Shown: in pieces, positions 1-64,000 of the stretch
Numbering within the stretch: position 1 is the first letter of the stretch
Layout: every line of letters starts with the position of its first letter
DNA from: Hydrogenophilus sp.
GTDB lineage: Bacteria > Pseudomonadota > Gammaproteobacteria > Burkholderiales > Thiobacillaceae
Length of the DNA stretch: 64,000 nucleotides
Assembly (NCBI GenBank): GCA_020725195.1
Contig: DYFL01000002.1
Span: 1-64,000 of the forward strand
Direction: 5' to 3'
Made by a program: the position numbers and the translations under genes
The notes under the pieces: generated by a model
Seen by the model: only the letters and a program-made list of their open reading frames with translations
Databases searched by the model: none
What the model was told of the DNA's origin: nothing

Positions 1-63
1 CCGCACCAGTCATGGCTTGCAACGATTCATCCATTCATTTAACCGGACAGTAGTGACAAGCTC

Positions 64-1755
64 TCAGTATTCCGGCTGCATGACGATGTAGCCCGTGGGG
101 CACTCCTGGGCGCACAGGCCGCAGCCCTTGCAGTAGTCGTAGTCGAAGACGTAGTGGCTGCCGTCGGTGGCCGCCACCCGGGTCTTGAGCACCGAGCTGT
201 CGGGGCAGAGCGTCCAGCAGTTGTCGCAGGCGAGGCAGTTGCCGCAGGACAGGCAGCGCTTGGCCTCCAGGGCGGCCTGGGTGGGATCGAGCCCGCATTC
301 CACCTCCTCGTGGCAGACCCGCAGCTCGGGCGGCAGCACCTGCGCCTCCTGCCGGGGGCGGTGCTCGAAGTAGTTGAGGTTCAGGCGGTCGAAGGCGACC
401 CCCTCCCGATCCGGCCGCGCCGGCGCGGCCAACCCGCGAAGCGCCCGGGCGATGGCCAGGGCGGCGCGGCGGCCGTCGCCCACCGCGGCGCTCACCGTGC
501 CGTGGTCGCCGCGGGCATCCCCCCCGGCGTAGACCGACCCGGCGCCGACGACCGCCCCGGTATAGTCGTCCACCGGGATGTAGGGCCTGCCCTGCAGCAG
601 CGCCCCGAAGCCCTCGGGCTCCACCTGCTGGCCGATGGCGGGGATCACCTCTTCCACGTGCAGCACGCTCTCCGTGCCGTGGAAGCTGGTGAGCTTGTAG
701 CGCCCGTCGGGGGTGGGCAGCTTCTTGGCGTGCACCAGCTCCACCCCGGTGACCCTGTTGCCCTTGAGCAGCAGGCGCCGCACGCTGCGGTGCTCGTGCA
801 CGACCACGCCCTCCTCGATGGCCTGCTGGACCTCGCGCTCGGCGGCCGGCATGGCGTCGTAGCCGGGCACCCCGGCCGCGGGGATGCGCTCGTGGGTGAC
901 GAGGTGCACCTCCTCGGCGCCCAGGCGCTTGAGGATGCGCCCCAGGTCCACGGCGGTGTTGCCGCCGCCGACGATGGCCACGGACCTTGGCGTGGAGACG
1001 GTGCCCATGCGCATCCACTCGTGCAGCAGATCGAGCCCGGCGCGCAGGGTGTCCGGCACCGCGAAGCTCACGTCCCAGCGGCGCCCCTTCTGGTTGCCGG
1101 GGCCCAGGAAGACGGCGGCGTGATCCTGCCTGAGCTCCTCCAGGGAGACATCCCGCCCGAGCTTGGTGTGCGGCCGCCAGTCGAGGCCGACGGCCAGCAC
1201 GCGGGCGATCTCGGCGTCCAGCACCTCGGTGGGCAGGCGGTAGTAGGGCAAGGCGCTCCTGAGCGTCCCCCCCGCATGGGTCAGCGCCTCGAAGAGGGTC
1301 ACCCTGAGGCCGTGCCGGCGCAGGTGATAGGCGGCGGCGAGCCCCGCCGGCCCCGCCCCGACCACCGCCACGGACGGCAGCCCGGGGTCGATGGCGGCGA
1401 GGGGATAGGGCCAGCCCTCCTTCAGGGCCATGTCGCCCAGGTAGCGCTCCAGGCTGTGGATGGCCAGCGGCTGGTCGTACTGCCCGCGGTTGCAGGCCGA
1501 CTCGCAGGGGTGCGGGCAGACCCGGCCGGTGATCGCCGGCAGGGGATTGGCCGCCACCAGCGCCTCCCAGGCGCCCCGCAGATCGCCGGCATCGAACTTC
1601 GCGATCCAGGCCTGGGCATCCTCGCCCGCCGGGCAGGCGGTGTGGCAGGGGGCGGCCCCGTGCCGGTGCAGGGGGCGCATGACGCGCCAGCTGCCGGTCT
1701 TGTTGTTGAGGCTGGTGCCGGGTAGGGCGATGGCGCCCCGGGTCAGTCGGTCCAT
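64..1755 (-). CDS. FAD/NAD(P)-dependent oxidoreductase fused to a PorD-type 2[4Fe-4S] ferredoxin
   Basis: A 563-residue flavoprotein of the glutamate synthase small-subunit (GltD-like) family. The N-terminal cysteines (C37, C41, C80, C84, C88) form the Fe-S binding region of this family. A dinucleotide-binding GAGPAG motif lies at 133-139 and a second one (VGGGNTA) near 264. The C-terminus (about 501-563) carries two clustered-cysteine ferredoxin motifs, CLSCGNC...C and CKGCGLC...CP, like the delta subunit of pyruvate:ferredoxin oxidoreductase. It is the last gene of the porGAB operon, so I infer that it passes electrons between PorGAB or ferredoxin and NAD(P)H, with PorD fused on. The start at 1755 leaves an N-terminal tail of about 25 residues, so M26 is an alternative start. 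Confidence 0.85.
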   Translation of the reverse strand: MDRLTRGAIALPGTSLNNKTGSWRVMRPLHRHGAAPCHTACPAGEDAQAWIAKFDAGDLRGAWEALVAANPLPAITGRVCPHPCESACNRGQYDQPLAIHSLERYLGDMALKEGWPYPLAAIDPGLPSVAVVGAGPAGLAAAYHLRRHGLRVTLFEALTHAGGTLRSALPYYRLPTEVLDAEIARVLAVGLDWRPHTKLGRDVSLEELRQDHAAVFLGPGNQKGRRWDVSFAVPDTLRAGLDLLHEWMRMGTVSTPRSVAIVGGGNTAVDLGRILKRLGAEEVHLVTHERIPAAGVPGYDAMPAAEREVQQAIEEGVVVHEHRSVRRLLLKGNRVTGVELVHAKKLPTPDGRYKLTSFHGTESVLHVEEVIPAIGQQVEPEGFGALLQGRPYIPVDDYTGAVVGAGSVYAGGDARGDHGTVSAAVGDGRRAALAIARALRGLAAPARPDREGVAFDRLNLNYFEHRPRQEAQVLPPELRVCHEEVECGLDPTQAALEAKRCLSCGNCLACDNCWTLCPDSSVLKTRVAATDGSHYVFDYDYCKGCGLCAQECPTGYIVMQPEY

Positions 1756-1763
1756 GTCAGTCG

Positions 1764-1853
1764 CAAGTGGGAAGTGGGAAGTGAAAAATGGCGATTTGCT
1801 GTCGCTGCGTAATTCTTTTCATTTCACTTTTCACTTTTCACTTTTCACTCACT
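1764..1853. repeat. Heptanucleotide TCAC/GTGA array between porB and the flavoprotein gene
   Basis: Two arms face each other. The left arm has GTGGGAA/GTGAAAA units at 1764-1787. The right arm repeats TTTTCAC every 7 bp (four units, about 1824-1850). The arms can pair as an imperfect stem. Similar 7-bp-period TCAC arrays occur at 25693-25721 and 62303-62388. No function is known to me. Confidence 0.7.
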
Positions 1854-1856
1854 CCC

Positions 1857-2960
1857 TCAGGCCCAGCGCACGCCGCCGCGCTGCACCGTGTCCGCTCCTT
1901 CGCTGTCCTGGGCATCCTCGCCCTCGCCGAGCAGGCCATAGGCCTCGATGTTGTGGTCGGCCAGGGCCTGCAGGTGCTCCAGTTCCACCTGGGCGCGCGG
2001 GTCCGGGCCGAACAGGTGCCGGAAGCGGTTCTGCAGGGCCAGGTAGTCGCGCACCGGACGCGGCTTGCGGATGGGCATGACGGCGGTGAGCTCGCCGCGC
2101 TCCAGCTCCAGCAGCGGGAACAGCCCCGTCTGCACGGCCAGCCTCGCCACCTCGATGGTGGCCGAGCCCTCGTGCCCCCAGCCCAGGGGGCACGGCGCGT
2201 GGATGTGCAGGAAGGACGGCCCCTCCACCTCCAGGGCATGGCGCACCTTGCGCCGCAGGTCGGAGACATAGGCGACCGAGGCGGTGGCGGCATAGGGGAT
2301 GCGGTGCGAGGCGATGATGTTGACGATGTCCTTCTTCATGTGCCGCTTGCCCATGCGCGCCGCACCGGCCGGCGAGGTGGTGGTGGTGGCGGCGTGCGGC
2401 GTGGAGCCGGAGCGCTGCACGCCGGTGTTCATGTAGGCCTCGTTGTCGTAGCAGACGAAGAGCACGTTGTGGCCGCGCTCCAGCATGCCGGAGAGGGCCT
2501 GGAAGCCGATGTCGAAGGTGCCGCCGTCGCCGGCCATGGCGATGACCTTGGTGGTCCTGCCCTGCTGCTTGTAGGCCGCCTCCATGCCCGCGGCGATGGC
2601 GCCGGCGTTGCCGAACACGGAATGCAGCCAGGGCAGGCGCCAGGAGGACTCCGGATAGGGCGTGGTGAACACCTCCAGGCAGCCCGTGGCGTTGGCCACG
2701 GCGACGTCCGGGCCGGCCGCCTCGGTCACCAGCCGCGCCGCCAGGGCCTCGCCGCAGCCCAGGCAGGCGCGGTGGCCGGCCGTGAGCCCCTGGAAGCGCG
2801 GCTGGCTGGCGCGCAGCTCGGCGATGGGGATGGTCACGCCAACGGACGGGGCGGTCGCCCTGTCCTTTCCCTCACCCCCGCCTTTATCCCCGGATGGGGG
2901 CTCTCCCGCTTGCGGGAGAGGGGGACGCTGTGTCGCTGACGCGACGTTCCCTTTAACCAT
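1857..2960 (-). CDS. porB: Pyruvate:ferredoxin oxidoreductase, beta subunit (TPP-binding)
   Basis: This is the catalytic thiamine-pyrophosphate subunit of PorGAB, which interconverts pyruvate + CoA and acetyl-CoA + CO2 with ferredoxin. The TPP motif GDGGTFDIG begins at residue 144. Cysteines C66, C69, C94 and C257 match the [4Fe-4S] ligands of the family. The ATG overlaps the porA stop by one base (TGATG), which implies translational coupling. Residues 2-36 are oddly Pro/Gly-rich and are encoded by a dispersed intergenic repeat (2851-2957) that lies in frame behind the ATG. Recognisable PorB sequence begins near VTIPIAEL, so a GTG at 2837 (codon 42) is an alternative start. Confidence 0.9.
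   Translation of the reverse strand: MVKGNVASATQRPPLPQAGEPPSGDKGGGEGKDRATAPSVGVTIPIAELRASQPRFQGLTAGHRACLGCGEALAARLVTEAAGPDVAVANATGCLEVFTTPYPESSWRLPWLHSVFGNAGAIAAGMEAAYKQQGRTTKVIAMAGDGGTFDIGFQALSGMLERGHNVLFVCYDNEAYMNTGVQRSGSTPHAATTTTSPAGAARMGKRHMKKDIVNIIASHRIPYAATASVAYVSDLRRKVRHALEVEGPSFLHIHAPCPLGWGHEGSATIEVARLAVQTGLFPLLELERGELTAVMPIRKPRPVRDYLALQNRFRHLFGPDPRAQVELEHLQALADHNIEAYGLLGEGEDAQDSEGADTVQRGGVRWA
2851..2957. repeat. Dispersed palindromic repeat overlapping the 5' end of porB
   Basis: It contains CCCTCACCCC, the stem CTCTCCCGC-TTGC-GGGAGAG and the tail TGTCGCTGACGCGACGTTC.CTTTAA. The same order of blocks occurs between ccoH and the DUF3149 gene (38685-38773), and inverted at 27970-28115. 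Here it is translated as the PorB N-terminus. Confidence 0.8.
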
Positions 2961-4126
2961 CAGAAGCCTCCTTCCGGCAGCGCATCCGGCTTGAGATCGA
3001 AGAACCGGAAGCCCTCGCCGCCGGCCTCCAGCGCCTGCATCAGGCGCGGATAGGCGTCGAGCCCGATGTCCCGTCCGCCCAGGCCCGCCGCGTAGGAGAG
3101 CACCCGCGGCATGGCGTGGCCGTAGAGCGCGGCCTGCACCTCGGCGGCGACGATGCCGCCGCCGCCCGGGGAGAAGGCGCGCTCGAACACGATGAGCGCT
3201 TCGAGGCCGGCGCAGGCCTGGCGCAGGGCCTCGACCGGGAAGGGCCGGAAGGCCCGCAGCTTGATCAACCGGGCGCGCGGCGCGTCGGGATATTCGTCCA
3301 TGGCGTCCTCCAGCGTGCCCAGCACCGAACCCAGGGTCAGGATGCCGACCCGGGCCTCGGGGTCGCCGCGCACCTCCACGAGCCCGCCGCAGCCGCGCCC
3401 GGACATCTGCTGCCAGAGCGCGTCGACGGCGGGGATCTCGACCAGGGCCTCGAGCAGGGCGTTGTGGTGGCTCGCCCGGACCTCGGTGAAGTGATCGGGC
3501 GAGACCAGGGTGCCGATGCTAATCGGCTGGCTGCTGTCCAGGCCGCGGCTGAAGGCATAGGCCGGCAGGAAGGCGTCGACCTGTTCCTGGCTGGGCAGGG
3601 TGAGCCCCTCCAGGGTGTGGGTCAGGGCGAAGCCGTCGACGCAGACCATCACCGGCAGTTCCAGGCTCTCGGCGATGCGGAAGGCCTGCACGGTGGTGTC
3701 GATGGCCTCCTGGTTGTCGGCGCAGTAGAGCTGGATCCAGCCCGAATCGCGCAGGGCCATGGCGTCCTGGTGGTCGTTCCAGATCGACAGCGGCCCGCTC
3801 ACGGCGCGGTTGGCGCAGGTCATCACCACCGGCACGCGCAGGCCCGAGATGTCGAAGAGCACTTCGCTCATGAGGAGGATGCCCTGGGAGGAACTGGCCG
3901 TGTAGGCGCGCGAGCCGGCGCAGGCCGCGCCCAGGGCGACGGAGGCGGCGGAATGCTCCGACTCGACGCTGACGAAGTCGCAGTCGAGCCGGCCGTCGGC
4001 CACGAGCTTGGCGATGTTCTCGACGATGTGGGTCTGCGGGGTGATGGGATAGGCCGCCACCACCTGGGGGCGGCACAAGGCCACCGCCCGGGCGAGGGCC
4101 TGGGAGCCTTCAAGCGCGAGCCGCAT
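2960..4126 (-). CDS. porA: Pyruvate:ferredoxin oxidoreductase, alpha subunit
   Basis: A 388-residue subunit carrying the pyrimidine-binding half of the TPP site and the transketolase C-terminal-like domain. Family landmarks are AAYPITPQT near residue 25, SVESEHSAAS near 53, TASSSQG near 76 and SIWNDHQDA near 114. The length fits stand-alone PorA of four-subunit enzymes. Its start overlaps the end of porG by 17 bp and its stop overlaps porB by one base, so porG-porA-porB is one tightly coupled operon. The enzyme is cytoplasmic and usually oxygen-labile, which suits the microaerobic character of the window. A related 2-oxoacid substrate is possible. Confidence 0.9.
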   Translation of the reverse strand: MRLALEGSQALARAVALCRPQVVAAYPITPQTHIVENIAKLVADGRLDCDFVSVESEHSAASVALGAACAGSRAYTASSSQGILLMSEVLFDISGLRVPVVMTCANRAVSGPLSIWNDHQDAMALRDSGWIQLYCADNQEAIDTTVQAFRIAESLELPVMVCVDGFALTHTLEGLTLPSQEQVDAFLPAYAFSRGLDSSQPISIGTLVSPDHFTEVRASHHNALLEALVEIPAVDALWQQMSGRGCGGLVEVRGDPEARVGILTLGSVLGTLEDAMDEYPDAPRARLIKLRAFRPFPVEALRQACAGLEALIVFERAFSPGGGGIVAAEVQAALYGHAMPRVLSYAAGLGGRDIGLDAYPRLMQALEAGGEGFRFFDLKPDALPEGGF

Positions 4127-4682
4127 TTACCGCCTCCTGCCAGAGTCCGGCCTCGACCTGGCCCGCCGCCGCCTCGATGAGGCGCTCGTTGCGGGCGAGC
4201 ACGTCGCCCTTGAAGCGGGGCCCCAGGGCCCTGATCAGGGCCTCCACCGGCAGGATGCCGGTCAGGGTGAGAAAGGCCGCCATGAGCGCCGTGTTGGGCA
4301 CCGGCCGGCCCAGGTGCTCCACCGCCAGCCGGGTGGCCGGCAGCCGCACCACCGGGCAGCCGAGCTGCGCCTCGAATCCGGGCTCCGGCGCGCCGTCCGA
4401 GAGGATCGCCCCGCCCGGCTTGAGCCCCGCGGTCACCCCCGGCACATGCAGCAGGGCGGGGTCCTGCACGATGAGGAAGTGGGGTTCGAGCACCTGGCAG
4501 CGCCGGCGGATGGGCCGGTCGGCGATGCGCACGAAGGCGGTCACCGGCGCACCCCGGCGCTCGGCGCCGAAGGCGGGGAAGGCCTGGGCCTCCCGCCCCT
4601 CGTCGATGGCCGCGCTGGCGAGCAGGTAGGCGGCCATCACGTTGCCCTGGCCGCCGCGGCCGTGGATGCGGATTTCAAGCAT
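4110..4682 (-). CDS. porG: Pyruvate:ferredoxin oxidoreductase, gamma subunit
   Basis: A 190-residue protein with the family opening LEIRIHGRGGQGNVMAAYL and the segment FPAFGAERRGAPV. The gamma subunit contacts CoA and stabilises the alpha/beta core. It is the first gene of the por operon and overlaps porA by 17 bp. No strong Shine-Dalgarno or obvious promoter motif is visible in the 180 bp upstream, which hold only an inverted repeat (4778-4812). Confidence 0.88.
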   Translation of the reverse strand: MLEIRIHGRGGQGNVMAAYLLASAAIDEGREAQAFPAFGAERRGAPVTAFVRIADRPIRRRCQVLEPHFLIVQDPALLHVPGVTAGLKPGGAILSDGAPEPGFEAQLGCPVVRLPATRLAVEHLGRPVPNTALMAAFLTLTGILPVEALIRALGPRFKGDVLARNERLIEAAAGQVEAGLWQEAVNAARA

Positions 4683-4777
4683 GGGATCGGGAAAGGAGCG
4701 AGATGTGGGGCACGTTTCGGGCTTGGATATCGTACTTCATTGCCAGCGAATCAGGCTGGCCACGCACTTTCATGTTA

Positions 4778-4812
4778 GCCGTCCGGTGCGCGATCGCCAA
4801 ACGCCGGACGGC
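4778..4812. terminator. Inverted repeat between the response-regulator gene and porG
   Basis: Perfect 9-bp arms (GCCGTCCGG / CCGGACGGC) flank a 17-nt loop, 50 bp downstream of the response-regulator stop in its direction of transcription. There is no T-run, so it is at best a weak or factor-dependent terminator. Confidence 0.35.
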
Positions 4813-4861
4813 CGTTGGAGGCCCGTCCCCGGGCCGAATGGCTTGCTTCTATGCCCCGGGC

Positions 4862-5530
4862 TCAGCCCTTCTTGCCGCCTTCCAGGCCGGGCGTTAGCTT
4901 GTGCTCCACGGCGAAGACCGCCGCCTCCACCCGGGAGGAGAGGTTGAGCTTGGCCAGGATGTGGCGCACGTGCAGCTTGACGGTGTCGTAGCTGATGTCG
5001 AGCTGGCGGGCGATGGCCTTGTTGCTCTCGCCGCGCGCGAGGTGGGTGAGGATCTCGCGCTCGCGCTGGGTGAGCGAATCCAGGAGCGAAGTGGCGGTGC
5101 TGCTCTTCTGGTCGAGGAGCTTCACCAGCTTGGCCGTCATGGCCGGCGCCACCACGGTCTCGCCCTTGACGGCGCGCTGGATGGCGTCGACCACCTCGTC
5201 GGGCTCCATGCTCTTCAGGAGGTAGGCGTTGGCCCCGGCGCGTAGGGCCCGGGCGAGGTCCTCCTCGGCCTCGCTCACGGTGAGCATGAGCACGGGCAGC
5301 TCGAAGCCGTCGGCGCGCAGCTCCTGCATGACCGAGATGCCGTCGGTGCCGGCGATGTTCAGGTCGAGCAGCAGCGCATCGGGGCTGTGCTCGCGCAGCA
5401 GCCTCGCCACCTCGGCGGATTCCCCGGTGATCGCCATGACCTTGATGGCGCCTTCGCGTTCGAGCAGCTCCGCCAGGCCCTTGCGGAACAGGGTATGGTC
5501 GTCGACCAGGACGATGCACAGCTCGCTCAT
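4862..5530 (-). CDS. NarL/FixJ-family response regulator
   Basis: A 222-residue regulator. The REC domain (about 4-120) has the acidic pair VDDH, phospho-acceptor Asp in LLLDLNIAG and the Lys in YLLKS. The C-terminal LuxR-type helix-turn-helix (about 150-212) has LTQREREIL and SYDTVKLHVRHIL. Its ATG overlaps the stop of the histidine-kinase gene by 4 bp (ATGA), so they form a cognate pair. The start at 5530 gives the canonical SELCIVLVDDH opening. Targets cannot be read from the sequence. The adjacent por operon is one candidate. Confidence 0.88.
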   Translation of the reverse strand: MSELCIVLVDDHTLFRKGLAELLEREGAIKVMAITGESAEVARLLREHSPDALLLDLNIAGTDGISVMQELRADGFELPVLMLTVSEAEEDLARALRAGANAYLLKSMEPDEVVDAIQRAVKGETVVAPAMTAKLVKLLDQKSSTATSLLDSLTQREREILTHLARGESNKAIARQLDISYDTVKLHVRHILAKLNLSSRVEAAVFAVEHKLTPGLEGGKKG

Positions 5531-6801
5531 GCCGGCGGATGCGCGGGGAAGGTGAGGCGCACGAGGGTGCCGCCCGCGGGACGGCTCTCGATGGTGAGCT
5601 CGCCGTTGAGCTTGGCCGCGCGCTCGCGCATGATGGTCAGGCCGAAGCTCTTGCCGACGCCGGAGGCCCCGCCCGGCAGACCGACGCCGTCGTCGGCGAC
5701 GTTGGCGATGTACTGCCCCTCGTGCAGGTCCAGGGTCACGATCACGTGCCGCGCCCGGGCGTGCTTGCTGATGTTGTAGAGGGCCTCCTGGATGATGTGG
5801 AAGACCTGCACCTCCTCCTCGGGGGTGAGCTCCACCTCCTGGGCGACGTTGAGGAAGTCCACGTCGGCGTTGGCCTTCTTGCGGAAGCTCGCCACCATCT
5901 CCTGGAGCGCGAAGACCAGCCCGCGCGGATCGATGCGGTCGCGGAACTGGGTGATCAGGTTGCGGATCTCGGCATAGGCCATGTCCACCGCCTCCTCCAC
6001 GTCGCCCAGGTAGCGGTTGGCGCGCTCCTGCTCGCCGTCGGCGATGGCCTCGTTGAGCACCGAGAGCCGCATCTTGGCGTAGGCCAGGGTCTGGGCCAGG
6101 GAGTCGTGGATCTGGTTGGCGAGCATGGTGCGCTCGTTCATGAGCGAGATGCGCATGTTCTCGCGGGTGAGCCGGGCGTTCTCCAGGGCCATGCCCAGGT
6201 GCTCGCTGATGGAGTTGAAGAGATAACGCACGTCCTGGGTGAGGCAGTGCTCCCCGGCCATGAACAGGTTGTACACCCCCAGCACCTTGCCCTTGTGCCG
6301 CAGCGGCACCGCGTAGATGGTCTTGCACTGGTTGGCCACGTACATGTGCCGGACCTGCTTCTGGCAGACCGTGAGCACCTGGTTCGACTGGGTGTGCTGG
6401 GAGATCGTCGCCTGGCCGCAGATGCCGCATTCCAGGGGCACGAAGCGCTCCTTCTCCACCAGCGCGTCGGGCAGGCCGATGGAGCCGACGGTGCGCAGGT
6501 GGCCGCCGTCCGTGGTGAGCACCCGCACCGCCCCGGCCTTGGCACCGGAGAGCCGCACCATGATCTCCAGGAAGCGCATCAGCATCTGCTCCACGTTGCT
6601 GTCGGAGCTCATGCTGCTGGCGAATTCGGCCAGGACCTCGAGGGCCGCCGCCTGGGTGCCTGCCGGGGCGGTCTGCGCCTGCATCGATACCCCTTTCGGC
6701 TCGGCGCGGCCGATCTCGGCGACGGCGACAGACTTGGGGCTTTCCGGCGATGCGGGTTGTGCGCCCGCTTCGGCCAAGAGGTGGGATTCCTGCTGGATCA
6801 C
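5527..6801 (-). CDS. Soluble GAF-domain sensor histidine kinase (NarX/NreB-type HisKA_3)
   Basis: A 424-residue kinase without membrane segments. A GAF domain spans about 55-210, followed by a HisKA_3 dimerisation domain with phospho-acceptor H232 (NQIHDSLAQ) and a HATPase domain (NISKHARA, DDGVGLP, GLTIMRERA). The GAF domain carries C125, C128, C146, C159 and C186, including a CxxC, which could bind a metal, Fe-S cluster or heme. That is inference; NreB-type kinases of the same HisKA_3 class sense oxygen through an Fe-S cluster. It is coupled by a 4-bp overlap to the response-regulator gene. The first 50 residues look disordered, and M40 is an alternative start. Confidence 0.85.
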   Translation of the reverse strand: MIQQESHLLAEAGAQPASPESPKSVAVAEIGRAEPKGVSMQAQTAPAGTQAAALEVLAEFASSMSSDSNVEQMLMRFLEIMVRLSGAKAGAVRVLTTDGGHLRTVGSIGLPDALVEKERFVPLECGICGQATISQHTQSNQVLTVCQKQVRHMYVANQCKTIYAVPLRHKGKVLGVYNLFMAGEHCLTQDVRYLFNSISEHLGMALENARLTRENMRISLMNERTMLANQIHDSLAQTLAYAKMRLSVLNEAIADGEQERANRYLGDVEEAVDMAYAEIRNLITQFRDRIDPRGLVFALQEMVASFRKKANADVDFLNVAQEVELTPEEEVQVFHIIQEALYNISKHARARHVIVTLDLHEGQYIANVADDGVGLPGGASGVGKSFGLTIMRERAAKLNGELTIESRPAGGTLVRLTFPAHPPA

Positions 6802-6945
6802 TGGTCCGAAATCACTCTAGAGAATGCGCGAGGGGGAAGGCATAGTGCCTATTCCTGAGGCAATCCGCAACCTCGAAAGTTCGGCAGGCCGCCGGCTCCG
6901 CAGGATTTCCTCTGCGCGCATCCTTGTCATCTTCGGATTTCAAGG

Positions 6946-7653
<708 letters not shown>

Positions 7654-7738
7654 CTGTCCTTTCCGGTTTCGAGCCGTTCGATCAGGGCAGCGCGGCCGCC
7701 ATGCCCGTTACCGTGAAATCGCGCCGAAGGCGCTCCCC

Positions 7739-7770
7739 GTCCCCCTCTCCCACTTGCGGGAGAGGGGGAC
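7739..7770. terminator. Perfect 13-bp hairpin between parC and the SEC-C gene
   Basis: Arms GTCCCCCTCTCCC / GGGAGAGGGGGAC around ACTTGC. It is a compact member of the dispersed CTCCC...GGGAG repeat family and sits 10 bp after the parC stop, so it may end parC transcription. No T-run follows. Confidence 0.5.
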
Positions 7771-7780
7771 AAGGCGGCGC

Positions 7781-10105
7781 TCAGGGACCGACCGCCCGTC
7801 CCCGCCGCGCGCGGTGGCTGCGATAGGCCTCGAGCCTGTCGGCGCCGAGGGTCACGGCCTTGCGCTGGCCCCTGGGCGTGAGGCCCAGCACGGCCAGGGG
7901 CTCGCGGGCGACCTGGACGGAGACCAGGGTCTCCTGGCCGTCGAGGCCGATGAGCTGGACGCCCTTGCCGCCGGCGAGGGTCTTGATCTCCTCCAGGGGC
8001 ATGACCAAGAGCCGCGTGTCGCTCGCCTGGACGGCGATCTCCGTGTCCGCGGTGGTCAGGACGATGGGCGGCAGGATGGCGCCGCCGCCCGGGTTCATGT
8101 AGGCCTTGCCGGCCTTCTGGCGGCTGAGCATGTCGGCGAGCCGGCAGACGAAGCCGTAGCCCAGCGAGGTGGCGAGCAGCACGCGGGTGTCGGGCGGGGC
8201 GGAGAGGACCGCCGCGACCTTGCGCGCGGGCAGGTCGATGAGCGAGGCGATGGGCGCGCCGTCGCCCTTTCCGCCGGGCAGGTCCACGGCGCGCAGGGTG
8301 TAGGCGCGGCCGTCGCCGTCGAGGATGACCACGGGCCATGTGGTGCGCGTCTCGATCACCGCGAACTCGCCGTCGCCGTCCTTCCAGCTGAGGCTCGCGC
8401 GGTCCAGCCCATGGCCCTGGCGGGTGCGGATGAAGCCGTTGCGCGAGTAGAGGAGCGTGACCGGCTCGTCGACGATGGTCTCGACGCGCGAGGCGGTGAC
8501 CTTCTCCGCCGCCTCGATCAGCGTGCGGCGGGGGTCGCCGAAGCGGTCCGCGTCGGCCTGGATCTCCTGGGCCACCAGCGCCCGGCGGGCGGACTCGGAA
8601 TCGAGCAGATGCATCAGCCCCTCGCGCTCCTCGGCCAGGGCCTTGCGCTCGGTCTCGATCCTGATGCCTTCCAAGCGGGCCAACTGGCGCAGGCGGATCT
8701 CGAGAATATCCTCGGCCTGGATCTCGGTGAGCTTGAAGCGGGCCATCAGGTCCTGCTTCGGCTCGTCGGCATTGCGGATGACCTTGATGACCTTGTCGAT
8801 GTTGAGGAAGGCGATCAGGCGCCCGTCCAGGATGTGGATGCGCCGGTCCACCTCGTCGAGCCGGTGCCGCAGCCGCCGCTCCACGGTCACCATGCGGAAG
8901 GCCGCCCACTCCCGGACCAGGGCGGGCAGCCCCTGCTGCGCCGGGCGGCGGTCGCGGCCCAGCACGGTCATGTTGACCGGGCTGTTGCCCTCCAGGCTGG
9001 TGTTGGCCAGGAGGAAGGCCATCATCTCGTCGACGGTGACGTTGCGGCTCTTGGGCTCGATCAAGAGGCGCACCGGGTGCTCGCGGTCGGAGTCGTCGCG
9101 CACCGCGTCGATGAGCGACAGCGCCGCGGCCTTGAGGGTCTGCTGCTCCTGGCTGAGGGTCTTCTTGCCGGCCTTCACCTTGGGGTTGGTGATCTCCTCG
9201 ATCTCCGACAATACCCGGGCGGTGCTGGTACCCGGCGGCAGCTCGGTGACCGCCACCTGCCACTGGCCGCGCGCCAGGGGCTCGACCTCCCAGCGGGCGC
9301 GCACCCGGATGCTGCCGCGGCCGGTGAGGTAGGCCTGGCGGATGTCGGCCTCGCTGGAGATCACCTGGCCGCCGCCGGGGAAGTCCGGGCCGGGCACGAA
9401 GGTGAGGATGGCGGAGTCCGAGGCCAGGGGGTCGAGCACGGCCTGGATCGCGGCCTGGGCGACCTCGTTCAGGTTGTGCGGCAGGATCTCGGTGGCCATG
9501 CCCACGGCGATGCCGGCCGCACCGTTGAGCAGCAGCACGGGCAGCCGCGCCGGCAGCAGCGCCGGCTCCTTGATCGTGCCGTCGTAGTTGTCGCGGAAGT
9601 CCACCGTGCCGCGCTCGATCTCGGAGAGCAGCACCTCCTCGGCGAGCCGGGTCAGGCGGATCTCGGTGTAGCGCATGGCCGCGGCGCCGTCGCCGTCGCG
9701 CGAGCCGAAGTTGCCCTGGCCGTCGATGAGCGGGTAGCGCAGGGTGAACCCCTGGGCCATGCGCACGGCGGCCTCGTAGACGCTGGCGTCGCCGTGGGGG
9801 TGGAACTTGCCGATCACGTCGCCGACGATGCGGGCGGACTTCTTGTGCGGGGCCTCGGCCCGGTTGCCCAGCTCGCGCATGGCGTAGAGGATGCGCCGCT
9901 GCACGGGCTTCTGGCCGTCCTCCACCGAGGGCAGGGCGCGGCCGGTGACCACCGACATCGCATAGGCGAGGTAGGCCCGCTCGGCGAAGTCGTGGATGGG
10001 GATGCTGCCGTCGTCGGGCGCGGCCGGCGGCGCGGGCGGCTCCATGGGCGGCGGGATGTCCACGGTGACCGTGTCGGCGAAGAGGTCGTCGTCTTGCTGG
10101 TTCAT
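7781..10105 (-). CDS. parC: DNA topoisomerase IV subunit A
   Basis: A 774-residue GyrA/ParC-type subunit that cuts and rejoins DNA during chromosome decatenation. The catalytic tyrosine is Y146 in [10 protein letters not shown]. The quinolone-region motif [17 protein letters not shown] lies around 102-118. The C-terminal domain is short compared with GyrA, and no GyrA-box was found, which together with the neighbouring parE favours ParC. The N-terminus has a short Pro-rich segment (18-30). It is separated from parE by 190 bp that contain a palindromic repeat. Confidence 0.92.
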
Positions 10106-10162
10106 CTAAAAAGCCTCAATCGGACTAGCCGAATTCAACGTATCGCAGGTAACCATGCGCCA

Positions 10163-10265
10163 TTCCCTCACCCCTGCCCCTCTCCCGGAGGGAGAGGGGG
10201 GGTATGGACGCCTCTCCCCTCGGGAGAGGCCGACGCGAAGCGGCGGGTGAGGGTCAGCGAGCGCG
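10163..10265. repeat. Dispersed GC-rich palindromic repeat in the parE-parC gap
   Basis: It holds CCCTCACCCC, a CCCCTCTCCC-GGA-GGGAGAGGGG stem (about 10174-10199), a second CTCTCCC-CTC-GGGAGAG stem (about 10211-10228) and GGTGAGGGTCAGCGAGCG. It belongs to the family seen at 2851, 7739, 27970, 38685 and 61190. Confidence 0.7.
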
Positions 10266-10295
10266 GAGCGCTCGTTCCAACCACAGGATTGAGCC

Positions 10296-12242
10296 TCACG
10301 CATCCACCTCCGCCAGGTCGCCCTTGGCCTCCATCCAGGCCCGGCGTTCGCCCGCCGCACCCTTGCCCATGAGCATCGCGAACAGGCCCTCCACCGCGGC
10401 GCGGTCGGCCGGCAGGGCGACGCGCAGGAAGCGCCGGGTGTCCGGGTGCATGGTGGTCTCGCGGAGCTGCTCCGGGTTCATCTCGCCCAGGCCCTTGAAG
10501 CGGCCGACGTGGAGCTTGGCCTCGGGGATGCCCTCGTCGGCGAGCTGGGCGAGCATCTCGTCGCGCTCGGCCTCGTCCAGGGCGTAGAGCCTGCGCTCGG
10601 GCCGGCCCTTGTGGGCGGCGACCTTGATGCCGTAGAGCGGCGGCTGGGCGATGTGGACGTGGCCGCGCTCGACGAGCTTCGGGAAATGCCGCAGGAACAG
10701 GGTCAGCAGCAGGGTCTGGATGTGCGAGCCGTCGACGTCGGCATCCGACATGATGGCCACGGTGTGGTAGCGCAGGCCGTCGAGCACGCGGTCCGGGGCG
10801 TCGGCGTCGTGGGCGTCGATGCCGAGCGCCACGGCGATGTCGTGCACCTCGTTGTTGCCGAAGATGGCCTGGCGGTCCACCTCCCAGGTGTTGAGCACCT
10901 TGCCGCGCAGGGGCAGGATGGCCTGGGTCTCGCGGTCGCGGCCCTGCTTGGCGGAACCGCCGGCGGAGTCGCCCTCGACCAGGAAGAGCTCGGCGCGCGC
11001 CGGGTCCGAGGTCTCGCAGTCGGTGAGCTTGCCGGGCAGCACGGCCACGCCGGAGGACTTCTTCTTCTCGAACACCTTGCCGGCCTTGGCGCGCGAGACG
11101 GCGGAGCGGATCGCCATCTCCGCGATTCTTTTGGCCGCCTCGACGTGCGTGTTGAGCCAGGCGTCGAGCGGGTCCTTCACGCGCGAGGCCACGAGCTTGA
11201 GCGTCTCGCGGTTGTTGAGCTTGTCCTTGGTCTGGCCCTGGAAGCGCGGCTCCCTCACCTTGGCCGAGAGGACGTAGCGGCAGCTCCGCCAGACGTCCTC
11301 GGCCTGCAGGGTGATCTTGGCCGGCAAGAGGCCGTGGTGGGCGGCGAACTCCTTCACCGACTCGAACACCCCGGCCCGCAGCCCCGCCTCGTGGGTGCCG
11401 CCCAGCGGCGTGGGGATGAGGTTGACGAAGGACTCGCCGTCGCCGCCCGCCTCGCACCAGGCCAGCGCCCAGGCCGCGCCCTCGCCGTCGGCATAGGTCT
11501 CGTCGCCGCCCTGGATGTAGCGCTCGCCCGAGAAGACCGGGCTCGCGAAGCCCTCCGCCGGCAGGCGCTCCTTGAGGTAGCCCGCCAGGCCTTCGGGGTA
11601 GTGCCACTCCTGGCGCTCGCCGGTCTCTTCATCGATTAGCGTGAAGCGCACCCCGGGCAGCATGGCGGAGCGGGCCTCGAGCAGGTGCTGGATCTCGGCC
11701 TTCCTCACCTTGGGGCTGTAGAAGTAGCGGGCATCCGGCCAGGCGCGCACCCGGGTGCCGGTGTCCTTCTTGGCGACCGTGCCCACGACCTTCAGGGGCT
11801 CGGCCACCGCGCCCTGCGCGAAGACGATCTGGTGGCGCTGGCCGCCGCGCCTGACCTCCACCTCCAGCCGCGAGGCGAGCGCGTTGGTCACGGTCACCCC
11901 GATGCCGTGGAGCCCCCCCGCGATCTTGTAGGAGCCGCCGTCGAACTTGCCGCCGGAATGGGGCACGGTGAAGATCACCTGCACCGCCGGCACGCCCTCG
12001 GTGGGGTGGATGTCCACCGGGATGCCGCGGCCGTCGTCCTCCACGCTCGCCGAGCCATCGCGGTGCAGCGTGACCTCGATGTGCGTGGCAAAGCCGTTCT
12101 GCGCCTCGTCCGAGGCGTTGTCGATCACCTCCTGGATGGCGTGGGTGGGCGACTCGGTCCGGGTGTACATGTCCGGACGCTTCTGGATGGGCTCGAGTCC
12201 CTTCAGGACGGCGATCGAGGAGGCATCGTAGCTCTTGGGCAT
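10296..12242 (-). CDS. parE: DNA topoisomerase IV subunit B
   Basis: A 648-residue ATPase subunit of topoisomerase IV. The GHKL ATP-binding domain shows EVIDNASDEA and DDGRGIP. The TOPRIM domain shows LVEGDSAGGSAKQGRDR, ILPLRGKVLN and SDADVDGSHI. The length matches ParE rather than the longer GyrB. It is transcribed toward parC. The 203-bp divergent gap (12243-12445) must hold its promoter, but I see no convincing -35/-10 pair there. Confidence 0.93.
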   Translation of the reverse strand: MPKSYDASSIAVLKGLEPIQKRPDMYTRTESPTHAIQEVIDNASDEAQNGFATHIEVTLHRDGSASVEDDGRGIPVDIHPTEGVPAVQVIFTVPHSGGKFDGGSYKIAGGLHGIGVTVTNALASRLEVEVRRGGQRHQIVFAQGAVAEPLKVVGTVAKKDTGTRVRAWPDARYFYSPKVRKAEIQHLLEARSAMLPGVRFTLIDEETGERQEWHYPEGLAGYLKERLPAEGFASPVFSGERYIQGGDETYADGEGAAWALAWCEAGGDGESFVNLIPTPLGGTHEAGLRAGVFESVKEFAAHHGLLPAKITLQAEDVWRSCRYVLSAKVREPRFQGQTKDKLNNRETLKLVASRVKDPLDAWLNTHVEAAKRIAEMAIRSAVSRAKAGKVFEKKKSSGVAVLPGKLTDCETSDPARAELFLVEGDSAGGSAKQGRDRETQAILPLRGKVLNTWEVDRQAIFGNNEVHDIAVALGIDAHDADAPDRVLDGLRYHTVAIMSDADVDGSHIQTLLLTLFLRHFPKLVERGHVHIAQPPLYGIKVAAHKGRPERRLYALDEAERDEMLAQLADEGIPEAKLHVGRFKGLGEMNPEQLRETTMHPDTRRFLRVALPADRAAVEGLFAMLMGKGAAGERRAWMEAKGDLAEVDA

Positions 12243-12445
12243 CTTGGCGATCCGTGGTTCGGGGTTGGCCCGCCTCCGGCGGCCGGCCAGGGCACATTCT
12301 ACAGGGGGAAGCCCCGCCGGGATGTCCGCCCGTATCGCGCCGGGCGCAGAAGCCGCGCTCCCGGGGCCCTGCGGCAGGCCCCGAGGCCGCCACCGCTTCC
12401 CCGCGGCTATGCTGAACGTAACGAACCCCTGACAGAGGCGCGCGC

Positions 12446-12685
12446 ATGGCCTTCCTGATCGTGGCGGATTGCCGCCCGGGCCCCGGCGGCGTGTCCACGC
12501 CCCATACCCTGCATCTCGGGCGGACGCGGGTGGCGCTGAAGGCGCTCCTGGACAGCTGGCTCGGGGCCGACCACCACTACTTCAAGCTCCTGGGCGAGGA
12601 CGGCGCCACCTGGATCGTGCGCCACGACCTGACAGAAGACCGCTGGGAGCTCACCTTCTACGACAGCGGCCAGAGGCCCGGCTGA
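12446..12685 (+). CDS. Small uncharacterised protein (79 aa)
   Basis: I do not recognise a family. It reads as a compact mixed alpha/beta domain with several Trp and Tyr residues and no signal peptide or membrane segment. Its stop codon TGA is followed immediately by the ATG of the hydrolase gene, so the two are translationally coupled. Codon use resembles its neighbours, which supports it being real. Confidence 0.6.
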   Translation: MAFLIVADCRPGPGGVSTPHTLHLGRTRVALKALLDSWLGADHHYFKLLGEDGATWIVRHDLTEDRWELTFYDSGQRPG

Positions 12686-13696
12686 ATGATCGGCCGGGCC
12701 TGCTCCTTCCTGCTGCTCCTGGCGCTCCTGGCCGGCTGCGCCACGCCCCAGGTGCAGCCGCGCGGCGAGCGGCCCACCGCCCCGCGCCTGGAGGCCGGCC
12801 GCGTCGTCACCGCCGACGGCGCGGCGCTGCCCCTGAGCGTCTGGCGGCCCGAGGGCGGGCCGCGCGCGGTGGTGCTCGCCCTGCACGGCTTCAACGACTA
12901 CCGGCGCGCCTTCGACGCGGTGGGCGCCCACCTCGCCGCCCGCGGCTTCGTCACCTACGCCTACGACCAGCGCGGCTTCGGCGCCACCGCCCACCGCGGC
13001 GTCTGGCCCGGGGTGGAGGTGCTCGTGGACGACGCCGGCACGGCGGCCGCGCTGCTGCACAGGCAGCACCCCGGCCGGCCGGTCTTTCTCTTGGGCGAGA
13101 GCATGGGCGGCGCGGTGGCCATGAGCCTGCTGGCCGACACGCCCGGGGCGGCCGACGGCGCGGTGCTGGTGGCCCCGGCGGTGTGGGGCCGCTCGACCAT
13201 GAACCCGCTGCAGCGCGCCGCGCTGTGGCTCGCGGCGCACACCTTCCCCGGCATGCGGCTCAGCGCCCGCGGGCTGGACATCACCCCCTCCGACAACCAG
13301 CCCATGCTGCAGGCCCTGCGCGCCGACCCCCTGGTGCTCAAGGACGCGCGGGCCGACGCCCTGTGGGGCATGGCCAACCTGATGGACCGCGCGCTCGCCG
13401 CCGCGCCGGGGCTCGGCACCCCCACCCTGGTCCTCTACGGCGCGCGCGACGAGATCATCCCCAGGGCCCCCACCTGCCGCATGCTCGCCGACCTGCCCGC
13501 CCAGGCCCGGGTCGCCGTCTATCCCGACGGCTACCACATGCTCACCCGCGACCTCGGCTCCGAAACGGTGCTCAAGGACCTGGCCGCCTGGCTCGCCGAC
13601 CCCGCCGCCCCCCTGCCCTCCGGGCACGATGCCCAGGGGCGGGCGGCGCTGTGCGGCCAGGACGAACCGGAAACCAAATCCCGCGCCGGCGGCTAG
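12686..13696 (+). CDS. Alpha/beta-hydrolase lipoprotein (monoacylglycerol-lipase-like)
   Basis: A 336-residue serine hydrolase with a lipoprotein signal peptide (lipobox LLAGC, Cys near residue 18). The nucleophile elbow is GESMGG, the acid is probably the Asp in YGARDEIIP, and the histidine is in DGYHMLTRD. The HGFNDYRRAF segment forms the oxyanion region. The fold and motif spacing match the serine aminopeptidase S33 / lysophospholipase (PldB-like) group. It is probably anchored in the outer or inner membrane facing the periplasm. The substrate is unknown; a monoacylglycerol or lysophospholipid is the usual expectation. Confidence 0.82.
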   Translation: MIGRACSFLLLLALLAGCATPQVQPRGERPTAPRLEAGRVVTADGAALPLSVWRPEGGPRAVVLALHGFNDYRRAFDAVGAHLAARGFVTYAYDQRGFGATAHRGVWPGVEVLVDDAGTAAALLHRQHPGRPVFLLGESMGGAVAMSLLADTPGAADGAVLVAPAVWGRSTMNPLQRAALWLAAHTFPGMRLSARGLDITPSDNQPMLQALRADPLVLKDARADALWGMANLMDRALAAAPGLGTPTLVLYGARDEIIPRAPTCRMLADLPAQARVAVYPDGYHMLTRDLGSETVLKDLAAWLADPAAPLPSGHDAQGRAALCGQDEPETKSRAGG

Positions 13697-13800
13697 TGCC
13701 GGGCTTCGAGCTTCATCGATTTGCGCAGGCGCCCGCTTCAATCCCCTCTTCCCTTGGGGGATAACCAACGACTTGGCGGCCTTGCCGCCTAGTCGGATGG

Positions 13801-14037
13801 CTAGTACGCCAACCCATAAGTTCCGCTATGTTCGACACGCCCCGCATCGCCGATTGCTTTGTGGTTACGGCCGCCGCCTCGCGGCTTAACCTGCCTGGCA
13901 GGCAGGTTAGCCTGCACCGAAACTGCGTTTTCGCTCATCCTCGCCATAGCTACGGCTATGGCTGCGGTTCGCTTCGCGCACTCGGCGCGCAGATGCGCGT
14001 CTCGGCATGTACGCAAACTTGTGGGTCGGCGCACTAG
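13801..14037. mobile_element. MITE-like element, copy A (237 bp)
   Basis: About 98% identical to 54444-54680. Both ends are CTAG, and the terminal inverted repeats begin CTAGTACGCCAACCC (22 bp; the right end of this copy has three mismatches). Inside are a palindrome with 10-bp arms (13887-13909) and a second dyad, GCCATAGC-TACG-GCTATGGC. It has no coding capacity for a transposase. CTAG ends with a TA duplication are typical of IS630/Tc1-mariner targets, so a non-autonomous IS630-type element is likely. The rest of the 429-bp gap around it (13697-14125) holds only short GC dyads. Confidence 0.85.
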
Positions 14038-14125
14038 TAGTTCCATCAGAGGGCTAGGGGGTGATGGCGAAGCCATGCACAACCAGGCTTCGAGACAACA
14101 CATCGCAGATGTGAAGGAGGCCACC

Positions 14126-15394
14126 ATGCCCGACCCGCACGCCCAGGAAGCCCTCGCCCTCATGACCGCCTTCGCGGAGCGCACCGGGCTCACCTCCGAT
14201 CGCCCGCGGCAGCGCTACCTTTGGACCGACGCCTTCGCGGTGTGCAACCTCCTCGGCCTGGCGCGCTCGACCGGCGAGGCATGCTACACGGCGCTCGCCC
14301 TGCAGCTCATCGACCAGGTCCACCACACCCTCGGCCGGCATCGCGAAGACGATGCGCGCAGCGGCTGGATCAGCGGGCTCACTGATGCCGAGGGCGAGGC
14401 CCACCCCACCCGCGGCGGGTTGCGCATCGGCAAGGCCCTGCCCGAGCGCGGGCCCGATGAGCCCTACGACGAGGCGCTCGAATGGGACCGCGACGGCCAG
14501 TACTTCCACTACCTGGCCAAGTGGATGCACGCCCTCGACCAGGCGGCGCGCGCGACGGGACGGCCGCAGCTCAACCTCTGGGCGCGCGAGCTCGCCCAGA
14601 GCGCGCAGCATGCCTTCACCTACCAGCCCGCCGGCGAGACCGCCCCGCGCATGGTCTGGAAGATGAGCATTGACCTCCAGCGCCCCCTCGTGCCCTCCAT
14701 GGGCCAGCACGACCCGCTGGACGGCTACATCGCCTGCCTTGAGCTCCGCGCCACGGCGGCCGCACTGGCGGGCGCGGCGGAAGGCCCCGACCTCACAGCC
14801 GAGACCCGCCGCTACGCCGAGATGATCGAAGGCGGCGAATGGGCCACCGCCGACCCCCTGGGCATCGGCGGCCTGCTCAGCGACGCCTACCGCGTCGAAC
14901 AACTCATGCAGCGATGCGCACCCACTCACCCGTCACCCCGGCGGAGCGTGGTTGTTGCCGCTACAGCGGCCTTACAACCACGGCCTGTCCCTTGCGGGCG
15001 AAAGCCGGGGTCCAGGCCTTATGGAGAACTGCTCGAAACCCTGCTCGCCTCCGCCTTTACGGGGCTGCGCCACTATGCCCAAAGCGGCGAGCTACAACTG
15101 CCGGCCGAATACCGGCTGGCCTTCCGGGAGCTGGGCCTGGCGATCGGGCTGCATACCGTCGAGCGCATGCGGCAGGCGGCGGAGATGGGACAGGCGTCAT
15201 TCAGTCCCGAGGCGCAGACGCTCCTTCAGGCGCTGCTGCGCCATGTGCCTGTCGGCCGGGCCATCGAGTCCTTCTGGCTCGACCCCGGGCATCGGCGTGC
15301 CAGCACCTGGGCCGAGCACCGCGACATCAACGAGGTGATGCTGGCGACGAGCCTTGCACCCGAAGGCTTCCTCGTCCTGTTCGATGGGACATGA
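14126..15394 (+). CDS. Uncharacterised protein with helical-barrel-like sequence and an internal repeat insertion
   Basis: A 422-residue protein. I chose the ATG at 14126 because AAGGAGG stands 5 bp upstream (14114-14120). The sequence is helical with repeated Trp/Tyr/His segments (WARELAQSAQHAF, GQYFHYLAKW, SMGQHDPLDGY). That is reminiscent of (alpha/alpha)6-barrel enzymes, but I cannot name a family. Residues about 269-298 are encoded by an intergenic-type palindromic repeat (14931-15020) that keeps the frame, so the protein carries a Pro/Arg-rich insert. A fragment of a paralogue lies downstream at 16155-16226. The gene starts 88 bp after MITE copy A. Confidence 0.6.
   Translation: MPDPHAQEALALMTAFAERTGLTSDRPRQRYLWTDAFAVCNLLGLARSTGEACYTALALQLIDQVHHTLGRHREDDARSGWISGLTDAEGEAHPTRGGLRIGKALPERGPDEPYDEALEWDRDGQYFHYLAKWMHALDQAARATGRPQLNLWARELAQSAQHAFTYQPAGETAPRMVWKMSIDLQRPLVPSMGQHDPLDGYIACLELRATAAALAGAAEGPDLTAETRRYAEMIEGGEWATADPLGIGGLLSDAYRVEQLMQRCAPTHPSPRRSVVVAATAALQPRPVPCGRKPGSRPYGELLETLLASAFTGLRHYAQSGELQLPAEYRLAFRELGLAIGLHTVERMRQAAEMGQASFSPEAQTLLQALLRHVPVGRAIESFWLDPGHRRASTWAEHRDINEVMLATSLAPEGFLVLFDGT
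14931..15020. repeat. Palindromic repeat inserted in frame in the 14126-15394 gene
   Basis: The ends CACCCCGGC and GCCGGGGTCCAGG resemble the common 'CCCCGGCGAAAGCCGGGGTCCAGG' intergenic repeat. An inner pair GTGGTTGT / ACAACCAC (14948-14955, 14974-14981) forms a second stem. It is translated as a low-complexity segment that interrupts otherwise regular helical protein sequence. Confidence 0.65.
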
Positions 15395-15517
15395 CCATCC
15401 GGCCCCTCCCGCGCCGCCTGCCCTTCCGAAACATCGCAGGGGCATCAAAACCGAGCCGGCGCAGCGAGGCGACCAAGACGCGGAGGCAGGACCCGCCTTG
15501 TCTGCATGCTACCGATG

Positions 15518-15546
15518 TTGACAAATGTATAGTCACGCTATACATA
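15518..15546 (+). promoter_or_regulatory. higBA promoter with overlapping operator palindrome
   Basis: TTGACA at 15518-15523 and TACATA at 15541-15546 are 17 bp apart. A perfect inverted repeat TGTATAG-TCACG-CTATACA (15526-15544) fills the spacer and -10 region. It lies just before the higB ATG (15552), the place where an HigA-type antitoxin binds to repress its own operon. Confidence 0.75.
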
Positions 15547-15551
15547 GAGTC

Positions 15552-15830
15552 ATGATCAGATCCTTCCGGCACAAGGGCATCGAGGCTTTCTTCCGGACCG
15601 GCAGCAAGGCCGGGATCCAGCCGCTGCATGCCAAGCGGCTCAGGCTGCAACTGGCCAGGCTGGACACCGCCAAGACGCCCGAGGACATGAACCTCCCGGG
15701 GTGGAAATGCCATGCGTTGACCGGAGACCTCGACGGCCATCGGGCGGTCTGGGTGGACAAGAACTGGCGCCTGACCTTCGCCTTCGAGGGGGAAGAAGCG
15801 GTACTGGTCGATTATCAGGATTACCACTGA
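15552..15830 (+). CDS. higB: HigB-like toxin (RelE/HigB superfamily mRNA interferase)
   Basis: A 92-residue protein typical of the plasmid-maintenance HigB family: start MIRSFRHKGIEAFF, core GSKAGIQPLHAKRLRLQL, NLPGW, and the end WRLTFAFEGEEAVLVDYQDYH. Such toxins cut mRNA on the ribosome. I use the ATG at 15552 rather than a longer frame beginning at 15525, because the longer start lies inside the operator. It is followed 9 bp later by higA, the toxin-first order of the HigBA class. Confidence 0.88.
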   Translation: MIRSFRHKGIEAFFRTGSKAGIQPLHAKRLRLQLARLDTAKTPEDMNLPGWKCHALTGDLDGHRAVWVDKNWRLTFAFEGEEAVLVDYQDYH

Positions 15831-15839
15831 GGACTACAG

Positions 15840-16139
15840 ATGAGCAGGATGCACAACCCTCCCCACCCGGGCGAAGTCCTTCGGGATGGGGTGTTTGCCG
15901 ATACCGGCATCACGGTGACGGAGTTTGCCAGGCGCATCGGGGTGACCCGTGTCGCGCTTTCCAGGGTGCTGAACGGCAAAGCGGGCATCAGTGCCGACAT
16001 GGCCGTCAGGCTGGCTGCCGCCTTGGGCGGCAGCGCCGAATCCTGGCTGCACATGCAGGCGAACCATGACCTGTGGCAGGCCGAGAAGGCGCTGAAGCGG
16101 GAAGTGGCGAAAATCGAGCGGCTGGAAATGGCGGCGTAA
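15840..16139 (+). CDS. higA: HigA-like antitoxin (XRE-family HTH)
   Basis: A 99-residue antitoxin. The opening HNPPHPGEVLRDGV and the HTH (TVTEFARRIGVTRVALSRVLNGKAGIS) are standard for HigA. The C-terminal helix is probably used for toxin contact and dimerisation. The last residues run into a Lys/Glu-rich helix. It should neutralise HigB and repress the operon through the palindrome at 15526-15544. Confidence 0.88.
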   Translation: MSRMHNPPHPGEVLRDGVFADTGITVTEFARRIGVTRVALSRVLNGKAGISADMAVRLAAALGGSAESWLHMQANHDLWQAEKALKREVAKIERLEMAA

Positions 16140-16154
16140 GCGTCAATCGCTCAC

Positions 16155-16226
16155 AGCCCAACCGCTGGGCGCGTGAGATCGCCCAGAGCGCCCGGCACGC
16201 CTTCACCGGACAGCCAGTCGGCGATG
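16155..16226 (+). pseudogene. Decayed fragment of a paralogue of the 14126-15394 gene
   Basis: About 72 bp align with 14572-14643 at roughly 80% identity. Conceptual translation NRWAREIAQSARHAFTGQP matches NLWARELAQSAQHAFTYQP. Sequence on both sides is unrelated; the right side runs into GGTGTCTGACCCC and the REP region of the transposase. This shows a second gene copy was largely deleted here. Confidence 0.7.
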
Positions 16227-16282
16227 GGAAAGGGTGTCTGACCCCATTTTACAGACCCATTTTATTCATTTTATTCATAAAC

Positions 16283-16512
16283 GATCTGCCTGCCGGGGAG
16301 CGTGGGACATGATCTGCCGTGGGTCATGCGGCGGATAACGCCTTCGGCTCATCCGCTTACGCGTGCTTCGAAGCGATGGCGATCTACGAGGCTTCAAGGG
16401 AGGCTGTCGCCGGGGCCATAGAAGCGCCAGCACGCGTAGGGCGGAAAAGCGCAGCGCCTTCCGCCGAATGAAGTATGGATCATCACGCACCCCGCTCTCC
16501 AGCGGGCAGATC
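16283..16512. repeat. REP/palindrome cluster downstream of the transposase gene
   Basis: It contains an inverted pair ACGATCTGCCTGCCGGGGAG (from 16281) and its near complement ending at 16514 (19 of 22 positions). It also holds a 36-bp block at 16435-16470 that is exactly repeated inverted at 17043-17078 on the other side of the transposase gene. Such palindromes are the expected substrates of a REP-associated transposase. Confidence 0.75.
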
Positions 16513-17019
16513 GTTCACACCCTGCCCGGCCCAATCCGGGGCATAGATACCCTGCGCCACACAGCGGTGGAACGAGGAATGCGGCCAATCCCGCACATAG
16601 GCCACCAACCCGTGCTTTACGGGATTGATGTGGACGTAATCCACGTGCGCCGCGTAGTCTCGTTCGTCGCGGATGGTGTGTTCCCAGAATCGTCGCTGCC
16701 AGATGCCGCGTTCGCCCTTGGCCGCACGCGCCGCAGTCAAGCGCTCGGTCTTCGGCAGCGCTTTGGCGAAGGCGATCTTGATCGCCTTCCAGCGACCCGA
16801 GTAGTCGGCGTCATCAGCAGGCAGCGTCCACACCGCGTGCATGTGGTCGGGTAGCACCACCCATGCATCAATATGGAAGGGACGTCGGGCGCGTACCGTC
16901 CGCACGGCAGCGCGCAGTGCATCGATATGGGTGACGAGCAAGGAACTGCTGCGTTCGAACATGTTGACCGTGAAGAAATAGGTCCCGCCGGGAATGCGGT
17001 TGCGACGGTAGTCGGGCAT
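16483..17019 (-). CDS. REP-associated tyrosine transposase (RAYT, Y1_Tnp domain)
   Basis: A 178-residue IS200-like HUH nuclease. It shows the N-terminal IPGGTYFFTVNMFERSS segment, the metal-binding pair H59-M-H61 in VLPDHMHAVW, IWQRRFWEHTIRD, and the DYVHINPVKHGLV block with the candidate catalytic Tyr128. The C-terminal 10 residues read into the adjacent repeat. It is flanked by an exact 36-bp inverted repeat (16435-16470 / 17043-17078), as expected for domesticated RAYTs that move REP sequences. Confidence 0.9.
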   Translation of the reverse strand: MPDYRRNRIPGGTYFFTVNMFERSSSLLVTHIDALRAAVRTVRARRPFHIDAWVVLPDHMHAVWTLPADDADYSGRWKAIKIAFAKALPKTERLTAARAAKGERGIWQRRFWEHTIRDERDYAAHVDYVHINPVKHGLVAYVRDWPHSSFHRCVAQGIYAPDWAGQGVNDLPAGERGA

Positions 17020-17042
17020 GGAGGCATTGTGCCGCTGGGACG

Positions 17043-17078
17043 CATTCGGCGGAAGGCGCTGCGCTTTTCCGCCCTACG
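17043..17078. repeat. Right 36-bp inverted repeat of the RAYT locus
   Basis: Exact reverse complement of 16435-16470. The core CGGCGGAAGGCGCTGCGC is itself partly palindromic. It lies 24 bp upstream of the transposase start. Confidence 0.85.
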
Positions 17079-17092
17079 GGTTGGATATTCCA

Positions 17093-17622
17093 TTATTGGC
17101 TGGAAAAAGCCCGCAGGGTGAGCCCCAGAGCCCCGAGCACCAGACAGGGCACCCACACATACCGCACCTCCGACCCGAGCACGCGCAGCCCCCGCCGCGA
17201 GAACAGGGCCAGCAGGCCGATGGGCGACACCTCGAGCACCCGCCACGGCAGGAACCAGCGCCGGTTCGAGAAGGGGCTGAAGAAGGCGATGCCGAGGCCG
17301 CCGTTGGTCAGGGCGTCGAGCAGGCCGTGGGAGGCGGCGCTGATGAACAGCGCCAGGAACGCGGTCCAGGGATCGGCACCGAGGCCGGGTGCGAGCATGG
17401 CCCCTGCCCCGGCCAGGACCCGCTGAAGGCGAGCGAATGGGTGAGGCCGCGGTGGCCGAGGGGGTGGGCGTAGGGGATGCCGAGCCGGAGGCCGATGACG
17501 TCGAGGTCGGGCAGCAGCGAGTAGGCGACCGCCAGGGCCAGGAGGGCCGGGGGCACGGCGTCGGGGCCCAGGGCGAGGCCGAGCGCCAGGGGCACGGCGG
17601 GATGGGAGATGAGCGTGGCCAT
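17093..17622 (-). pseudogene. Metal-dependent membrane hydrolase (YdjM/DUF457-like), frameshifted
   Basis: The first half (17622 down to about 17420) reads MATLISHPAVPLALGL, LLPDLDVIGLRLGI and HRGLTHSLAF. These are DUF457 hallmarks with the membrane-embedded Asp/His motifs. The second half continues in another frame with QRVLAGAGAMLAPG, SAASHGLLDALTNGG and FSPFSNRRWFLPW to 17093. One missing base near 17420-17426 (TTTCAG expected where TTCAG is read) would restore a full-length protein of about 175 residues. It is either a recent pseudogene or a sequencing error; the intact sequence on both sides favours a very recent event. Confidence 0.75.
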
Positions 17623-17701
17623 GTCGGGGTGCCGCCGGGATTAATGGCCTTCTTGGTGGAGGGTGGCAAGGCCGGGTGAGGCAGTTGGCGCCGCCATTGA
17701 C

Positions 17702-17737
17702 ACGAGATCGCCACGGCCCTTCGGGCCTCGCGATGAC
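17702..17737. repeat. Short REP-like palindrome
   Basis: CGAGATCGCCACGGCCC-TTC-GGGCCTCGCGATGAC resembles the 'GAGATTGC...GCAATGAC' class of intergenic repeats. It lies between the broken hydrolase gene and the YbhB-like gene. Confidence 0.45.
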
Positions 17738-17766
17738 ATTATTGCTAGGCGGCGTTCAACGCGCAG

Positions 17767-18306
17767 TCAGCGGTGCTTCTGGTAGGTGCCGACGAGCTCG
17801 CCGTGGGCGAGGACGTGCCCCTGCATCGCCCGCTCCAGGGCGGCCTTGGTGGGCTTGCCGAGGTCGGGCAGGACCACGTCCAGGGCGTAGAGTTTGTGGA
17901 AGTAGCGGTGGCGCCCGATGGGCGGGCAGGGGCCGCCGTAGCCGGTGCGGCCCCAGTCGTTCACGCCCTCCAGGGCGCCGGGCGGCAGGCCCTTGACCCC
18001 CTCGGCCAGGCCCTGGGTGGTGGGCGGCAGGTTGTAGAGCACCCAGTGCACCCAGGTCATGCGCGGGGCGGCGGGGTCGGGGGCGTCGGGGTCGTCCACG
18101 ATGAGGACCAGGCTCTTGGCCCCCGCGGGCGTGCCCGACCAGGCGAGCGGCGGCGAGCGGTCCTGGCCGTCGCAGGTGTGCCTGGCGGGGATGGGGCCGT
18201 TGTGTGCGAAGGCGCTCGATGTGATCTGCATGACGCTTCCCTCCTCGGCCGAATGGGCAGGCCCGATCAGTGCGCAGCAGGCCAGCCATGCTAGGAAGCG
18301 GTTCAT
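17767..18306 (-). CDS. YbhB/YbcL-family (Raf-kinase-inhibitor-like, PEBP) protein, exported
   Basis: A 179-residue protein with a Sec signal peptide (cleavage probably after AHS-A near residue 20). The PEBP fold is marked by DGQDRSPPLAWSG, LIVDDPDAP, WVHWVLYNLPP and the anion-binding GYGGPCPPIGRHRYFH. The bacterial proteins are periplasmic or cytoplasmic and their ligand is unclear. It is a single gene with 110 bp before the next feature on the strand. Confidence 0.85.
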   Translation of the reverse strand: MNRFLAWLACCALIGPAHSAEEGSVMQITSSAFAHNGPIPARHTCDGQDRSPPLAWSGTPAGAKSLVLIVDDPDAPDPAAPRMTWVHWVLYNLPPTTQGLAEGVKGLPPGALEGVNDWGRTGYGGPCPPIGRHRYFHKLYALDVVLPDLGKPTKAALERAMQGHVLAHGELVGTYQKHR

Positions 18307-18416
18307 GGGCGATGCCTCCTGGAATGCGGGCCCTGCATCCAGTTTAGGCGATGCTCGCCGCGGCCTGGAGCAGGCGCGCCGCTACGGGCGGGTCGGCCCC
18401 GTCCCGTCGGCCGCCG

Positions 18417-19709
18417 TCAGAAGTTCTGCGCCACCCTGGTGCGGGCGAGCGGCGGGTTATTGTCGAAGTAGCGCTTGATGCCGGCGGCGATGGCCGCGGC
18501 CATCCTTTCCTGGTAGGCCTCGTCGAGCAGGCGCTTTTCCTCCTCCGGGTTGGAGATGAAGGCGGTCTCGATGAGGATGGAGGGGATGTCCGGCGCCTTG
18601 AGCACGGCGAAGCCGGCCTGCTCGACGTGGGGCTTGTGCAGGGTGTTGATGCCGCCGATCTCCTCCAGCACGGCGCGGCCGAGCTTGAGGCTGTCGGAGA
18701 TGGTGGCGGTCTGCGAGAGGTCGAGCAGGGTCTGCTTGAGGTAGACGTCCTTGACGTCGAGGTTGACGCCGCCGATGAGGTCCGCATCGTTCTCGCGCTT
18801 CGCGAGCCAGCGCGCGGCCGCCGATGTCGCCCCTTTATCGGACAGGGCGAAGACCGAGGAGCCGCGGGCATGGGGCTTGATGAAGGCGTCGGCGTGGATG
18901 GAGACGAAGAGGTCGGCCTGCACGCGCCGGGCCCTGTTCACCCGCTCGCCCAGGGGCACGAAGTAGTCGCCGTCGCGCACGAGGTAGCCGCGCAGGTTCT
19001 CGTGCCGGTCGATGTGCGCCTTGAGGCGGCGGGCGATGGCCAGGGTGATGTCCTTCTCGTACGAGCCGTTGGCGCCGATGGCGCCCGGGTCCTCGCCGCC
19101 GTGCCCGGCGTCGATGGCGATGTTGATGAGGCGCATGTACTCCTGTTTCGCCGGCTTGGACTTGGCCGTGGTCGGCGGGGAGGCGGCCGCTGCGTTCGCC
19201 TCCTTCTGGCCCGGGCCGGCGGCTTTGGCGGCGGCCTCGCTGCCGGCCTGGCCGATGGCCGCCTCCACCTGCTTCTCGATGACGTCCTGGGCGGCGGCCG
19301 GGTAGATGTCCAGCACCAGGCGGTGGCCGTATTCGCCGAAGGGCTTGAGGGTGAAGACCTGGGGGCGCACCTCGGCCTTGAGGTCGATGACCATGCGGGT
19401 GAGCCCTGGGCGGTTGCGCGCCACGCGCACGGCGGCGATCAGGGGGTCGTCGGCCGCGACCTTGGTGGTGATCTCGGTGAGCGCCGCCTCAGGCTCCACG
19501 CCCTCGAGGTCGAGGACGATGCGGTTCGGGTTCTTCAGCAGGAAATGGTTGAAGTTGACCGCGTCGGTCAGCTCCACGGTGATGCGGCTGTATTCGGGCG
19601 AGGGCCAGAGGCGCGTGGCCTTGACGCCGACGGCGGCGTGGACGGACGCCGCCCACAGCAGCGCCAGCGCCATCAACCAACCGAGCCTGCCCCAAGCCTT
19701 TCGATGCAT
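18417..19709 (-). CDS. amiC: N-acetylmuramoyl-L-alanine amidase, AmiC type
   Basis: A 430-residue periplasmic cell-wall hydrolase for daughter-cell separation. A signal peptide (about 1-26, ...SVHA-AVG) is followed by an AMIN targeting domain (about 30-130) and an Ala/Lys-rich linker. The zinc Amidase_3 domain (about 195-420) shows IAIDAGHGGEDPG (Zn His), VSIHADAF, and the catalytic Glu in ILIETAFISNPEE. It overlaps the end of tsaE by 37 bp, the common tsaE-amiC operon arrangement. Confidence 0.92.
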   Translation of the reverse strand: MHRKAWGRLGWLMALALLWAASVHAAVGVKATRLWPSPEYSRITVELTDAVNFNHFLLKNPNRIVLDLEGVEPEAALTEITTKVAADDPLIAAVRVARNRPGLTRMVIDLKAEVRPQVFTLKPFGEYGHRLVLDIYPAAAQDVIEKQVEAAIGQAGSEAAAKAAGPGQKEANAAAASPPTTAKSKPAKQEYMRLINIAIDAGHGGEDPGAIGANGSYEKDITLAIARRLKAHIDRHENLRGYLVRDGDYFVPLGERVNRARRVQADLFVSIHADAFIKPHARGSSVFALSDKGATSAAARWLAKRENDADLIGGVNLDVKDVYLKQTLLDLSQTATISDSLKLGRAVLEEIGGINTLHKPHVEQAGFAVLKAPDIPSILIETAFISNPEEEKRLLDEAYQERMAAAIAAGIKRYFDNNPPLARTRVAQNF

Positions 19710-20182
19710 TGCCTGCCCGCCTCCGTATACCCGGTTATTCTTGCCAGCCGCCCTTCATCCTCGCCCCGCGAGGGATCGCCCGCCCATTCCAGGCGGATCG
19801 CCACATCCGGCTCGGGGATCAGGCCCGCCGCCTTCTCGGGCCATTCCACCAGACAGACGGACTCCGCATTGAAGTATTCGCGGAAGCCCGACTCCTCCCA
19901 CTCCTCCGGATGGGCGAAGCGATACAAATCAAAGTGATACAAATTTAAGCTCGAAATCGAATAAAGTTCAACCAGCGTGTAGGTGGGGCTCTTCACCCGG
20001 CCGGTGTAACCCAGGCCGCGGAGCAGCCCGCGCACCAGGGTGGTCTTGCCCGCGCCCAGGTCGCCGGAGAGGTACACCGTCATGCCCGGACGCAAGGCGG
20101 CACCCAGCCTGGCGCCCAGGGCCAGGGTGTCCGGTTCCTGCGGCAATGCGAGGCTCAAGCTATCATCGTCGGCATGTTGCAC
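19673..20182 (-). CDS. tsaE: tRNA threonylcarbamoyladenosine biosynthesis ATPase TsaE
   Basis: About 169 residues. The Walker A motif GDLGAGKTTLVRG is preceded by LALGARLGAALRPG, and SPTYTLVELY, LYHFDLYR and EWPEKA are conserved family blocks. TsaE drives the TsaBD cycle that makes t6A37 in tRNA. No ATG fits the start: GTG at 20182 or TTG at 20158 are the candidates. With GTG the gene overlaps the divergent queG start. It is followed by amiC with a 37-bp overlap. Confidence 0.87.
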   Translation of the reverse strand: MQHADDDSLSLALPQEPDTLALGARLGAALRPGMTVYLSGDLGAGKTTLVRGLLRGLGYTGRVKSPTYTLVELYSISSLNLYHFDLYRFAHPEEWEESGFREYFNAESVCLVEWPEKAAGLIPEPDVAIRLEWAGDPSRGEDEGRLARITGYTEAGRQCIERLGAGSVG

Positions 20183-21268
20183 GTCATGACTCCTTCCGAG
20201 GCCGAGGCGCTGAAAGGCGCCATCCGGGGCTGGGGCCGCGAGCTCGGTCTCGATGCCGTCGGCTTCGCCCCGGTGGAGCTCGGCGAGGCCGAGGCGAGGT
20301 TCCTGGCCTGGCTCGCCGCCGGCCGCCACGGCGAGATGGATTATATGGCGCGCCACGGCACGGCGCGGAGCCGGCCGCGTGAACTGGTGCCGGGGACCTG
20401 CTCGGTGATCACGGCCCGGATCGAGTACCTGCCGCCGGGGCACGACGCCGCGGCGATCCTGGCGGATCCCGCCCGGGCCTACGTCTCCCGCTACGCCCTG
20501 GGCCGCGACTACCACAAGCTCTTGCGCGGCCGGCTGCAGCGGCTCGCCAGCCGTATGGAGGCGGAGATCGGCCCCTTCGCCTACCGCGCCTTCACGGACA
20601 GCGCCCCGGTGCTGGAGGCGGAGCTCGCAAGCCTCTCCGGCCTGGGCTGGCGCGGCAAGCACACCCTCCTCATCGACCGCCGCGCCGGCTCCTGGTCCTT
20701 CCTGGGCGAGCTCTACACGGACCTGCCCCTGCCGGCGGATGCGGCGGAGCCGGACCATTGCGGCCGCTGCCGGGCCTGCCTGGACATCTGCCCCACCGGC
20801 GCCATCGTCGCGCCCTACGAGGTGGATGCCCGCCGCTGCATCTCCTACCTCACCATCGAGCTCAAAGGCGCGATCCCGGTCGAGCTGCGCCCGCTCATGG
20901 GCAACCGCATCTACGGCTGCGACGACTGCCAGCTCGCCTGCCCCTGGAACCGCTTCGCCCGGCCGACGCGGGAGGCCGATTTCCGGGCCCGGCCGGTATT
21001 GCCCCAGGGCGGCGGCCTGGATGCGGCCACGCTCATCGGGCTGTTCGCCTGGACGCAGGCGCAGTTCGAAGAGAGGCTGGCGGGCTCGGCCATCCGGCGC
21101 ATCGGCCACGAGCGCTGGCTGCGCAACATCGCCGTGGCGCTGGGCAACGGGGCGGCCTCAACGGACGCCGTGGAGGCGCTGCGCGGACGGCTGGATCACC
21201 CTTCCGCGCTGGTGCGGGAGCACGTGGAGTGGGCCCTGATCAGGCTGGGCAGCCTTCCAGGGCGATGA
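20174..21268 (+). CDS. queG: Epoxyqueuosine reductase
   Basis: A 364-residue cobalamin/[4Fe-4S] enzyme for the last step of queuosine formation in tRNA. The ferredoxin motifs are CGRCRACLDICPTGAI and the second cluster YGCDDCQLACPWN. The C-terminal HEAT-like region (about 310-360) fits full-length QueG. The start is uncertain: ATG at 20174 or at 20186, and neither has a clear Shine-Dalgarno. It is divergent from tsaE, and its 3' end overlaps the convergent GGDEF gene by 29 bp. Confidence 0.92.
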   Translation: MLHVMTPSEAEALKGAIRGWGRELGLDAVGFAPVELGEAEARFLAWLAAGRHGEMDYMARHGTARSRPRELVPGTCSVITARIEYLPPGHDAAAILADPARAYVSRYALGRDYHKLLRGRLQRLASRMEAEIGPFAYRAFTDSAPVLEAELASLSGLGWRGKHTLLIDRRAGSWSFLGELYTDLPLPADAAEPDHCGRCRACLDICPTGAIVAPYEVDARRCISYLTIELKGAIPVELRPLMGNRIYGCDDCQLACPWNRFARPTREADFRARPVLPQGGGLDAATLIGLFAWTQAQFEERLAGSAIRRIGHERWLRNIAVALGNGAASTDAVEALRGRLDHPSALVREHVEWALIRLGSLPGR

Positions 21269-22436
21269 AGGTCATCCCCGGGGCGACGACCCGGTTCTTG
21301 CCGCTGCGCTTGGCCTCGTACATGCGCCGGTCGGCCTGCTCGACCAGCGCCTGCCAGCCCTCGACCGCGTCCGCCAGGCGCTCGGCCATGCCGATGCTGG
21401 CCGTCACCGGCGCGCCGTCGGGCCGCGGGCCGAGCCCTTCGTCCAGCACGCGCCGCAGGGCCAGGCGGGCGTGCCCCATGTCGGTGTTGGGGAAGATCAG
21501 CAGGAATTCCTCGCCACCCCAGCGCACCAGCATGTCCCCCGTTCTCAGGTTGGCCCGGATCCGGCAGGCCACGTCGGCGATGACCTTGTCACCGGCCTCG
21601 TGGCCGAAGTTGTCGTTGATGGCCTTGAAGTCGTCGATGTCGAGGAAGGCCACCGTCAGGGGCGTGTTGTTGCGGCTGGACAGGATGTGCTGGATGTCCA
21701 GCAGCTCGGAGCCGCTGGAGCGGGTGAAGGAGCCGGTGAGCACGTCGCGCACGGCCTGGCGCACCAGGGCGATCATGAAGCCCAGCTGGCTCATGCCGGA
21801 GAAGGTGGCGACCACGCCGATCAGCCCCAGCAGCCAGAACATGCCGACCAGGCTGTACTGGTCGGCACAGTCGCACACCCAGACCGCGGCGACCCAGGTG
21901 CCCAGCAGCGCGGGCAGGCTGAAGAGCACGCCTTCGAGCAGGGTCAGGGGAAAGATGCTGAGCCCGGCCAGCACGACGAAGGGCAGGAAGGTGTAGCCCA
22001 GGGCCACGGCCCGGGAGGCGCCGTCCAGCTCGAGCGGCCCGACCAGGGAATAGGAGGCGACGAAGAAGGCCGTGGGGATGGAGAAGAGCAGGATCAGGGC
22101 CAGGTAGGCCTGGCGCATGTGCCTGTCGCCGCGGAAGTAGAACGCCAGGGCGGCGAAGGCGAGGCTCGCGAGCAGGCGCTCGGCGGCCAGGATGCCCCAG
22201 AGCGGCCAGGCGAAGACCGCGAGGTCCACGACGATCCACAGCGGGGTGAGCACGGCGAACAGCATGGCCCACAGGCGCACCCGGGAGACGATCATCCCGG
22301 CCCGGTGGCTGGCCAGGAGCGGCATGTGGCCCCGCGGCGAGAGCAGCCAGGCGAGCTCCTCCCGGTGCAGCTCCTTCAGCACGCAATGGCTGTAATGCTC
22401 GGTGACCGTTCTTATTCTCGCCAACATCCGACACAC
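21240..22436 (-). CDS. Membrane-bound diguanylate cyclase (GGDEF)
   Basis: A 398-residue protein. The first 50 residues are cytoplasmic, and about six membrane segments span roughly 50-225. The GGDEF domain (about 235-395) has the active-site GGEEF at 307-311 and the inhibitory I-site RTGD at 298-301, exactly five residues upstream. Both signatures are intact, so an active, product-inhibited c-di-GMP synthase is expected. The ligand of the membrane module is not evident. In this window the degenerate EAL/HDOD protein is the other c-di-GMP-family gene. Confidence 0.88.
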   Translation of the reverse strand: MCRMLARIRTVTEHYSHCVLKELHREELAWLLSPRGHMPLLASHRAGMIVSRVRLWAMLFAVLTPLWIVVDLAVFAWPLWGILAAERLLASLAFAALAFYFRGDRHMRQAYLALILLFSIPTAFFVASYSLVGPLELDGASRAVALGYTFLPFVVLAGLSIFPLTLLEGVLFSLPALLGTWVAAVWVCDCADQYSLVGMFWLLGLIGVVATFSGMSQLGFMIALVRQAVRDVLTGSFTRSSGSELLDIQHILSSRNNTPLTVAFLDIDDFKAINDNFGHEAGDKVIADVACRIRANLRTGDMLVRWGGEEFLLIFPNTDMGHARLALRRVLDEGLGPRPDGAPVTASIGMAERLADAVEGWQALVEQADRRMYEAKRSGKNRVVAPGMTFIALEGCPA

Positions 22437-22529
22437 TCCCTGTGCAAATGTCCGTGCGGCAGTTAAGTTCCGAAATCTGGGATAAATTTACCTGCGCCGC
22501 CGGCCGCCTTGGCATAATGCAAATGACAT

Positions 22530-23336
22530 ATGTACAACGACCCTGAAAACCCCATCGGCGTCTTCGATTCCGGCGTCGGGGGCCTCACCGTGGTGCGCGC
22601 GCTCATGGAGCGCCTGCCCTTCGAGCACATCCAGTACTTCGGCGACACGGCCCGGGTGCCCTACGGGGTCAAGTCGGTGGAGACCATCGCCCACTACACC
22701 ACCCAGATCGCCCAGTTCCTGCTGGAGCGCCGGGTCAAGGTCCTGATCATCGCCTGCAACACCATGGCCGCCGTGGCAGCAGGGGTGGTGCGCGACCTCT
22801 CCCCGGTGCCGGTGCTGGACGTCATCGAGGCGGGGGCGCTCTCCGCCCTGGCCGCGACGAAGACGCGCCGCATCGGCGTCATCGGCACCCCCACCACCGT
22901 CAACAGCAACGCCTACGCGCGGGCCATCCACGAGATCGAGCCGGAGGCGCGCATCGTCTCCCAGGCCTGCCCCCTCTTCGTGCCCCTGGTGGAGGAGGGC
23001 TGGCTGGACCACCCGGTGACCCGGCTCACGGCCCAGGAATACCTCAGGGGCGTGCTGGCGGAGCGCATCGACAGCCTGGTGCTGGGCTGCACCCATTACC
23101 CCCTGCTCAAGCCCATGCTCGCCGAGGTGGCCGGGCCCGGGGTGGCCCTGGTGGATTCCGCCGAGGCCATGGCGGAACGCACGGCCGCGCTGCTCACCGA
23201 TCTCGACCTGCACACCCCTTCGAGACGCCCGGCCGACTACCACTTCCACGTCACCGACGTGCCGCTGCGCTTCCAGACCATCGGCGAGCGCTTCCTGGGG
23301 CGCTCCCTGAACAACGTGCATGTGGTGAAGTGGTGA
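22530..23336 (+). CDS. murI: Glutamate racemase
   Basis: A 268-residue enzyme that makes D-glutamate for peptidoglycan. GVFDSGVGGLTVVRAL, the first catalytic Cys in IACNTMAA and the second in LGCTHYPLL are all present, with the usual spacing. The start MYNDPENPIGVFDSG has the normal short N-terminus. It is divergent from the diguanylate cyclase gene with a 93-bp gap. Confidence 0.95.
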   Translation: MYNDPENPIGVFDSGVGGLTVVRALMERLPFEHIQYFGDTARVPYGVKSVETIAHYTTQIAQFLLERRVKVLIIACNTMAAVAAGVVRDLSPVPVLDVIEAGALSALAATKTRRIGVIGTPTTVNSNAYARAIHEIEPEARIVSQACPLFVPLVEEGWLDHPVTRLTAQEYLRGVLAERIDSLVLGCTHYPLLKPMLAEVAGPGVALVDSAEAMAERTAALLTDLDLHTPSRRPADYHFHVTDVPLRFQTIGERFLGRSLNNVHVVKW

Positions 23337-23354
23337 CGGGGGCCGCCTCGATGC

Positions 23355-23381
23355 TCAAGATTTCGGCCCCCTGTCCGATGC
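23355..23381 (+). promoter_or_regulatory. Candidate sigma-28 (FliA) promoter for the chemoreceptor gene
   Basis: TCAAGATT, 11 bp, TCCGATGC. Compared with TAAAGTTT-N11-GCCGATAA it matches 6/8 and 5/8 with exact spacing. It lies 49 bp upstream of a chemoreceptor gene, where such promoters are usual. Confidence 0.5.
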
Positions 23382-23429
23382 ATCGGCATACTCCACACAC
23401 GACCGAGCACAATTGAGGAGCAAGTACGC

Positions 23430-24641
23430 ATGGCCACCGACAGTTTCCTGGAGCGAACACAAGGCAACAGCATCCTGCGCCGGGTGCTATTTTCTTTCCT
23501 CGGCTTCGGGGTGCTCGCGGCCGGCATGTTCCCCTTCTATGCCGATTTCTTCGTCGAGTGGAAACCCGGCATGCTGGTGTGGTTCGTCGTCGGCTGCTTC
23601 ATCGCGGGCATCTTCATCGGCATCGCCAACTACTGGGTGATGAACGTGGTCCTGGTGAGCAAGCTCAGGCAGATCTCCCGCGTGGCGGGCGCCATCGCCG
23701 GCAAGGACCTCTCCTTCACCTGCCAGATCCAGAGCAACGACACCCTCGGCGAGATCATCACCAGCTTCAACCACATGGCGGCCACCCTGCGCGGCCTCAT
23801 CTCCCGCGTCTCGGGCCTCTCCAGCAAGGTGCGCGCGGACAGCGACGCCATCCGCGGCCAGGTGGACCGGATCCACGGCAACGTCCACGAGCAGAACGCA
23901 CGCACCGGCCAGATCAGCGGCGCCATGCAGGACCTGGCCGCCACCATCGCCGAGATCACCGGCAAGTCCTCGGACGCCTCGGAGCAGGCCCGGGACGCCG
24001 GCGAGGTCGCCCGCCAGGGGGTGGCCAAGGCCCGCGAGAGCATCCAGGGCATGGAGCGCATCCATGCCTCGGTGGCGAACACCACCACCATGGTGGAAAA
24101 GCTGGGCGAAAGCTCCCAGAAGGTCGGCGCCATCGTCGCCGTGATCAAGGAGATCGCCGACCAGACCAACCTCCTGGCGCTCAACGCCGCCATCGAGGCG
24201 GCCCGTGCCGGCGAGCAGGGCCGCGGCTTCGCCGTGGTGGCCGACGAGGTGAGGAAGCTCGCCGAGAAGACCGCCCAGGCGACCACCGAGATCGGCGCCA
24301 TGATCCAGGGCATCCAGGCCGAGACGGGCCAGGCCATCGCCTCCATCACCGCCGGCATGGCCGAGGCCGAGTCCGGCGTGGGCAGCGCCCGCCAGGCCGG
24401 GGAGGCCCTGGAGCAGATCACCGCCCGCTTCGACCAGGTCTCCCGCATGGTCAGCGAGATCGCCCGGGCCACCGAGGTGCAGAACCAGGCCGTGCAGAGC
24501 GTGCTGGGGAATCTCGCCCACATCGAGGCGCTCAACCGGCAGACCCTGGGGAGCGCGGCCGATGGGGTCGCCACGGCCTCGGGCCTCGCCTCCCAGGCCA
24601 ACGACCTGGACCACGCCGTGAAGGAGTTCAAGCTCGTCTGA
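23430..24641 (+). CDS. Methyl-accepting chemotaxis protein without a sizeable periplasmic domain
   Basis: A 403-residue receptor. Two membrane helices (about 18-35 and 45-70) are separated by only some 10 residues, so there is almost no external sensor. A HAMP-like segment (about 72-125) follows. The signalling hairpin contains the conserved tip [39 protein letters not shown] at about 245-285. Input must come from the membrane, from another protein or from redox/energy state. It stands alone, ahead of an FNR-controlled cytochrome gene. Confidence 0.88.
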
Positions 24642-24646
24642 GCGGG

Positions 24647-24691
24647 TTGATGCAGATCAAGGACGCCGAAATTTCACGTGCTGTATATAAT
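24647..24691 (+). promoter_or_regulatory. FNR-dependent promoter of the cytochrome c gene
   Basis: A perfect FNR/ANR site TTGAT-GCAG-ATCAA (24647-24660) is followed by TATAAT at 24686-24691. The box centre is about 42-45 bp upstream of the implied start site, the class II activator position. It begins 6 bp after the chemoreceptor stop codon. Confidence 0.85.
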
Positions 24692-24747
24692 GACCCGGAC
24701 ATCGCCAATCCGATGCTCCCCCGATACCTGATGAAAAGGAACGCCCC

Positions 24748-25050
24748 ATGAAAGTCCTGACCGCCGCCTTCGCCGCCGCCTCGATCCTGTTCGTCGGCCC
24801 CGCCATCGCCGACGAGGCCCTGGCCAAGAAGAACATGTGCACCACCTGCCACGCCGTGGACAAGAAGCTGATGGGCCCGTCCTTCAAGGAGATCGCCGCC
24901 AAGCACAAGGGCGCGAAGGATGCCGAGGCCATCCTGATCAACGCCACCGTCAAGGGCAGCAAGGGCGTCTACGGCAAGATCCCCATGCCGCCGCAGCCCA
25001 AGGCCGAGGCCGACGCGCCCGCCCTGGCCAAGTGGATCATGAGCCTGTAA
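24748..25050 (+). CDS. Small periplasmic class I cytochrome c (c551/c552-like)
   Basis: A 100-residue protein with a signal peptide (cleavage probably after AIA at 21). The heme site is C31-TT-C34-H35 and the likely axial Met is M80 in KIPMPPQ. The mature size of about 79 residues is that of monoheme c551/c552 electron carriers. The upstream FNR box and downstream terminator make it a single-gene transcript induced at low oxygen. A likely partner is the cbb3 oxidase encoded at 33-36 kb, or a denitrification enzyme outside the window. Confidence 0.92.
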   Translation: MKVLTAAFAAASILFVGPAIADEALAKKNMCTTCHAVDKKLMGPSFKEIAAKHKGAKDAEAILINATVKGSKGVYGKIPMPPQPKAEADAPALAKWIMSL

Positions 25051-25068
25051 TCACCTTCAGGCAGACGC

Positions 25069-25096
25069 AAAAAAGCGGGGCATGCCCCGCTTTTTT
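25069..25096 (+). terminator. Intrinsic terminator after the cytochrome c gene
   Basis: AAAAAAGCGGGG-CATG-CCCCGCTTTTTT: a perfect stem closed by a six-T tail, 18 bp after the stop. It is A-rich on the other side, so it may also terminate transcription from the right. Confidence 0.92.
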
Positions 25097-25140
25097 GTTG
25101 TCCGGCGCGCGGTCGAATCAGGCCGCGCGTTCGTGGTTCC

Positions 25141-25200
25141 GGTAGGGCGGCTGCCTGCAGCCGCCGAAGGTTCGGCGGGTGGAAACCACCCGCCCTACGG
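25141..25200. repeat. Dispersed GTAGGGCGG palindrome
   Basis: GGTAGGGCGGCTGCCTGCAGCCGCC and GGGTGG-AAA-CCACCCGCCCTACGG form two stems with outer ends GTAGGGCG / CGCCCTAC. The outer ends resemble those of the repeats around the RAYT gene. It fills the gap before the folA stop. Confidence 0.55.
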
Positions 25201-25201
25201 C

Positions 25202-25705
25202 TCAAGCCGCCGCTTCGCGCTCGTAGGTCACGAAGTGATAGTCCAGGCCGGCCTCGCTGCGGTGCCGCTCCCGCGCGGCCTCCCGCCAGAGGGCGCGGTC
25301 GAAATCCGGGAACCGTGCATCCCCCTCGAAGTCGGCCTGGATCTCGGTCAGGTAGAGCCGGTCGGCCAGGGGCAGGGCCTGGGCATAGAGGTCGGCGCCG
25401 CCGACGAAGAAGATCTCGGGGTCGTCGCCGCAGGCCGCGATGGCCTCCTGGACCGAGTTCGCGGTGAGGCAGCCCGCCATGCGGTAGCCCGGGTCGCGGC
25501 TGACGATCACCGTGGTCCGTCCCGGCAGCGGCCGGCCGATGGATTCAAAGGTCTTGCGCCCCATGATGATGTGGTGCCCCAGGGTCAGCGCCTTGAAATG
25601 GCGCAGGTCCTCCGGCAGGTGCCAGGGCAGGCGGTTTTCGATGCCGATGACCCGGTTGCAGGCCATGGCCGAGATGATGCTGATGCGCTTCGCCTCACTC
25701 CTCAC
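25202..25705 (-). CDS. folA: Dihydrofolate reductase
   Basis: A 167-residue enzyme: ISIISAMACNRVIGIENRLPWHLPEDLRHF at the N-terminus with the catalytic acid in LPEDL, then MGRKTFESIGRPLPGR and the NADPH-binding FFVGGADLYAQAL. It is 17 bp after thyA on the same strand, the usual functional pair. The start is GTG at 25705; this codon and the upstream purine-rich sequence come from a GTGAGGN heptad array (25693-25721), so the first eight residues are repeat-encoded and not conserved in the family. Confidence 0.92.
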   Translation of the reverse strand: MRSEAKRISIISAMACNRVIGIENRLPWHLPEDLRHFKALTLGHHIIMGRKTFESIGRPLPGRTTVIVSRDPGYRMAGCLTANSVQEAIAACGDDPEIFFVGGADLYAQALPLADRLYLTEIQADFEGDARFPDFDRALWREAARERHRSEAGLDYHFVTYEREAAA

Positions 25706-25721
25706 GCCTCACCCCTCACTC
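25693..25721. repeat. Heptanucleotide CCTCACN array at the folA start
   Basis: Four CCTCACN units with 7-bp period plus a final CACTCAC-type unit fill the thyA-folA junction. Read on the minus strand they give GTGAG repeats that supply the folA GTG start and probably its ribosome-binding purines. It is related to the arrays at 1764 and 62303. Confidence 0.65.
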
Positions 25722-25722
25722 A

Positions 25723-26517
25723 CTAGACCGCCACCGGCGCCTTGATGCCGGGGTGCGGGTCGTAGCCTTCCAGGGTGAAGTCCTCGTAGCTGAAGGCGAA
25801 GAGGTCCTTGGCCTCGGGATTGAGCCGCATGGTGGGCAGCGGCCGAAAGTCGCGCGAGAGCTGCAGCTCCACCTGCTCCAGGTGGTTGAGGTAGATGTGG
25901 GCGTCGCCCAGGGTGTGGACGAATTCCCCCGGTTTCAGCCCCGTGACCTGCGCCATCATCAGGGTGAGCAGGGCGTAGGAGGCGATGTTGAAGGGCACGC
26001 CGAGGAAGATGTCGGCGCTCCTTTGATAGAGCTGGCAGGAGAGCCTGCCGTCGGCGACATAGAACTGGAAGAAGGCGTGGCAGGGCGGCAGCCGCATCCT
26101 GTCGAGCTCGCCCACGTTCCAGGCGGAGACGATGATGCGGCGGGAGTCCGGGTTGCTCTTCAAGGTCTCCACCACCTCGGCGATCTGGTCGATGTGGCGG
26201 CCGTCCGCCGCGGGCCAGCTGCGCCACTGGTAGCCGTAGATCGGGCCCAGGTCGCCGTCGGCGTCGGCCCACTCGTCCCAGATGCTGACCCCGTTTTCCT
26301 TGAGGTAGCGGACGTTGGTGTCGCCCCTGAGGAACCAGAGCAGCTCGTGGATGACGGATTTCAGGTGCACCTTCTTGGTGGTCAACAGGGGGAAGCCCGC
26401 CGACAGGTCGAAGCGCATCTGGTAGCCGAAGACGGAGAGCGTCCCCGTGCCGGTGCGATCGGATTTCTTCGTGCCGTGGGCGAGCACGTGGCGGAGCAGG
26501 TCGTGGTATTGGCGCAT
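25723..26517 (-). CDS. thyA: Thymidylate synthase
   Basis: A 264-residue enzyme, the standard bacterial length. The catalytic Cys lies in [43 protein letters not shown] and [15 protein letters not shown] are all intact. It converts dUMP to dTMP and gives dihydrofolate, which folA recycles directly downstream. Nothing unusual apart from the repeat-filled junction to folA. Confidence 0.96.
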
Positions 26518-26585
26518 CGACTAAGCGTCCTTTGATGAGGGCCGGTTTCGGTCGCCCCAGGACCGCGGATCAGGTGGTTGGCCGG

Positions 26586-27395
26586 TCAGTCTGGCGGGGC
26601 AGCGTCGGCGGTGTAGTGTACCGTCTCCGTGCAATAGCCGGCCAGGGCGGTACCCGGGCCGGTGTAGTAGGCATCGGCGAAGGCGATGTGGAAGTCGCCC
26701 CCGGCCTGCAGGGCCCGGAGAAACGCCCTGAAGCGATCCGGCTGCGTCGCCGCCAGGTGGCCCACGGCGCGCCAGGACTGGCGGTAGTACTCGTGGATGT
26801 TGAGCCCGAAGTCCCGGTGGCCCTGCCTGCGGTCCGGCACCGGGGCCAGCGCGAAATCGATCTTCCGGCCGGCACACCACGCCCCGAGCGCCTGGCGGTC
26901 GCTGGCGTATTCCGCGCCGCCGCCGTCGGCGGCCAGGGTGGCCAGGCCTTCGTGGAACCAGGTGGGGATCCAGGGCGTGTAGTGGCCCAGGCGCTGCCCC
27001 AGGTGCAGGTGCGACAGCTCGTGGGTGAGGATGGGGAAGAGGCGCTCCGGCTCGCGGTCGAAGAGCCGCGGGGCGAGCACCAGGAAATTGTCCGGCACCA
27101 CCGCCGCCGTCAGCCTCGGGGTGCGCACCAGGCGGTCGAAACAGGCCTCGTCGCGGCACAGATGCACGCGCACGGGCCGCGCGAAGGGCAGGCCGTGGGT
27201 CGCCTCGACCCTTTCGACGGCCCGGTCCAGCAGCGCGGCCACGCGCGCCGCCTCGGCCTCGGCGCCCGGCTGATGCCAGACCCTGGCATCCCCGGCATAG
27301 GGCTGGAAGCCCCGTTCGAGCGAGCGGTCGGGCCCGCCCACGCCGGCGCAGCCGGCGACCGACAGGGACATCGCCAGGGCGCCGAGGCACCGCAT
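26586..27395 (-). CDS. Lipoprotein with a gluzincin-type metalloprotease motif
   Basis: A 269-residue protein. The signal peptide ends in the lipobox VAGC with Cys16. A zinc motif HELSH (125-129) is followed 20 residues later by the Glu in WFHEGLA (E149), the HExxH...E arrangement of gluzincins such as the peptidase_MA-like group. The start at 27395 gives a normal lipoprotein signal; a longer open frame upstream lacks one. It is 7 bp from the preceding gene (27403-27957), so the two form an operon. Substrate unknown; a cell-envelope peptidase is likely. Confidence 0.72.
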   Translation of the reverse strand: MRCLGALAMSLSVAGCAGVGGPDRSLERGFQPYAGDARVWHQPGAEAEAARVAALLDRAVERVEATHGLPFARPVRVHLCRDEACFDRLVRTPRLTAAVVPDNFLVLAPRLFDREPERLFPILTHELSHLHLGQRLGHYTPWIPTWFHEGLATLAADGGGAEYASDRQALGAWCAGRKIDFALAPVPDRRQGHRDFGLNIHEYYRQSWRAVGHLAATQPDRFRAFLRALQAGGDFHIAFADAYYTGPGTALAGYCTETVHYTADAAPPD

Positions 27396-27402
27396 CAGGC
27401 CT

Positions 27403-27957
27403 TCACTGCGGCCGCTGCCGCGCGAGTTCATCGAGGATGTCCGTGACCAGGCCGCGCCCCAGCGCCCCCATGCCCCGGGTGAGCGCCCCGAGGTCGCGCT
27501 CGCCGTCGATGAGCCGGCGCAGGATGGCGCCCAGGCGCGCCATGTCGCCGCCCGCCTTGACCATCTGCTCGGCCATGCCGGCCAGGGCATGGAGGGCCTG
27601 GACGTCGCCGCGGGCCGCCGCATCGATCATGGCCGCCAGCCCCGGGGCGGCGGCGGCGGCGTTGGGCTTGGCCTCCGGGGGCGGCAGGGTGGCCGGGTTC
27701 TCGATGCCGGCGAGGACGGCCTCGGCGATGACCCGGTCCTCGTCGTCCAGGCCCTGGAGCACCGCGCGGTCGCGCCGGCCCCGGACGATCTTGCGCAGGA
27801 CCGCGACCAGCCGGCCCCAGCCCTGCGCCTGCGCCCCCTCCAGCGCGGCGTCGAGCTCGGCCTGCTGGGCCGGGTCGTGCACGGCGCGCACCACGCCGTG
27901 GATGAACGGGGCGTGGACCTGGCGGATCTGCTCCACGGCGTCGGGCAGCTGCGCCAT
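27403..27957 (-). CDS. Uncharacterised helical protein (184 aa)
   Basis: I do not recognise the family. It is predicted helical throughout, with an Ala/Pro linker near 92-104 that divides two domains, no signal peptide and no membrane segment. The second half has a possible TPR-like helix pair (AAARGDVQALHALAGMAEQ). It precedes the lipoprotein protease gene by 7 bp and is probably co-transcribed. Upstream lies a long palindromic-repeat region (27970-28115). Confidence 0.6.
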   Translation of the reverse strand: MAQLPDAVEQIRQVHAPFIHGVVRAVHDPAQQAELDAALEGAQAQGWGRLVAVLRKIVRGRRDRAVLQGLDDEDRVIAEAVLAGIENPATLPPPEAKPNAAAAAPGLAAMIDAAARGDVQALHALAGMAEQMVKAGGDMARLGAILRRLIDGERDLGALTRGMGALGRGLVTDILDELARQRPQ

Positions 27958-27969
27958 CAGGACGCCTCG

Positions 27970-28115
27970 TTAACGTGAGCGTCGCAGAGCGACACGAAAG
28001 CCCCCCTCTCCCGCAAGCGGGACCAGCCCGGAGGGCGCAGGACGCCACGCAGTGGCGGTCCCAAGCGCAGCGAGGGATGGGCCGCAGGCCCACAGAGGGC
28101 CGGGGTGAGGAAAAC
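27970..28115. repeat. Dispersed GC-rich palindromic repeat, inverted and interrupted copy
   Basis: It begins GTTAACGTGAGCGTCGCAGAGCGACAC, the inverse of the tail found at 2939-2957 and 38749-38773. It continues through CCCTCTCCCGCAAGCGGGA and ends with GGGGTGAGG. An extra 80 bp with its own dyads splits the core. This copy sits upstream of the helical-protein gene. Confidence 0.7.
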
Positions 28116-28186
28116 GAGCCGGCGCAGGCCGCGCCTTTCGGCGAGTTTCGAGCGCAGCGGCCAACGGACAGGGCGGGCAGCGACGA

Positions 28187-28942
28187 TCATGACTCGATGC
28201 GGCGCGGGCCGCCCTGTTCGTTCGGAAGGGGGCGCCACACGCCGTCCGCGTAGGCCTCCAGCGGCTGGTACTGGTTCTTGTAACGCATCTTGGGGCTCTC
28301 CTCGATCCAATAGCCCAGATAGAGATGGGGCAGGCCGAGACGGCGGGCGAGCTCGATCTGGGCGAGCACGCCGTAGACCCCCAGGCTGCGCTTCGCGAGC
28401 TCCGGCTCGTAGAAGGTGTAGACGGCGGACAGGCCGTCGAGCAGGCGGTCGACGAGGCAGACCATGACCGGCTCGCCCGCCAGGCTGAACTCGGCGAGCA
28501 CGCTGTCGACCTGGCTTCTCAAGAGGAAGCCGCGGTACTGCTCGCGGTCGTCCTGGTCCATGCCGCCGCCGGGGTGGCGCGCCCTGAGGTAGCGCCGGTA
28601 GAGGCGGTAGTGGGCCTCCTCGAAGGCGAGCGGCTTGAGCTCCAGCGCGAGATCGGCGTTGCGGGCGAGGCAGCGGCGCTGGCTGCGGTTGGGCCGGAAG
28701 GCGTCGACCGCGACGCGCACCGGCACGCAGGCCCGGCAGGCGTCGCAGTGGGGCCGGTAGACGAAGAGGCCGCTGCGGCGGAAGCCCAGGCGCACCAGCT
28801 CGGAATAGACCGCGGTGTCGACGAGGCCGTAGGGCGTGGCCACCTGCGAGCGCGCCTCGCGCCCCGCGAGGTAGCTGCAGGGATAGGGGGCCGTCAGATA
28901 CAGCTGCAGCCTATGGATGGGCAGTTCGCGTAAAGAGGTCAT
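28187..28942 (-). CDS. bpt: Aspartate/glutamate leucyltransferase (Bpt)
   Basis: A 251-residue enzyme of the Ate1-related family that adds leucine from Leu-tRNA to proteins with N-terminal Asp or Glu, marking them for ClpAP. Family features are [12 protein letters not shown], the Cys pairs in [13 protein letters not shown], and [25 protein letters not shown]. It overlaps the end of aat by 32 bp, the frequent aat-bpt operon of N-degron enzymes. Confidence 0.93.
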
Positions 28943-29648
28943 GGTCGAAGGTCCATTTGCCTATGCGGCCGGGCTCGGCCACCAGGGCATCCAGACGGGC
29001 GCGGAACTCGCTCCGCGGGATCGGCCGCGCCCCGAGCGAGGCGAGGTGCGCCGTCACCATCTGGCAATCGATGAGACCGTATCCCCAGCGCCGGAGTTGC
29101 GCCACCAGGTGCGCCAAGGCCAATTTTGATGCGTCCGTGGCCCGAGTGAACATGGATTCGCCGAAGAAGGCCCGCCCCAGCGCGACGCCGTAGAGCCCGC
29201 CCACCAGGCGCCCGCCCATCCAGGTCTCCACCGAATGGGCGTAGCCGGCATCAAAGAGGTCGGTGTAGGCCCGGATCATCGCCCCGGTGATCCAGGTGCC
29301 CGCCTGGCCCGCCGCGCCTGATCCTTGGCGTGGCTCGGCGCAGGCGCGCATCACCGCCTCGAAGGCGGTGTCGACGCGGATGGCGCAGTCCGGGCGCCCG
29401 AGCCGGCGCCGCAGCGAGCGCGAGACCTTGAACTCGGGCGGCAAGAGCACCATGCGCGGGTCGGGCGACCACCAGAGGATGGGCTCGCCGGGGCTGAACC
29501 AGGGGAAGATGCCCTGCCGGTAGGCGTCGAGGAGCCGCGGCACGGTGAGATCGCCCCCGGCCGCCAGCAGGCCGTTGGGCTCGGCGAGGGCGGCCTCGAC
29601 GGGCGGGAAGGGCGCGGCGCCATGGAGCCAGGGGATCATGACCCGCAT
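28911..29648 (-). CDS. aat: Leucyl/phenylalanyl-tRNA--protein transferase
   Basis: A 245-residue enzyme that adds Leu or Phe to proteins with N-terminal Lys or Arg. Conserved blocks are [42 protein letters not shown] and [14 protein letters not shown], with [16 protein letters not shown]. It is co-transcribed with bpt (32-bp overlap) and divergent from ccoI, with only 39 bp between the two start codons. Confidence 0.95.
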
Positions 29649-29687
29649 TATCCGTTAGAATTGCCCGGTTCCGCTCTGCCCTCCCCC

Positions 29688-32153
29688 ATGAACAGCCCCG
29701 AAACCCTGCCCCAGCTAGGCCGCTGCTTCCACTGCGGCGAACCGGTCCCCGCCGGGGCGGACTACCCCGTCCGCCTCGACGCCGGGCGGCACGACGCCTG
29801 CTGCCTGGGCTGCCAGGCGGTGGCCCAGACCATCGTCGACTCCGGCAACGCGGACTACTACCGGCTGCGCACCGACTACCCGGCCACCGCCGAGGCCGCC
29901 CTGGAGGAGCTGAAGAAGCTGGAGCTCTACGACCTGCCCGAGGTGCAGCAGAGCTTCGTGAAGAGCGAGGGCGAGGTGCGCGAGGCGAGCCTGATCCTGG
30001 AGGGCATCGTCTGCGCCGCCTGCGTCTGGCTCAACGAGCGCCACCTGCGCCAGCTGCCCGGGGTGCTCTCGGCCGAGATCAACTTCTCCACCCGCCGGGC
30101 GCGGGTGCGCTGGGACAATGCCCGCATCAGGCTCTCCGAGATCCTCAGGGGGGTGCAGGAGATCGGCTATCTCGCCCACCCCTTCGACACCAGCCGCCAG
30201 GAGGAGCTCTTCCGCAAGGAGCGCAACGCCGCCATCCGGCGCCTGGCCATCGCCGGCCTGGGGATGATGCAGGTGATGATGTACGCCCTCCCCGTCTACC
30301 TCGCCGCCCCCGGCACCATGACGGCGGACATCGAGTACCTCATGCATTACGCCAGCCTGCTGCTCACGACGCCGGTGATCCTCTACTCCGCCTCGCCCTT
30401 CTTCCAGGGCGCCTGGCGCGACCTGAGGCTCAGGCGCCTGGGCATGGACGTGCCGGTCGCCCTGGGCATGGCAGCGGCCTACGCCGCCAGCGTCTGGGCG
30501 GTGCTCACGCGCACGGGCGAGGTCTATTTCGACTCGGTGACCATGTTCGTCTTCTTCCTGCTCACCGGCCGCTTCCTGGAGATGAACGCGCGCAAGAAAT
30601 CGGCCGAGGCGGCGGAGAGCCTGATCAAGCTCATCCCCGCGGCGACCGTGCGGCTGCCCGACTACCCCGGCTCGCGCGCCGAGGAGACGGTGGCCGCGGC
30701 CAGGCTCGGCCCCGGCGACTTCGTCATGGTCGCCCCCGGCGAGAGCTTTCCCGCCGACGGCCGCGTCGCCGAGGGCCGCTCCAGCGTCGACGAGTCGCTG
30801 CTCACCGGGGAGTCCACCCCGCTCGCCAAGCAGGCGGGCAGCCCGGTGATCGGCGGCAGCATCAACCTGGCGAGCCCGCTGGTGGTGCAGGTGGAGAAGG
30901 TGGGGGCGGATACCGTGCTCTCCGGCATCGTGCGGCTCCTGGACCGGGCCCTGGCCGAGAAGCCTAGGCTCGCCCTGGCCGCCGACCACGTGGCCCACTG
31001 GTTCGTGCTCGCCATCCTGCTCATCTCGGCCTTTGTCGCCGCGGCCTGGTACCTCGTCGACCCCTCCCGCGCCTTCTGGATCACCATCTCGGTCCTGGTG
31101 GTGACCTGCCCCTGCGCCCTGGCGCTCGCCACCCCGGCGGCGCTGACCGTGTCGCTCGGCCGGCTCACCCGCCTGGGGCTGCTCTCCACCCGCGGCCACG
31201 CCCTGGAGACCCTGGCGCGGGCCACCGATTTCGTCTTCGACAAGACCGGCACGCTGACCACCGGCCGCTTCCGCCTCATCGCCAGTCATGCCGTGCGGGG
31301 CGAGGCGGGCGAGGCCCTCGCCGTCGCCGCCGCCCTGGAGCAGGGCTCGACCCACCCCGTGGCCCAGGCCTTCCGCGACTCGGCGCACGGGACCCCGCGG
31401 CACGCCGAGGCCCTGCGCTACATCCCGGGACGGGGCGTGGAGGGCGTGGTCGACGGCCGGGTCTATCGCCTGGGCGCGCCGGACTTCGCCGCCCCCGGCG
31501 CCAGCCTCGCGGCGGATGGCGGCGCCACGGTCGTCGCCCTGGCCGACGCGGAAGACCTGGTGGCCTGGTTCGAGCTGGGCGACGAACTGCGGCCCCAGGC
31601 GAGGCCCCTGATCGAGGAGCTCAAGGCCCTCGGCCTGCGCCTGCACCTGTACTCGGGCGACCGCCCCGAGAACGTGGCCGCCCTGGCGCTGAGCCTCGGC
31701 ATCGCGGACGCCCGCGGCGGCATGCTGCCCCAGGACAAGCTCGACCGCGTGCGCGAGCTGCAGGCCCGCGGCGCCATCGTGGCCATGACCGGCGACGGCG
31801 TGAACGACGCCCCGGTGCTCGCCCAGGCCCAGGTCTCCGTGGCCGTGGACCAGGGCGCCGAGGCGGCCCAGGCCGCGGCCGACATGGTGCTGCTCTCGAG
31901 CGAGCTGCAGCGCCTGGCCGACGGGGTGCACCTCGCCCGCAGGACCCGGACGATCATCCGCCAGAACCTCTTCTGGTCGGTGCTCTACAACTTCGTCGCC
32001 ATCCCCGCCGCCGCCCTGGGCTACGTGACCCCCTGGATCGCCGGCATCGGCATGTCGGCCAGCTCGCTGCTGGTGGTGCTCAACGCCATGCGCCTGGCCC
32101 GCTTCGAGCGCGACGGGCAGGCTAGCCAAGCACCCAGATCGGGGCTAACCTGA
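29688..32153 (+). CDS. ccoI: Copper-transporting P1B-type ATPase CcoI (cbb3 assembly)
   Basis: An 821-residue copper pump needed to load CuB of the cbb3 oxidase. The N-terminal Cys pair C13-xx-C16 and the HMA-like metal site C109-AA-C112 precede eight membrane helices. The CPC metal-transport motif is in TCPCALALATP, the phosphorylation site is DKTGTLTTG, and the hinge is GDGVNDAP. I use the ATG at 29688, because a longer in-frame extension runs into the divergent aat gene. ccoS follows after 8 bp. Confidence 0.95.
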   Translation: MNSPETLPQLGRCFHCGEPVPAGADYPVRLDAGRHDACCLGCQAVAQTIVDSGNADYYRLRTDYPATAEAALEELKKLELYDLPEVQQSFVKSEGEVREASLILEGIVCAACVWLNERHLRQLPGVLSAEINFSTRRARVRWDNARIRLSEILRGVQEIGYLAHPFDTSRQEELFRKERNAAIRRLAIAGLGMMQVMMYALPVYLAAPGTMTADIEYLMHYASLLLTTPVILYSASPFFQGAWRDLRLRRLGMDVPVALGMAAAYAASVWAVLTRTGEVYFDSVTMFVFFLLTGRFLEMNARKKSAEAAESLIKLIPAATVRLPDYPGSRAEETVAAARLGPGDFVMVAPGESFPADGRVAEGRSSVDESLLTGESTPLAKQAGSPVIGGSINLASPLVVQVEKVGADTVLSGIVRLLDRALAEKPRLALAADHVAHWFVLAILLISAFVAAAWYLVDPSRAFWITISVLVVTCPCALALATPAALTVSLGRLTRLGLLSTRGHALETLARATDFVFDKTGTLTTGRFRLIASHAVRGEAGEALAVAAALEQGSTHPVAQAFRDSAHGTPRHAEALRYIPGRGVEGVVDGRVYRLGAPDFAAPGASLAADGGATVVALADAEDLVAWFELGDELRPQARPLIEELKALGLRLHLYSGDRPENVAALALSLGIADARGGMLPQDKLDRVRELQARGAIVAMTGDGVNDAPVLAQAQVSVAVDQGAEAAQAAADMVLLSSELQRLADGVHLARRTRTIIRQNLFWSVLYNFVAIPAAALGYVTPWIAGIGMSASSLLVVLNAMRLARFERDGQASQAPRSGLT

Positions 32154-32161
32154 CCGCATCC

Positions 32162-32350
32162 ATGGAAATCCTGTACATCCTCATCCCCATCAGCCTGGTC
32201 TTCGTGGTGGTCATCGCCGTCGGGCTCCTCTGGGCCGTGAAGAGCGACCAGTTCGAGGACATGGAGGGCCCCGCGCACCGCATCCTGATGGACGACGACG
32301 AGCCGGCCCCGAAACAGCCCCCCGAGGACGAGGACGGCCCGAAGGGCTGA
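32162..32350 (+). CDS. ccoS: Cbb3-type oxidase assembly protein CcoS
   Basis: A 62-residue single-span membrane protein: one N-terminal helix (about 3-25), then a short acidic tail with QFEDMEGPAHRILMDDD. CcoS is required for heme and copper insertion into cbb3 oxidase. It lies between ccoI and the fnr-type gene with gaps of 8 and 11 bp, all probably one transcript. Confidence 0.92.
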   Translation: MEILYILIPISLVFVVVIAVGLLWAVKSDQFEDMEGPAHRILMDDDEPAPKQPPEDEDGPKG

Positions 32351-32361
32351 GGGTCAGCAGC

Positions 32362-33114
32362 ATGCCCCGCCTGCTCAACCACACCGTTTCCGTCGAGCCG
32401 ACCGCAGAGGCCGCCGCCTGCACTGCCGTCGCCTGCCGCAACTGCGGCCTGTACCAGCTGGGCCGGCTGCCCGGCCGCGAGGAGGCGGACCCGACCCTGC
32501 TGCAGCGCATCGCCTGCAGCCGCCGGCAGCTGCGCAAGGGCGAATACCTCTACCGCCTGGACGAGCCGGTCCGGGCCGTCTACGCCATCCGCTACGGCTC
32601 CCTCAAGAGCTATGTGCTGAGCGGCGACGGCCGCCTGCAGATCACCGGCTTCCACATCGTCGGCGAGCCCCTGGGCCTGAACGACCTGGCCACCGGCCGC
32701 CACACCAGCGAGGCCCAGATCCTGGAGCCGACGAGCCTGTGCGAGGTCCCCCTGGACCACCTGGAGAAACTGAGCGTGGAGGTGCCCTCCATCCGCAGCC
32801 AGATGCTGATCATCCTGAGCCGGGAGGTGCAGCACTACCAGGAACTCATGCTCATGCTAGGCAAGAAGAATGCAGAGGAGCGCCTGGCCACCTTCCTGCT
32901 GGGACTATCCAGCCGCTTCGAGCAACACGGCTTTTCACCCCTGCGCTTCAACCTCAGCATGTCCCGGGGCGACATCGGGACCTACCTCGGCATCGCCGAG
33001 GAAACCACCTGCAGACTCTTTTCCCGCCTGCAGGAAGAGGGGCTGATCCGTGCCCACCGCCGTTCGGTCGAGATTCGCGACCTCGACCGCCTCAGGCAAC
33101 TGGCCCTGCGTTAA
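32362..33114 (+). CDS. FNR-family oxygen-responsive regulator with atypical cysteines
   Basis: A 250-residue Crp/FNR protein with an N-terminal Cys segment, cAMP-fold domain (about 45-155) and C-terminal HTH. The cysteines are C20, C25, C28 and C127. Compared with E. coli FNR (C20, C23, C29, C122), the position of C29 is Gly34, while an extra Cys lies upstream (C20). The recognition helix reads EETTCRLFSRL, keeping the Glu and Arg that read TTGAT-N4-ATCAA but with Cys in place of Ser. It is next to ccoNOQP, whose upstream box it probably recognises. Confidence 0.88.
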   Translation: MPRLLNHTVSVEPTAEAAACTAVACRNCGLYQLGRLPGREEADPTLLQRIACSRRQLRKGEYLYRLDEPVRAVYAIRYGSLKSYVLSGDGRLQITGFHIVGEPLGLNDLATGRHTSEAQILEPTSLCEVPLDHLEKLSVEVPSIRSQMLIILSREVQHYQELMLMLGKKNAEERLATFLLGLSSRFEQHGFSPLRFNLSMSRGDIGTYLGIAEETTCRLFSRLQEEGLIRAHRRSVEIRDLDRLRQLALR

Positions 33115-33156
33115 ACATACCCAATTCTGGATTAACAGGTATGAAAAGCACCTTAG

Positions 33157-33197
33157 TTGATCTGGATCAGGATTTTGTTTCGGCCATCGGATAGAGT
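33157..33197 (+). promoter_or_regulatory. FNR box and promoter of ccoNOQP
   Basis: TTGAT-CTGG-ATCAG (33157-33170) matches the FNR consensus at 9 of 10 fixed positions. A weak -10 TAGAGT lies at 33192-33197, which puts the box near -40.5. It is 43 bp after the fnr-type gene and about 175 bp before the ccoN start, leaving a long leader. Confidence 0.78.
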
Positions 33198-33344
33198 GTC
33201 GGCTGCCGAGCCGGCCGCCTCGTCCCGCCGCCTGGCGGTCGCCGAGCAGGGAGTCCGGGCGACCCGCCGTTTCCACGGGGGGAAGTCGTACCGGGGCGCG
33301 CCGGCTGGATCAATCACCGTGTCGTCCTGTTGAGGGGAAATCGT

Positions 33345-34778
33345 ATGGAAGCAACGACATACAACTACAAGGTCGTCCGACAATTCGCCATCATGACCAT
33401 CGTCTGGGGCATTGTCGGCATGCTGGTGGGCGTGATCCTGTCCGCCCAGCTCATCTGGCCCACGCTGACCGAGGCCCTGGGGCCGCTGGCGCCCTACCTG
33501 TCCTACGGACGCATCCGTCCCCTGCACACCAACGCGGTGATCTTCGCCTTCGGCGGCTCGGGGCTCTTCGCCGCCTCGCTCTATGTCGTGCAGCGCACCA
33601 GCCAGGCGCGCCTGATCTCCGACGGGCTGGCCGCCTTCGTCTTCTGGGGCTGGCAGGCCGTCATCGTGCTGGCCGCCATCACGCTGCCGCTGGGCATCAC
33701 CAGCAGCAAGGAATACGCCGAGCTGGAGTGGCCCATCGACCTGCTGATCACGGCGGTGTGGGTGGCCTACGCCGTGCTCTTCTTCGGCACCATCGTCAAG
33801 CGCAAGACCAAGCACATCTACGTGGCCAACTGGTTCTTCGGCGCCTACATCATCACCATCGCCCTGCTGCACGTGGTGAATTCCGCCGAGCTGCCGGTGA
33901 CCCTGACCAAGTCCTACTCGGCCTACGCCGGCGTGCAGGACGCCATGGTGCAGTGGTGGTACGGCCACAACGCGGTGGGCTTCTTCCTGACCACCGCCTT
34001 CCTGGGCATGATGTATTACTTCGTGCCCAAGCAGGCCGGCCGGCCCATCTATTCCTACCGGCTGTCCATCGTGCACTTCTGGTCGCTCAACTTCATCTAC
34101 ATGTGGGCCGGCCCGCACCACCTGATGTACACCGCCCTGCCCGACTGGGCCCAGTCGCTCGGCATGGTCTTCTCGCTCATGCTGATCGCACCGTCCTGGG
34201 GCGGCATGATGAACGGCATCATGACCCTCTCGGGCGCCTGGCATAAGCTCAGGACCGACCCCATCCTGAAGTTCCTGATCACCTCGCTGTCCTTCTACGG
34301 CATGTCCACCTTCGAGGGCCCGATGATGTCGGTGAAGACGGTCAACGCCCTGTCGCACTACACCGAGTGGACCATCGGCCACGTGCACTCCGGGGCGCTG
34401 GGCTGGGTGGCGATGATCACCATCGGCTCCATGTACTACCTGATCCCGCGCCTCTTCGGCCGCGAGGCGATGTACAGCGTGAAGGCGATCAACGCCCACT
34501 TCTGGATCGCCACCATCGGCGTGGTGCTCTACATCGCCAGCATGTGGATCGCCGGCGTGGCCCAGGGCCTGATGTGGCGCGCCACCAACCCGGACGGCAC
34601 GCTCACCTACAGCTTCGCGCAGTCGGTGGCCGCGATGTATCCCTTCTACTACATCCGCCTGCTCGGCGGCCTGATGTTCTTCTCGGGCATGCTGATCATG
34701 GCCTGGAACGTGTGGAAGACCGTCGCCGTCGGGCGCGCCGTGGACGACGCCCGCATCCCCGCAGCGGTTGCCGCCTGA
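33345..34778 (+). CDS. ccoN: Cbb3-type cytochrome c oxidase subunit I
   Basis: A 477-residue catalytic subunit with 12 predicted membrane helices. Ligand histidines for the two hemes b and CuB are seen in [28 protein letters not shown] and [12 protein letters not shown]. It reduces oxygen with high affinity in the cytoplasmic membrane. I prefer the ATG at 33345, which has GAGGGGA upstream, to a TTG at 33330. It leads the ccoNOQP operon under the FNR box. Confidence 0.96.
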
Positions 34779-34796
34779 TCGAAGAGGAGACGAGAC

Positions 34797-35411
34797 ATGT
34801 TTTCCCACAAGCTCATCGAGAAAAACATCGGCCTGCTCATCGTCCTGACCTTCCTGGTGGTCAGCGTCGGCGGCCTGGTGCAGATCGTGCCCCTGTTCTT
34901 CCAGAAGTCCACGACGCAGGCCGTCCCGGACCTCAAGCCCTACGACCCGCTGCAGCTCGCGGGCCGGGACATCTACATCCGCGAGGGCTGCGTCGGCTGC
35001 CACTCCCAGATGGTGCGCCCCTTCCGCGCCGAGACCGAGCGCTACGGCCACTTCTCCGTGGCCGGCGAGTTCGTCTACGACCGCCCCTTCCTCTGGGGCT
35101 CCAAGCGCACGGGCCCGGACCTGCACCGCGTCGGCGGCCGCTACTCCGACCAGTGGCATTACGTGCACCTGATGAACCCGCGCGACGTGGTCCCGGAGTC
35201 CAACATGCCGGCCTACCCCTGGCTGGCCGACACGCCGGTGGACGCCTCCGACATCCAGAAGAAGATGACCGTGCTCAAGGACTGGGCCGGGCACCCCTAC
35301 ACGGACGAGGAGATCCAGGGCGCCCCGGCCATGCTCGAGGGCAAGACCGAGATGGACGCGATCATCGCCTATCTCCAGGCCCTCGGCACCTTCGCACCCA
35401 AGGCGCAGTAA
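34797..35411 (+). CDS. ccoO: Cbb3-type cytochrome c oxidase subunit II (monoheme c)
   Basis: A 204-residue subunit with one N-terminal membrane anchor (about 11-33) and a periplasmic heme c domain, C65-VG-C68-H69. The segments [27 protein letters not shown] and [10 protein letters not shown] (axial Met) are standard. It relays electrons from CcoP to CcoN. It starts 18 bp after ccoN and ccoQ follows after 2 bp. Confidence 0.96.
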
Positions 35412-35413
35412 AC

Positions 35414-35584
35414 ATGGACGCCGGCATCATCGGTTCCGCGGTCACGGTCCTGTTCTTCCTGCTGTTCATCGGCATCGCCTGGTGGGCCTTCCACCGCGAG
35501 AACAAGCAGAAGTACGAGGACGCCGCCCAGCTTCCCTTCCAGGAAGACGCCGACGAGGCCGGCCGGCATCCGGACGCATCGTGA
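35414..35584 (+). CDS. ccoQ: Cbb3-type oxidase small subunit CcoQ
   Basis: A 56-residue protein with one membrane helix (about 5-25) and a charged cytoplasmic tail (FHRENKQKYEDAAQLPF). CcoQ stabilises the complex in oxygen. Position between ccoO and ccoP and the family-like sequence identify it. Start ATG at 35414, two bases after the ccoO stop. Confidence 0.9.
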   Translation: MDAGIIGSAVTVLFFLLFIGIAWWAFHRENKQKYEDAAQLPFQEDADEAGRHPDAS

Positions 35585-35594
35585 GGAGAAAAGA

Positions 35595-36521
35595 ATGATT
35601 GCTGGATATGCAGTTCCCGATTTCGTCAGCGGCTTCTGGCACTACTACATCGCCGCCATCACCGTGGTTTCCATCATCGCCATCATCTGGTTCCTCAGGA
35701 GCCAGACCACCCGCAAGCTCGCCCCGGGCGAAGAGGCCGAGGTGCTGGAGCCGACCTTCGACGGCGACCTGCAGGAGCTGAACAACCCGCTGCCGCGCTG
35801 GTGGCTGTACATGTTCTACCTCCTGATCGTCTTCGGCATCCTCTACCTGGTGCTCTACCCCGGCCTGGGCCGCTTCGAGGGCGTGTGGGGCTGGTCCTCC
35901 GCGGATGCCTACAAGCAGGAAAGGGCGCGCGTGGACGCCGAGTTCGACAGGCAGTTCCAGCCCTTCCTCGGCCAGGACCTGATGGCCGTCGCCGCCGACC
36001 CGAAGGCGCGCGAGATGGGCCAGCGCCTGTTCCTGACCTACTGCGCCCAGTGCCACGGCTCCGACGCCAAGGGCAGCCAGCACTTCCCCAACCTGACCGA
36101 CGGGCTCTGGCTGTTCGGCGGCGGCGACCCCGAGGTGGTCAAGGCGAGCATCGCCTACGGCCGCACCGGCGAGATGCCCCCCCTCGGCGACGCCGTGGGC
36201 GGCGAGCAGGGCGCCAGGGAGGTGGCGCACTACGTGCTGGCCCTGGGCGGCAAGCCGCACGACGCCCAGCTCGCCGCGGCGGGTCAGGCCAAGTGGGTGG
36301 TCTGCGCCGGCTGCCACGGCGAGGACGGCAAGGGCAACCTGGCGCTCTCCGCCCCCGACCTGACCAATGACGCCTGGCAGTACGGCGGCTCCGAGGCGGC
36401 CATCGTGGAGAGCATCGTCAAGGGCCGCAAGGGCGGCATGCCGGCCCAGCTGGAGGCGCTCGGCGAGGCCAAGGTCCACCTCCTGACGGCCTACGTGCTG
36501 GGCCTGTCCCAGGGCAAGTAA
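35595..36521 (+). CDS. ccoP: Cbb3-type cytochrome c oxidase subunit III (diheme c)
   Basis: A 308-residue subunit with an N-terminal CcoP membrane region containing two helices (about 17-35 and 70-88). Two heme c sites follow in the periplasmic part: C150-AQ-C153-H154 and C237-AG-C240-H241. It is the entry point for electrons from soluble cytochromes. It is followed by a perfect hairpin before ccoG. Confidence 0.95.
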   Translation: MIAGYAVPDFVSGFWHYYIAAITVVSIIAIIWFLRSQTTRKLAPGEEAEVLEPTFDGDLQELNNPLPRWWLYMFYLLIVFGILYLVLYPGLGRFEGVWGWSSADAYKQERARVDAEFDRQFQPFLGQDLMAVAADPKAREMGQRLFLTYCAQCHGSDAKGSQHFPNLTDGLWLFGGGDPEVVKASIAYGRTGEMPPLGDAVGGEQGAREVAHYVLALGGKPHDAQLAAAGQAKWVVCAGCHGEDGKGNLALSAPDLTNDAWQYGGSEAAIVESIVKGRKGGMPAQLEALGEAKVHLLTAYVLGLSQGK

Positions 36522-36549
36522 TCTGCCGATCCGGGCCGGACTGCCGGCC

Positions 36550-36587
36550 CCGGAGGCAAGCCGGTTCGCGAGCCGGCTTGCCTCCGG
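36550..36587. other. Perfect 15-bp hairpin between ccoP and ccoG
   Basis: CCGGAGGCAAGCCGG and its exact complement flank an 8-nt loop, 29 bp after the ccoP stop. There is no T-run. It could reduce read-through, or protect the ccoNOQP message from 3' decay, so that assembly genes are expressed less than structural genes. Confidence 0.7.
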
Positions 36588-36667
36588 CACAGGAACCAGA
36601 ACAAGCACGCCGGGATCGGAGGAAATGGCCGCCGCCGCGGCGCACCCTTGGGTTTTGAGAGCAACAG

Positions 36668-38086
36668 ATGGCAGAAGGCGTTTCCGGGAAGCCCCCCGCA
36701 ACCGAAGCCGGCGAGATGGAGCAGCAGCTCTACGAGGTCCGGCAGAAGATCCACCCCCGGGCGGTGCACGGCTGGTTCAACAACTGGCGCATCGCCCTGG
36801 TGCTCCTCACCCAGATCGTCTACTACGGCCTGCCCTGGCTGGAATGGGACGGGCGCCAGGCCGTGCTCTTCGATCTGGCGGCACGCAAGTTCTACCTCTT
36901 CGGCCTGGTGCTCTGGCCCCAGGACTTCATCTGGCTCGCCGCGCTGCTGATCATCTCCGCCCTGGCGCTGTTCCTCTTCACCGCCGTGGCCGGAAGGCTG
37001 TGGTGCGGCTATGCCTGCCCGCAGACGGTCTACACGGAGCTGTTCATGTGGATCGAGCAGCTCTTCGAGGGCGACCACCTCAAGCGCCGCAGGCTCGAGG
37101 CCATGCCCTGGAACGCGCAGAAGCTGCTGCGCCGCGGCGGCAAGCAGGCCGCCTGGATCATCCTGTCGCTGTGGACCGGCTTCACCTTCGTCGGCTATTT
37201 CACCCCCATCCACGTCCTGGGCCAGGAAGTGCTCGCCTGGACGCTGGGGCCGTGGGAGACCTTCTGGTTGCTCTTCTACGGCTCCGTCACCTGGGGCTTC
37301 GCCGGGATGATGCGCGAGCAGGTGTGCAAGTACATGTGCCCCTATGCCCGCTTCCAGAGCGTGATGTTCGACCCGGACACCCTGGTCATCACCTACGACT
37401 ACAAGCGCGGCGAGCCGCGCGGCGCGCGCCGCAAGGGCACGGACTACCGGGCCGCCGGCCTGGGCGACTGCGTCAACTGCGGCATCTGCGTGCAGGTCTG
37501 CCCGACCGGCATCGACATCCGCAACGGCCTGCAGTACATGTGCATCGGCTGCGCGGCCTGCATCGACGCCTGCGACCGGGTGATGGAGCGGATGGACTAT
37601 CCCAAGGGCCTGATCCGGTATTCGACGCAGAACGCCATCGAGGGCAAATACGCCGACAAGGAGATCTGGCGGCATGCCTTCCGCCCCCGCACCCTGGTCT
37701 ACACCTTCATCCTCGCGGCCATCTCCGCGGCCTTCGTCTACACCCTGGCCGAACGCACCCCGCTCAGGGTCGACGTGATCCGCGACCGGGCCACCCTGTC
37801 CCGGCAGACCGAGCAGGGGATGATCGAGAACCTCTACCGCCTGCAGATCATCAACATGGACAACCGGACGCACCGCTATGCCGTCAGCGCCAGCGGCATC
37901 GATGGCCTGAAGGTCGTCGCAGGCGAGTCCGTGGAGATCGCCGCCCTGGCGACGGCCGACCTGCAGGTCACGCTGCAGGCCGCGCCGCTGCGCATCGAGC
38001 GCCCCAGCACCCCCGTGATCTTCCGGGTCCAGGCCTTGGACGACCCCGGAATCGTCCGCGAGGCGAAATCGAGTTTCCTTAGATAG
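36668..38086 (+). CDS. ccoG: Cbb3 oxidase accessory protein CcoG (polyferredoxin, Cu reductase)
   Basis: A 472-residue membrane protein with about five helices. Cysteine motifs are WCGYACPQTVY, CKYMCPYARFQ and the two ferredoxin clusters CVNCGICVQVCP and CIGCAACIDACD. A C-terminal Ig-like periplasmic domain (about 350-472) follows. CcoG reduces Cu(II) for CcoI/CcoN. It lies between ccoP and ccoH as in most ccoGHIS clusters, but here ccoIS lies upstream with fnr. Confidence 0.94.
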   Translation: MAEGVSGKPPATEAGEMEQQLYEVRQKIHPRAVHGWFNNWRIALVLLTQIVYYGLPWLEWDGRQAVLFDLAARKFYLFGLVLWPQDFIWLAALLIISALALFLFTAVAGRLWCGYACPQTVYTELFMWIEQLFEGDHLKRRRLEAMPWNAQKLLRRGGKQAAWIILSLWTGFTFVGYFTPIHVLGQEVLAWTLGPWETFWLLFYGSVTWGFAGMMREQVCKYMCPYARFQSVMFDPDTLVITYDYKRGEPRGARRKGTDYRAAGLGDCVNCGICVQVCPTGIDIRNGLQYMCIGCAACIDACDRVMERMDYPKGLIRYSTQNAIEGKYADKEIWRHAFRPRTLVYTFILAAISAAFVYTLAERTPLRVDVIRDRATLSRQTEQGMIENLYRLQIINMDNRTHRYAVSASGIDGLKVVAGESVEIAALATADLQVTLQAAPLRIERPSTPVIFRVQALDDPGIVREAKSSFLR

Positions 38087-38096
38087 CGAGCCGCCC

Positions 38097-38606
38097 ATGC
38101 CGAACGCAAACTGCCCCGCAAACCCCACCCGCTGGTGGCGCGAGCCCTGGCCCTGGTTCCTCATGGCCCTGCCCCTTTCCGCCGTGGTCGCCGGGACGAT
38201 CACCTTCTGGCTGGCGGCCAGGGACCCCGATCCCCTGGTCACCGAGGACTACTACAAGGAAGGCCTGGCCATCCATCAGGTGCTCGAGCGCGACGCCCGG
38301 GCGGGGGAGCTGGGGATCGAGGCGGTGCTGAGCGCCGGGGACGGCCGGCTCGCCCTGGAGCTGGGCGGCCGCATCGCCGCCCTGCCCGCCGCGCTCCGGC
38401 TGTTCCTGACCCACCCCACCCGGGCCGGGCAGGACCTGGTCCTGACCCTGCATCCGGATGCGGACGGCGTCTACCGGGCACAGCTGCCCGCCCTGTCCGC
38501 CGGCAAGCGCCGGGTGAGCCTGGAGCCCGAGGATCGCGGCTGGCGCCTGACCGGGCAGTGGGAAGCCCCCTTCATCGGCCAGCTGAAGCTGGAGGCCCTG
38601 CGCTGA
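38097..38606 (+). CDS. ccoH: FixH/CcoH family cbb3 assembly protein
   Basis: A 169-residue protein with one N-terminal membrane helix (about 18-42, PWPWFLMALPLSAVVAGTITFWLA). A periplasmic beta-rich FixH domain starts with PDPLVTEDYYKEGLAIHQ, the family's best conserved segment. It starts 10 bp after ccoG and probably interacts with CcoI and the oxidase during assembly. Confidence 0.88.
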   Translation: MPNANCPANPTRWWREPWPWFLMALPLSAVVAGTITFWLAARDPDPLVTEDYYKEGLAIHQVLERDARAGELGIEAVLSAGDGRLALELGGRIAALPAALRLFLTHPTRAGQDLVLTLHPDADGVYRAQLPALSAGKRRVSLEPEDRGWRLTGQWEAPFIGQLKLEALR

Positions 38607-38640
38607 GTTTTGCACCCGCGCCCCCCGGGAGGCGCTCTAA

Positions 38641-38773
38641 ACGAACAAGGCGGCCGCGACTAACCGATTCATCAGCGTCACGCTGCGGCCGCCTTGTCCG
38701 TTCCCTCACCCCGCCCTCTCCCGCCTGCGGGAGAGGGGGTCTGAAGTGTCGCTGACGCGACGTTCACTTTAAC
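38641..38773. repeat. Dispersed palindromic repeat between ccoH and the DUF3149 gene
   Basis: The arms ACAAGGCGGCCGC (38645-38657) and GCGGCCGCCTTGT (38685-38697) form an outer stem. After that come TTCCCTCACCCC, CTCTCCCGC-CTGC-GGGAGAG and the tail TGTCGCTGACGCGACGTTCACTTTAA. The second half matches 2851-2957 block by block. Confidence 0.8.
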
Positions 38774-38786
38774 GAGGAGAAGATCC

Positions 38787-38912
38787 ATGGACGTCATCCT
38801 GCGAGAGCTGTTCACCACCCCCATCGGCCTGCTGGCGATATTCACCATCGTCTTCATGGTCGCCATGGGCCTCTTCCTCCTGATCCGGTTCTGGAAGAAG
38901 GCCCACGAATAG
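38787..38912 (+). CDS. DUF3149-family membrane miniprotein (41 aa)
   Basis: A 41-codon gene with AACGAGGAG 8 bp upstream of its ATG. The protein has one hydrophobic helix (about 12-35) between an acidic N-terminus (MDVILRELFTT) and a basic end (RFWKKAHE). The size and the ELFTTPIGLLAIFTIVFM pattern fit the DUF3149 family of small betaproteobacterial membrane proteins. Its position after ccoH, with no promoter evident apart from the repeat, suggests it could be part of the cbb3 transcript. Function unknown. Confidence 0.78.
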   Translation: MDVILRELFTTPIGLLAIFTIVFMVAMGLFLLIRFWKKAHE

Positions 38913-38918
38913 CCGACA

Positions 38919-40322
38919 TCAGCCGGGGGCCAACAGCGCCTCGAGCTGGGTGCGGCTGCCCGCGTAATCCTCCTTGTCCAGGAAGTCCTGGACCAGGAAG
39001 CCCTCCATCCGCGGATACAGCGCGATCGCCTCGTCGAGCTGGGGATCGTTGCCGCGCGCGTAGGCCCCGATGGTGATGAGGTCCCGGCTGCGCTGGTGGC
39101 GGGCGTACAGGCCCTTGAAGCGCCGCACCTGGTCCATCTCGGCGCGGCTCAGGAGCTCGGTGATCACCCGCGAGACCGAGGCCTCGATGTCGATGGCGGG
39201 ATAGTGCCCCTGGTCGGCCAGCTGCCGGGAAAGGACGATGTGGCCGTCGAGGATGGCGCGGGCCGCATCGGCCACCGGGTCCTGCTGGTCGTCCCCTTCC
39301 GTGAGCACGGTGTAGAAGGCGGTGATGGAGCCGCTGCCCTCGCGCCCGTTGCCCGCCCGCTCCACGAGCTGGGGCAGCTTGGCGAAGACCGAGGGGGGAT
39401 AGCCCTTGGTGGCGGGCGGCTCGCCCACGGCCAGGGCGATCTCCCTCTGGGCCTGGGCATAGCGGGTGAGGGAGTCCATGATCAGCAGGACGTGCCGGCC
39501 CTGGTCGCGGAAATACTCGGCGATGGCCGTGGCGTAGGCCGCGCCGTGCAGGCGCAGGAGCGGCGGCGCATCGGCCGGCGCCGCGACGACGGCCGCACGC
39601 TTGAGCCCTTCCTCGGCCAGGATGTTCTCGATGAAGTCCTTGACCTCGCGGCCGCGCTCGCCGATGAGCCCCACCACCACGACGTCGGCCGAGGTGTAGC
39701 GGGCCATCATGCCGAGCAGCATGCTCTTGCCCACGCCGCTGCCGGCGAACAGCCCCATGCGCTGCCCCCGGCCCACCGTGAGCAGGGCATTGATCGCCCG
39801 CACCCCGACGTCCAGCACGTCCCGGATGGGCTCCCGCTCCATGGGGTTGACCGGGCGGCTGTAGAGCGGCCACTGCCGCGAACAGGCGAGGGGACCCTGG
39901 CGATCGAAGGGGCGCCCCATGCCGTCGACCACCCGGCCGAGCAGCTCCGGGCCGACCGCCACCTGCCGGATGCGGTCCTCGGAGCGGCGGCGGTGCTGGA
40001 AGGGCTTGTCGAGGCGGGGCGGGTCGAGCCGGCTGCTGCCGTCGGGCTCCACCAGGGCGCCCGGCAGCAGGCCGTAGACCTCCGCCGAGGGCATGAGGAA
40101 GAGGCGCTCGCCGGAGAAGCCGACCACCTCGGCGTCGACCTTCGAGCCCCCCGGCATGGAGACGTGGCAGCTCACCCCCGTGGCGAGCTTGAGCCCCACG
40201 GCCTCCATCACCAGCCCGGCCACCCGGGTCAGCCGGCCGGTCAGGCGCCAGGGCGTCACATGGCCGACCGCCTCCCGGCAGTTCTGCAGGTACTCCCTGA
40301 GCGCGTCCCGGCGTTCGTTCAT
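38919..40322 (-). CDS. fliI: Flagellar export ATPase FliI
   Basis: A 467-residue ATPase of the flagellar type III export gate. Walker [35 protein letters not shown] and [46 protein letters not shown] are all typical. The start at 40322 overlaps fliH by 4 bp. It ends the cluster: fliJ, which normally follows, is absent, and the convergent DUF3149 gene ends 6 bp away. Confidence 0.95.
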
Positions 40323-40969
40323 TCCAGCCAGGCGGGGTCCGCCCCCAGGGCGAGGAGGACCTCCTTCCAGCGCAGCGGCAGGGCGGCGTCGAGCTCGCCC
40401 TGGGGCGATTCGACCCGGAAGCCGCCGGGCTCGATCTGCGCATCCTCGACGACCCGCCAGTTCAGATGGCCGTGCTCCTGGGCCAGCCATGCGCGCAGCA
40501 TGGGGGCATCGGAAGGGTGGGCGACGAGCTTGGGATGGCCGCTCAGGTGCGGCAATTGCGCCAGCGCCTCCTTGACCGTGGCGAGCATCAGCTCGGGCTT
40601 CACCCGCAGGGCCGCGCCCACGATCTGGCTGCCCACGGCCACGCCCAGCTCGAGGACTTCCCGGGCGAGGGCCTCGTCCTGGGCGAGCCTGGCCACCTCC
40701 ATGGCCTCGAACAGGCTCTTGAGCCGGCGACTGTACTGCTCCCCCTCCCGGCGACCCTCCGCCATCCCCAGCCTGTAGCCTTCCTGCCACGCCTCCTGGT
40801 GGATGCGCTCCACCTCTTCGGCGGTGGGAAGCCGGACCGGGTCCGGCTCGGCAGGGGCCTCCCGGGCCGCGGCCTCGGTGACCTGTGCAGGGGGCGTGCT
40901 GTCCATTCCCCCCAGCTCCCAGCGCTGGTAGGCGGTGAGCTCTTCCTTGGGGATGATGCGCGAAGCCAT
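40319..40969 (-). CDS. fliH: Flagellar assembly protein FliH
   Basis: A 216-residue regulator and stator of FliI. The first 70 residues are charged and low-conserved, then the GxxxG-like helix [23 protein letters not shown] (about 72-94) and a C-terminal domain with [17 protein letters not shown]. It is 21 bp after fliG and overlaps fliI by 4 bp. Confidence 0.88.
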
Positions 40970-40990
40970 GTCCGGTGTCCTCGCCCGGCC

Positions 40991-42004
40991 TTATTCGACC
41001 AGGCCTTCCTCGCCGCCCTTGCCGCCCAGGACGATCTGGCCCTCGTCGGCCAGGCGGCGCACGACCTTGAGGATCTCCTTCTGCTCGGACTCCACCTCCG
41101 AGAGGCGCACGGGGCCCTTGGCCTCCAGGTCCTCCTTCAGCGCCTCCGCCGCACGGCTGGACATGTTCTTGAAGATCTTGTCGCGCAGCTCCTGGGAGGT
41201 CCCCTTGAGGGCGACGATGAGGCTCTCGGACTGGACCTCGCGCAGCAGCAGCTGGATGGCGCGGTCGTCCAGATCGAGGAGGTTGTCGAAGGTGAACATC
41301 TGGTCCTGGATCTTCTGCGCGATGTCCGGATCCTGCTCCCGGATGCTGGCGAGCACCGAGGCCTCCATGGTGCCGGCCATGAAGTTGAGCATGTCGGCGG
41401 CGGCCTTGACGCCGCCGCCCGAGCTCTTCTTGGTGCGCTCGCTGCCGGAGAGCAGCTGGGTCAGGACGTCGTTGAGCTCGCGCAGGGCGATGGGCTGCAC
41501 CCCCTCGAGGGTGGCGATGCGCATCATCACGTCGTTGCGCAGGCGCTCGGTGAAGAATTGCAGGACCTCGCCGGCGTGGTCCCGGTCCAGGTGCACGAGG
41601 ATGGTGGCGATGATCTGGGGGTGCTCGTTGCGGATCATCTCCGCCACAGAGCTGGCGTCCATCCACTTCAGGCCCTCGATCCCGGCGTTGTCCTCGCCCT
41701 GCAGGATGCGCTCGATGATGTGGGCCGCCTTGTCGTCGCCCAGGGCCTTGCGCAGCACGGTGCGCAGGTATTCGTCGCTGTCGGCGAGGCTGATGCGCCC
41801 GACGGACTCCAGCCGGAAATCGTTCAGCACCTCCTCGATCTCCTCGCGGCCGACGTTGCCCAGCTGCGCCATGGCCGCGCCCAGCTTGTGCACCTCCTTG
41901 GGCCCCAGGAACTTGAACACCTCCGAGGCCTCGTCCTGCCCCAGGGAGAGCATCAGGATCGCGCTGCGCTGCAGGCCTTCTTCGCTCATTCCTTGGCCAT
42001 CCAT
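40991..42004 (-). CDS. fliG: Flagellar motor switch protein FliG
   Basis: A 337-residue rotor protein. The N-terminal domain contacts FliF, and the C-terminal domain (about 235-330) carries the charged torque helix ([23 protein letters not shown], then [25 protein letters not shown]). The start overlaps the fliF 3' end by 19 bp. [14 protein letters not shown] (M6, 41989) is the more usual N-terminus. Confidence 0.95.
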
Positions 42005-43608
42005 TCCTTGATGATGTCCGCCGCCGCCTTGGGATTCTGCTTGGCGAAATCCCGGATCTCGCGCAGCTGGTCTTCATAGCCCTTGCGGGAGAGCTCCTCC
42101 ATCCTGGCCTCGAAGGCGCTCAGCGCGGCCTCCGCCGGCATTTCCGCCGCCGGGGCGGCCTGGGGCACGGGCTTGAGCAGATCGCGCAGCAGGGGGCGCA
42201 GCACCCCGAAGACCAGATAGAAGGCCAGGCCGAAGACCAGCAGGTTCTTGAGCAGTTCCTTGGCGAAGGCCACGTTCTCCGGGTCCTTCCAGATCGGGAC
42301 CTCGGCCGCCTCGGGCCGGATCTCGCTGAAGGCCGCGTTCACCACGTTGACCGTGTCGCCGCGCTCCTGGCTGTAGCCCATCGCCTCGCGCACCAGGGCG
42401 CTGACCTGCTGCAGCTCCTCCGGGGCCAGCGGCTTGGCGGGCTGGTCGCCCGCCTGCTTGCGGTAGTTCACCACGACGGCGACGGAGAGCCGCTTGACGC
42501 GCCCCAGCGATTCGCGCACGTGGCGGATGGTCTTGTCCAGCTCGTAATTGACGGTGTCCTCGCGGCGGCTGGACTGCGCCCCCCCGGGCCCGGGCGCGCC
42601 GTTAGCCGCACCGGCCGGGGCGGCGAGGGGGGCCGCCGCCGGCCCCGGAGGCTGGTTGCTGAGGGCCCCGGGCACGCCGGCCGCGGCCCCGTCCCGGCTG
42701 GTCTCCTCCCTGGACTGCCGGCTGCGCACGGACTGGGCGTCGGGCGCGGGGTTGGGCTTGTAGGACTCGCTGGTGAACTCGCTCTCGGAGAAGTCCAGGT
42801 CCGCCCGCACCTCGGCCTTGACGTTGCCCTCGCCGACGATGGGGGCGACGATGGCCTCCACCCGCCTGGCATAGTAGGCCTCGACCTCGCGCAGGTAATC
42901 CAGCTGGCTGGCGTTCAGGCCCTGGGGCGCCAGCGCCCCGGCCCTGGCGGTGAGCAGGTTGCCGGCCTGGTCCACCACCGTCACGCTGGCGGGCGTGAGC
43001 TCCGGCACGCTGCTGGAGACCAGGTGCACGATGGCGCTGACCTGGGCCGCGTCCAGGGCGCGCCCGGGATGGAGGTTGACCAGCACCGAGGCCGACGGGC
43101 TCTGCTTGTCGCGGATGAAGACGGAGGGCTTGGGGATCGCCAGGTGCACCCGCGCCGACTCCACGGGCGAGAGCGACTGGATGGAGCGGGCCAGCTCGCC
43201 CTCGAGGGCCCGCTGGTAGGCGACGTGCTCCTGGAACTGGGTCATGCCCAGCCTGGCGGTATCCATGAGCTCGAAGCCCACCGCCCCGCCCTTGGGCAGG
43301 CCCTGGGCGGCGAGCTTGAAGCGCAGGTCGTAGACCTGGTCGGCCGGCACCAGGATGGCCGTGCCGCCCTCGGCCATCTTGTAGGGCACGTTCATCTGCT
43401 GGAGCGAGGCGATCACCGCGCCGCCGTCGCGCTCGGCGAGGTTGGAGAAGAGCACCCGGTACTCCGGCGTCTTCGCCCAGATGAGCAGGCCGACGAACAG
43501 GGCGATGGCCGCGGCCAGGCTGACCAGGAGGGCGAGCTTGCGGGTGCTGGGGAGTTCGTTGAAGCGCTGGACGAGGTTGGCCAGGGACTGCTGAGGCGGT
43601 AGGGCCAT
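41986..43608 (-). CDS. fliF: Flagellar MS-ring protein FliF
   Basis: A 540-residue protein of the MS ring. Membrane helices lie at about 25-45 and 440-460. The YscJ-like periplasmic part shows [29 protein letters not shown] and the ring-building [24 protein letters not shown] Pro/Ala/Gly-rich stretch (about 290-345) is the usual variable loop. The C-terminal tail, which binds FliG, is conserved. It lies between fliE and fliG. Confidence 0.95.
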
Positions 43609-43626
43609 GCGGATGCCTGTCCCTCA

Positions 43627-43959
43627 TCAAACCTGCATGTTCATGATTTCCTGATAGGCGGAAACCAGCTTGTTGCGCACCTGAACCATGGTTTGGAAGG
43701 AAAGGCTGGCCTTCTGCAGGGACATCACCACGTCCTGCAGGTTGGCGTTGGGGTCGCCCAGCTCGAACTGCTGGGTCAGCTGCCTGGCCTCCTGCTGGGC
43801 ATTGCTGACCTGGTCCAGCGCGGTCTTCAGCAGCGCGGAAAAGTCCTGGCCGCCGGCGGCCTCCCCGGCCGCAGGCGATTGCGCCGCCTGGGCGGCCACG
43901 GCCCTCAGCTGGGTGACCATCTGCTCGATGCCCGGATTGTTCATCGCTAGCGCCTCCAT
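43627..43959 (-). CDS. fliE: Flagellar hook-basal body protein FliE
   Basis: A 110-residue rod adaptor between MS ring and proximal rod. The C-terminal DVVMSLQKASLSFQTMVQVRNKLVSAYQEIMNMQV is diagnostic. The start at 43959 (MEALAMNNPG) may be too early; the ATG at 43944 gives MNNPGIEQM. It is the first gene of fliEFGHI. Upstream, TATAAT (43965-43970, minus strand) lies too close to an ATG start for a usual promoter; no clear sigma-54 site was found. Confidence 0.92.
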   Translation of the reverse strand: MEALAMNNPGIEQMVTQLRAVAAQAAQSPAAGEAAGGQDFSALLKTALDQVSNAQQEARQLTQQFELGDPNANLQDVVMSLQKASLSFQTMVQVRNKLVSAYQEIMNMQV

Positions 43960-44010
43960 GACCGATTATAGGAGGTCAACCCATCCTCATCCAGCGCCCG
44001 CCGCATCGGG

Positions 44011-45324
44011 TCAGCCCTCCCCCCCGACGCGGTAGCGCTGCAGCTTGTAGCGCAGGGTGCGTTCGCTCATGCCCAGCGCCTCGGCCGTGCGCTTGCGCGA
44101 GCCGCCGCAGCGCTCCAGGGTCTGCAGGATCATCTCCCGCTCCAAGTCCTTGATGGCCCTGGTGGCCGCCGGCTGCGCGCCATCCCGGTGGATCCCGCGG
44201 GGCAGCATCAGGTGCTCGGGGCCGATCACCGCGCCCGGCGCCAGGATCATCGCCCGTTGCACCACGTTGCCGAGCTCGCGGATGTTACCGGGCCAGTCAT
44301 ACCCCGTCAATTCGGCCAGGGCCGCCGCGCTGAGGCTCAGGCCGCGGCGCCCGACGGTGTCCGCGTAGCGCTCCAGGAAGTGCCGCGCCAGCGGCCCGAT
44401 ATCCCCGGGGCGCCGCCGCAGCGGCGGGACCTCCAGGGGAAAGACGTTGAGCCGGTAATAGAGGTCCTCGCGGAACCGGCCCTGGCGGACGCACTCGTCC
44501 AGGTCCCGGTTGCTGGCCGCGACGACGCGCACGTCGAGCGCGACGGGCGCCCGGCCGCCGACCCGCTCCGCCTCCCTCTCCTGCAGTACGCGCAGGAGCT
44601 TGGCCTGGAGATGCACCGGCAGCTCGGTGACCTCGTCGAGCAGGATCGTGCCGCCCTGGGCCTGCTCGAACTTGCCCGCCTGGCTGGCCGCGGCCCCGGT
44701 GAAGGCCCCCTTCTCGTAGCCGAACAGGGTGGCCTCCAGCAGGTTTTCCGGGATGGCCGCGCAGTTGACCGCGACGAAGGGCCCCTTCGCCCGCCCCGAG
44801 TGGCGGTGCAGATAGCGGGCGTAGACCTCCTTGCCCACGCCGGACTCGCCCGTGAGCAGGACCGTGGCGTCGGTGGCCGCCACCCGCCGCGCCAGCTCCA
44901 GCACGGCCTGGCTGGCCGGGTCCTCCGCGACGAGCAGGCCGCCCTCGCCGCCGTCGGCACGCAGGTTCTTCGCCACCACCGCCAGGAGCCGGTCCGGCTC
45001 GAAGGGCTTGGGCAGGTAGTCCGCCGCGCCGTCGCGCATGGCCTCCACCGCCTTCTCGATCTGGCCGTAGGCCGTCATCAGCACCACGGGCAGGCCGGGA
45101 TGCCTGGCCTTCACGGCCCGGAGCAGGCCATGCCCGTCCATGCCCGGCATCTGCACGTCCGAGAGCAGCAGGCCGCACGGCTCCCGCTCGAGCATGGCGA
45201 GGGCGGACTCCGCGTCGGCCGCGGCCGCCACGCGGTAGCCCGCCAGCTCCAGGCTGTCGGTCAGCGCCTCGCGCAGCGCCGGATCATCCTCCACGACGAG
45301 CAGGCCGGGCTTGCCGCGGTTCAT
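44011..45324 (-). CDS. flrC: Sigma-54-dependent flagellar response regulator (FlrC/FleR-like)
   Basis: A 437-residue NtrC-type activator. The REC domain has D56 (LLSDVQMPG). The AAA+ domain (about 140-370) shows GESGVGKE, the sigma-54 contact GAFTGA and the Walker B GGTILLDEV. The Fis-type HTH is at the C-terminus (RKRTAEALGMSERTLRYKLQRY). It overlaps the sensor kinase by 4 bp and lies directly upstream of fliE, as in the flrBC-fliE order of polar-flagellate gammaproteobacteria and betaproteobacteria. It should activate middle flagellar genes. Confidence 0.88.
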   Translation of the reverse strand: MNRGKPGLLVVEDDPALREALTDSLELAGYRVAAAADAESALAMLEREPCGLLLSDVQMPGMDGHGLLRAVKARHPGLPVVLMTAYGQIEKAVEAMRDGAADYLPKPFEPDRLLAVVAKNLRADGGEGGLLVAEDPASQAVLELARRVAATDATVLLTGESGVGKEVYARYLHRHSGRAKGPFVAVNCAAIPENLLEATLFGYEKGAFTGAAASQAGKFEQAQGGTILLDEVTELPVHLQAKLLRVLQEREAERVGGRAPVALDVRVVAASNRDLDECVRQGRFREDLYYRLNVFPLEVPPLRRRPGDIGPLARHFLERYADTVGRRGLSLSAAALAELTGYDWPGNIRELGNVVQRAMILAPGAVIGPEHLMLPRGIHRDGAQPAATRAIKDLEREMILQTLERCGGSRKRTAEALGMSERTLRYKLQRYRVGGEG

Positions 45325-46163
45325 CCCTCCCCGGCCTCCCCGTGGAGCGGCAGATAGAAGGTGAAGGCGCTGCCTCGGCCCGGGGCCGAATCGATCTCCA
45401 CCCAGCCGCCGTGGGCGTCCGCCGTCTGCTTGACGATCGCCAGCCCCAGGCCGTTGCCCTCGGCCCGGGTGGTGAAGAAGGGCTCGAAGAGTCGGGCCTG
45501 GGCATCCGCGCCGATGCCGGGGCCCTGGTCCTGCACCCGGAAGGCCGCGAAGGGGCTGCCGCCGGCGGCGACCTCGAAGCCCACCTCCGAGCCCGGCGGG
45601 CTCATCTGCAGGGCGTTTTCCAGCAGGTTGAGCAGGGCCCCCATGATGGCCTGGCGGTCCGCCCAGAGCTCGACGTCCTCCGCCGGCGCCGCCACCCGGA
45701 AGCGCACGCCCTGGATGGCCATCTGCGGCTCCATCACCTGCTCGATCTCCTCGACCATCGCCCTGAGGGAGAAGGCCGACGGCCTTTCCTGCTGTCCCTT
45801 CACGAACCGCAGCATGTCCTGGATGAGCCGCTCCAGATAGCGCAGGCGGGAGAGGACCTTTTCGGCGAAGCGCACGCGGTCGGCCTCGGCCAGGTCGGGC
45901 CGGGCGAGATGCCCCGCATACAGGAGGGCGGCGGCCAGGGGGGTGCGCAGCTGATGGGCCAGATTGGCCGCCACCTCGCCCAGGGCGGACAGGCGTTCGC
46001 GCCGGGCGAGCTCGCCGTTGGCCGCCGCCAGCTCGACCGACAGCCGCGCCACCTGGCTTTGCAGCTCCAGATAGGCATCGGAAAGCCGTGCAGAGGTCTC
46101 GCTGAACAGGGCGAAGGCCTCCTTGAGGTCCTCCGCCGGCATCTCTTCGGGTGGGCGGCGCAT
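45321..46163 (-). CDS. flrB: Flagellar sensor histidine kinase (FlrB/FleS-like)
   Basis: A 280-residue soluble kinase: an N-terminal coiled coil (about 10-55), the H-box with H70 (AANLAHQLRTPLAAALL), N-box (LLNLLENALQMSPPG), and G-boxes (VQDQGPGI, GNGLGLAIVK). It has no membrane helices, in agreement with FlrB. It is coupled to flrC by a 4-bp overlap. The 70 bp upstream are G/C-rich with no recognisable promoter. Confidence 0.85.
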   Translation of the reverse strand: MRRPPEEMPAEDLKEAFALFSETSARLSDAYLELQSQVARLSVELAAANGELARRERLSALGEVAANLAHQLRTPLAAALLYAGHLARPDLAEADRVRFAEKVLSRLRYLERLIQDMLRFVKGQQERPSAFSLRAMVEEIEQVMEPQMAIQGVRFRVAAPAEDVELWADRQAIMGALLNLLENALQMSPPGSEVGFEVAAGGSPFAAFRVQDQGPGIGADAQARLFEPFFTTRAEGNGLGLAIVKQTADAHGGWVEIDSAPGRGSAFTFYLPLHGEAGEG

Positions 46164-46235
46164 TCGACAGGTCGGGACGAGAATGCCGCATGATAGCAGA
46201 GCCGGCAGGGGGCACCCGGGGCGCCGGGCGGCCCC

Positions 46236-46262
46236 TAAAGTTCACTGCCGCTGGGCCGATAG
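46236..46262 (+). promoter_or_regulatory. Sigma-28 (FliA) promoter of the chemotaxis operon
   Basis: TAAAGTTC, 11 bp, GCCGATAG: 7/8 and 7/8 matches to TAAAGTTT-N11-GCCGATAA with exact spacing. It stands about 60 bp upstream of the chemoreceptor ATG and can drive the chemoreceptor-cheVVYZA series. Confidence 0.92.
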
Positions 46263-46322
46263 TACCCTTGATCGCCGTGAGACCCTTGGTACAGTCTCGC
46301 ATCGTTTTCGACTTCGCCACAG

Positions 46323-47978
46323 ATGCCGCCTATGAAATGCTTTAAATTCCTGAACAACTTCAGCATCGGGGGACGTCTGCTCGGGCTGACCCTGTTCCTG
46401 TCGGCCGCCCTGGTGGCGACGGGCCTGAGCGGCATCTGGGGCATCCGCCAGGCCACCGACGCGCTTTCCAGGATTTACGACGTCAACGTGAGCGCGGTGA
46501 ACCAGCTGCAGCAGGTGCGCTACCTGCAGATGCAGATCCGCAACCTGGTCCTCGAGGCGCGCCTGGCCGAGGACGCCTTCACCGCCCAGGAGCGCTTCGA
46601 CACCATCGACAAGCATGTCCGGGTGGTCAACGAGACCCTCAACACCTTCACCCAGCGCGCCCTGAACGCCGAGGAGACGGCCCTTTACGAGCGCTACGCC
46701 GTCGCCCGCAAGAAGTTCGGCGAAGACGGCCTGATGCACATCCGCGACCTCTTCAATGCCGAACGCTGGGCCGAGGCCGACCGGCACTATCGGGCCGTCA
46801 TGGACCCCGCCTATGTCCAGGTCTCCGACACCACCGACGCCCTGATCAGCCACTTCATCCAGTCCGCCGAGCGTTCCCGCGCCCAGATCGACCGGCTCTC
46901 CGGGGTGCTGCAGACCTCCGCCCTGGCCATCATGGGCATCGGCCTGGCCCTGTCGGTGGTGCTCAGCCTGCTGATCCGCCGCGGCATCGTGGGCTGCGCC
47001 GGCGGCCTGGAGCAGGCGGCGGGGCGCCTGGCCAAGGGCGACCTCACGAGCCTGGCCAACGCGGAGGGCCGGGACGAACTGGCCCGCGTCGCCACGGCCT
47101 TCAACCGCATGACCCGGGAGTTTTCCGGCCTGATCGGGCAGATCCGCCAGTCGGCGGAGGAGGTGAGCCGCTCCGCCGCCCTGACCGCCGACAACAGCGC
47201 CGCGGTGCTCAGCGTCTCCGGCCGCCAGGAGTCCCTGGCCGACGCCACGGTCCAGGCCGCGCAGGAGCTGACCGCCACGGTCGCGCAGGTCGGCGAGAAC
47301 ATCGCCACCATGGTCGCCGCCGCCGACCAGGCCAGCCAGCTCGCCCGCCAGGGCGAGGGGGTGGTCGGCCAGGCCGCCGAGGGCATCCAGGCCATTTCCG
47401 GCACCGTTTCCCGATCCGCCGAACTCGTCTCCGCCCTCGGCCGGCACTCGGACGAGATCGGCCGCATCGTCAACGTCATCCGCGACATCGCCGACCAGAC
47501 CAACCTCTTGGCGCTCAACGCCGCCATCGAGGCGGCGCGTGCCGGCGAGCAGGGACGCGGGTTCGCGGTGGTGGCCGACGAGGTGAGGAAGCTGGCCGAG
47601 CGCACCAGCAAGGCGACCGGGGAGATCTCCGCCACCATCCAGACCATCCAGGAGGAGACCGGCAAGGCCGTCACGGCCATGGCGCAGGGCAGCCAGGAGG
47701 TGCATCACGGCGTGGACATGGCCATGCAGGCCGGGCGCGCCATCGCCGAGATCAACGCCGCGGTATCTCATGTATCATCGCTGATCCATGACATCGACCA
47801 CATCCGCAAAGGCCAGGACACCGCCAGCCAGGCGATCGCCGCGCGGATGGACGAGATCCTCTCCATGGCCCGGCAGAACCGCTCTGCGGCGGAGAATTCC
47901 GCGCAGGCGGCCCAAGGCCTGACCGGGCTTGCGCAGCGCCTCAGGGACACCGTCAGCCGCTTCACCTTAGCCAACTAG
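46323..47978 (+). CDS. Methyl-accepting chemotaxis protein with four-helix-bundle sensor
   Basis: A 551-residue receptor. Membrane helices lie at about 17-38 and 198-220, with a periplasmic helical-bundle (4HB_MCP-type) domain between them. A HAMP domain (about 222-275) and the signalling tip [39 protein letters not shown] follow. The start at 46323 or ATG at 46332 (MKCFKFLNN) are both possible. First gene after the sigma-28 promoter; cheV follows after 24 bp. Confidence 0.93.
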
Positions 47979-48002
47979 TTCAGCGATCCAGGACAGCCGC
48001 AC

Positions 48003-48944
48003 ATGTCAGACCTGCTCAGACGCATCGACGCCCGCACCAAGCTGGCCGGGGCCAACAAGTTGGAGATCCTGCTCTTCACCCTGGGCACGGACCAGTCCTC
48101 GGGCCGCAAGGAGACCTTCGGCATCAACGTCTTCAAGGTGCGCGAGGTCATGCGCATCCCCGAGATCACCCGCGCGCCCGACATGCCCGCCGCGGTGGAG
48201 GGCATGGTCAGCCTGCGCGGCGCCCTGGTGCCCGTGGTCGACCTCGCCAAGTACATCGGCATCGCGACCGGCACGCCGCCGGCGATCATGATCGTCACCG
48301 AGTACAACGGCCAGACCCAGGGCTTCCTGGTGGGCGAGGTGGACACCATCCTGCGCCTCGACTGGTCGGAGATGAAGGTGCCGCCCGCCATGCTCACCGC
48401 CCAACTCGGCGGCCTGGTGACCGCCGTGACCGAGCTCAAGGACAGGCGCCTGGTCATGATGCTGGACGTGGAGAAGATCCTCTCGGACACCACGCACTGC
48501 GACGACAGCCACCTCTTCGCGAGCCTGCAGCCGCTGGGCAAGCCCGACCGCACCGTGTTCTACGCCGACGACTCCTCGGTGGCCAGAAAACAGATCGAGC
48601 GCACCCTGGAGGCCCTGGACGTGCGCGGCATCGGCGCCCTCAACGGCAAACAGGCCTGGGACGAGCTGCTGAAGATCGCGGCCCAGGCCGAGATGGCCGA
48701 CCGCCCGGTCACCGATTACGTGCAGCTCGTGCTCACCGATGTGGAGATGCCCGAGATGGACGGCTACGTGCTCACCAAGAACATCAAGACGGACCCGCGC
48801 TTCAAGGGCATCCCCGTGCTGATGCACTCCTCCCTGTCCTCCGAGGCCAACCGCCAGCTCGGCATCTCGGTCGGGGTCGACGAGTACGTGCCCAAGTTCG
48901 AACCGCACCGCCTCGCCGAAGTGCTCTCAAGGCTGCTGAAATAA
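48003..48944 (+). CDS. cheV: Chemotaxis coupling/receiver protein CheV (first copy)
   Basis: A 313-residue protein. The CheW-like domain (about 10-165; FGINVFKVREVM, GMVSLRGALVPVVDL) couples receptors to CheA. The REC domain (about 185-310) has YADDSS, the phospho-Asp in LTDVEMPEMDGY and the Lys in YVPKF. CheV can act as a phosphate sink or adaptation switch. It is 45-50% similar by eye to the next gene, with which it forms a tandem pair 12 bp apart. Confidence 0.93.
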   Translation: MSDLLRRIDARTKLAGANKLEILLFTLGTDQSSGRKETFGINVFKVREVMRIPEITRAPDMPAAVEGMVSLRGALVPVVDLAKYIGIATGTPPAIMIVTEYNGQTQGFLVGEVDTILRLDWSEMKVPPAMLTAQLGGLVTAVTELKDRRLVMMLDVEKILSDTTHCDDSHLFASLQPLGKPDRTVFYADDSSVARKQIERTLEALDVRGIGALNGKQAWDELLKIAAQAEMADRPVTDYVQLVLTDVEMPEMDGYVLTKNIKTDPRFKGIPVLMHSSLSSEANRQLGISVGVDEYVPKFEPHRLAEVLSRLLK

Positions 48945-48956
48945 GGGAACGAGCCC

Positions 48957-49895
48957 ATGAACGAGATGGAACAGGCCCGACTGATCGATTCCGTGGACGG
49001 CCGCACCAAGCTGGCCGGCTCCAACAAGATGGAGCTGCTGCTGTTCAGCATGGGCACGGAGGAGCTCTTCGGCATCAACGTGTTCAAGGTGCGGGAGGTC
49101 TCGCCCACCCCCCCTATCACCCTGACCCCGAACATGCCCTACGGCGTGGAAGGCGTGATCAGCCTGCGCGGCAGCATCATCCCGGTGATCTCGCTGGTGA
49201 AGTTCATCAAGGTGGAGAACGCCCCCGCCGGCCTGGGCGCGAACATGATCGTGACGGAGTTCTCCCGCCACACCCAGGCCTTCCTGGTCCAGGACGTCGA
49301 CCGCATCATGCGCATCGACTGGGACCGGATCAAGCCGCCCGAGAACATGGTCGCCGGCCAGGACGGCCTCATCACCGCCATCACCGAGCTGGAGGACGGG
49401 CGTCTGGTCTCCATCCTCGACGTCGAGCGCATCCTCGCCGAGGTGCTGGGCGAGAAACCGCTGCCGCCGCTGCCCAGGATCGACTCCGAGCAGGAGGCCA
49501 CCGTCTTCTTCGCCGACGACTCCACCGTGGCCCGCAAGGAGATCCTGATGGTCCTGGACAAGCTGGGCGCCAAGCACATCCAGGCCAACGACGGCCTGGA
49601 GGCCTGGGACAAGCTGCAGGGCATGGCCAACCGGGCCGCAGCCGAGGGCATCGCCCTGCGCAAGCAGATCCAGCTCATCCTAGTCGACGCGGAGATGCCC
49701 GAGATGGACGGCTACGTCCTGACCAGGAACATCAAGTCCGACAGCCGCTTCGCGGGCATCCCGGTGATCATGCACTCCTCGCTTTCCTCGCAGGCCAACC
49801 GCACCATGGGGCAGCGCGTCGGCGTGGATGCCTACGTCGCCAAGTTCGACCCGGCCGTGCTGGCGGAAACCCTCATGGCATTCATCAAACGCTAG
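48957..49895 (+). CDS. cheV: Chemotaxis coupling/receiver protein CheV (second copy)
   Basis: A 312-residue paralogue of the preceding gene with the same CheW (about 10-165; GMGTEELFGINVFKVREVS, GVEGVISLRGSIIPV) and REC (about 180-310; FADDST, LVDAEMPEMDGYV, YVAKF) domains. Tandem duplication is clear, but the divergence suggests different receptor sets or phosphorylation rates. cheY starts 36 bp further on. Confidence 0.93.
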   Translation: MNEMEQARLIDSVDGRTKLAGSNKMELLLFSMGTEELFGINVFKVREVSPTPPITLTPNMPYGVEGVISLRGSIIPVISLVKFIKVENAPAGLGANMIVTEFSRHTQAFLVQDVDRIMRIDWDRIKPPENMVAGQDGLITAITELEDGRLVSILDVERILAEVLGEKPLPPLPRIDSEQEATVFFADDSTVARKEILMVLDKLGAKHIQANDGLEAWDKLQGMANRAAAEGIALRKQIQLILVDAEMPEMDGYVLTRNIKSDSRFAGIPVIMHSSLSSQANRTMGQRVGVDAYVAKFDPAVLAETLMAFIKR

Positions 49896-49931
49896 GTAAA
49901 ATGCCGGGATGCACCCATCGAGAGGAATTCC

Positions 49932-50324
49932 ATGGCCGACAAGAATCTGAAATTTCTGGTGGTGGACGACTTCTCCACCATGCGCCGCATCGTGCGCAAC
50001 CTGCTCAAGGAGCTCGGCTTCACCAACGTGGACGAGGCCGAGGACGGGGTCGCGGCGCTGCAGAAGCTCAAGGCGGCCGGCAACTTCCAGTTCGTGATCA
50101 CCGACTGGAACATGCCCAACATGACCGGCATCGACCTGCTCAAGGCCATCCGCGCCGATGCGGCCCTCAAGCACCTGCCCGTGCTCATGATCACGGCCGA
50201 GGCCAAGAAGGAGAACATCATCGAGGCGGCCCAGAGCGGCGCCTCCGGCTACATCGTCAAGCCGTTCACCGCGGCGGTCCTGGACGAGAAGCTGAACAAG
50301 ATCTTCGAAAAATTCGGCATGTGA
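49932..50324 (+). CDS. cheY: Chemotaxis response regulator CheY
   Basis: A 130-residue single-domain receiver. D12/D13 bind metal, D58 (ITDWNMPNM) accepts phosphate, and MITAEA and VKPF complete the active site. It reverses or slows the flagellar motor through FliM. It has AGAGGAA upstream of the ATG. It lies ahead of cheZ, the standard cheYZA order. Confidence 0.96.
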
Positions 50325-50396
50325 AGCCGCAGGCCCGACCCCGATACGCCGCGGCCGCGCTTGGCCGCCGCACCGACAGATTGCTTGGAGACGCGC

Positions 50397-51242
50397 ATGA
50401 GCAGCGATTCCCCTGAACTGGAAGCCCTGTTCGACAGCCTGGCCCAGCCGGCTGCGAAGGTGCCCCCCGCAGCCGAAGACCAGGGCGGCGACACCCCCGA
50501 GCTCGAGGCCCTGTTCGACAGCATCGCCGGCGAGACCGTCCAGGCGCCGGCGCAGGAGCCCCCCGCGGTGGAAAGCCTGCTCGACAGCATCGCCGCCGCC
50601 ATCACCCGGGAAGGCGCCCCGGCCGACGAGGGGGCCTGTTCCGAGCATGTGTTCTCGCAGCTCGGCCAGATGACCCGCAGCCTGCACAACCTGCTGCGCG
50701 AGCTGGGCTACGACAAGACCATCGAGAAGGTCGCCTCGGAAATCCCGGACAACCGCGACCGCCTCAACTACATCGCCAGCATGACCGCCCAGGCGGCCGA
50801 GCGCACGCTCAACGCCGCCGAGGCCGCGCAACCCATCCAGGACGGCCTGGGCAGCGCGGCCAGGGACCTGGCCGGCAAATGGGACCGCCTGTTCAGCAGA
50901 CAGCTGGGGGTCGACGAATTCAAGGCCCTGGTCAAGGATACCCGCAGCTACCTGCACGACGTGCCCGGCAAGGCCGACGCCACGAATGCCAAGCTGATGG
51001 AAATCATCATGGCCCAGGACTTCCAGGACCTCACCGGCCAGGTCATCAGGAAGATCCTGGACGCCGCGCAGGCCCTGGAGAACCAGCTCGTCAGCCTGCT
51101 GGTCGAGGCCACCCCGGTGGACAAACGCAGCGCCGTCCGCCCCGGGCTGCTGGAAGGCCCCATCATCAGCGCCGAAGGCCGTACCGACGTGGCGACCAGC
51201 CAAGCCCAGGTCGACGAGCTGCTGGAAAGCCTCGGCTTTTAG
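50397..51242 (+). CDS. cheZ: CheY-phosphate phosphatase CheZ with repeated N-terminal peptide
   Basis: A 281-residue phosphatase. I use the ATG at 50397 (TTGGAG upstream). The core four-helix bundle has DRLNYIASMTAQAAERTLNA and the catalytic DFQDLTGQVIRKIL (Asp and Gln as in E. coli). The extreme C-terminus, QAQVDELLESLGF, is the known CheY-binding peptide. The unusual N-terminal 70 residues contain three related peptides, PELEALFDSLAQ (6-17), PELEALFDSIAG (34-45) and PAVESLLDSIAA (56-67), that resemble this C-terminal peptide. Confidence 0.9.
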   Translation: MSSDSPELEALFDSLAQPAAKVPPAAEDQGGDTPELEALFDSIAGETVQAPAQEPPAVESLLDSIAAAITREGAPADEGACSEHVFSQLGQMTRSLHNLLRELGYDKTIEKVASEIPDNRDRLNYIASMTAQAAERTLNAAEAAQPIQDGLGSAARDLAGKWDRLFSRQLGVDEFKALVKDTRSYLHDVPGKADATNAKLMEIIMAQDFQDLTGQVIRKILDAAQALENQLVSLLVEATPVDKRSAVRPGLLEGPIISAEGRTDVATSQAQVDELLESLGF

Positions 51243-51261
51243 CCGAGGCTTCAGTGAAGGC

Positions 51262-51285
51262 TAATGCCGCACATGTGCGGCGTTA
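51262..51285. other. Palindrome in the cheZ-cheA gap
   Basis: TAATGCCGCACA-TGTGCGGCGTTA is a 24-nt dyad with one mismatch, followed by a weaker dyad (AGTCTGGGCT / AGCCTGGACT, about 51299-51323). The 125-bp gap is otherwise empty apart from GAGAGGGA before the cheA ATG. It may modulate read-through to cheA. Confidence 0.55.
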
Positions 51286-51367
51286 TGCCGGAGCCAAAGT
51301 CTGGGCTTCTAGCCTGGACTGCTTGTGAAGAAAGATTTTCCCCAATGCGGGTGAGAGGGATGCGACC

Positions 51368-53230
51368 ATGAGCGACTTCGCCGGTATGGAAGAGCTGCTG
51401 CAGGATTTCCTGATGGAGGCGGGGGAGCTGCTTTCCCAGGTGGACAACAAGCTGGTGGAGCTGGAGAAGCGCCAGGACGACAAGGCGCTGCTCAACGACA
51501 TCTTCCGGGGCTTCCACACCATCAAGGGCGGTGCCGGCTTTCTGAACGTCGACCACCTGGTCGCGCTCTGCCACCGCACCGAGAACCTGTTCGACAAGCT
51601 GCGCAATTCCGAGCTCGCGCTGACCCCGGAGCTGATGGACGTCATCCTGGCCGCCACGGCCACCGTGCGGGACATGTTCACCGAGCTGGCGAGCCAGGTG
51701 CAGCCCCAGCCCGCCGACCCCGCCATCATCGCCAACCTCGAGGCCGCGCTGGCGGGTCAGGCCCTCGAAGCGGCGCCCGCCGCCGCGTCCCGCACCGCAC
51801 CGGCGCCCGCCCCCGCCCCGGCCGCAGAAGGGGCCGACGATCTCAACTGGGCGGCACTGCATGCCGCCCTGACCGGCGCCCCCGCGCCGCGGCCGGCCCC
51901 CCATACAGAGCCCTCCGAGGCGGCGGCCGGGGCGCCGGCGGCCGCCCCCAGGGCCGCGCCGGCCCTCCACGAAGGCGCGGGCGCGCCCCGTGCCGCCGCG
52001 GCCGCCCCGCCCCCGCAGCCGCTGCAGAAGGAGACCACCATCCGCGTCGACACGGTGCGGCTGGACCAGGTGCTCAACCTGTCGGGCGAGATCGGCCTGA
52101 CCAAGAACCGCATCGCCAACCTGAAGTCCCACATCCTGCACGGCCGCACCGACGCGGACACCCTCAAGTCCCTGGACACGGCGGTCAACCAGTTGGACCT
52201 CCTGGTCTCCGACCTGCAGAACGCGGTGATGAAGACCCGGATGCAGCCCATCGGGCGGCTGTTCCAGAAGTATCCCCGTCTCGCCCGCGACCTCGCCCGG
52301 CAGCTCGGCAAGGACGTCGAGCTGGTGCTCTCCGGCGAGGAGACCGAGCTCGACAAGACCATGATCGAGGACCTCAACGACCCGCTGGTGCACCTGGTGC
52401 GCAATGCCGTGGACCACGGCATCGAGTCGGTCGAGGAGCGGCAGGCCGCGAACAAGCCCGAGAAGTCCATCGTGTCGCTGTCGGCCAGCCAGATGGGCGA
52501 CCACATCTACATCGAGATCTCCGACGACGGCAAGGGCATGCGCCCGGACGTCATCCGCCGCAAGGCGGTGGAAAAGGGCATCCTCGACGAGGAGGCCGCC
52601 AACGCCCTGGACGACCGCCAGAGCCTGCACCTGATCTTCATGCCCGGCTTCTCCACCAAGGACCAGATCAGCAACATCTCCGGCCGCGGCGTGGGCATGG
52701 ACGTGGTGAAGACCAACATCGCCAAGCTCAACGGCAAGATCGACGTGGTCTCCGTGCCGGGCCAGGGGAGCACCTTCACCATCTCCCTGCCGCTCACCCT
52801 GGCGATCCTGCCCGTACTGGTCGTCAGCCTCAACGACCAGTCCTTCGCCGTGCCGCTCTCCATGGTGCGCGAGATCATCCCGATGAAGCCCGACGAGGTC
52901 CAGCGCGTCTCCGGCCGCGCCACCATGGTGGTCCGCGACGAGGTGCTGCCGGTGCGTTCGCTGGCCACCCTGCTCGGCTGGGAGGCCAGGAAGAAACCGG
53001 CCTACGGCGTGCTGATGCAGTCCACCAACAGCACCTTCATCCTGGCCGTGGACGGCTTCGTCGGCCGCGACGACGTGGTGATCAAGCCCCTGGAGGACAT
53101 CAAGCCCAAGGGCATCTCGGGGGCCACGCTCTCGGGCGACGGCTCCATCGTGCTGGTGCTGGACATGGAAGAGCTGCTGACCGCCGTGCCCACCGACACC
53201 CCAGGCAGCCTATTCACCCGCACCGCATGA
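51368..53230 (+). CDS. cheA: Chemotaxis histidine kinase CheA, without a P2 domain
   Basis: A 620-residue kinase. P1 (about 1-110) has phospho-acceptor H50 (FHTIKGGAGF). A Pro/Ala-rich linker (about 135-220) replaces the CheY-binding P2 domain. P3 (RVDTVRLDQVLNLSGEIGLTKNRI), the P4 ATPase (HLVRNAVDHGIE, DDGKGM, GRGVGMDVV) and the P5 CheW-like domain follow. It is the fifth protein gene after the sigma-28 promoter counted from cheV, and its stop overlaps the EAL/HDOD gene by 4 bp. Confidence 0.94.
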   Translation: MSDFAGMEELLQDFLMEAGELLSQVDNKLVELEKRQDDKALLNDIFRGFHTIKGGAGFLNVDHLVALCHRTENLFDKLRNSELALTPELMDVILAATATVRDMFTELASQVQPQPADPAIIANLEAALAGQALEAAPAAASRTAPAPAPAPAAEGADDLNWAALHAALTGAPAPRPAPHTEPSEAAAGAPAAAPRAAPALHEGAGAPRAAAAAPPPQPLQKETTIRVDTVRLDQVLNLSGEIGLTKNRIANLKSHILHGRTDADTLKSLDTAVNQLDLLVSDLQNAVMKTRMQPIGRLFQKYPRLARDLARQLGKDVELVLSGEETELDKTMIEDLNDPLVHLVRNAVDHGIESVEERQAANKPEKSIVSLSASQMGDHIYIEISDDGKGMRPDVIRRKAVEKGILDEEAANALDDRQSLHLIFMPGFSTKDQISNISGRGVGMDVVKTNIAKLNGKIDVVSVPGQGSTFTISLPLTLAILPVLVVSLNDQSFAVPLSMVREIIPMKPDEVQRVSGRATMVVRDEVLPVRSLATLLGWEARKKPAYGVLMQSTNSTFILAVDGFVGRDDVVIKPLEDIKPKGISGATLSGDGSIVLVLDMEELLTAVPTDTPGSLFTRTA

Positions 53231-54447
53231 CCACAGAGGCCTTTCTCGCCCGGCAGCCCATCGTCGACGGCCAGCACAAGCTTCTCGGCTACGAGCTGCT
53301 GTTCCGGCCCTCGCACCACTCGGGGGCGGCGCAGGTCGAGAGCAATCCCTCGGCCACGCTCCACGTCATCACCAACACCCTGTGCGACATGGGCACGAAG
53401 TGGCTGCTGCAGGGGCGGCTCGCCTTCATCAACGTGGAATACGAATTGTTGATGGGCGAGTTCGTCAGCCTCCTGCCCAGCGACAAGGTCGTCCTCGAGA
53501 TCCTGGAGACGGTGGAGCCCACCCCGGAATTGCTGACCCGCCTGGATGAATTGAAAAAGGCCGGCTACCGGTTCGCCCTGGACAAGTTCAGGCCGCGGCC
53601 GGGCATCGAAAAGCTGCTGCCCTACGCCAGCTACCTCAAGTTCGACATGCTCTCCCAGCCCGCCGAGCAGACGGCAGCCCTGGTCAGGAAACTGAACAAG
53701 CTGCCGGCCCGGCTGATCGCCGAGAGGGTGGAGTCCATCGCGAGCTTCAACGCGTGCCGCGACCTGGGCTTCCACTACTTCCAGGGCTACTACTTCGCGC
53801 ATCCCGAGCACCTCACCGCCCGGGTCATGAACCCGGCCCAGGTCACCGTCCTGCAGCTGCTGGACAAGGTGCGCGGCGATGCGGACATCAAGGAGATCGA
53901 GGACCTGTTCAAGCAGGACGTCGCGCTCACCTTCAAGCTGCTGCGCTACATCAACTCGGCGGGCTTCGGCCTGTCCTGCGAGGTCCAGTCCATCCGCCAC
54001 GCCGTGTCCATCCTCGGCATGAAGCCGCTGTACCGCTGGCTCACCCTGCTGCTCGCCACCGCGGGCACCGGGGCCGTCTCGCCCGCCCAGGCCCGGACGG
54101 CCATCACCCGCGGCCGCCTGTGCGAACTGCTGGGCAGGCATTTCATGAAGAAGGCCGATCAGGACAACCTCTTCATCGCGGGGGTCTTCTCCCTGCTGGA
54201 CGCCATGCTGGACACCCCCATGGAAGAGATCCTCGATCGCCTGATCATCCCCGAGAGCATCTCCGACGCCCTGCTCTCCCGCACCGGGGCCTACGGCCCC
54301 ATCCTGGCGCTGGCGGAGGCCTGCGAGACGCACAATCTCGAGCGCATCGACGAGCTGACGGAGGCGCTGATGCTGACCCCGGACGAGGTCAACAGGGACC
54401 ACCTCGACGCCCTGGCCTGGGTCGAGCAACTCGGCCTGGAGGCCTAG
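53227..54447 (+). CDS. EAL-HDOD (YuxH-like) signalling protein
   Basis: A 406-residue protein with an N-terminal EAL-like domain (about 5-195) and a C-terminal HDOD domain (about 200-390; DVALTFKLLRYINSAGFGL). The EAL signature is ELL (residues 23-25), and the metal-binding acids are mostly missing, so phosphodiesterase activity is unlikely and c-di-GMP binding is doubtful. Its ATG overlaps cheA (ATGA), so it is translated with the chemotaxis proteins. Its TAG stop is formed by the left end of MITE copy B. Confidence 0.88.
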   Translation: MTTEAFLARQPIVDGQHKLLGYELLFRPSHHSGAAQVESNPSATLHVITNTLCDMGTKWLLQGRLAFINVEYELLMGEFVSLLPSDKVVLEILETVEPTPELLTRLDELKKAGYRFALDKFRPRPGIEKLLPYASYLKFDMLSQPAEQTAALVRKLNKLPARLIAERVESIASFNACRDLGFHYFQGYYFAHPEHLTARVMNPAQVTVLQLLDKVRGDADIKEIEDLFKQDVALTFKLLRYINSAGFGLSCEVQSIRHAVSILGMKPLYRWLTLLLATAGTGAVSPAQARTAITRGRLCELLGRHFMKKADQDNLFIAGVFSLLDAMLDTPMEEILDRLIIPESISDALLSRTGAYGPILALAEACETHNLERIDELTEALMLTPDEVNRDHLDALAWVEQLGLEA

Positions 54448-54680
54448 TACGCCAACCCATAAGTTCCGCTATGTTCGACACGCCCCGCATCGCCGATTGC
54501 TTTGTGGTTACGGCCGCCGCCTCGCGGCTTAACCTGCCTGGCAGGCAGGTTAGCCTGCACCGAAACTGCGTTTTCGCTCATCCTCGCCATAGCTACGGCT
54601 ATGGCTGCGGTTCGCTTCGCGCACTCGGCGCGCGGATGCGCGTCTCGGCATGTACGCAAACTTATGGGTTGGCGTACTAG
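54444..54680. mobile_element. MITE-like element, copy B (237 bp), with perfect terminal repeats
   Basis: Both ends CTAG, with 22-bp perfect terminal inverted repeats (54444-54465 / 54659-54680). It differs from copy A by about four bases in 237. It sits between two convergent genes: its left CTAG provides the TAG of the EAL-HDOD gene, and its right CTAG, on the other strand, the TAG of sixA. The arrangement fits insertion of an IS630-type element into one CTAG with TA duplication, which left both reading frames intact. Confidence 0.9.
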
Positions 54681-55138
54681 AGCATCTCCGGCGTGATCGC
54701 CGCCTTCAGCACGGCCCGCTCCTCTGCCCCCCGCCGGCGGCCGATCCAGACCACCCCTCCCTTCCGGATGCCGAAATCCTGCTCCACCCCGAAGAGCAGC
54801 CGGCTCGCCACCCGCCCCAGCGCGGGCTGATGCCCGACCAGCAGGACGGTGCCCGGCGCATCGGGCCAGCCGGCTGCCTCCAGCGCCTGGGCCGCGTCGC
54901 CGCCGGGTGCGATGGCCGCGACGGTCTCGAAGGGTCGCCCCAGGGGGGCGGCGGTCTGCTGCGCCCGCACGGCCGGGCTGACCAGGATGCGGGCATCCCG
55001 GCCGAGGCGCGCCTCCAGCCAGCGGGCCACCGCCTCCGCCTGCCTGCGGCCCTTGGCGGTGAGGGCGCGTGCCGCATCCGGCACCCCGTCCTCGGCCTCG
55101 GCATGGCGCCAGAGGATCAGCTGCATCGGCCCGCTCAC
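54677..55138 (-). CDS. sixA: Phosphohistidine phosphatase SixA
   Basis: A 153-residue histidine phosphatase. The RHG-like motif is WRHAEAEDG (H12), with ARILVSPAVRAQQTA-type and VLLVGHQPALGRVASRLL blocks. SixA removes phosphate from histidine of PTS or phosphorelay proteins. It overlaps the AIM24 gene by 4 bp. Its stop codon lies in the end of MITE copy B. Confidence 0.88.
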   Translation of the reverse strand: MSGPMQLILWRHAEAEDGVPDAARALTAKGRRQAEAVARWLEARLGRDARILVSPAVRAQQTAAPLGRPFETVAAIAPGGDAAQALEAAGWPDAPGTVLLVGHQPALGRVASRLLFGVEQDFGIRKGGVVWIGRRRGAEERAVLKAAITPEML

Positions 55139-55932
55139 CGCTTGTCGCCGCCGAGCCGGCGGCCGAGCCGCCCGAGGAGCGAGCCCTCCTCCACCTGGCC
55201 GCCGCCGGCAGACGGCGCCGCGGCCAGGATGCGGTTGGCCAGGCGCGAGAGCGGCAGGGTCTGCAGCCAGACCTTGCCCGGCCCCGTCAGCCGGGTGAAG
55301 AACAGCCCTTCGCCGCCGAAGATCGCGGTCCGGATCCGGCCCACGTACTGGATGTCGAAATCCACCGACGGGCTCAGGGCCGCCACGCAGCCGGTGTCCA
55401 CCCGCAGGGTCTCCCCCGCCGCCAGGGACTTCTCGGCGAGCGTCCCGCCGGCGTGGATGAAGGCCAGGCCGTCGCCCTCCAGCCTCTGCAGGATGAAGCC
55501 CTCGTCGGCGAAGAGCCCGGCCCCGAGCCGCTGCTGGAAGGCGATGCCCAGGCTCACCCCCTTGGCCGCGCAGAGGAAGGCGTCCTTCTGGCAGACGAGG
55601 GCGCCGCCCAGGGCCTTGAGGTCCACCGGCACGATCTTGCCCGGATAGGGGGCGGCGAAGGCCAGCCGGCGCCTGCCCGCGGCCTGGTTGGCGTAGATGG
55701 TGACAAACAGCGACTCGCCGGTGAGCAGGCGCTTGCCCGCGCCCACGAGCAGGTCCACGAGGCCGGACTCGCCGGCCGAGCCGTCGCCGAACACGGTCTC
55801 CATCTCGATGCCGTCCTCCATGAACAGCATCGTGCCGGCCTCGCCGATGGCGGCCTCGCCCGGCTCGAGCTCGATCTCGACGTACTGCATGTCGTCGCCG
55901 AAGATGTCGTAGTCGATGGCGTGCATCGCCAT
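55135..55932 (-). CDS. AIM24/TIGR00266-family protein
   Basis: A 265-residue beta-helix protein of the AIM24 (mitochondrial biogenesis-like) family: MHAIDYDIFGDDMQYVEIELEPGEAAIGEAGTMLFME at the N-terminus, GGEGLFFTRLTGPGKVWLQTLPL near the C-terminus. I use the ATG at 55932 with GAGGAGC ahead. The biochemical role in bacteria is not known. It is coupled to sixA by a 4-bp overlap. About 190 bp upstream hold GC-rich repeat sequence. Confidence 0.86.
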   Translation of the reverse strand: MAMHAIDYDIFGDDMQYVEIELEPGEAAIGEAGTMLFMEDGIEMETVFGDGSAGESGLVDLLVGAGKRLLTGESLFVTIYANQAAGRRRLAFAAPYPGKIVPVDLKALGGALVCQKDAFLCAAKGVSLGIAFQQRLGAGLFADEGFILQRLEGDGLAFIHAGGTLAEKSLAAGETLRVDTGCVAALSPSVDFDIQYVGRIRTAIFGGEGLFFTRLTGPGKVWLQTLPLSRLANRILAAAPSAGGGQVEEGSLLGRLGRRLGGDKR

Positions 55933-55969
55933 GTCTTGCTCCTCAGGATCTGCATGCCGCGGGGCGGCG

Positions 55970-56075
55970 CTCCGCCCCTTGGGGGGCTGGGGTGAGGGAA
56001 CGGGAAGGCCGCCCGGCGGCAGGCCCGTCCCTGGGCCTCGCCCGCCTTGTCCGCCAGCCTTCCGACACCACGCTA
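55970..56075. repeat. GC-rich repeat-like region upstream of the AIM24 gene
   Basis: GGGGTGAGGGAACGGGA and GCCTCGCCCGCCTTGTCCG share word content with the dispersed repeat (TTCCCTCACCCC, GCCTTGTCCG). GGGGCGG-CGCT-CCGCCCC is a stem. It is a diverged member of the family, or only similar in composition. Confidence 0.4.
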
Positions 56076-56125
56076 CCAAGATAGCCCGCCGCGCGCATCC
56101 TGTGGCGGCGGCCGGCCGGGTAGGC

Positions 56126-56893
56126 TCAGAGCGGCAGGAACGCGAGGGAGGCGGCGCCCTGCAGCACCCGGGTGATGGAGCGGTTGCCGCGGTCTTCCAC
56201 GAACAGGGCGAGCATGTCCTGCAGGGCGATGACCTTGCCGAACTCGCGCTCGAAGCTCAGGTTTTGCGCCTCGACCTCGACGCTGTTGGCGAGCAGGTAG
56301 CGCCGGCCGTCGGCCTGTCTCGCGGCAGACAGCTTCCACACCGCCACCTCCACGTTGCGGGCGCTGTTGTAGAGGCGCTGGGCGTCCAGGTCGTCGAGCA
56401 GGAAGAACGCGGTCTTGTGGTTGTAGGCGGCCAGGATCATGCTGCAGAGCGCGCCCATGTAGGCATGGACCCGGTCGCCGGCGTAGGCGTCGTCGAAGGC
56501 CAGACGGAAGTGCGACTCCCAGTCGAGCCGGGCGAGGGGGCTGTCGGGCCAGCGCTCGATCTCCGCGAACAGCCTGGCGCTTGCCGCCTCCGCCGACTCC
56601 AGGCCGAGCTTGCGGTACTCCCTGGGGTTGCGCCGGTAGAGCTTCTCCGTGAGCAGGCGCAGGCTCTTGAGGACCTCCTTCTGGTTCATTTCCGCCAGCA
56701 TGTCGGCCTCGGCCTTGGCGAGGTAGGCGACGGAATAGCTGCGGGCGCTGCGGCTGCCGTCCTTGTGCTGGATGTCCCGGCCGGCGCACCCCCCGAGCCC
56801 CACGGCCAGGGCGAGGGCGGCGAGGCCCGCCCCGGCCAGACGCATCGAAATCCGCGGATGACGCCGGCGCATCTTCATCAGGCCTCCGTTCAT
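56126..56893 (-). CDS. Uncharacterised lipoprotein (255 aa)
   Basis: A signal peptide with a lipobox (LGGC, Cys near residue 36, or near 20 if translation begins at the Met at position 17). The mature part is helical and has SVAYLAKAEADMLAEMNQKE and VEDRGNRSITRVLQGA. I do not recognise the family. It is convergent with nothing and stands alone on the minus strand, divergent from sat across 276 bp. Confidence 0.62.
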   Translation of the reverse strand: MNGGLMKMRRRHPRISMRLAGAGLAALALAVGLGGCAGRDIQHKDGSRSARSYSVAYLAKAEADMLAEMNQKEVLKSLRLLTEKLYRRNPREYRKLGLESAEAASARLFAEIERWPDSPLARLDWESHFRLAFDDAYAGDRVHAYMGALCSMILAAYNHKTAFFLLDDLDAQRLYNSARNVEVAVWKLSAARQADGRRYLLANSVEVEAQNLSFEREFGKVIALQDMLALFVEDRGNRSITRVLQGAASLAFLPL

Positions 56894-57169
56894 CGAGTCT
56901 GCCGCTTTTCGGGCAGCCGCCGTGCAGCCACGGCCGTCGCCGCAACCCCGGGATCGGGGCGATCATGCCGCCGCTAGACCCCTTTGCCGTCATGGCCAAT
57001 CGCAAGCCAGGCGGGCGCGCAACGGCCATATTAATTAGGATAGTTTTATCTAAAAACTTTATTTCTTAATAAATATCTTGGATTATGCCCTGTTCGGGGT
57101 AAGTGCTACTCTCAGACCCCATTCTTCGCGCTGATCCATTCCAACCACACCGTCTTAAGGAGTCCCAAG
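56894..57169 (+). promoter_or_regulatory. Upstream region of sat with an AT-rich tract
   Basis: Most of the 276 bp is GC-rich, but 57029-57084 is strongly AT-rich (ATTAATTAGGATAG, TTTTATCTAAAAACTTTA, TTCTTAATAAATATC), unlike anything else in the window. It probably holds the sat promoter and an A/T upstream element for high expression. No pair of -35/-10 hexamers is convincing enough to name. AAGGAG (57159-57164) precedes the ATG. Confidence 0.6.
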
Positions 57170-58375
57170 ATGTCCCGACTGGTCAAACCCCATGGTGGCG
57201 GCGAACTCAAGCCCCTGCTGCTCGAAGGCGCGGCGCTCAAGGCCGAGCTCGATCGCGCCAAGGGCCTGAAGCAGGTCAAGATGTCCTCGCGCGAGACCGG
57301 CGACCTCATCATGATGGGCATCGGCGGCTTCACCCCCCTGGACGGCTTCATGACCCGCGCCGACTGGGAAGGTGTCTGCGACGGCTACAAGATGGCGAGC
57401 GGCCTGTTCTGGCCCATCCCCGTGACCCTCTCCACCGACGACGACGGCATCAAGGCCGGCGACGACATCGCCGTGGTGAGCGACACCGGCGAGATCATGG
57501 GCACCATGAAGGTGACCGAGAAGTACGAGATCGACAAGGCCCACGAGTGCATGCAGGTCTACAAGACCACCGACCTCGAGCACCCCGGCGTCAAGATGGT
57601 CATGGCCCAGGGCAAGTACAACCTGGCCGGCCCGGTCAAGGTCCTGTCCGACGGCGGTTTCAAGGCCAAGTACGGCGCCCAGTTCATGACCCCGGCCGAG
57701 ACCCGCGCCGCCTTCGAGAAGATGGGCTGGTCCAGGGTCGCCGCCTTCCAGACCCGCAACCCCATGCACCGCTCCCACGAGTACCTGGCCAAGATCGCCA
57801 TCGAGACCATGGACGGCGTGCTGGTCCACTCCCTGCTGGGCGCCCTGAAGCCGGGCGACATCCCCGCCGAGGTGCGCTCCGAGGCCATCGGCGTCCTGAT
57901 CGAGAACTACTTCGCCCCCAACACCGTGATCCAGGCCGGCTACCCGCTGGACATGCGCTATGCCGGCCCGCGCGAGGCCCTGCTCCACGCCCTGTTCCGC
58001 CAGAACTACGGCTGCTCGCACCTCATCGTCGGCCGCGACCACGCCGGCGTCGGCGACTACTACGGCCCCTTCGACGCCCAGAAGATCTTCGACGAGATCC
58101 CCAAGGGCTCGCTGGAGACCGTGAACATGAACATCGACTGGACCTTCTGGTGCAAGAAGTGCGGCGGCATGGCCAGCCAGCGCACCTGCCCGCACACCAA
58201 GGACGACCGCATCCTGCTCTCCGGCACCAAGGTGCGCGCCATGCTCTCCGAGGGCCAGGACCTGCCGGTCGAGTTCAGCCGCCCCGAGGTGGCCGCGGTG
58301 CTGAAGAAGTACTACGCCAGCCTGGCCGAGCACGAGAAGGTCAAGGTCGAGCTGAAGGGCCACTCGGCCGCATGA
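57170..58375 (+). CDS. sat: Dissimilatory sulfate adenylyltransferase (ATP sulfurylase)
   Basis: A 401-residue homo-oligomeric enzyme that makes ATP and sulfate from APS and pyrophosphate (or the reverse). The nucleotide-binding [11 protein letters not shown] lies at 194-204 and [14 protein letters not shown] near 285. Cysteines in [17 protein letters not shown] probably bind zinc, as in dissimilatory Sats. It leads the sat-aprB-aprA cluster. Two hairpins separate it from aprB. The direction (sulfur oxidation or sulfate reduction) cannot be read from sequence alone. Confidence 0.95.
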
Positions 58376-58380
58376 CTTGA

Positions 58381-58451
58381 CGGCGGATTGAGGGCCGCGC
58401 AGCGTGCCCTCCAATCCGCCGAGTTATTGCGGCGGACTCGTCCGCAATAAC
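58381..58451 (+). promoter_or_regulatory. Tandem hairpins between sat and aprB
   Basis: First stem: CGGCGGATTGAGGGC (58381-58395) with GCCCTCCAATCCGCCG (58406-58421), one bulge. Second: GTTATTGCGG (58423-58432) with CCGCAATAAC (58442-58451). Neither has a T-run, so transcription can continue. Both would stabilise the sat 3' end and allow different levels of Sat and AprBA. Confidence 0.7.
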
Positions 58452-58571
58452 AAGATTTGGAACTCCGGGCCGCCGGAAGCGGATTCGCGATACGCCCCCG
58501 GCCAAGGTTGGCCCCGGAAATTCTGAAGGACCGCAGGATTGCGGATTGTTAGCTAACAAGGAGAGACGTTA

Positions 58572-59045
58572 ATGCCTACCTACGTTCGTACCGACAAGTG
58601 CGACGGCTGCAAGGGTCAGGACAAGACCGCTTGCATGTACATCTGCCCGCACGACCTCATGAAGCTGGACCGGGACGGTTCCGAGACCGGCCACGCCATG
58701 CGCGCCTTCAACCAGGAACCCGAGCAGTGCTGGGAGTGCTATTCCTGCGTGAAGATCTGCCCGCAGCAGGCCATCGAGGCCCGCCACTACGCCGACATCG
58801 TGCCCCTGGGCGGCATGGTGCAGCCCCTGCGCGGTTCCGACTCCATCATGTGGACCATCAAGTTCCGCAACGGCACCCTCAAGCGCTTCAAGTTCCCGAT
58901 CCGGACCACCCCCGAGGGCTCCATCGACTGCTACGGCGGCAAGGCGACTGCTGACATGGCGAAGATTGCCGAACCCGGCTTCTTCAACCACATGGAGCAG
59001 AACGGCTACCGTCCCGGCAACCCCGCCGAGCTGATCCGCAAGTAA
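58572..59045 (+). CDS. aprB: Adenylylsulfate reductase beta subunit (2[4Fe-4S])
   Basis: A 157-residue ferredoxin-like subunit. Cluster ligands are C10, C13, C21 and C25 (CDGCKGQDKTACMYICP) and C53, C56, C59 and C63 (CWECYSCVKICP). The C-terminal tail (about 105-157) wraps around AprA in known structures. It has AGGAGAG before the ATG. Third-position T/C use is more like highly expressed genes than its neighbours. aprA starts 25 bp further on. Confidence 0.96.
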   Translation: MPTYVRTDKCDGCKGQDKTACMYICPHDLMKLDRDGSETGHAMRAFNQEPEQCWECYSCVKICPQQAIEARHYADIVPLGGMVQPLRGSDSIMWTIKFRNGTLKRFKFPIRTTPEGSIDCYGGKATADMAKIAEPGFFNHMEQNGYRPGNPAELIRK

Positions 59046-59070
59046 TCCGGTTAAACGAAAGGTAAATGTT

Positions 59071-61080
59071 ATGGCTGATTTTGCTAATCCCGAAATCGTC
59101 CAGGAGGAAGTCGACATCCTCCTGATCGGTGGTGGCATGGCTTGCTGCGGCGCCGCTTATGAGATCATGCGCTGGGCCGACGCCGCCAAGACCTCCGCTG
59201 GCGTGGACCTGAAGATCAAGCTGGTCGACAAGGCCGCCATGGACCGTTCCGGTGCCGTGGCCCAGGGCCTGTCCGCGATCAACACCTACATCGGTTCCGA
59301 GCAGGACCCCGCCGACTACGCCCGCATGGTCTCCAACGACCTGATGGGCATCACCCGCGACGACCTGGCCTACGACCTCGGCCGTCACGTCGACGAGTCC
59401 GTGCACCTGTTCGAAGAGTGGGGCCTGCCCATCTGGAAGACCGACGAGAACGGCGAGCGTCACGACGGCGCCCAGGGCATGACCCCGCTGAAGGACGGCG
59501 GCAAGCCCGTGCGTTCCGGCAAGTGGCAGATCATGATCAACGGCGAATCCTACAAGTGGATCGTGGCCGAGGCCGCCAAGAAGGCCCTGGGCCTGGACCG
59601 CATCCAGGAGCGCGTCTTCATCGTCCACCTGATGAACGACAAGAACGACAAGGGCCGCATCGCCGGTGCCGCCGGCTTCTCCACCCGCGAGAACAAGATC
59701 CACATCTACAAGGCCAAGGCCGTCCTGCTGGCCGCCGGTGGCTGCGTGAACATCTTCCGTCCCCGCTCCGTGGGTGAAGGTACCGGCCGCGCCTGGTACC
59801 CGGTCTGGAACGCCGGTTCCACCTACTCCATGGCTGCCGAGGCCGGCGCCGAGCTGACCATGATGGAAAACCGCTTCGTGCCCGCCCGCTTCAAGGACGG
59901 CTACGGCCCGGTCGGCGCCTGGTTCCTGCTGTTCAAGTCCCAGGCCACCAACGCCTTCGGCGAGGTCTACATGGTCAAGAACAAGGAGATGCTGAACGAC
60001 TACCCGCCGTATGGTCAGGCCGCCGTTCCCGCCTCCTGTCTGCGTAACCACCTGATGCTCAAGGAGATGCAGGAAGGTCGCGGTCCGATCTGGATGGACA
60101 CCGTCACCGCCCTGGCCAAGCTGCGCGAGACCCTGACCCCCCGCGAGGTGAAGCACCTCGAGGCCGAGGCCTGGGAAGACTTCCTCGACATGTGCGTCGG
60201 CCAGTGCGGCATCTGGGTCGGCGAGAACATCGAGCCCGAGAAGAAGAACTCCGAGCTGATGCCGACCGAGCCCTACCTGCTCGGCTCGCACTCCGGCTGC
60301 TGCGGCATCTGGGTGTCCGGCCCGACCGACGTCGGCGCGCCGACCACCGAAGAACTGCCGGGCGTGCCCGATCACCTGCCGAAGGGCTGGAACTGGGGCT
60401 ACCGCGGCATGACCACCGTCAAGGGCCTGTTCACCGCCGGTGACGGCGTCGGCGCCTCCGGCCACAAGTTCTCCTCCGGCTCCCACGCCGAAGGCCGGCT
60501 CGCGGCCAAGTCCATGGTGAAGTACTGCCTGGACAACAAGGACCTGAAGGTCGAGATCGACGAGACCCCCGAGCAGATCGCCGAGGCGATCTGGAAGCCG
60601 GTCCGCAACTACCTCGAGTTCAAGGACTACACCACCGCCATCGACGTCAACCCCAACTACATCACGCCCAAGATGCTGCAGTTCCGCCTGCAGAAGATCA
60701 TGGACGAGTACGTTGCCGGTGTCGCCACCTACTACAAGACCAACAACGTCATGCTGGAAGTGGCCGAGCAGAAGCTCGAGATGCTGAAGGAAGACGCCGA
60801 GAAGATGCGCGCCAAGGACCTGCACGAGCTGCTGCGGGCCTGGGAGAACTACCACCGCATCCTGACCGCCGAGGCCCACATGAAGCACATCCAGTTCCGC
60901 GAAGAGAGCCGCTACCCCGGCTTCTACTACCGGATGGACAAGAACTTCGTGGACGAGGAGAACTGGCACTGCTTCGTGAACTCCATCTACGACAAGACCA
61001 CCAAGAAGTGGACCGTGTTCAAGCGCGCCCACGTCGACCTGGTGGACAAGTCCAAGCTGTTCAAGCCTGCCGCCCACTAA
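59071..61080 (+). CDS. aprA: Adenylylsulfate reductase alpha subunit (FAD)
   Basis: A 669-residue flavoprotein that interconverts APS and sulfite + AMP. The FAD-binding motif ILLIGGGMACCGAAYE starts near residue 17, the sequence GAVAQGLSAINTY (around 65) and NPNYITPKMLQF (near 528) are conserved, and the length is normal. Codon bias is strong and shows more GGT/GCT in the first part, as for an abundant enzyme. It ends at a clear terminator. No aprM or qmo gene is nearby, so the membrane electron partner is outside this window. Confidence 0.97.
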   Translation: MADFANPEIVQEEVDILLIGGGMACCGAAYEIMRWADAAKTSAGVDLKIKLVDKAAMDRSGAVAQGLSAINTYIGSEQDPADYARMVSNDLMGITRDDLAYDLGRHVDESVHLFEEWGLPIWKTDENGERHDGAQGMTPLKDGGKPVRSGKWQIMINGESYKWIVAEAAKKALGLDRIQERVFIVHLMNDKNDKGRIAGAAGFSTRENKIHIYKAKAVLLAAGGCVNIFRPRSVGEGTGRAWYPVWNAGSTYSMAAEAGAELTMMENRFVPARFKDGYGPVGAWFLLFKSQATNAFGEVYMVKNKEMLNDYPPYGQAAVPASCLRNHLMLKEMQEGRGPIWMDTVTALAKLRETLTPREVKHLEAEAWEDFLDMCVGQCGIWVGENIEPEKKNSELMPTEPYLLGSHSGCCGIWVSGPTDVGAPTTEELPGVPDHLPKGWNWGYRGMTTVKGLFTAGDGVGASGHKFSSGSHAEGRLAAKSMVKYCLDNKDLKVEIDETPEQIAEAIWKPVRNYLEFKDYTTAIDVNPNYITPKMLQFRLQKIMDEYVAGVATYYKTNNVMLEVAEQKLEMLKEDAEKMRAKDLHELLRAWENYHRILTAEAHMKHIQFREESRYPGFYYRMDKNFVDEENWHCFVNSIYDKTTKKWTVFKRAHVDLVDKSKLFKPAAH

Positions 61081-61104
61081 GCGGCTGCCTGAGGCAGTAA
61101 AATG

Positions 61105-61133
61105 AACCGGGCGCCCCGTGCGCCCGGTTTTTT
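61105..61133 (+). terminator. Intrinsic terminator after aprA
   Basis: ACCGGGCG-CCCCGTG-CGCCCGGT followed by TTTTT, 25 bp after the aprA stop. It ends the sat-aprBA transcript. Confidence 0.9.
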
Positions 61134-61158
61134 GCTTTATATCGGTGCGATAACCCTA

Positions 61159-61302
61159 CCTGTAGGAGCGGCTTTAGCGTAGCGGCACCTCAGTCCCCCT
61201 CGCCCGCAAGCGGGAGAGGGTCGGGGTGAGGGAAACGATCCTGGCGCTAGCCAGGGATCGTTGGAGCCGCGAACCTTTCGCGCCTGAAGGCGCTCCTACA
61301 GG
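61159..61302. repeat. Composite palindromic repeat downstream of aprA
   Basis: The outer 12-bp inverted ends are CCTGTAGGAGCG (61159-61170) and CGCTCCTACAGG (61291-61302). Inside lies a member of the GC-rich family (CCCTCGCCCGCAAGCGGGAGAGGG-TCGGGGTGAGGG, from about 61197), and a dyad AACGATCCTGG...CCAGGGATCGTT (61234-61262). One repeat seems nested in another. There is no coding sequence in this 254-bp gap. Confidence 0.7.
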
Positions 61303-61334
61303 CGGCCCTGTGCCGATCATCGACGAGGTACCCC

Positions 61335-62291
61335 ATGCAGGACTACGATGCCCAATTCAAGAACCTGGCCAAGGATGCGCCCGAAGGCACCCAGAGCCCG
61401 GTCATGCCGAACATGCTGGAGGGCTCGACCCCGCTCCAGTTCCGCTGCCACCGCGGCGTGAAGTGCTGGAACGCCTGCTGCAGCAACATCGACATCACCC
61501 TGACCCCCTACGACATCCTGCGCCTGAAGAACCGCCTGGGCATCTCCTCGGGCGAGTTCCTGCAGAAGTACACCGTGCCCTACGAGATGGACAAGGACGG
61601 CACCCCGGGTGTGAAGCTGCGCTGCGTGGACGGCGGCACCGCCTGCCAGTTCATGGTGCCGGAAGGCTGCTCGGTCTACGAGGACCGCCCCACCGCCTGC
61701 CGCTACTACCCCGTCGCCCTGCTCTCGGTGCGCCGCTCCGACGAGTACACCGACCGGCTCTCCTTCGCCCTGGTCAAGGAGGACACCTGCTTCGGCCACC
61801 AGGAGCCCGACGTCCAGACCATCGACGAATACCGCGCCGCCCAGGGTGCGACCGAGTACGACGAGAAGGGCCGCGGCTGGCGCCAGCTCATCCTGAAGAA
61901 GAAGTCCGCCGGCCCGGCGGTCGGCAAGCCGCCCGCGATCACCAACCAGCTCTTCTTCATGGTCAGCTACGACCTCGACCGCTTCCGCGCCTTCGTCATC
62001 AGCGAGTCCTTCAACAGGACCTACGACATCCCGGTCGAGCAGATGGCCGAGCTGGTGGCCGACGACGAGAAGCTGATGCACTTCGGCTACGACTTCCTGC
62101 GCCACGTCCTCTTCGGCGAGCAGTGCCTGAGCGAGAAGGACGGCGCCTACGAGGCCCGCATGGAGCGCCTCAAGGCCAAGGCCGAGCAGATCCGCGCCGA
62201 GTTCGAGGCCAACCGCGAGCAGATCGAGGACGAGAAGTACTGCGCCCCGCCCGGCCAGCCCGGCGACTGCGGTTGCGGCGGCAAGGATTGA
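61335..62291 (+). CDS. YkgJ-family cysteine-cluster protein downstream of aprA
   Basis: A 318-residue protein. Cysteines C38, C44, C48 and C49 (FRCHRGVKCWNACC) and C97, C104, C112 and C122 (RCVDG..ACQF..GCSVY..ACRYYP) are the CxxxCxxCC-type pattern of YkgJ/UPF0153, thought to bind zinc or an Fe-S cluster. The C-terminal 50 residues are a charged helix ending in CGCGGKD. No signal peptide. It lies between the aprBA terminator and cbbQO-like genes, so a role in handling metals or clusters for AprBA or the CbbQO target is possible. Confidence 0.8.
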   Translation: MQDYDAQFKNLAKDAPEGTQSPVMPNMLEGSTPLQFRCHRGVKCWNACCSNIDITLTPYDILRLKNRLGISSGEFLQKYTVPYEMDKDGTPGVKLRCVDGGTACQFMVPEGCSVYEDRPTACRYYPVALLSVRRSDEYTDRLSFALVKEDTCFGHQEPDVQTIDEYRAAQGATEYDEKGRGWRQLILKKKSAGPAVGKPPAITNQLFFMVSYDLDRFRAFVISESFNRTYDIPVEQMAELVADDEKLMHFGYDFLRHVLFGEQCLSEKDGAYEARMERLKAKAEQIRAEFEANREQIEDEKYCAPPGQPGDCGCGGKD

Positions 62292-62302
62292 TGTCGTAAT
62301 AC

Positions 62303-62388
62303 GGTGAAATGGGAAACGTGAAATGGGAAACGTAAGGCCGGTCGGCTTTCCACGTTTCACTCTTCACGATTCACTCTTCACGTTTCAC
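62303..62388. repeat. Heptanucleotide TTCAC/GTGAA array upstream of cbbQ-like gene
   Basis: The left arm has GTGAAATGGGAAAC repeated twice (62304-62332). The right arm has five units of period 7, each containing TTCAC (62353-62388). The arms can pair. The same structure type is seen at 1764-1853. It separates the cysteine-cluster gene from the cbbQ-like gene, whose ATG has no good Shine-Dalgarno. Confidence 0.75.
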
Positions 62389-62400
62389 ACTCCCCCCTCC

Positions 62401-63213
62401 ATGTCCGCCCACACCCTCACCCCCGAAGAGCACTACATCCTCGACGAGCCCTACTACGAGCCGGTGGGCAACGAGGTCGCCATCTTCGAGGCGGCCTACG
62501 CCAATCGCCTGCCAGTCCTGCTCAAGGGCCCGACGGGCTGCGGCAAGACCCGGTTCATGGAGTACATGGCCTGGCGGCTCAGGCGGCCGCTGATCACGGT
62601 CTCCTGCCACGACGACCTCACCGCCTCGGACCTGGTCGGCCGCTTCCTGGTGCGCGGCGGCGAGACGGTCTGGGTGGACGGGCCGCTCACCCGTGCCGTG
62701 CGCGTGGGCGGCATCTGCTACCTCGACGAGATCGTGGAGGCGCGCAAGGACACCATGGTGGTCATCCACCCGCTCGCCGACGACCGGCGCGAACTGCCCA
62801 TGGAGAAGCTCGGCCAGCTGCTCGAGGCGCCGCCGGACTTCTGCCTCGCCATCTCCTACAACCCGGGCTACCAGAGCGTGCTGAAGGACCTCAAGCAGTC
62901 CACCCGGCAGCGCTTCGTCGCCATGGAGTTCGACTATCCGGCCCCGGAGCTGGAGCGGCGCATCGTCGCCAACGAGTCCGGGGTGGACGCCGCCATGGCC
63001 GAGAAGCTGGTCCGCTTCGCCCAGATGACCCGCAACCTCAAGGGCAGCGGCCTGGAGGAAGGCGCCTCCACGCGGCTGCTGGTGCACGCCGGCAAGCTCA
63101 TCGCCAGCGGCGTCGAGCCGGTGGCCGCCTGCCGTGCCGCCGTGGCCCAGGCCGTCACCGACGACGCGGACATGCTGGCGGCGATCCAGGAGCTGTCCTC
63201 CTCGCTCTTCTGA
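62401..63213 (+). CDS. cbbQ: CbbQ/NirQ/NorQ-type AAA+ ATPase
   Basis: A 270-residue MoxR-type AAA+ protein. Walker A GPTGCGKT is at 43-50 and Walker B YLDEI at 108-112. [31 protein letters not shown] and the CbbQ C-terminal domain (about 180-265) match the family. CbbQ hexamers with CbbO act as rubisco activase; relatives mature nitric-oxide reductase. The next gene overlaps its stop by one base (TGATG). No rubisco is in the window, so the target is open. Confidence 0.87.
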
Positions 63214-64000
63214 TGCCCCCGCCGCTCGACGCCGAGGAGATCGCCCAGCGGCTCGACGCCTGGCTGGAGACCGAGTTCACCTTCCACAAGGTGGACGCCC
63301 TCGCCGCCGAGTTCGCCGCCCTGCCCCGCGACGAGCAGGACTTCATCCTGGATTGGATCCGCCGCATCGCCACCACCCACATCACGCTCGCCTGGCACTT
63401 CGCCCAGCGCGCCCCGGAACTGCTGCGGCGCATGGACCGGCGCGTCATCGAGGCCTGGGCGGTGCACCTGTGCGACACCTACGACCAGGCCGGCATGTAC
63501 GCCGCGCTCGCCTTCGCCGACCAGGCCGGCAGCTTCCTGCACGTCCGCTCGGAGCACGCCGCCGGCGCGCTCTTCGAGGACATCGCCGGCGTGCTCGGCA
63601 ATTTCGTGCACGGGCTGTCGGGCCGCAGGCTCAGGGTCGAGCAGGGAGAGAGCGCCTACACGGACGGGGAAAGGCTCTTTCTGCCCGCCATCACCGCCGC
63701 CCTGGAGCGGCGCGAGGACAACTTCAAGCTGGCCAAGGCGACGATCGCCCTGCTCTGGGCCCAGACCCGCTTCGGCACCCTGCGGGCCGACATCCAGGCG
63801 ACGGCCGCCGCCTTCCCCCACCCGGACCGGGCGCTGGGCCAGTTCCACGGCCTGGAGACGCTGCGGCTCACCGCCCGCATCGGCCGCGAGCTGCCGGGCC
63901 TCTACCGCGAGATGGAACGCCTGAGACGGGCGCTGGGCGACACCCTGCCCGCCGCCTGGGCGCCGCTCGCCGAGCGCCTGGCCCGGCCGGACGCCCGGGT
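63213..64000 (+). CDS. cbbO: CbbO/NorD-type protein, N-terminal part (cut by the window end)
   Basis: 262 codons are visible and the frame stays open to 64000. The N-terminal helical region has LDAWLETEFTFHKVDALAAEFAALP and WAVHLCDTYDQAGMYAALAF, typical of CbbO. The VWA domain expected at the C-terminus is beyond the edge. The ATG overlaps the cbbQ stop (TGATG), so they are translated together as an AAA+/adaptor pair. Its substrate can be read only from neighbours outside the window. Confidence 0.8.
   Translation, partial: MPPPLDAEEIAQRLDAWLETEFTFHKVDALAAEFAALPRDEQDFILDWIRRIATTHITLAWHFAQRAPELLRRMDRRVIEAWAVHLCDTYDQAGMYAALAFADQAGSFLHVRSEHAAGALFEDIAGVLGNFVHGLSGRRLRVEQGESAYTDGERLFLPAITAALERREDNFKLAKATIALLWAQTRFGTLRADIQATAAAFPHPDRALGQFHGLETLRLTARIGRELPGLYREMERLRRALGDTLPAAWAPLAERLARPDAR

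Follow-up and report, generated by a model that had tools for sequence, protein, structure and literature searches.

The junction between the EAL-HDOD and sixA genes

Can one mobile element separate two convergent genes, supply the stop codons of both and leave both proteins unchanged? The question is raised by positions 54444–54680 of the window, the whole 64,000-nucleotide stretch of DNA analysed here. At this position a MITE of 237 nt, its two flanking CTAG words included, lies between a plus-strand gene of 406 amino acids with Pfam EAL and HDOD matches (53227–54447) and a minus-strand, sixA-like histidine phosphatase gene of 153 amino acids with a Pfam His_Phos_1 match (54677–55138). The initial annotation had described CTAG at each end of the element and had assigned to each the stop codon of the adjoining gene, and these statements were borne out. 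The CTAG words occupy 54444–54447 and 54677–54680 and form the outermost bases of perfect terminal inverted repeats of 22 nt, the left arm (54444–54465, plus strand) being 100% complementary to the right arm with which it pairs (54659–54680, minus strand). The TAG within the left CTAG (54445–54447, plus strand) terminates the EAL-HDOD gene, and the TAG within the right CTAG, read from 54679 to 54677 on the minus strand, terminates sixA. The element proper spans 54447–54677, provided that TA is the duplicated target. No ORF of at least 80 amino acids was found inside the 237-nt MITE, and neither intrinsic terminators nor sigma-70 promoters were found in 54300–54850. The strand folds strongly (z = −8.5 against shuffles), as would be expected for inverted repeats combined with an internal hairpin. 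Reading inward from either end, a spare in-frame TAA follows after five codons (TAG TAC GCC AAC CCA TAA).

The reading that we prefer, at a probability of roughly 80%, is that of a non-autonomous MITE of the IS630/Tc1-mariner type that inserted into the TA of a CTAG and kept two stops at once. Insertion would convert CTAG to C-TA-[G...C]-TA-G through a putative duplication of TA by an IS630 transposase presumed to act in trans. As CTAG would be rebuilt at both ends, a TAG stop within the target would be kept on whichever strand it is read. Prior to insertion, a single CTAG would have provided a stop common to EAL-HDOD and sixA with an overlap of two bases, and the junction would have read ...GAGGCCTAGAGCATC..., so that a single insertion would have kept both stops while moving the genes 233 bp apart.

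Among named sequences, the EAL-HDOD gene was closest to homologues in a Thiobacillus MAG and in Parasulfuritortus cantonensis (67–68%), which makes Thiobacillaceae the probable family. Homologous loci were checked in 32 cases (L086, L087 and L161–L190), of which 22 had sixA beside EAL-HDOD and 10 lacked it, and the two genes were convergent in all 22 loci holding both. Judged from these sequences, the gene pair is old. Leaving out the window itself together with L086 and L087, the values of which were the same as those of L162 and L163, 19 relatives were compared. In every one of them the EAL-HDOD protein ended at query residue 404–406 with at most one further codon, and the sixA product at residue 152–153 with at most two, while the stop-to-stop gap ranged from −9 to 184 bp (median 21) with an overlap in two pairs. 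The MITE was absent from all 19 loci by blastn. In one genome (G067, L168) the stops of EAL-HDOD and sixA overlap in a common palindromic TTAA with a gap of −4. The window site would have the same gap once its flanks were joined, and the geometry is that proposed for CTAG.

The protein ends in the 19 relatives support the claim, made from the window alone, of a silent insertion into one CTAG common to two convergent stops. Homologues running further, which had been named as the evidence to look for against it, were not encountered, both proteins ending alike in all 19; truncation of either protein by the MITE is therefore unlikely. The corresponding account, in which one or both genes were once longer and were cut back to a TAG made by the element, is extremely improbable given that the relatives end both proteins at the same residue to within 0–2 codons, although these relatives belong to other genera, the searches having returned neither the exact empty site nor a same-genus genome. 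The homologues support one CTAG as the original common stop; the empty CTAG itself we infer.

Copies in the same genome and in relatives

The genome from which the window originates (G000) comprises 2.84 Mb in 108 contigs, in an assembly that breaks at IS ends. It was found to hold 14 full copies of the MITE, 98–100% identical over the same 237 nt. CTAG was present on both sides of 13 copies, the fourteenth reading CTGG on the left. The flanks of the 14 copies were unrelated, with sequences diverging directly beyond CTAG. Fourteen near-identical copies with diverging flanks imply that the CTAG-bounded element is not a product of chance, and its identification as a MITE was upheld by its multiple copies, its inverted repeats, the lack of a gene of its own and the presence of CTAG at 27 of the 28 ends. 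A second copy in the window (13801–14037, plus strand) differs by three bases in the right repeat and by one base in the interior. Incomplete matches in the same genome consisted of a 106-nt partial copy on contig C51 and short pieces of one end only on C28 and C35. CTAG itself is strongly depleted in the 64-kb window, which contains 23 such words, 4 of them ends of the MITE, compared with a mean of 97.8 in 100 shuffles.

Among the 61 genomes that were searched, a form of about 168 nt was found in relatives from two other genera of the family (G011 and G019 of genus g12, G015 and G031 of genus g6), and a more diverged copy was found in G047, a member of another family. Absent from the 168-nt form is a counterpart of a 69-nt internal insertion at 54505–54573 (plus strand; MAFFT columns 62–130), the exact ends of which are uncertain by some bases. 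This insertion contains a hairpin repeat, the unit of which was also found alone elsewhere in G000. Out of 32 loci in relatives, 28 were kept, L132, L141, L152 and L153 being dropped as incomplete or too diverged. CTAG was present on both sides of 19 of the 28 copies (44 of 56 ends) and was changed on one or both sides in the other 9. In one of these (L129 in G011) the left CTAG now reads CCAG and the host TAG has become CAG; that gene has therefore lost its original stop after the insertion and would next meet an in-frame stop at the TAA five codons inside the element. No match to the MITE was obtained in plasmids or in phages, and none to its exact 19-base end pattern in viral contigs. The copies in G031 (L142–L150) have the same core as the other copies, but their termini are changed symmetrically: where the others have GTACGCC as the outermost bases, both ends here read GTGTCTC, apart from one end of L148 with GTGGCTC.

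Stop codons as sites of insertion

The placement of each copy relative to genes was judged after joining the flanks across the element in silico. Genes were called with a codon classifier seeded on codon-position G+C, which reached 97.6% on its own training windows. Two other callers were dropped. In this genome of 70% G+C, gene ends by a codon log-odds caller coincided with 1 of the 14 copies and with 17 of 98 background CTAGs, and a caller seeded on the longest ORFs, with an accuracy of about 75%, gave 9 of 14 against 51 of 97 (p = 0.57).

In G000, 8 of the 14 copies coincide with the TAG stop of a called gene (the copy at 54444 with two such stops), five are intergenic, and the one at 13801 is placed in a weakly scoring ORF that was called after flank joining. 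All seven single-stop genes have Pfam matches and encode a bactofilin, an NADH-quinone oxidoreductase/antiporter subunit (NuoN-like), a DnaJ, an enzyme of the saccharopine dehydrogenase family, a phosphoribosyltransferase with a double zinc ribbon (ComF-like), a polysaccharide pyruvyl transferase and a hybrid histidine kinase. The partial copy on C51 lies on the stop of a DUF5610 gene, and the piece on C35 on that of a lipB-like gene; the names NuoN, ComF and lipB, like MltB and GlcF below, are interpretations of the matches.

The background set of 464 kb was made up of the window and of 20 stretches, each of 20 kb, taken from longer contigs, copies being present on some of these. The 97 CTAGs in this set that are not ends of this MITE, a few of them being ends of a second MITE described below, were distributed as 29 at stops, 28 inside genes and 40 between genes. 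The share at stops was 8 of 14 for the copies and 29 of 97 for the background CTAGs (one-sided p = 0.046). In the relatives, 10 of the 28 copies lie at a stop, 16 between genes and 2 inside, while the 27 other CTAGs in the same loci comprise 21 inside genes, 6 between genes and none at stops; the resulting comparison, 10 of 28 against 0 of 27 (p = 0.0004), employs a small comparison set and a classifier trained on G000, the G+C content of which is higher. Such an excess is what would be expected if the mobiliser actively preferred stop codons or the 3' ends of genes, so that the pattern would reflect targeting and not survival. Background CTAGs in G000, however, are already common at stops, and with gene interiors set aside the copies and the other CTAGs at stops number 8 of 13 and 29 of 69 (p = 0.16), or 10 of 26 and 0 of 6 in the relatives (p = 0.08). 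As the bias fades without the interiors, active targeting of stops is not needed, and we regard it as improbable. Insertion into CTAG combined with loss of intragenic insertions suffices as the cause of the stop bias. Under the preferred reading, TAG stops within CTAG would make up a large part of the harmless targets, because intragenic insertions would mostly be lost and CTAG is scarce.

Termination of two genes at once was observed at further loci. In L149 (G031) the MITE lies in a CTAG ending two convergent genes, which encode an SLT_2 transglycosylase (MltB-like) and a CCG/4Fe-4S protein (GlcF-like). In L013 (G000) a copy of the second MITE and one of the first lie in a row between two facing genes. 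The gene called on the left codes for a BPSS1780-family membrane protein (NCBIfam NF041043, 169.6 bits) and has its stop in the left CTAG of the second MITE; the stop of a histidine kinase gene, read from the opposite strand, lies in the right CTAG of the first. Removal of both elements would leave a single shared CTAG. With the same caller, 2 of the 97 background CTAGs proved to be double stops, so that finding a few of them in 42 copies is no great surprise.

The second MITE belongs to an unrelated, CTAG-bordered family of about 150–210 nt with ends CTAGGAGCCTGTCGGACTT, sampled at L013:1293–1504, at about 18083–18235 of L227, at 17790–17979 of L239 and at about 63–223 of L153. In L013 it adjoins the first MITE with one CTAG common to both, and junctions of the two elements were also found in G019 (L139, L153) and G031 (L146). 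Its two other copies in the sampled stretches also start at the stops of genes for a molybdopterin oxidoreductase (L227) and a DUF2905 protein (L239). Going by this anatomy, rebuilt CTAGs seem to be reused as targets, and their continued availability would explain the elements stacked end to end. It is conceivable, albeit doubtful, that for CTAG-targeting elements of this bacterial family, probably the Thiobacillaceae, TAG stops constitute a standing, self-renewing refuge, where every insertion would keep the stop, renew two CTAGs for stacking and bring a spare in-frame TAA; the termini may even have been selected for translational silence.

The mobilising transposase and comparable elements

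An IS630 composite transposon reportedly prefers TA in CTAG, to go by the title of a 1991 report by Tenzen and Ohtsubo. That IS630-family elements insert at TA and duplicate TA is established (excerpt of PMC2170065). The CTAG preference of the MITE (27 of 28 own ends and 44 of 56 ends in relatives) is as in this branch of the IS630 family, and IS630 is the most likely mover of the MITE, its transposase presumably acting in trans. The initial annotation had suggested looking for an IS630 transposase with matching ends; none with ends GTACGCCAACCC was found. No IS630 transposase was found in the 108-contig assembly of G000, nor was an autonomous element with ends CTAGTACGCCRACCC found among 90 genomes of the family, and lone CTAGTACGCC ends in G011 (contig C30) and G077 (contig C11) were without a partner end within the 5–5.5 kb examined.

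Three contigs of G000 (C61, C76 and C84; L275, L279 and L281) stop 48–55 bases into an IS630-like end that starts at CTAG. The edges read CTAG-TGTAGTGTCTCATAAATGG at two sites and CTAG-TA-TAGTGTCTCATAAATGG at one, which directly adjoins a MITE. Apart from G000, this edge was found within 3 mismatches only in G166 among 399 genomes of the order (26 of 28 bases), where an IS630 transposase (NCBIfam NF033545, 242.6 bits) runs up to the matching end. The pattern GTGTCTCATAAATGGC occurred in 8 stretches of viral contigs, none of which resembled the contig-end IS beyond the pattern itself, and plasmids gave no match to the IS end of 57 bases at C84.

Out of 37 IS630-type loci scanned in relatives and plasmids, 13 had inverted ends with CTAG on both sides. 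They represent 12 distinct loci, as L308 and L333 are one element, and the exact edge is not proven for them because a second TA pair nearby scores equally or nearly so in most. L326 and L327 had good inverted ends at TA sites other than CTAG, and the remainder showed no clear end pair, many being fragments. The sixth plasmid element (L337) has two CTAGs 1163 bases apart but did not pass the cut-off. The IS630 family (IS630, ISY100, ISPsy32-like and IS870-like elements) resembles the MITE in the CTAG at both ends of these 12 loci; unlike the MITE its members code for a transposase, and the outermost bases of the MITE differ from those of all IS630 ends compared. The annotated transposase stop was the TAG of the flanking CTAG in 4 of the 6 plasmid elements (L305, L336, L338 and L339, as opposed to L304 and L337). 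In IS870 the transposase stop is supplied by the insertion target. Elements of that type borrow the target's stop for their own gene, whereas here the host genes retain theirs.

The likeness of the MITE ends to IS630 ends is weak by sequence. In shuffling tests, 42 comparisons in all, two Pseudomonas IS ends gave p = 0.001 and p = 0.004 with the G031 form, and the best value for the window's own form was 0.058. An IS630 end of P. veronii also contains the subterminal ATAAGTTTC...GCTATG of the MITE.

A different mobiliser would be an IS5-type transposase whose insertions produce a four-base duplication of CTAG or a related word, as for MITEPsy1 of Pseudomonas syringae; both stops would then have been kept through duplication of the whole CTAG and not through the element's own G and C. 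With TA on both sides within CTAG, duplication of TA and of CTAG result in exactly the same sequence, and CTAG on both sides fits this account as well. YTAA on both sides was seen in 0 of 14 own copies and 0 of 28 copies in relatives. MITEPsy1, for which 4-bp duplications of CTAG or YTAA are given, is tabulated as 'IS5?' in the excerpt of PMC3189936, and neither G000 nor the 90 family genomes yielded an IS630 partner with matching ends. Against this, the C-TA-G...C-TA-G layout also occurs in IS630 elements of the same bacterial family and of plasmids, and the MITE termini of a relative have ATAAGTTTC and GCTATG-TTC pieces in common with an IS630 end. We therefore consider an IS5-type origin unlikely. 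By the same excerpt, MITEPsy1 is short like the MITE described here, has terminal repeats and uses CTAG, and it differs in its length of 100 nt, its other ends and its possible IS5 affiliation (PMC3189936). MITEAba12, as described in the excerpt of PMC6382973, is likewise non-autonomous, IS-derived and present in multiple copies; unlike the MITE, it is related to ISAba12 and produces 9-bp duplications without identifiable sequence, and one of its copies forms a fusion with a truncated gene at that gene's 3' end.

No report of MITEs that regenerate host stop codons was recognised in the literature covered, mostly titles and the first lines of abstracts. As far as these searches show, the novelty lies in this MITE family and in the recurrence of its copies on host stops, with double stops at three places. 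The locus presents a clean case of how a site-specific mobile element can spread harmlessly through a compact genome, the scarce target word CTAG serving also as a stop codon and being restored on insertion. A single palindromic CTAG can terminate two facing genes and still do so once an insertion has split it.

The hairpin repeat within the internal insertion (54511–54573 of the window) consists of GGCTTAAC, a variable palindrome and GTTAGCCTGC, and is present in many genomes of the same bacterial family. No Rfam family scored above its gathering threshold, the weak match of the repeat to P37 reaching 25.5 bits against 50. Further examples are located at L154:961–1172 and L062:1553–1775. The stems differ between copies, and in G034 a 69-nt tandem array was found.
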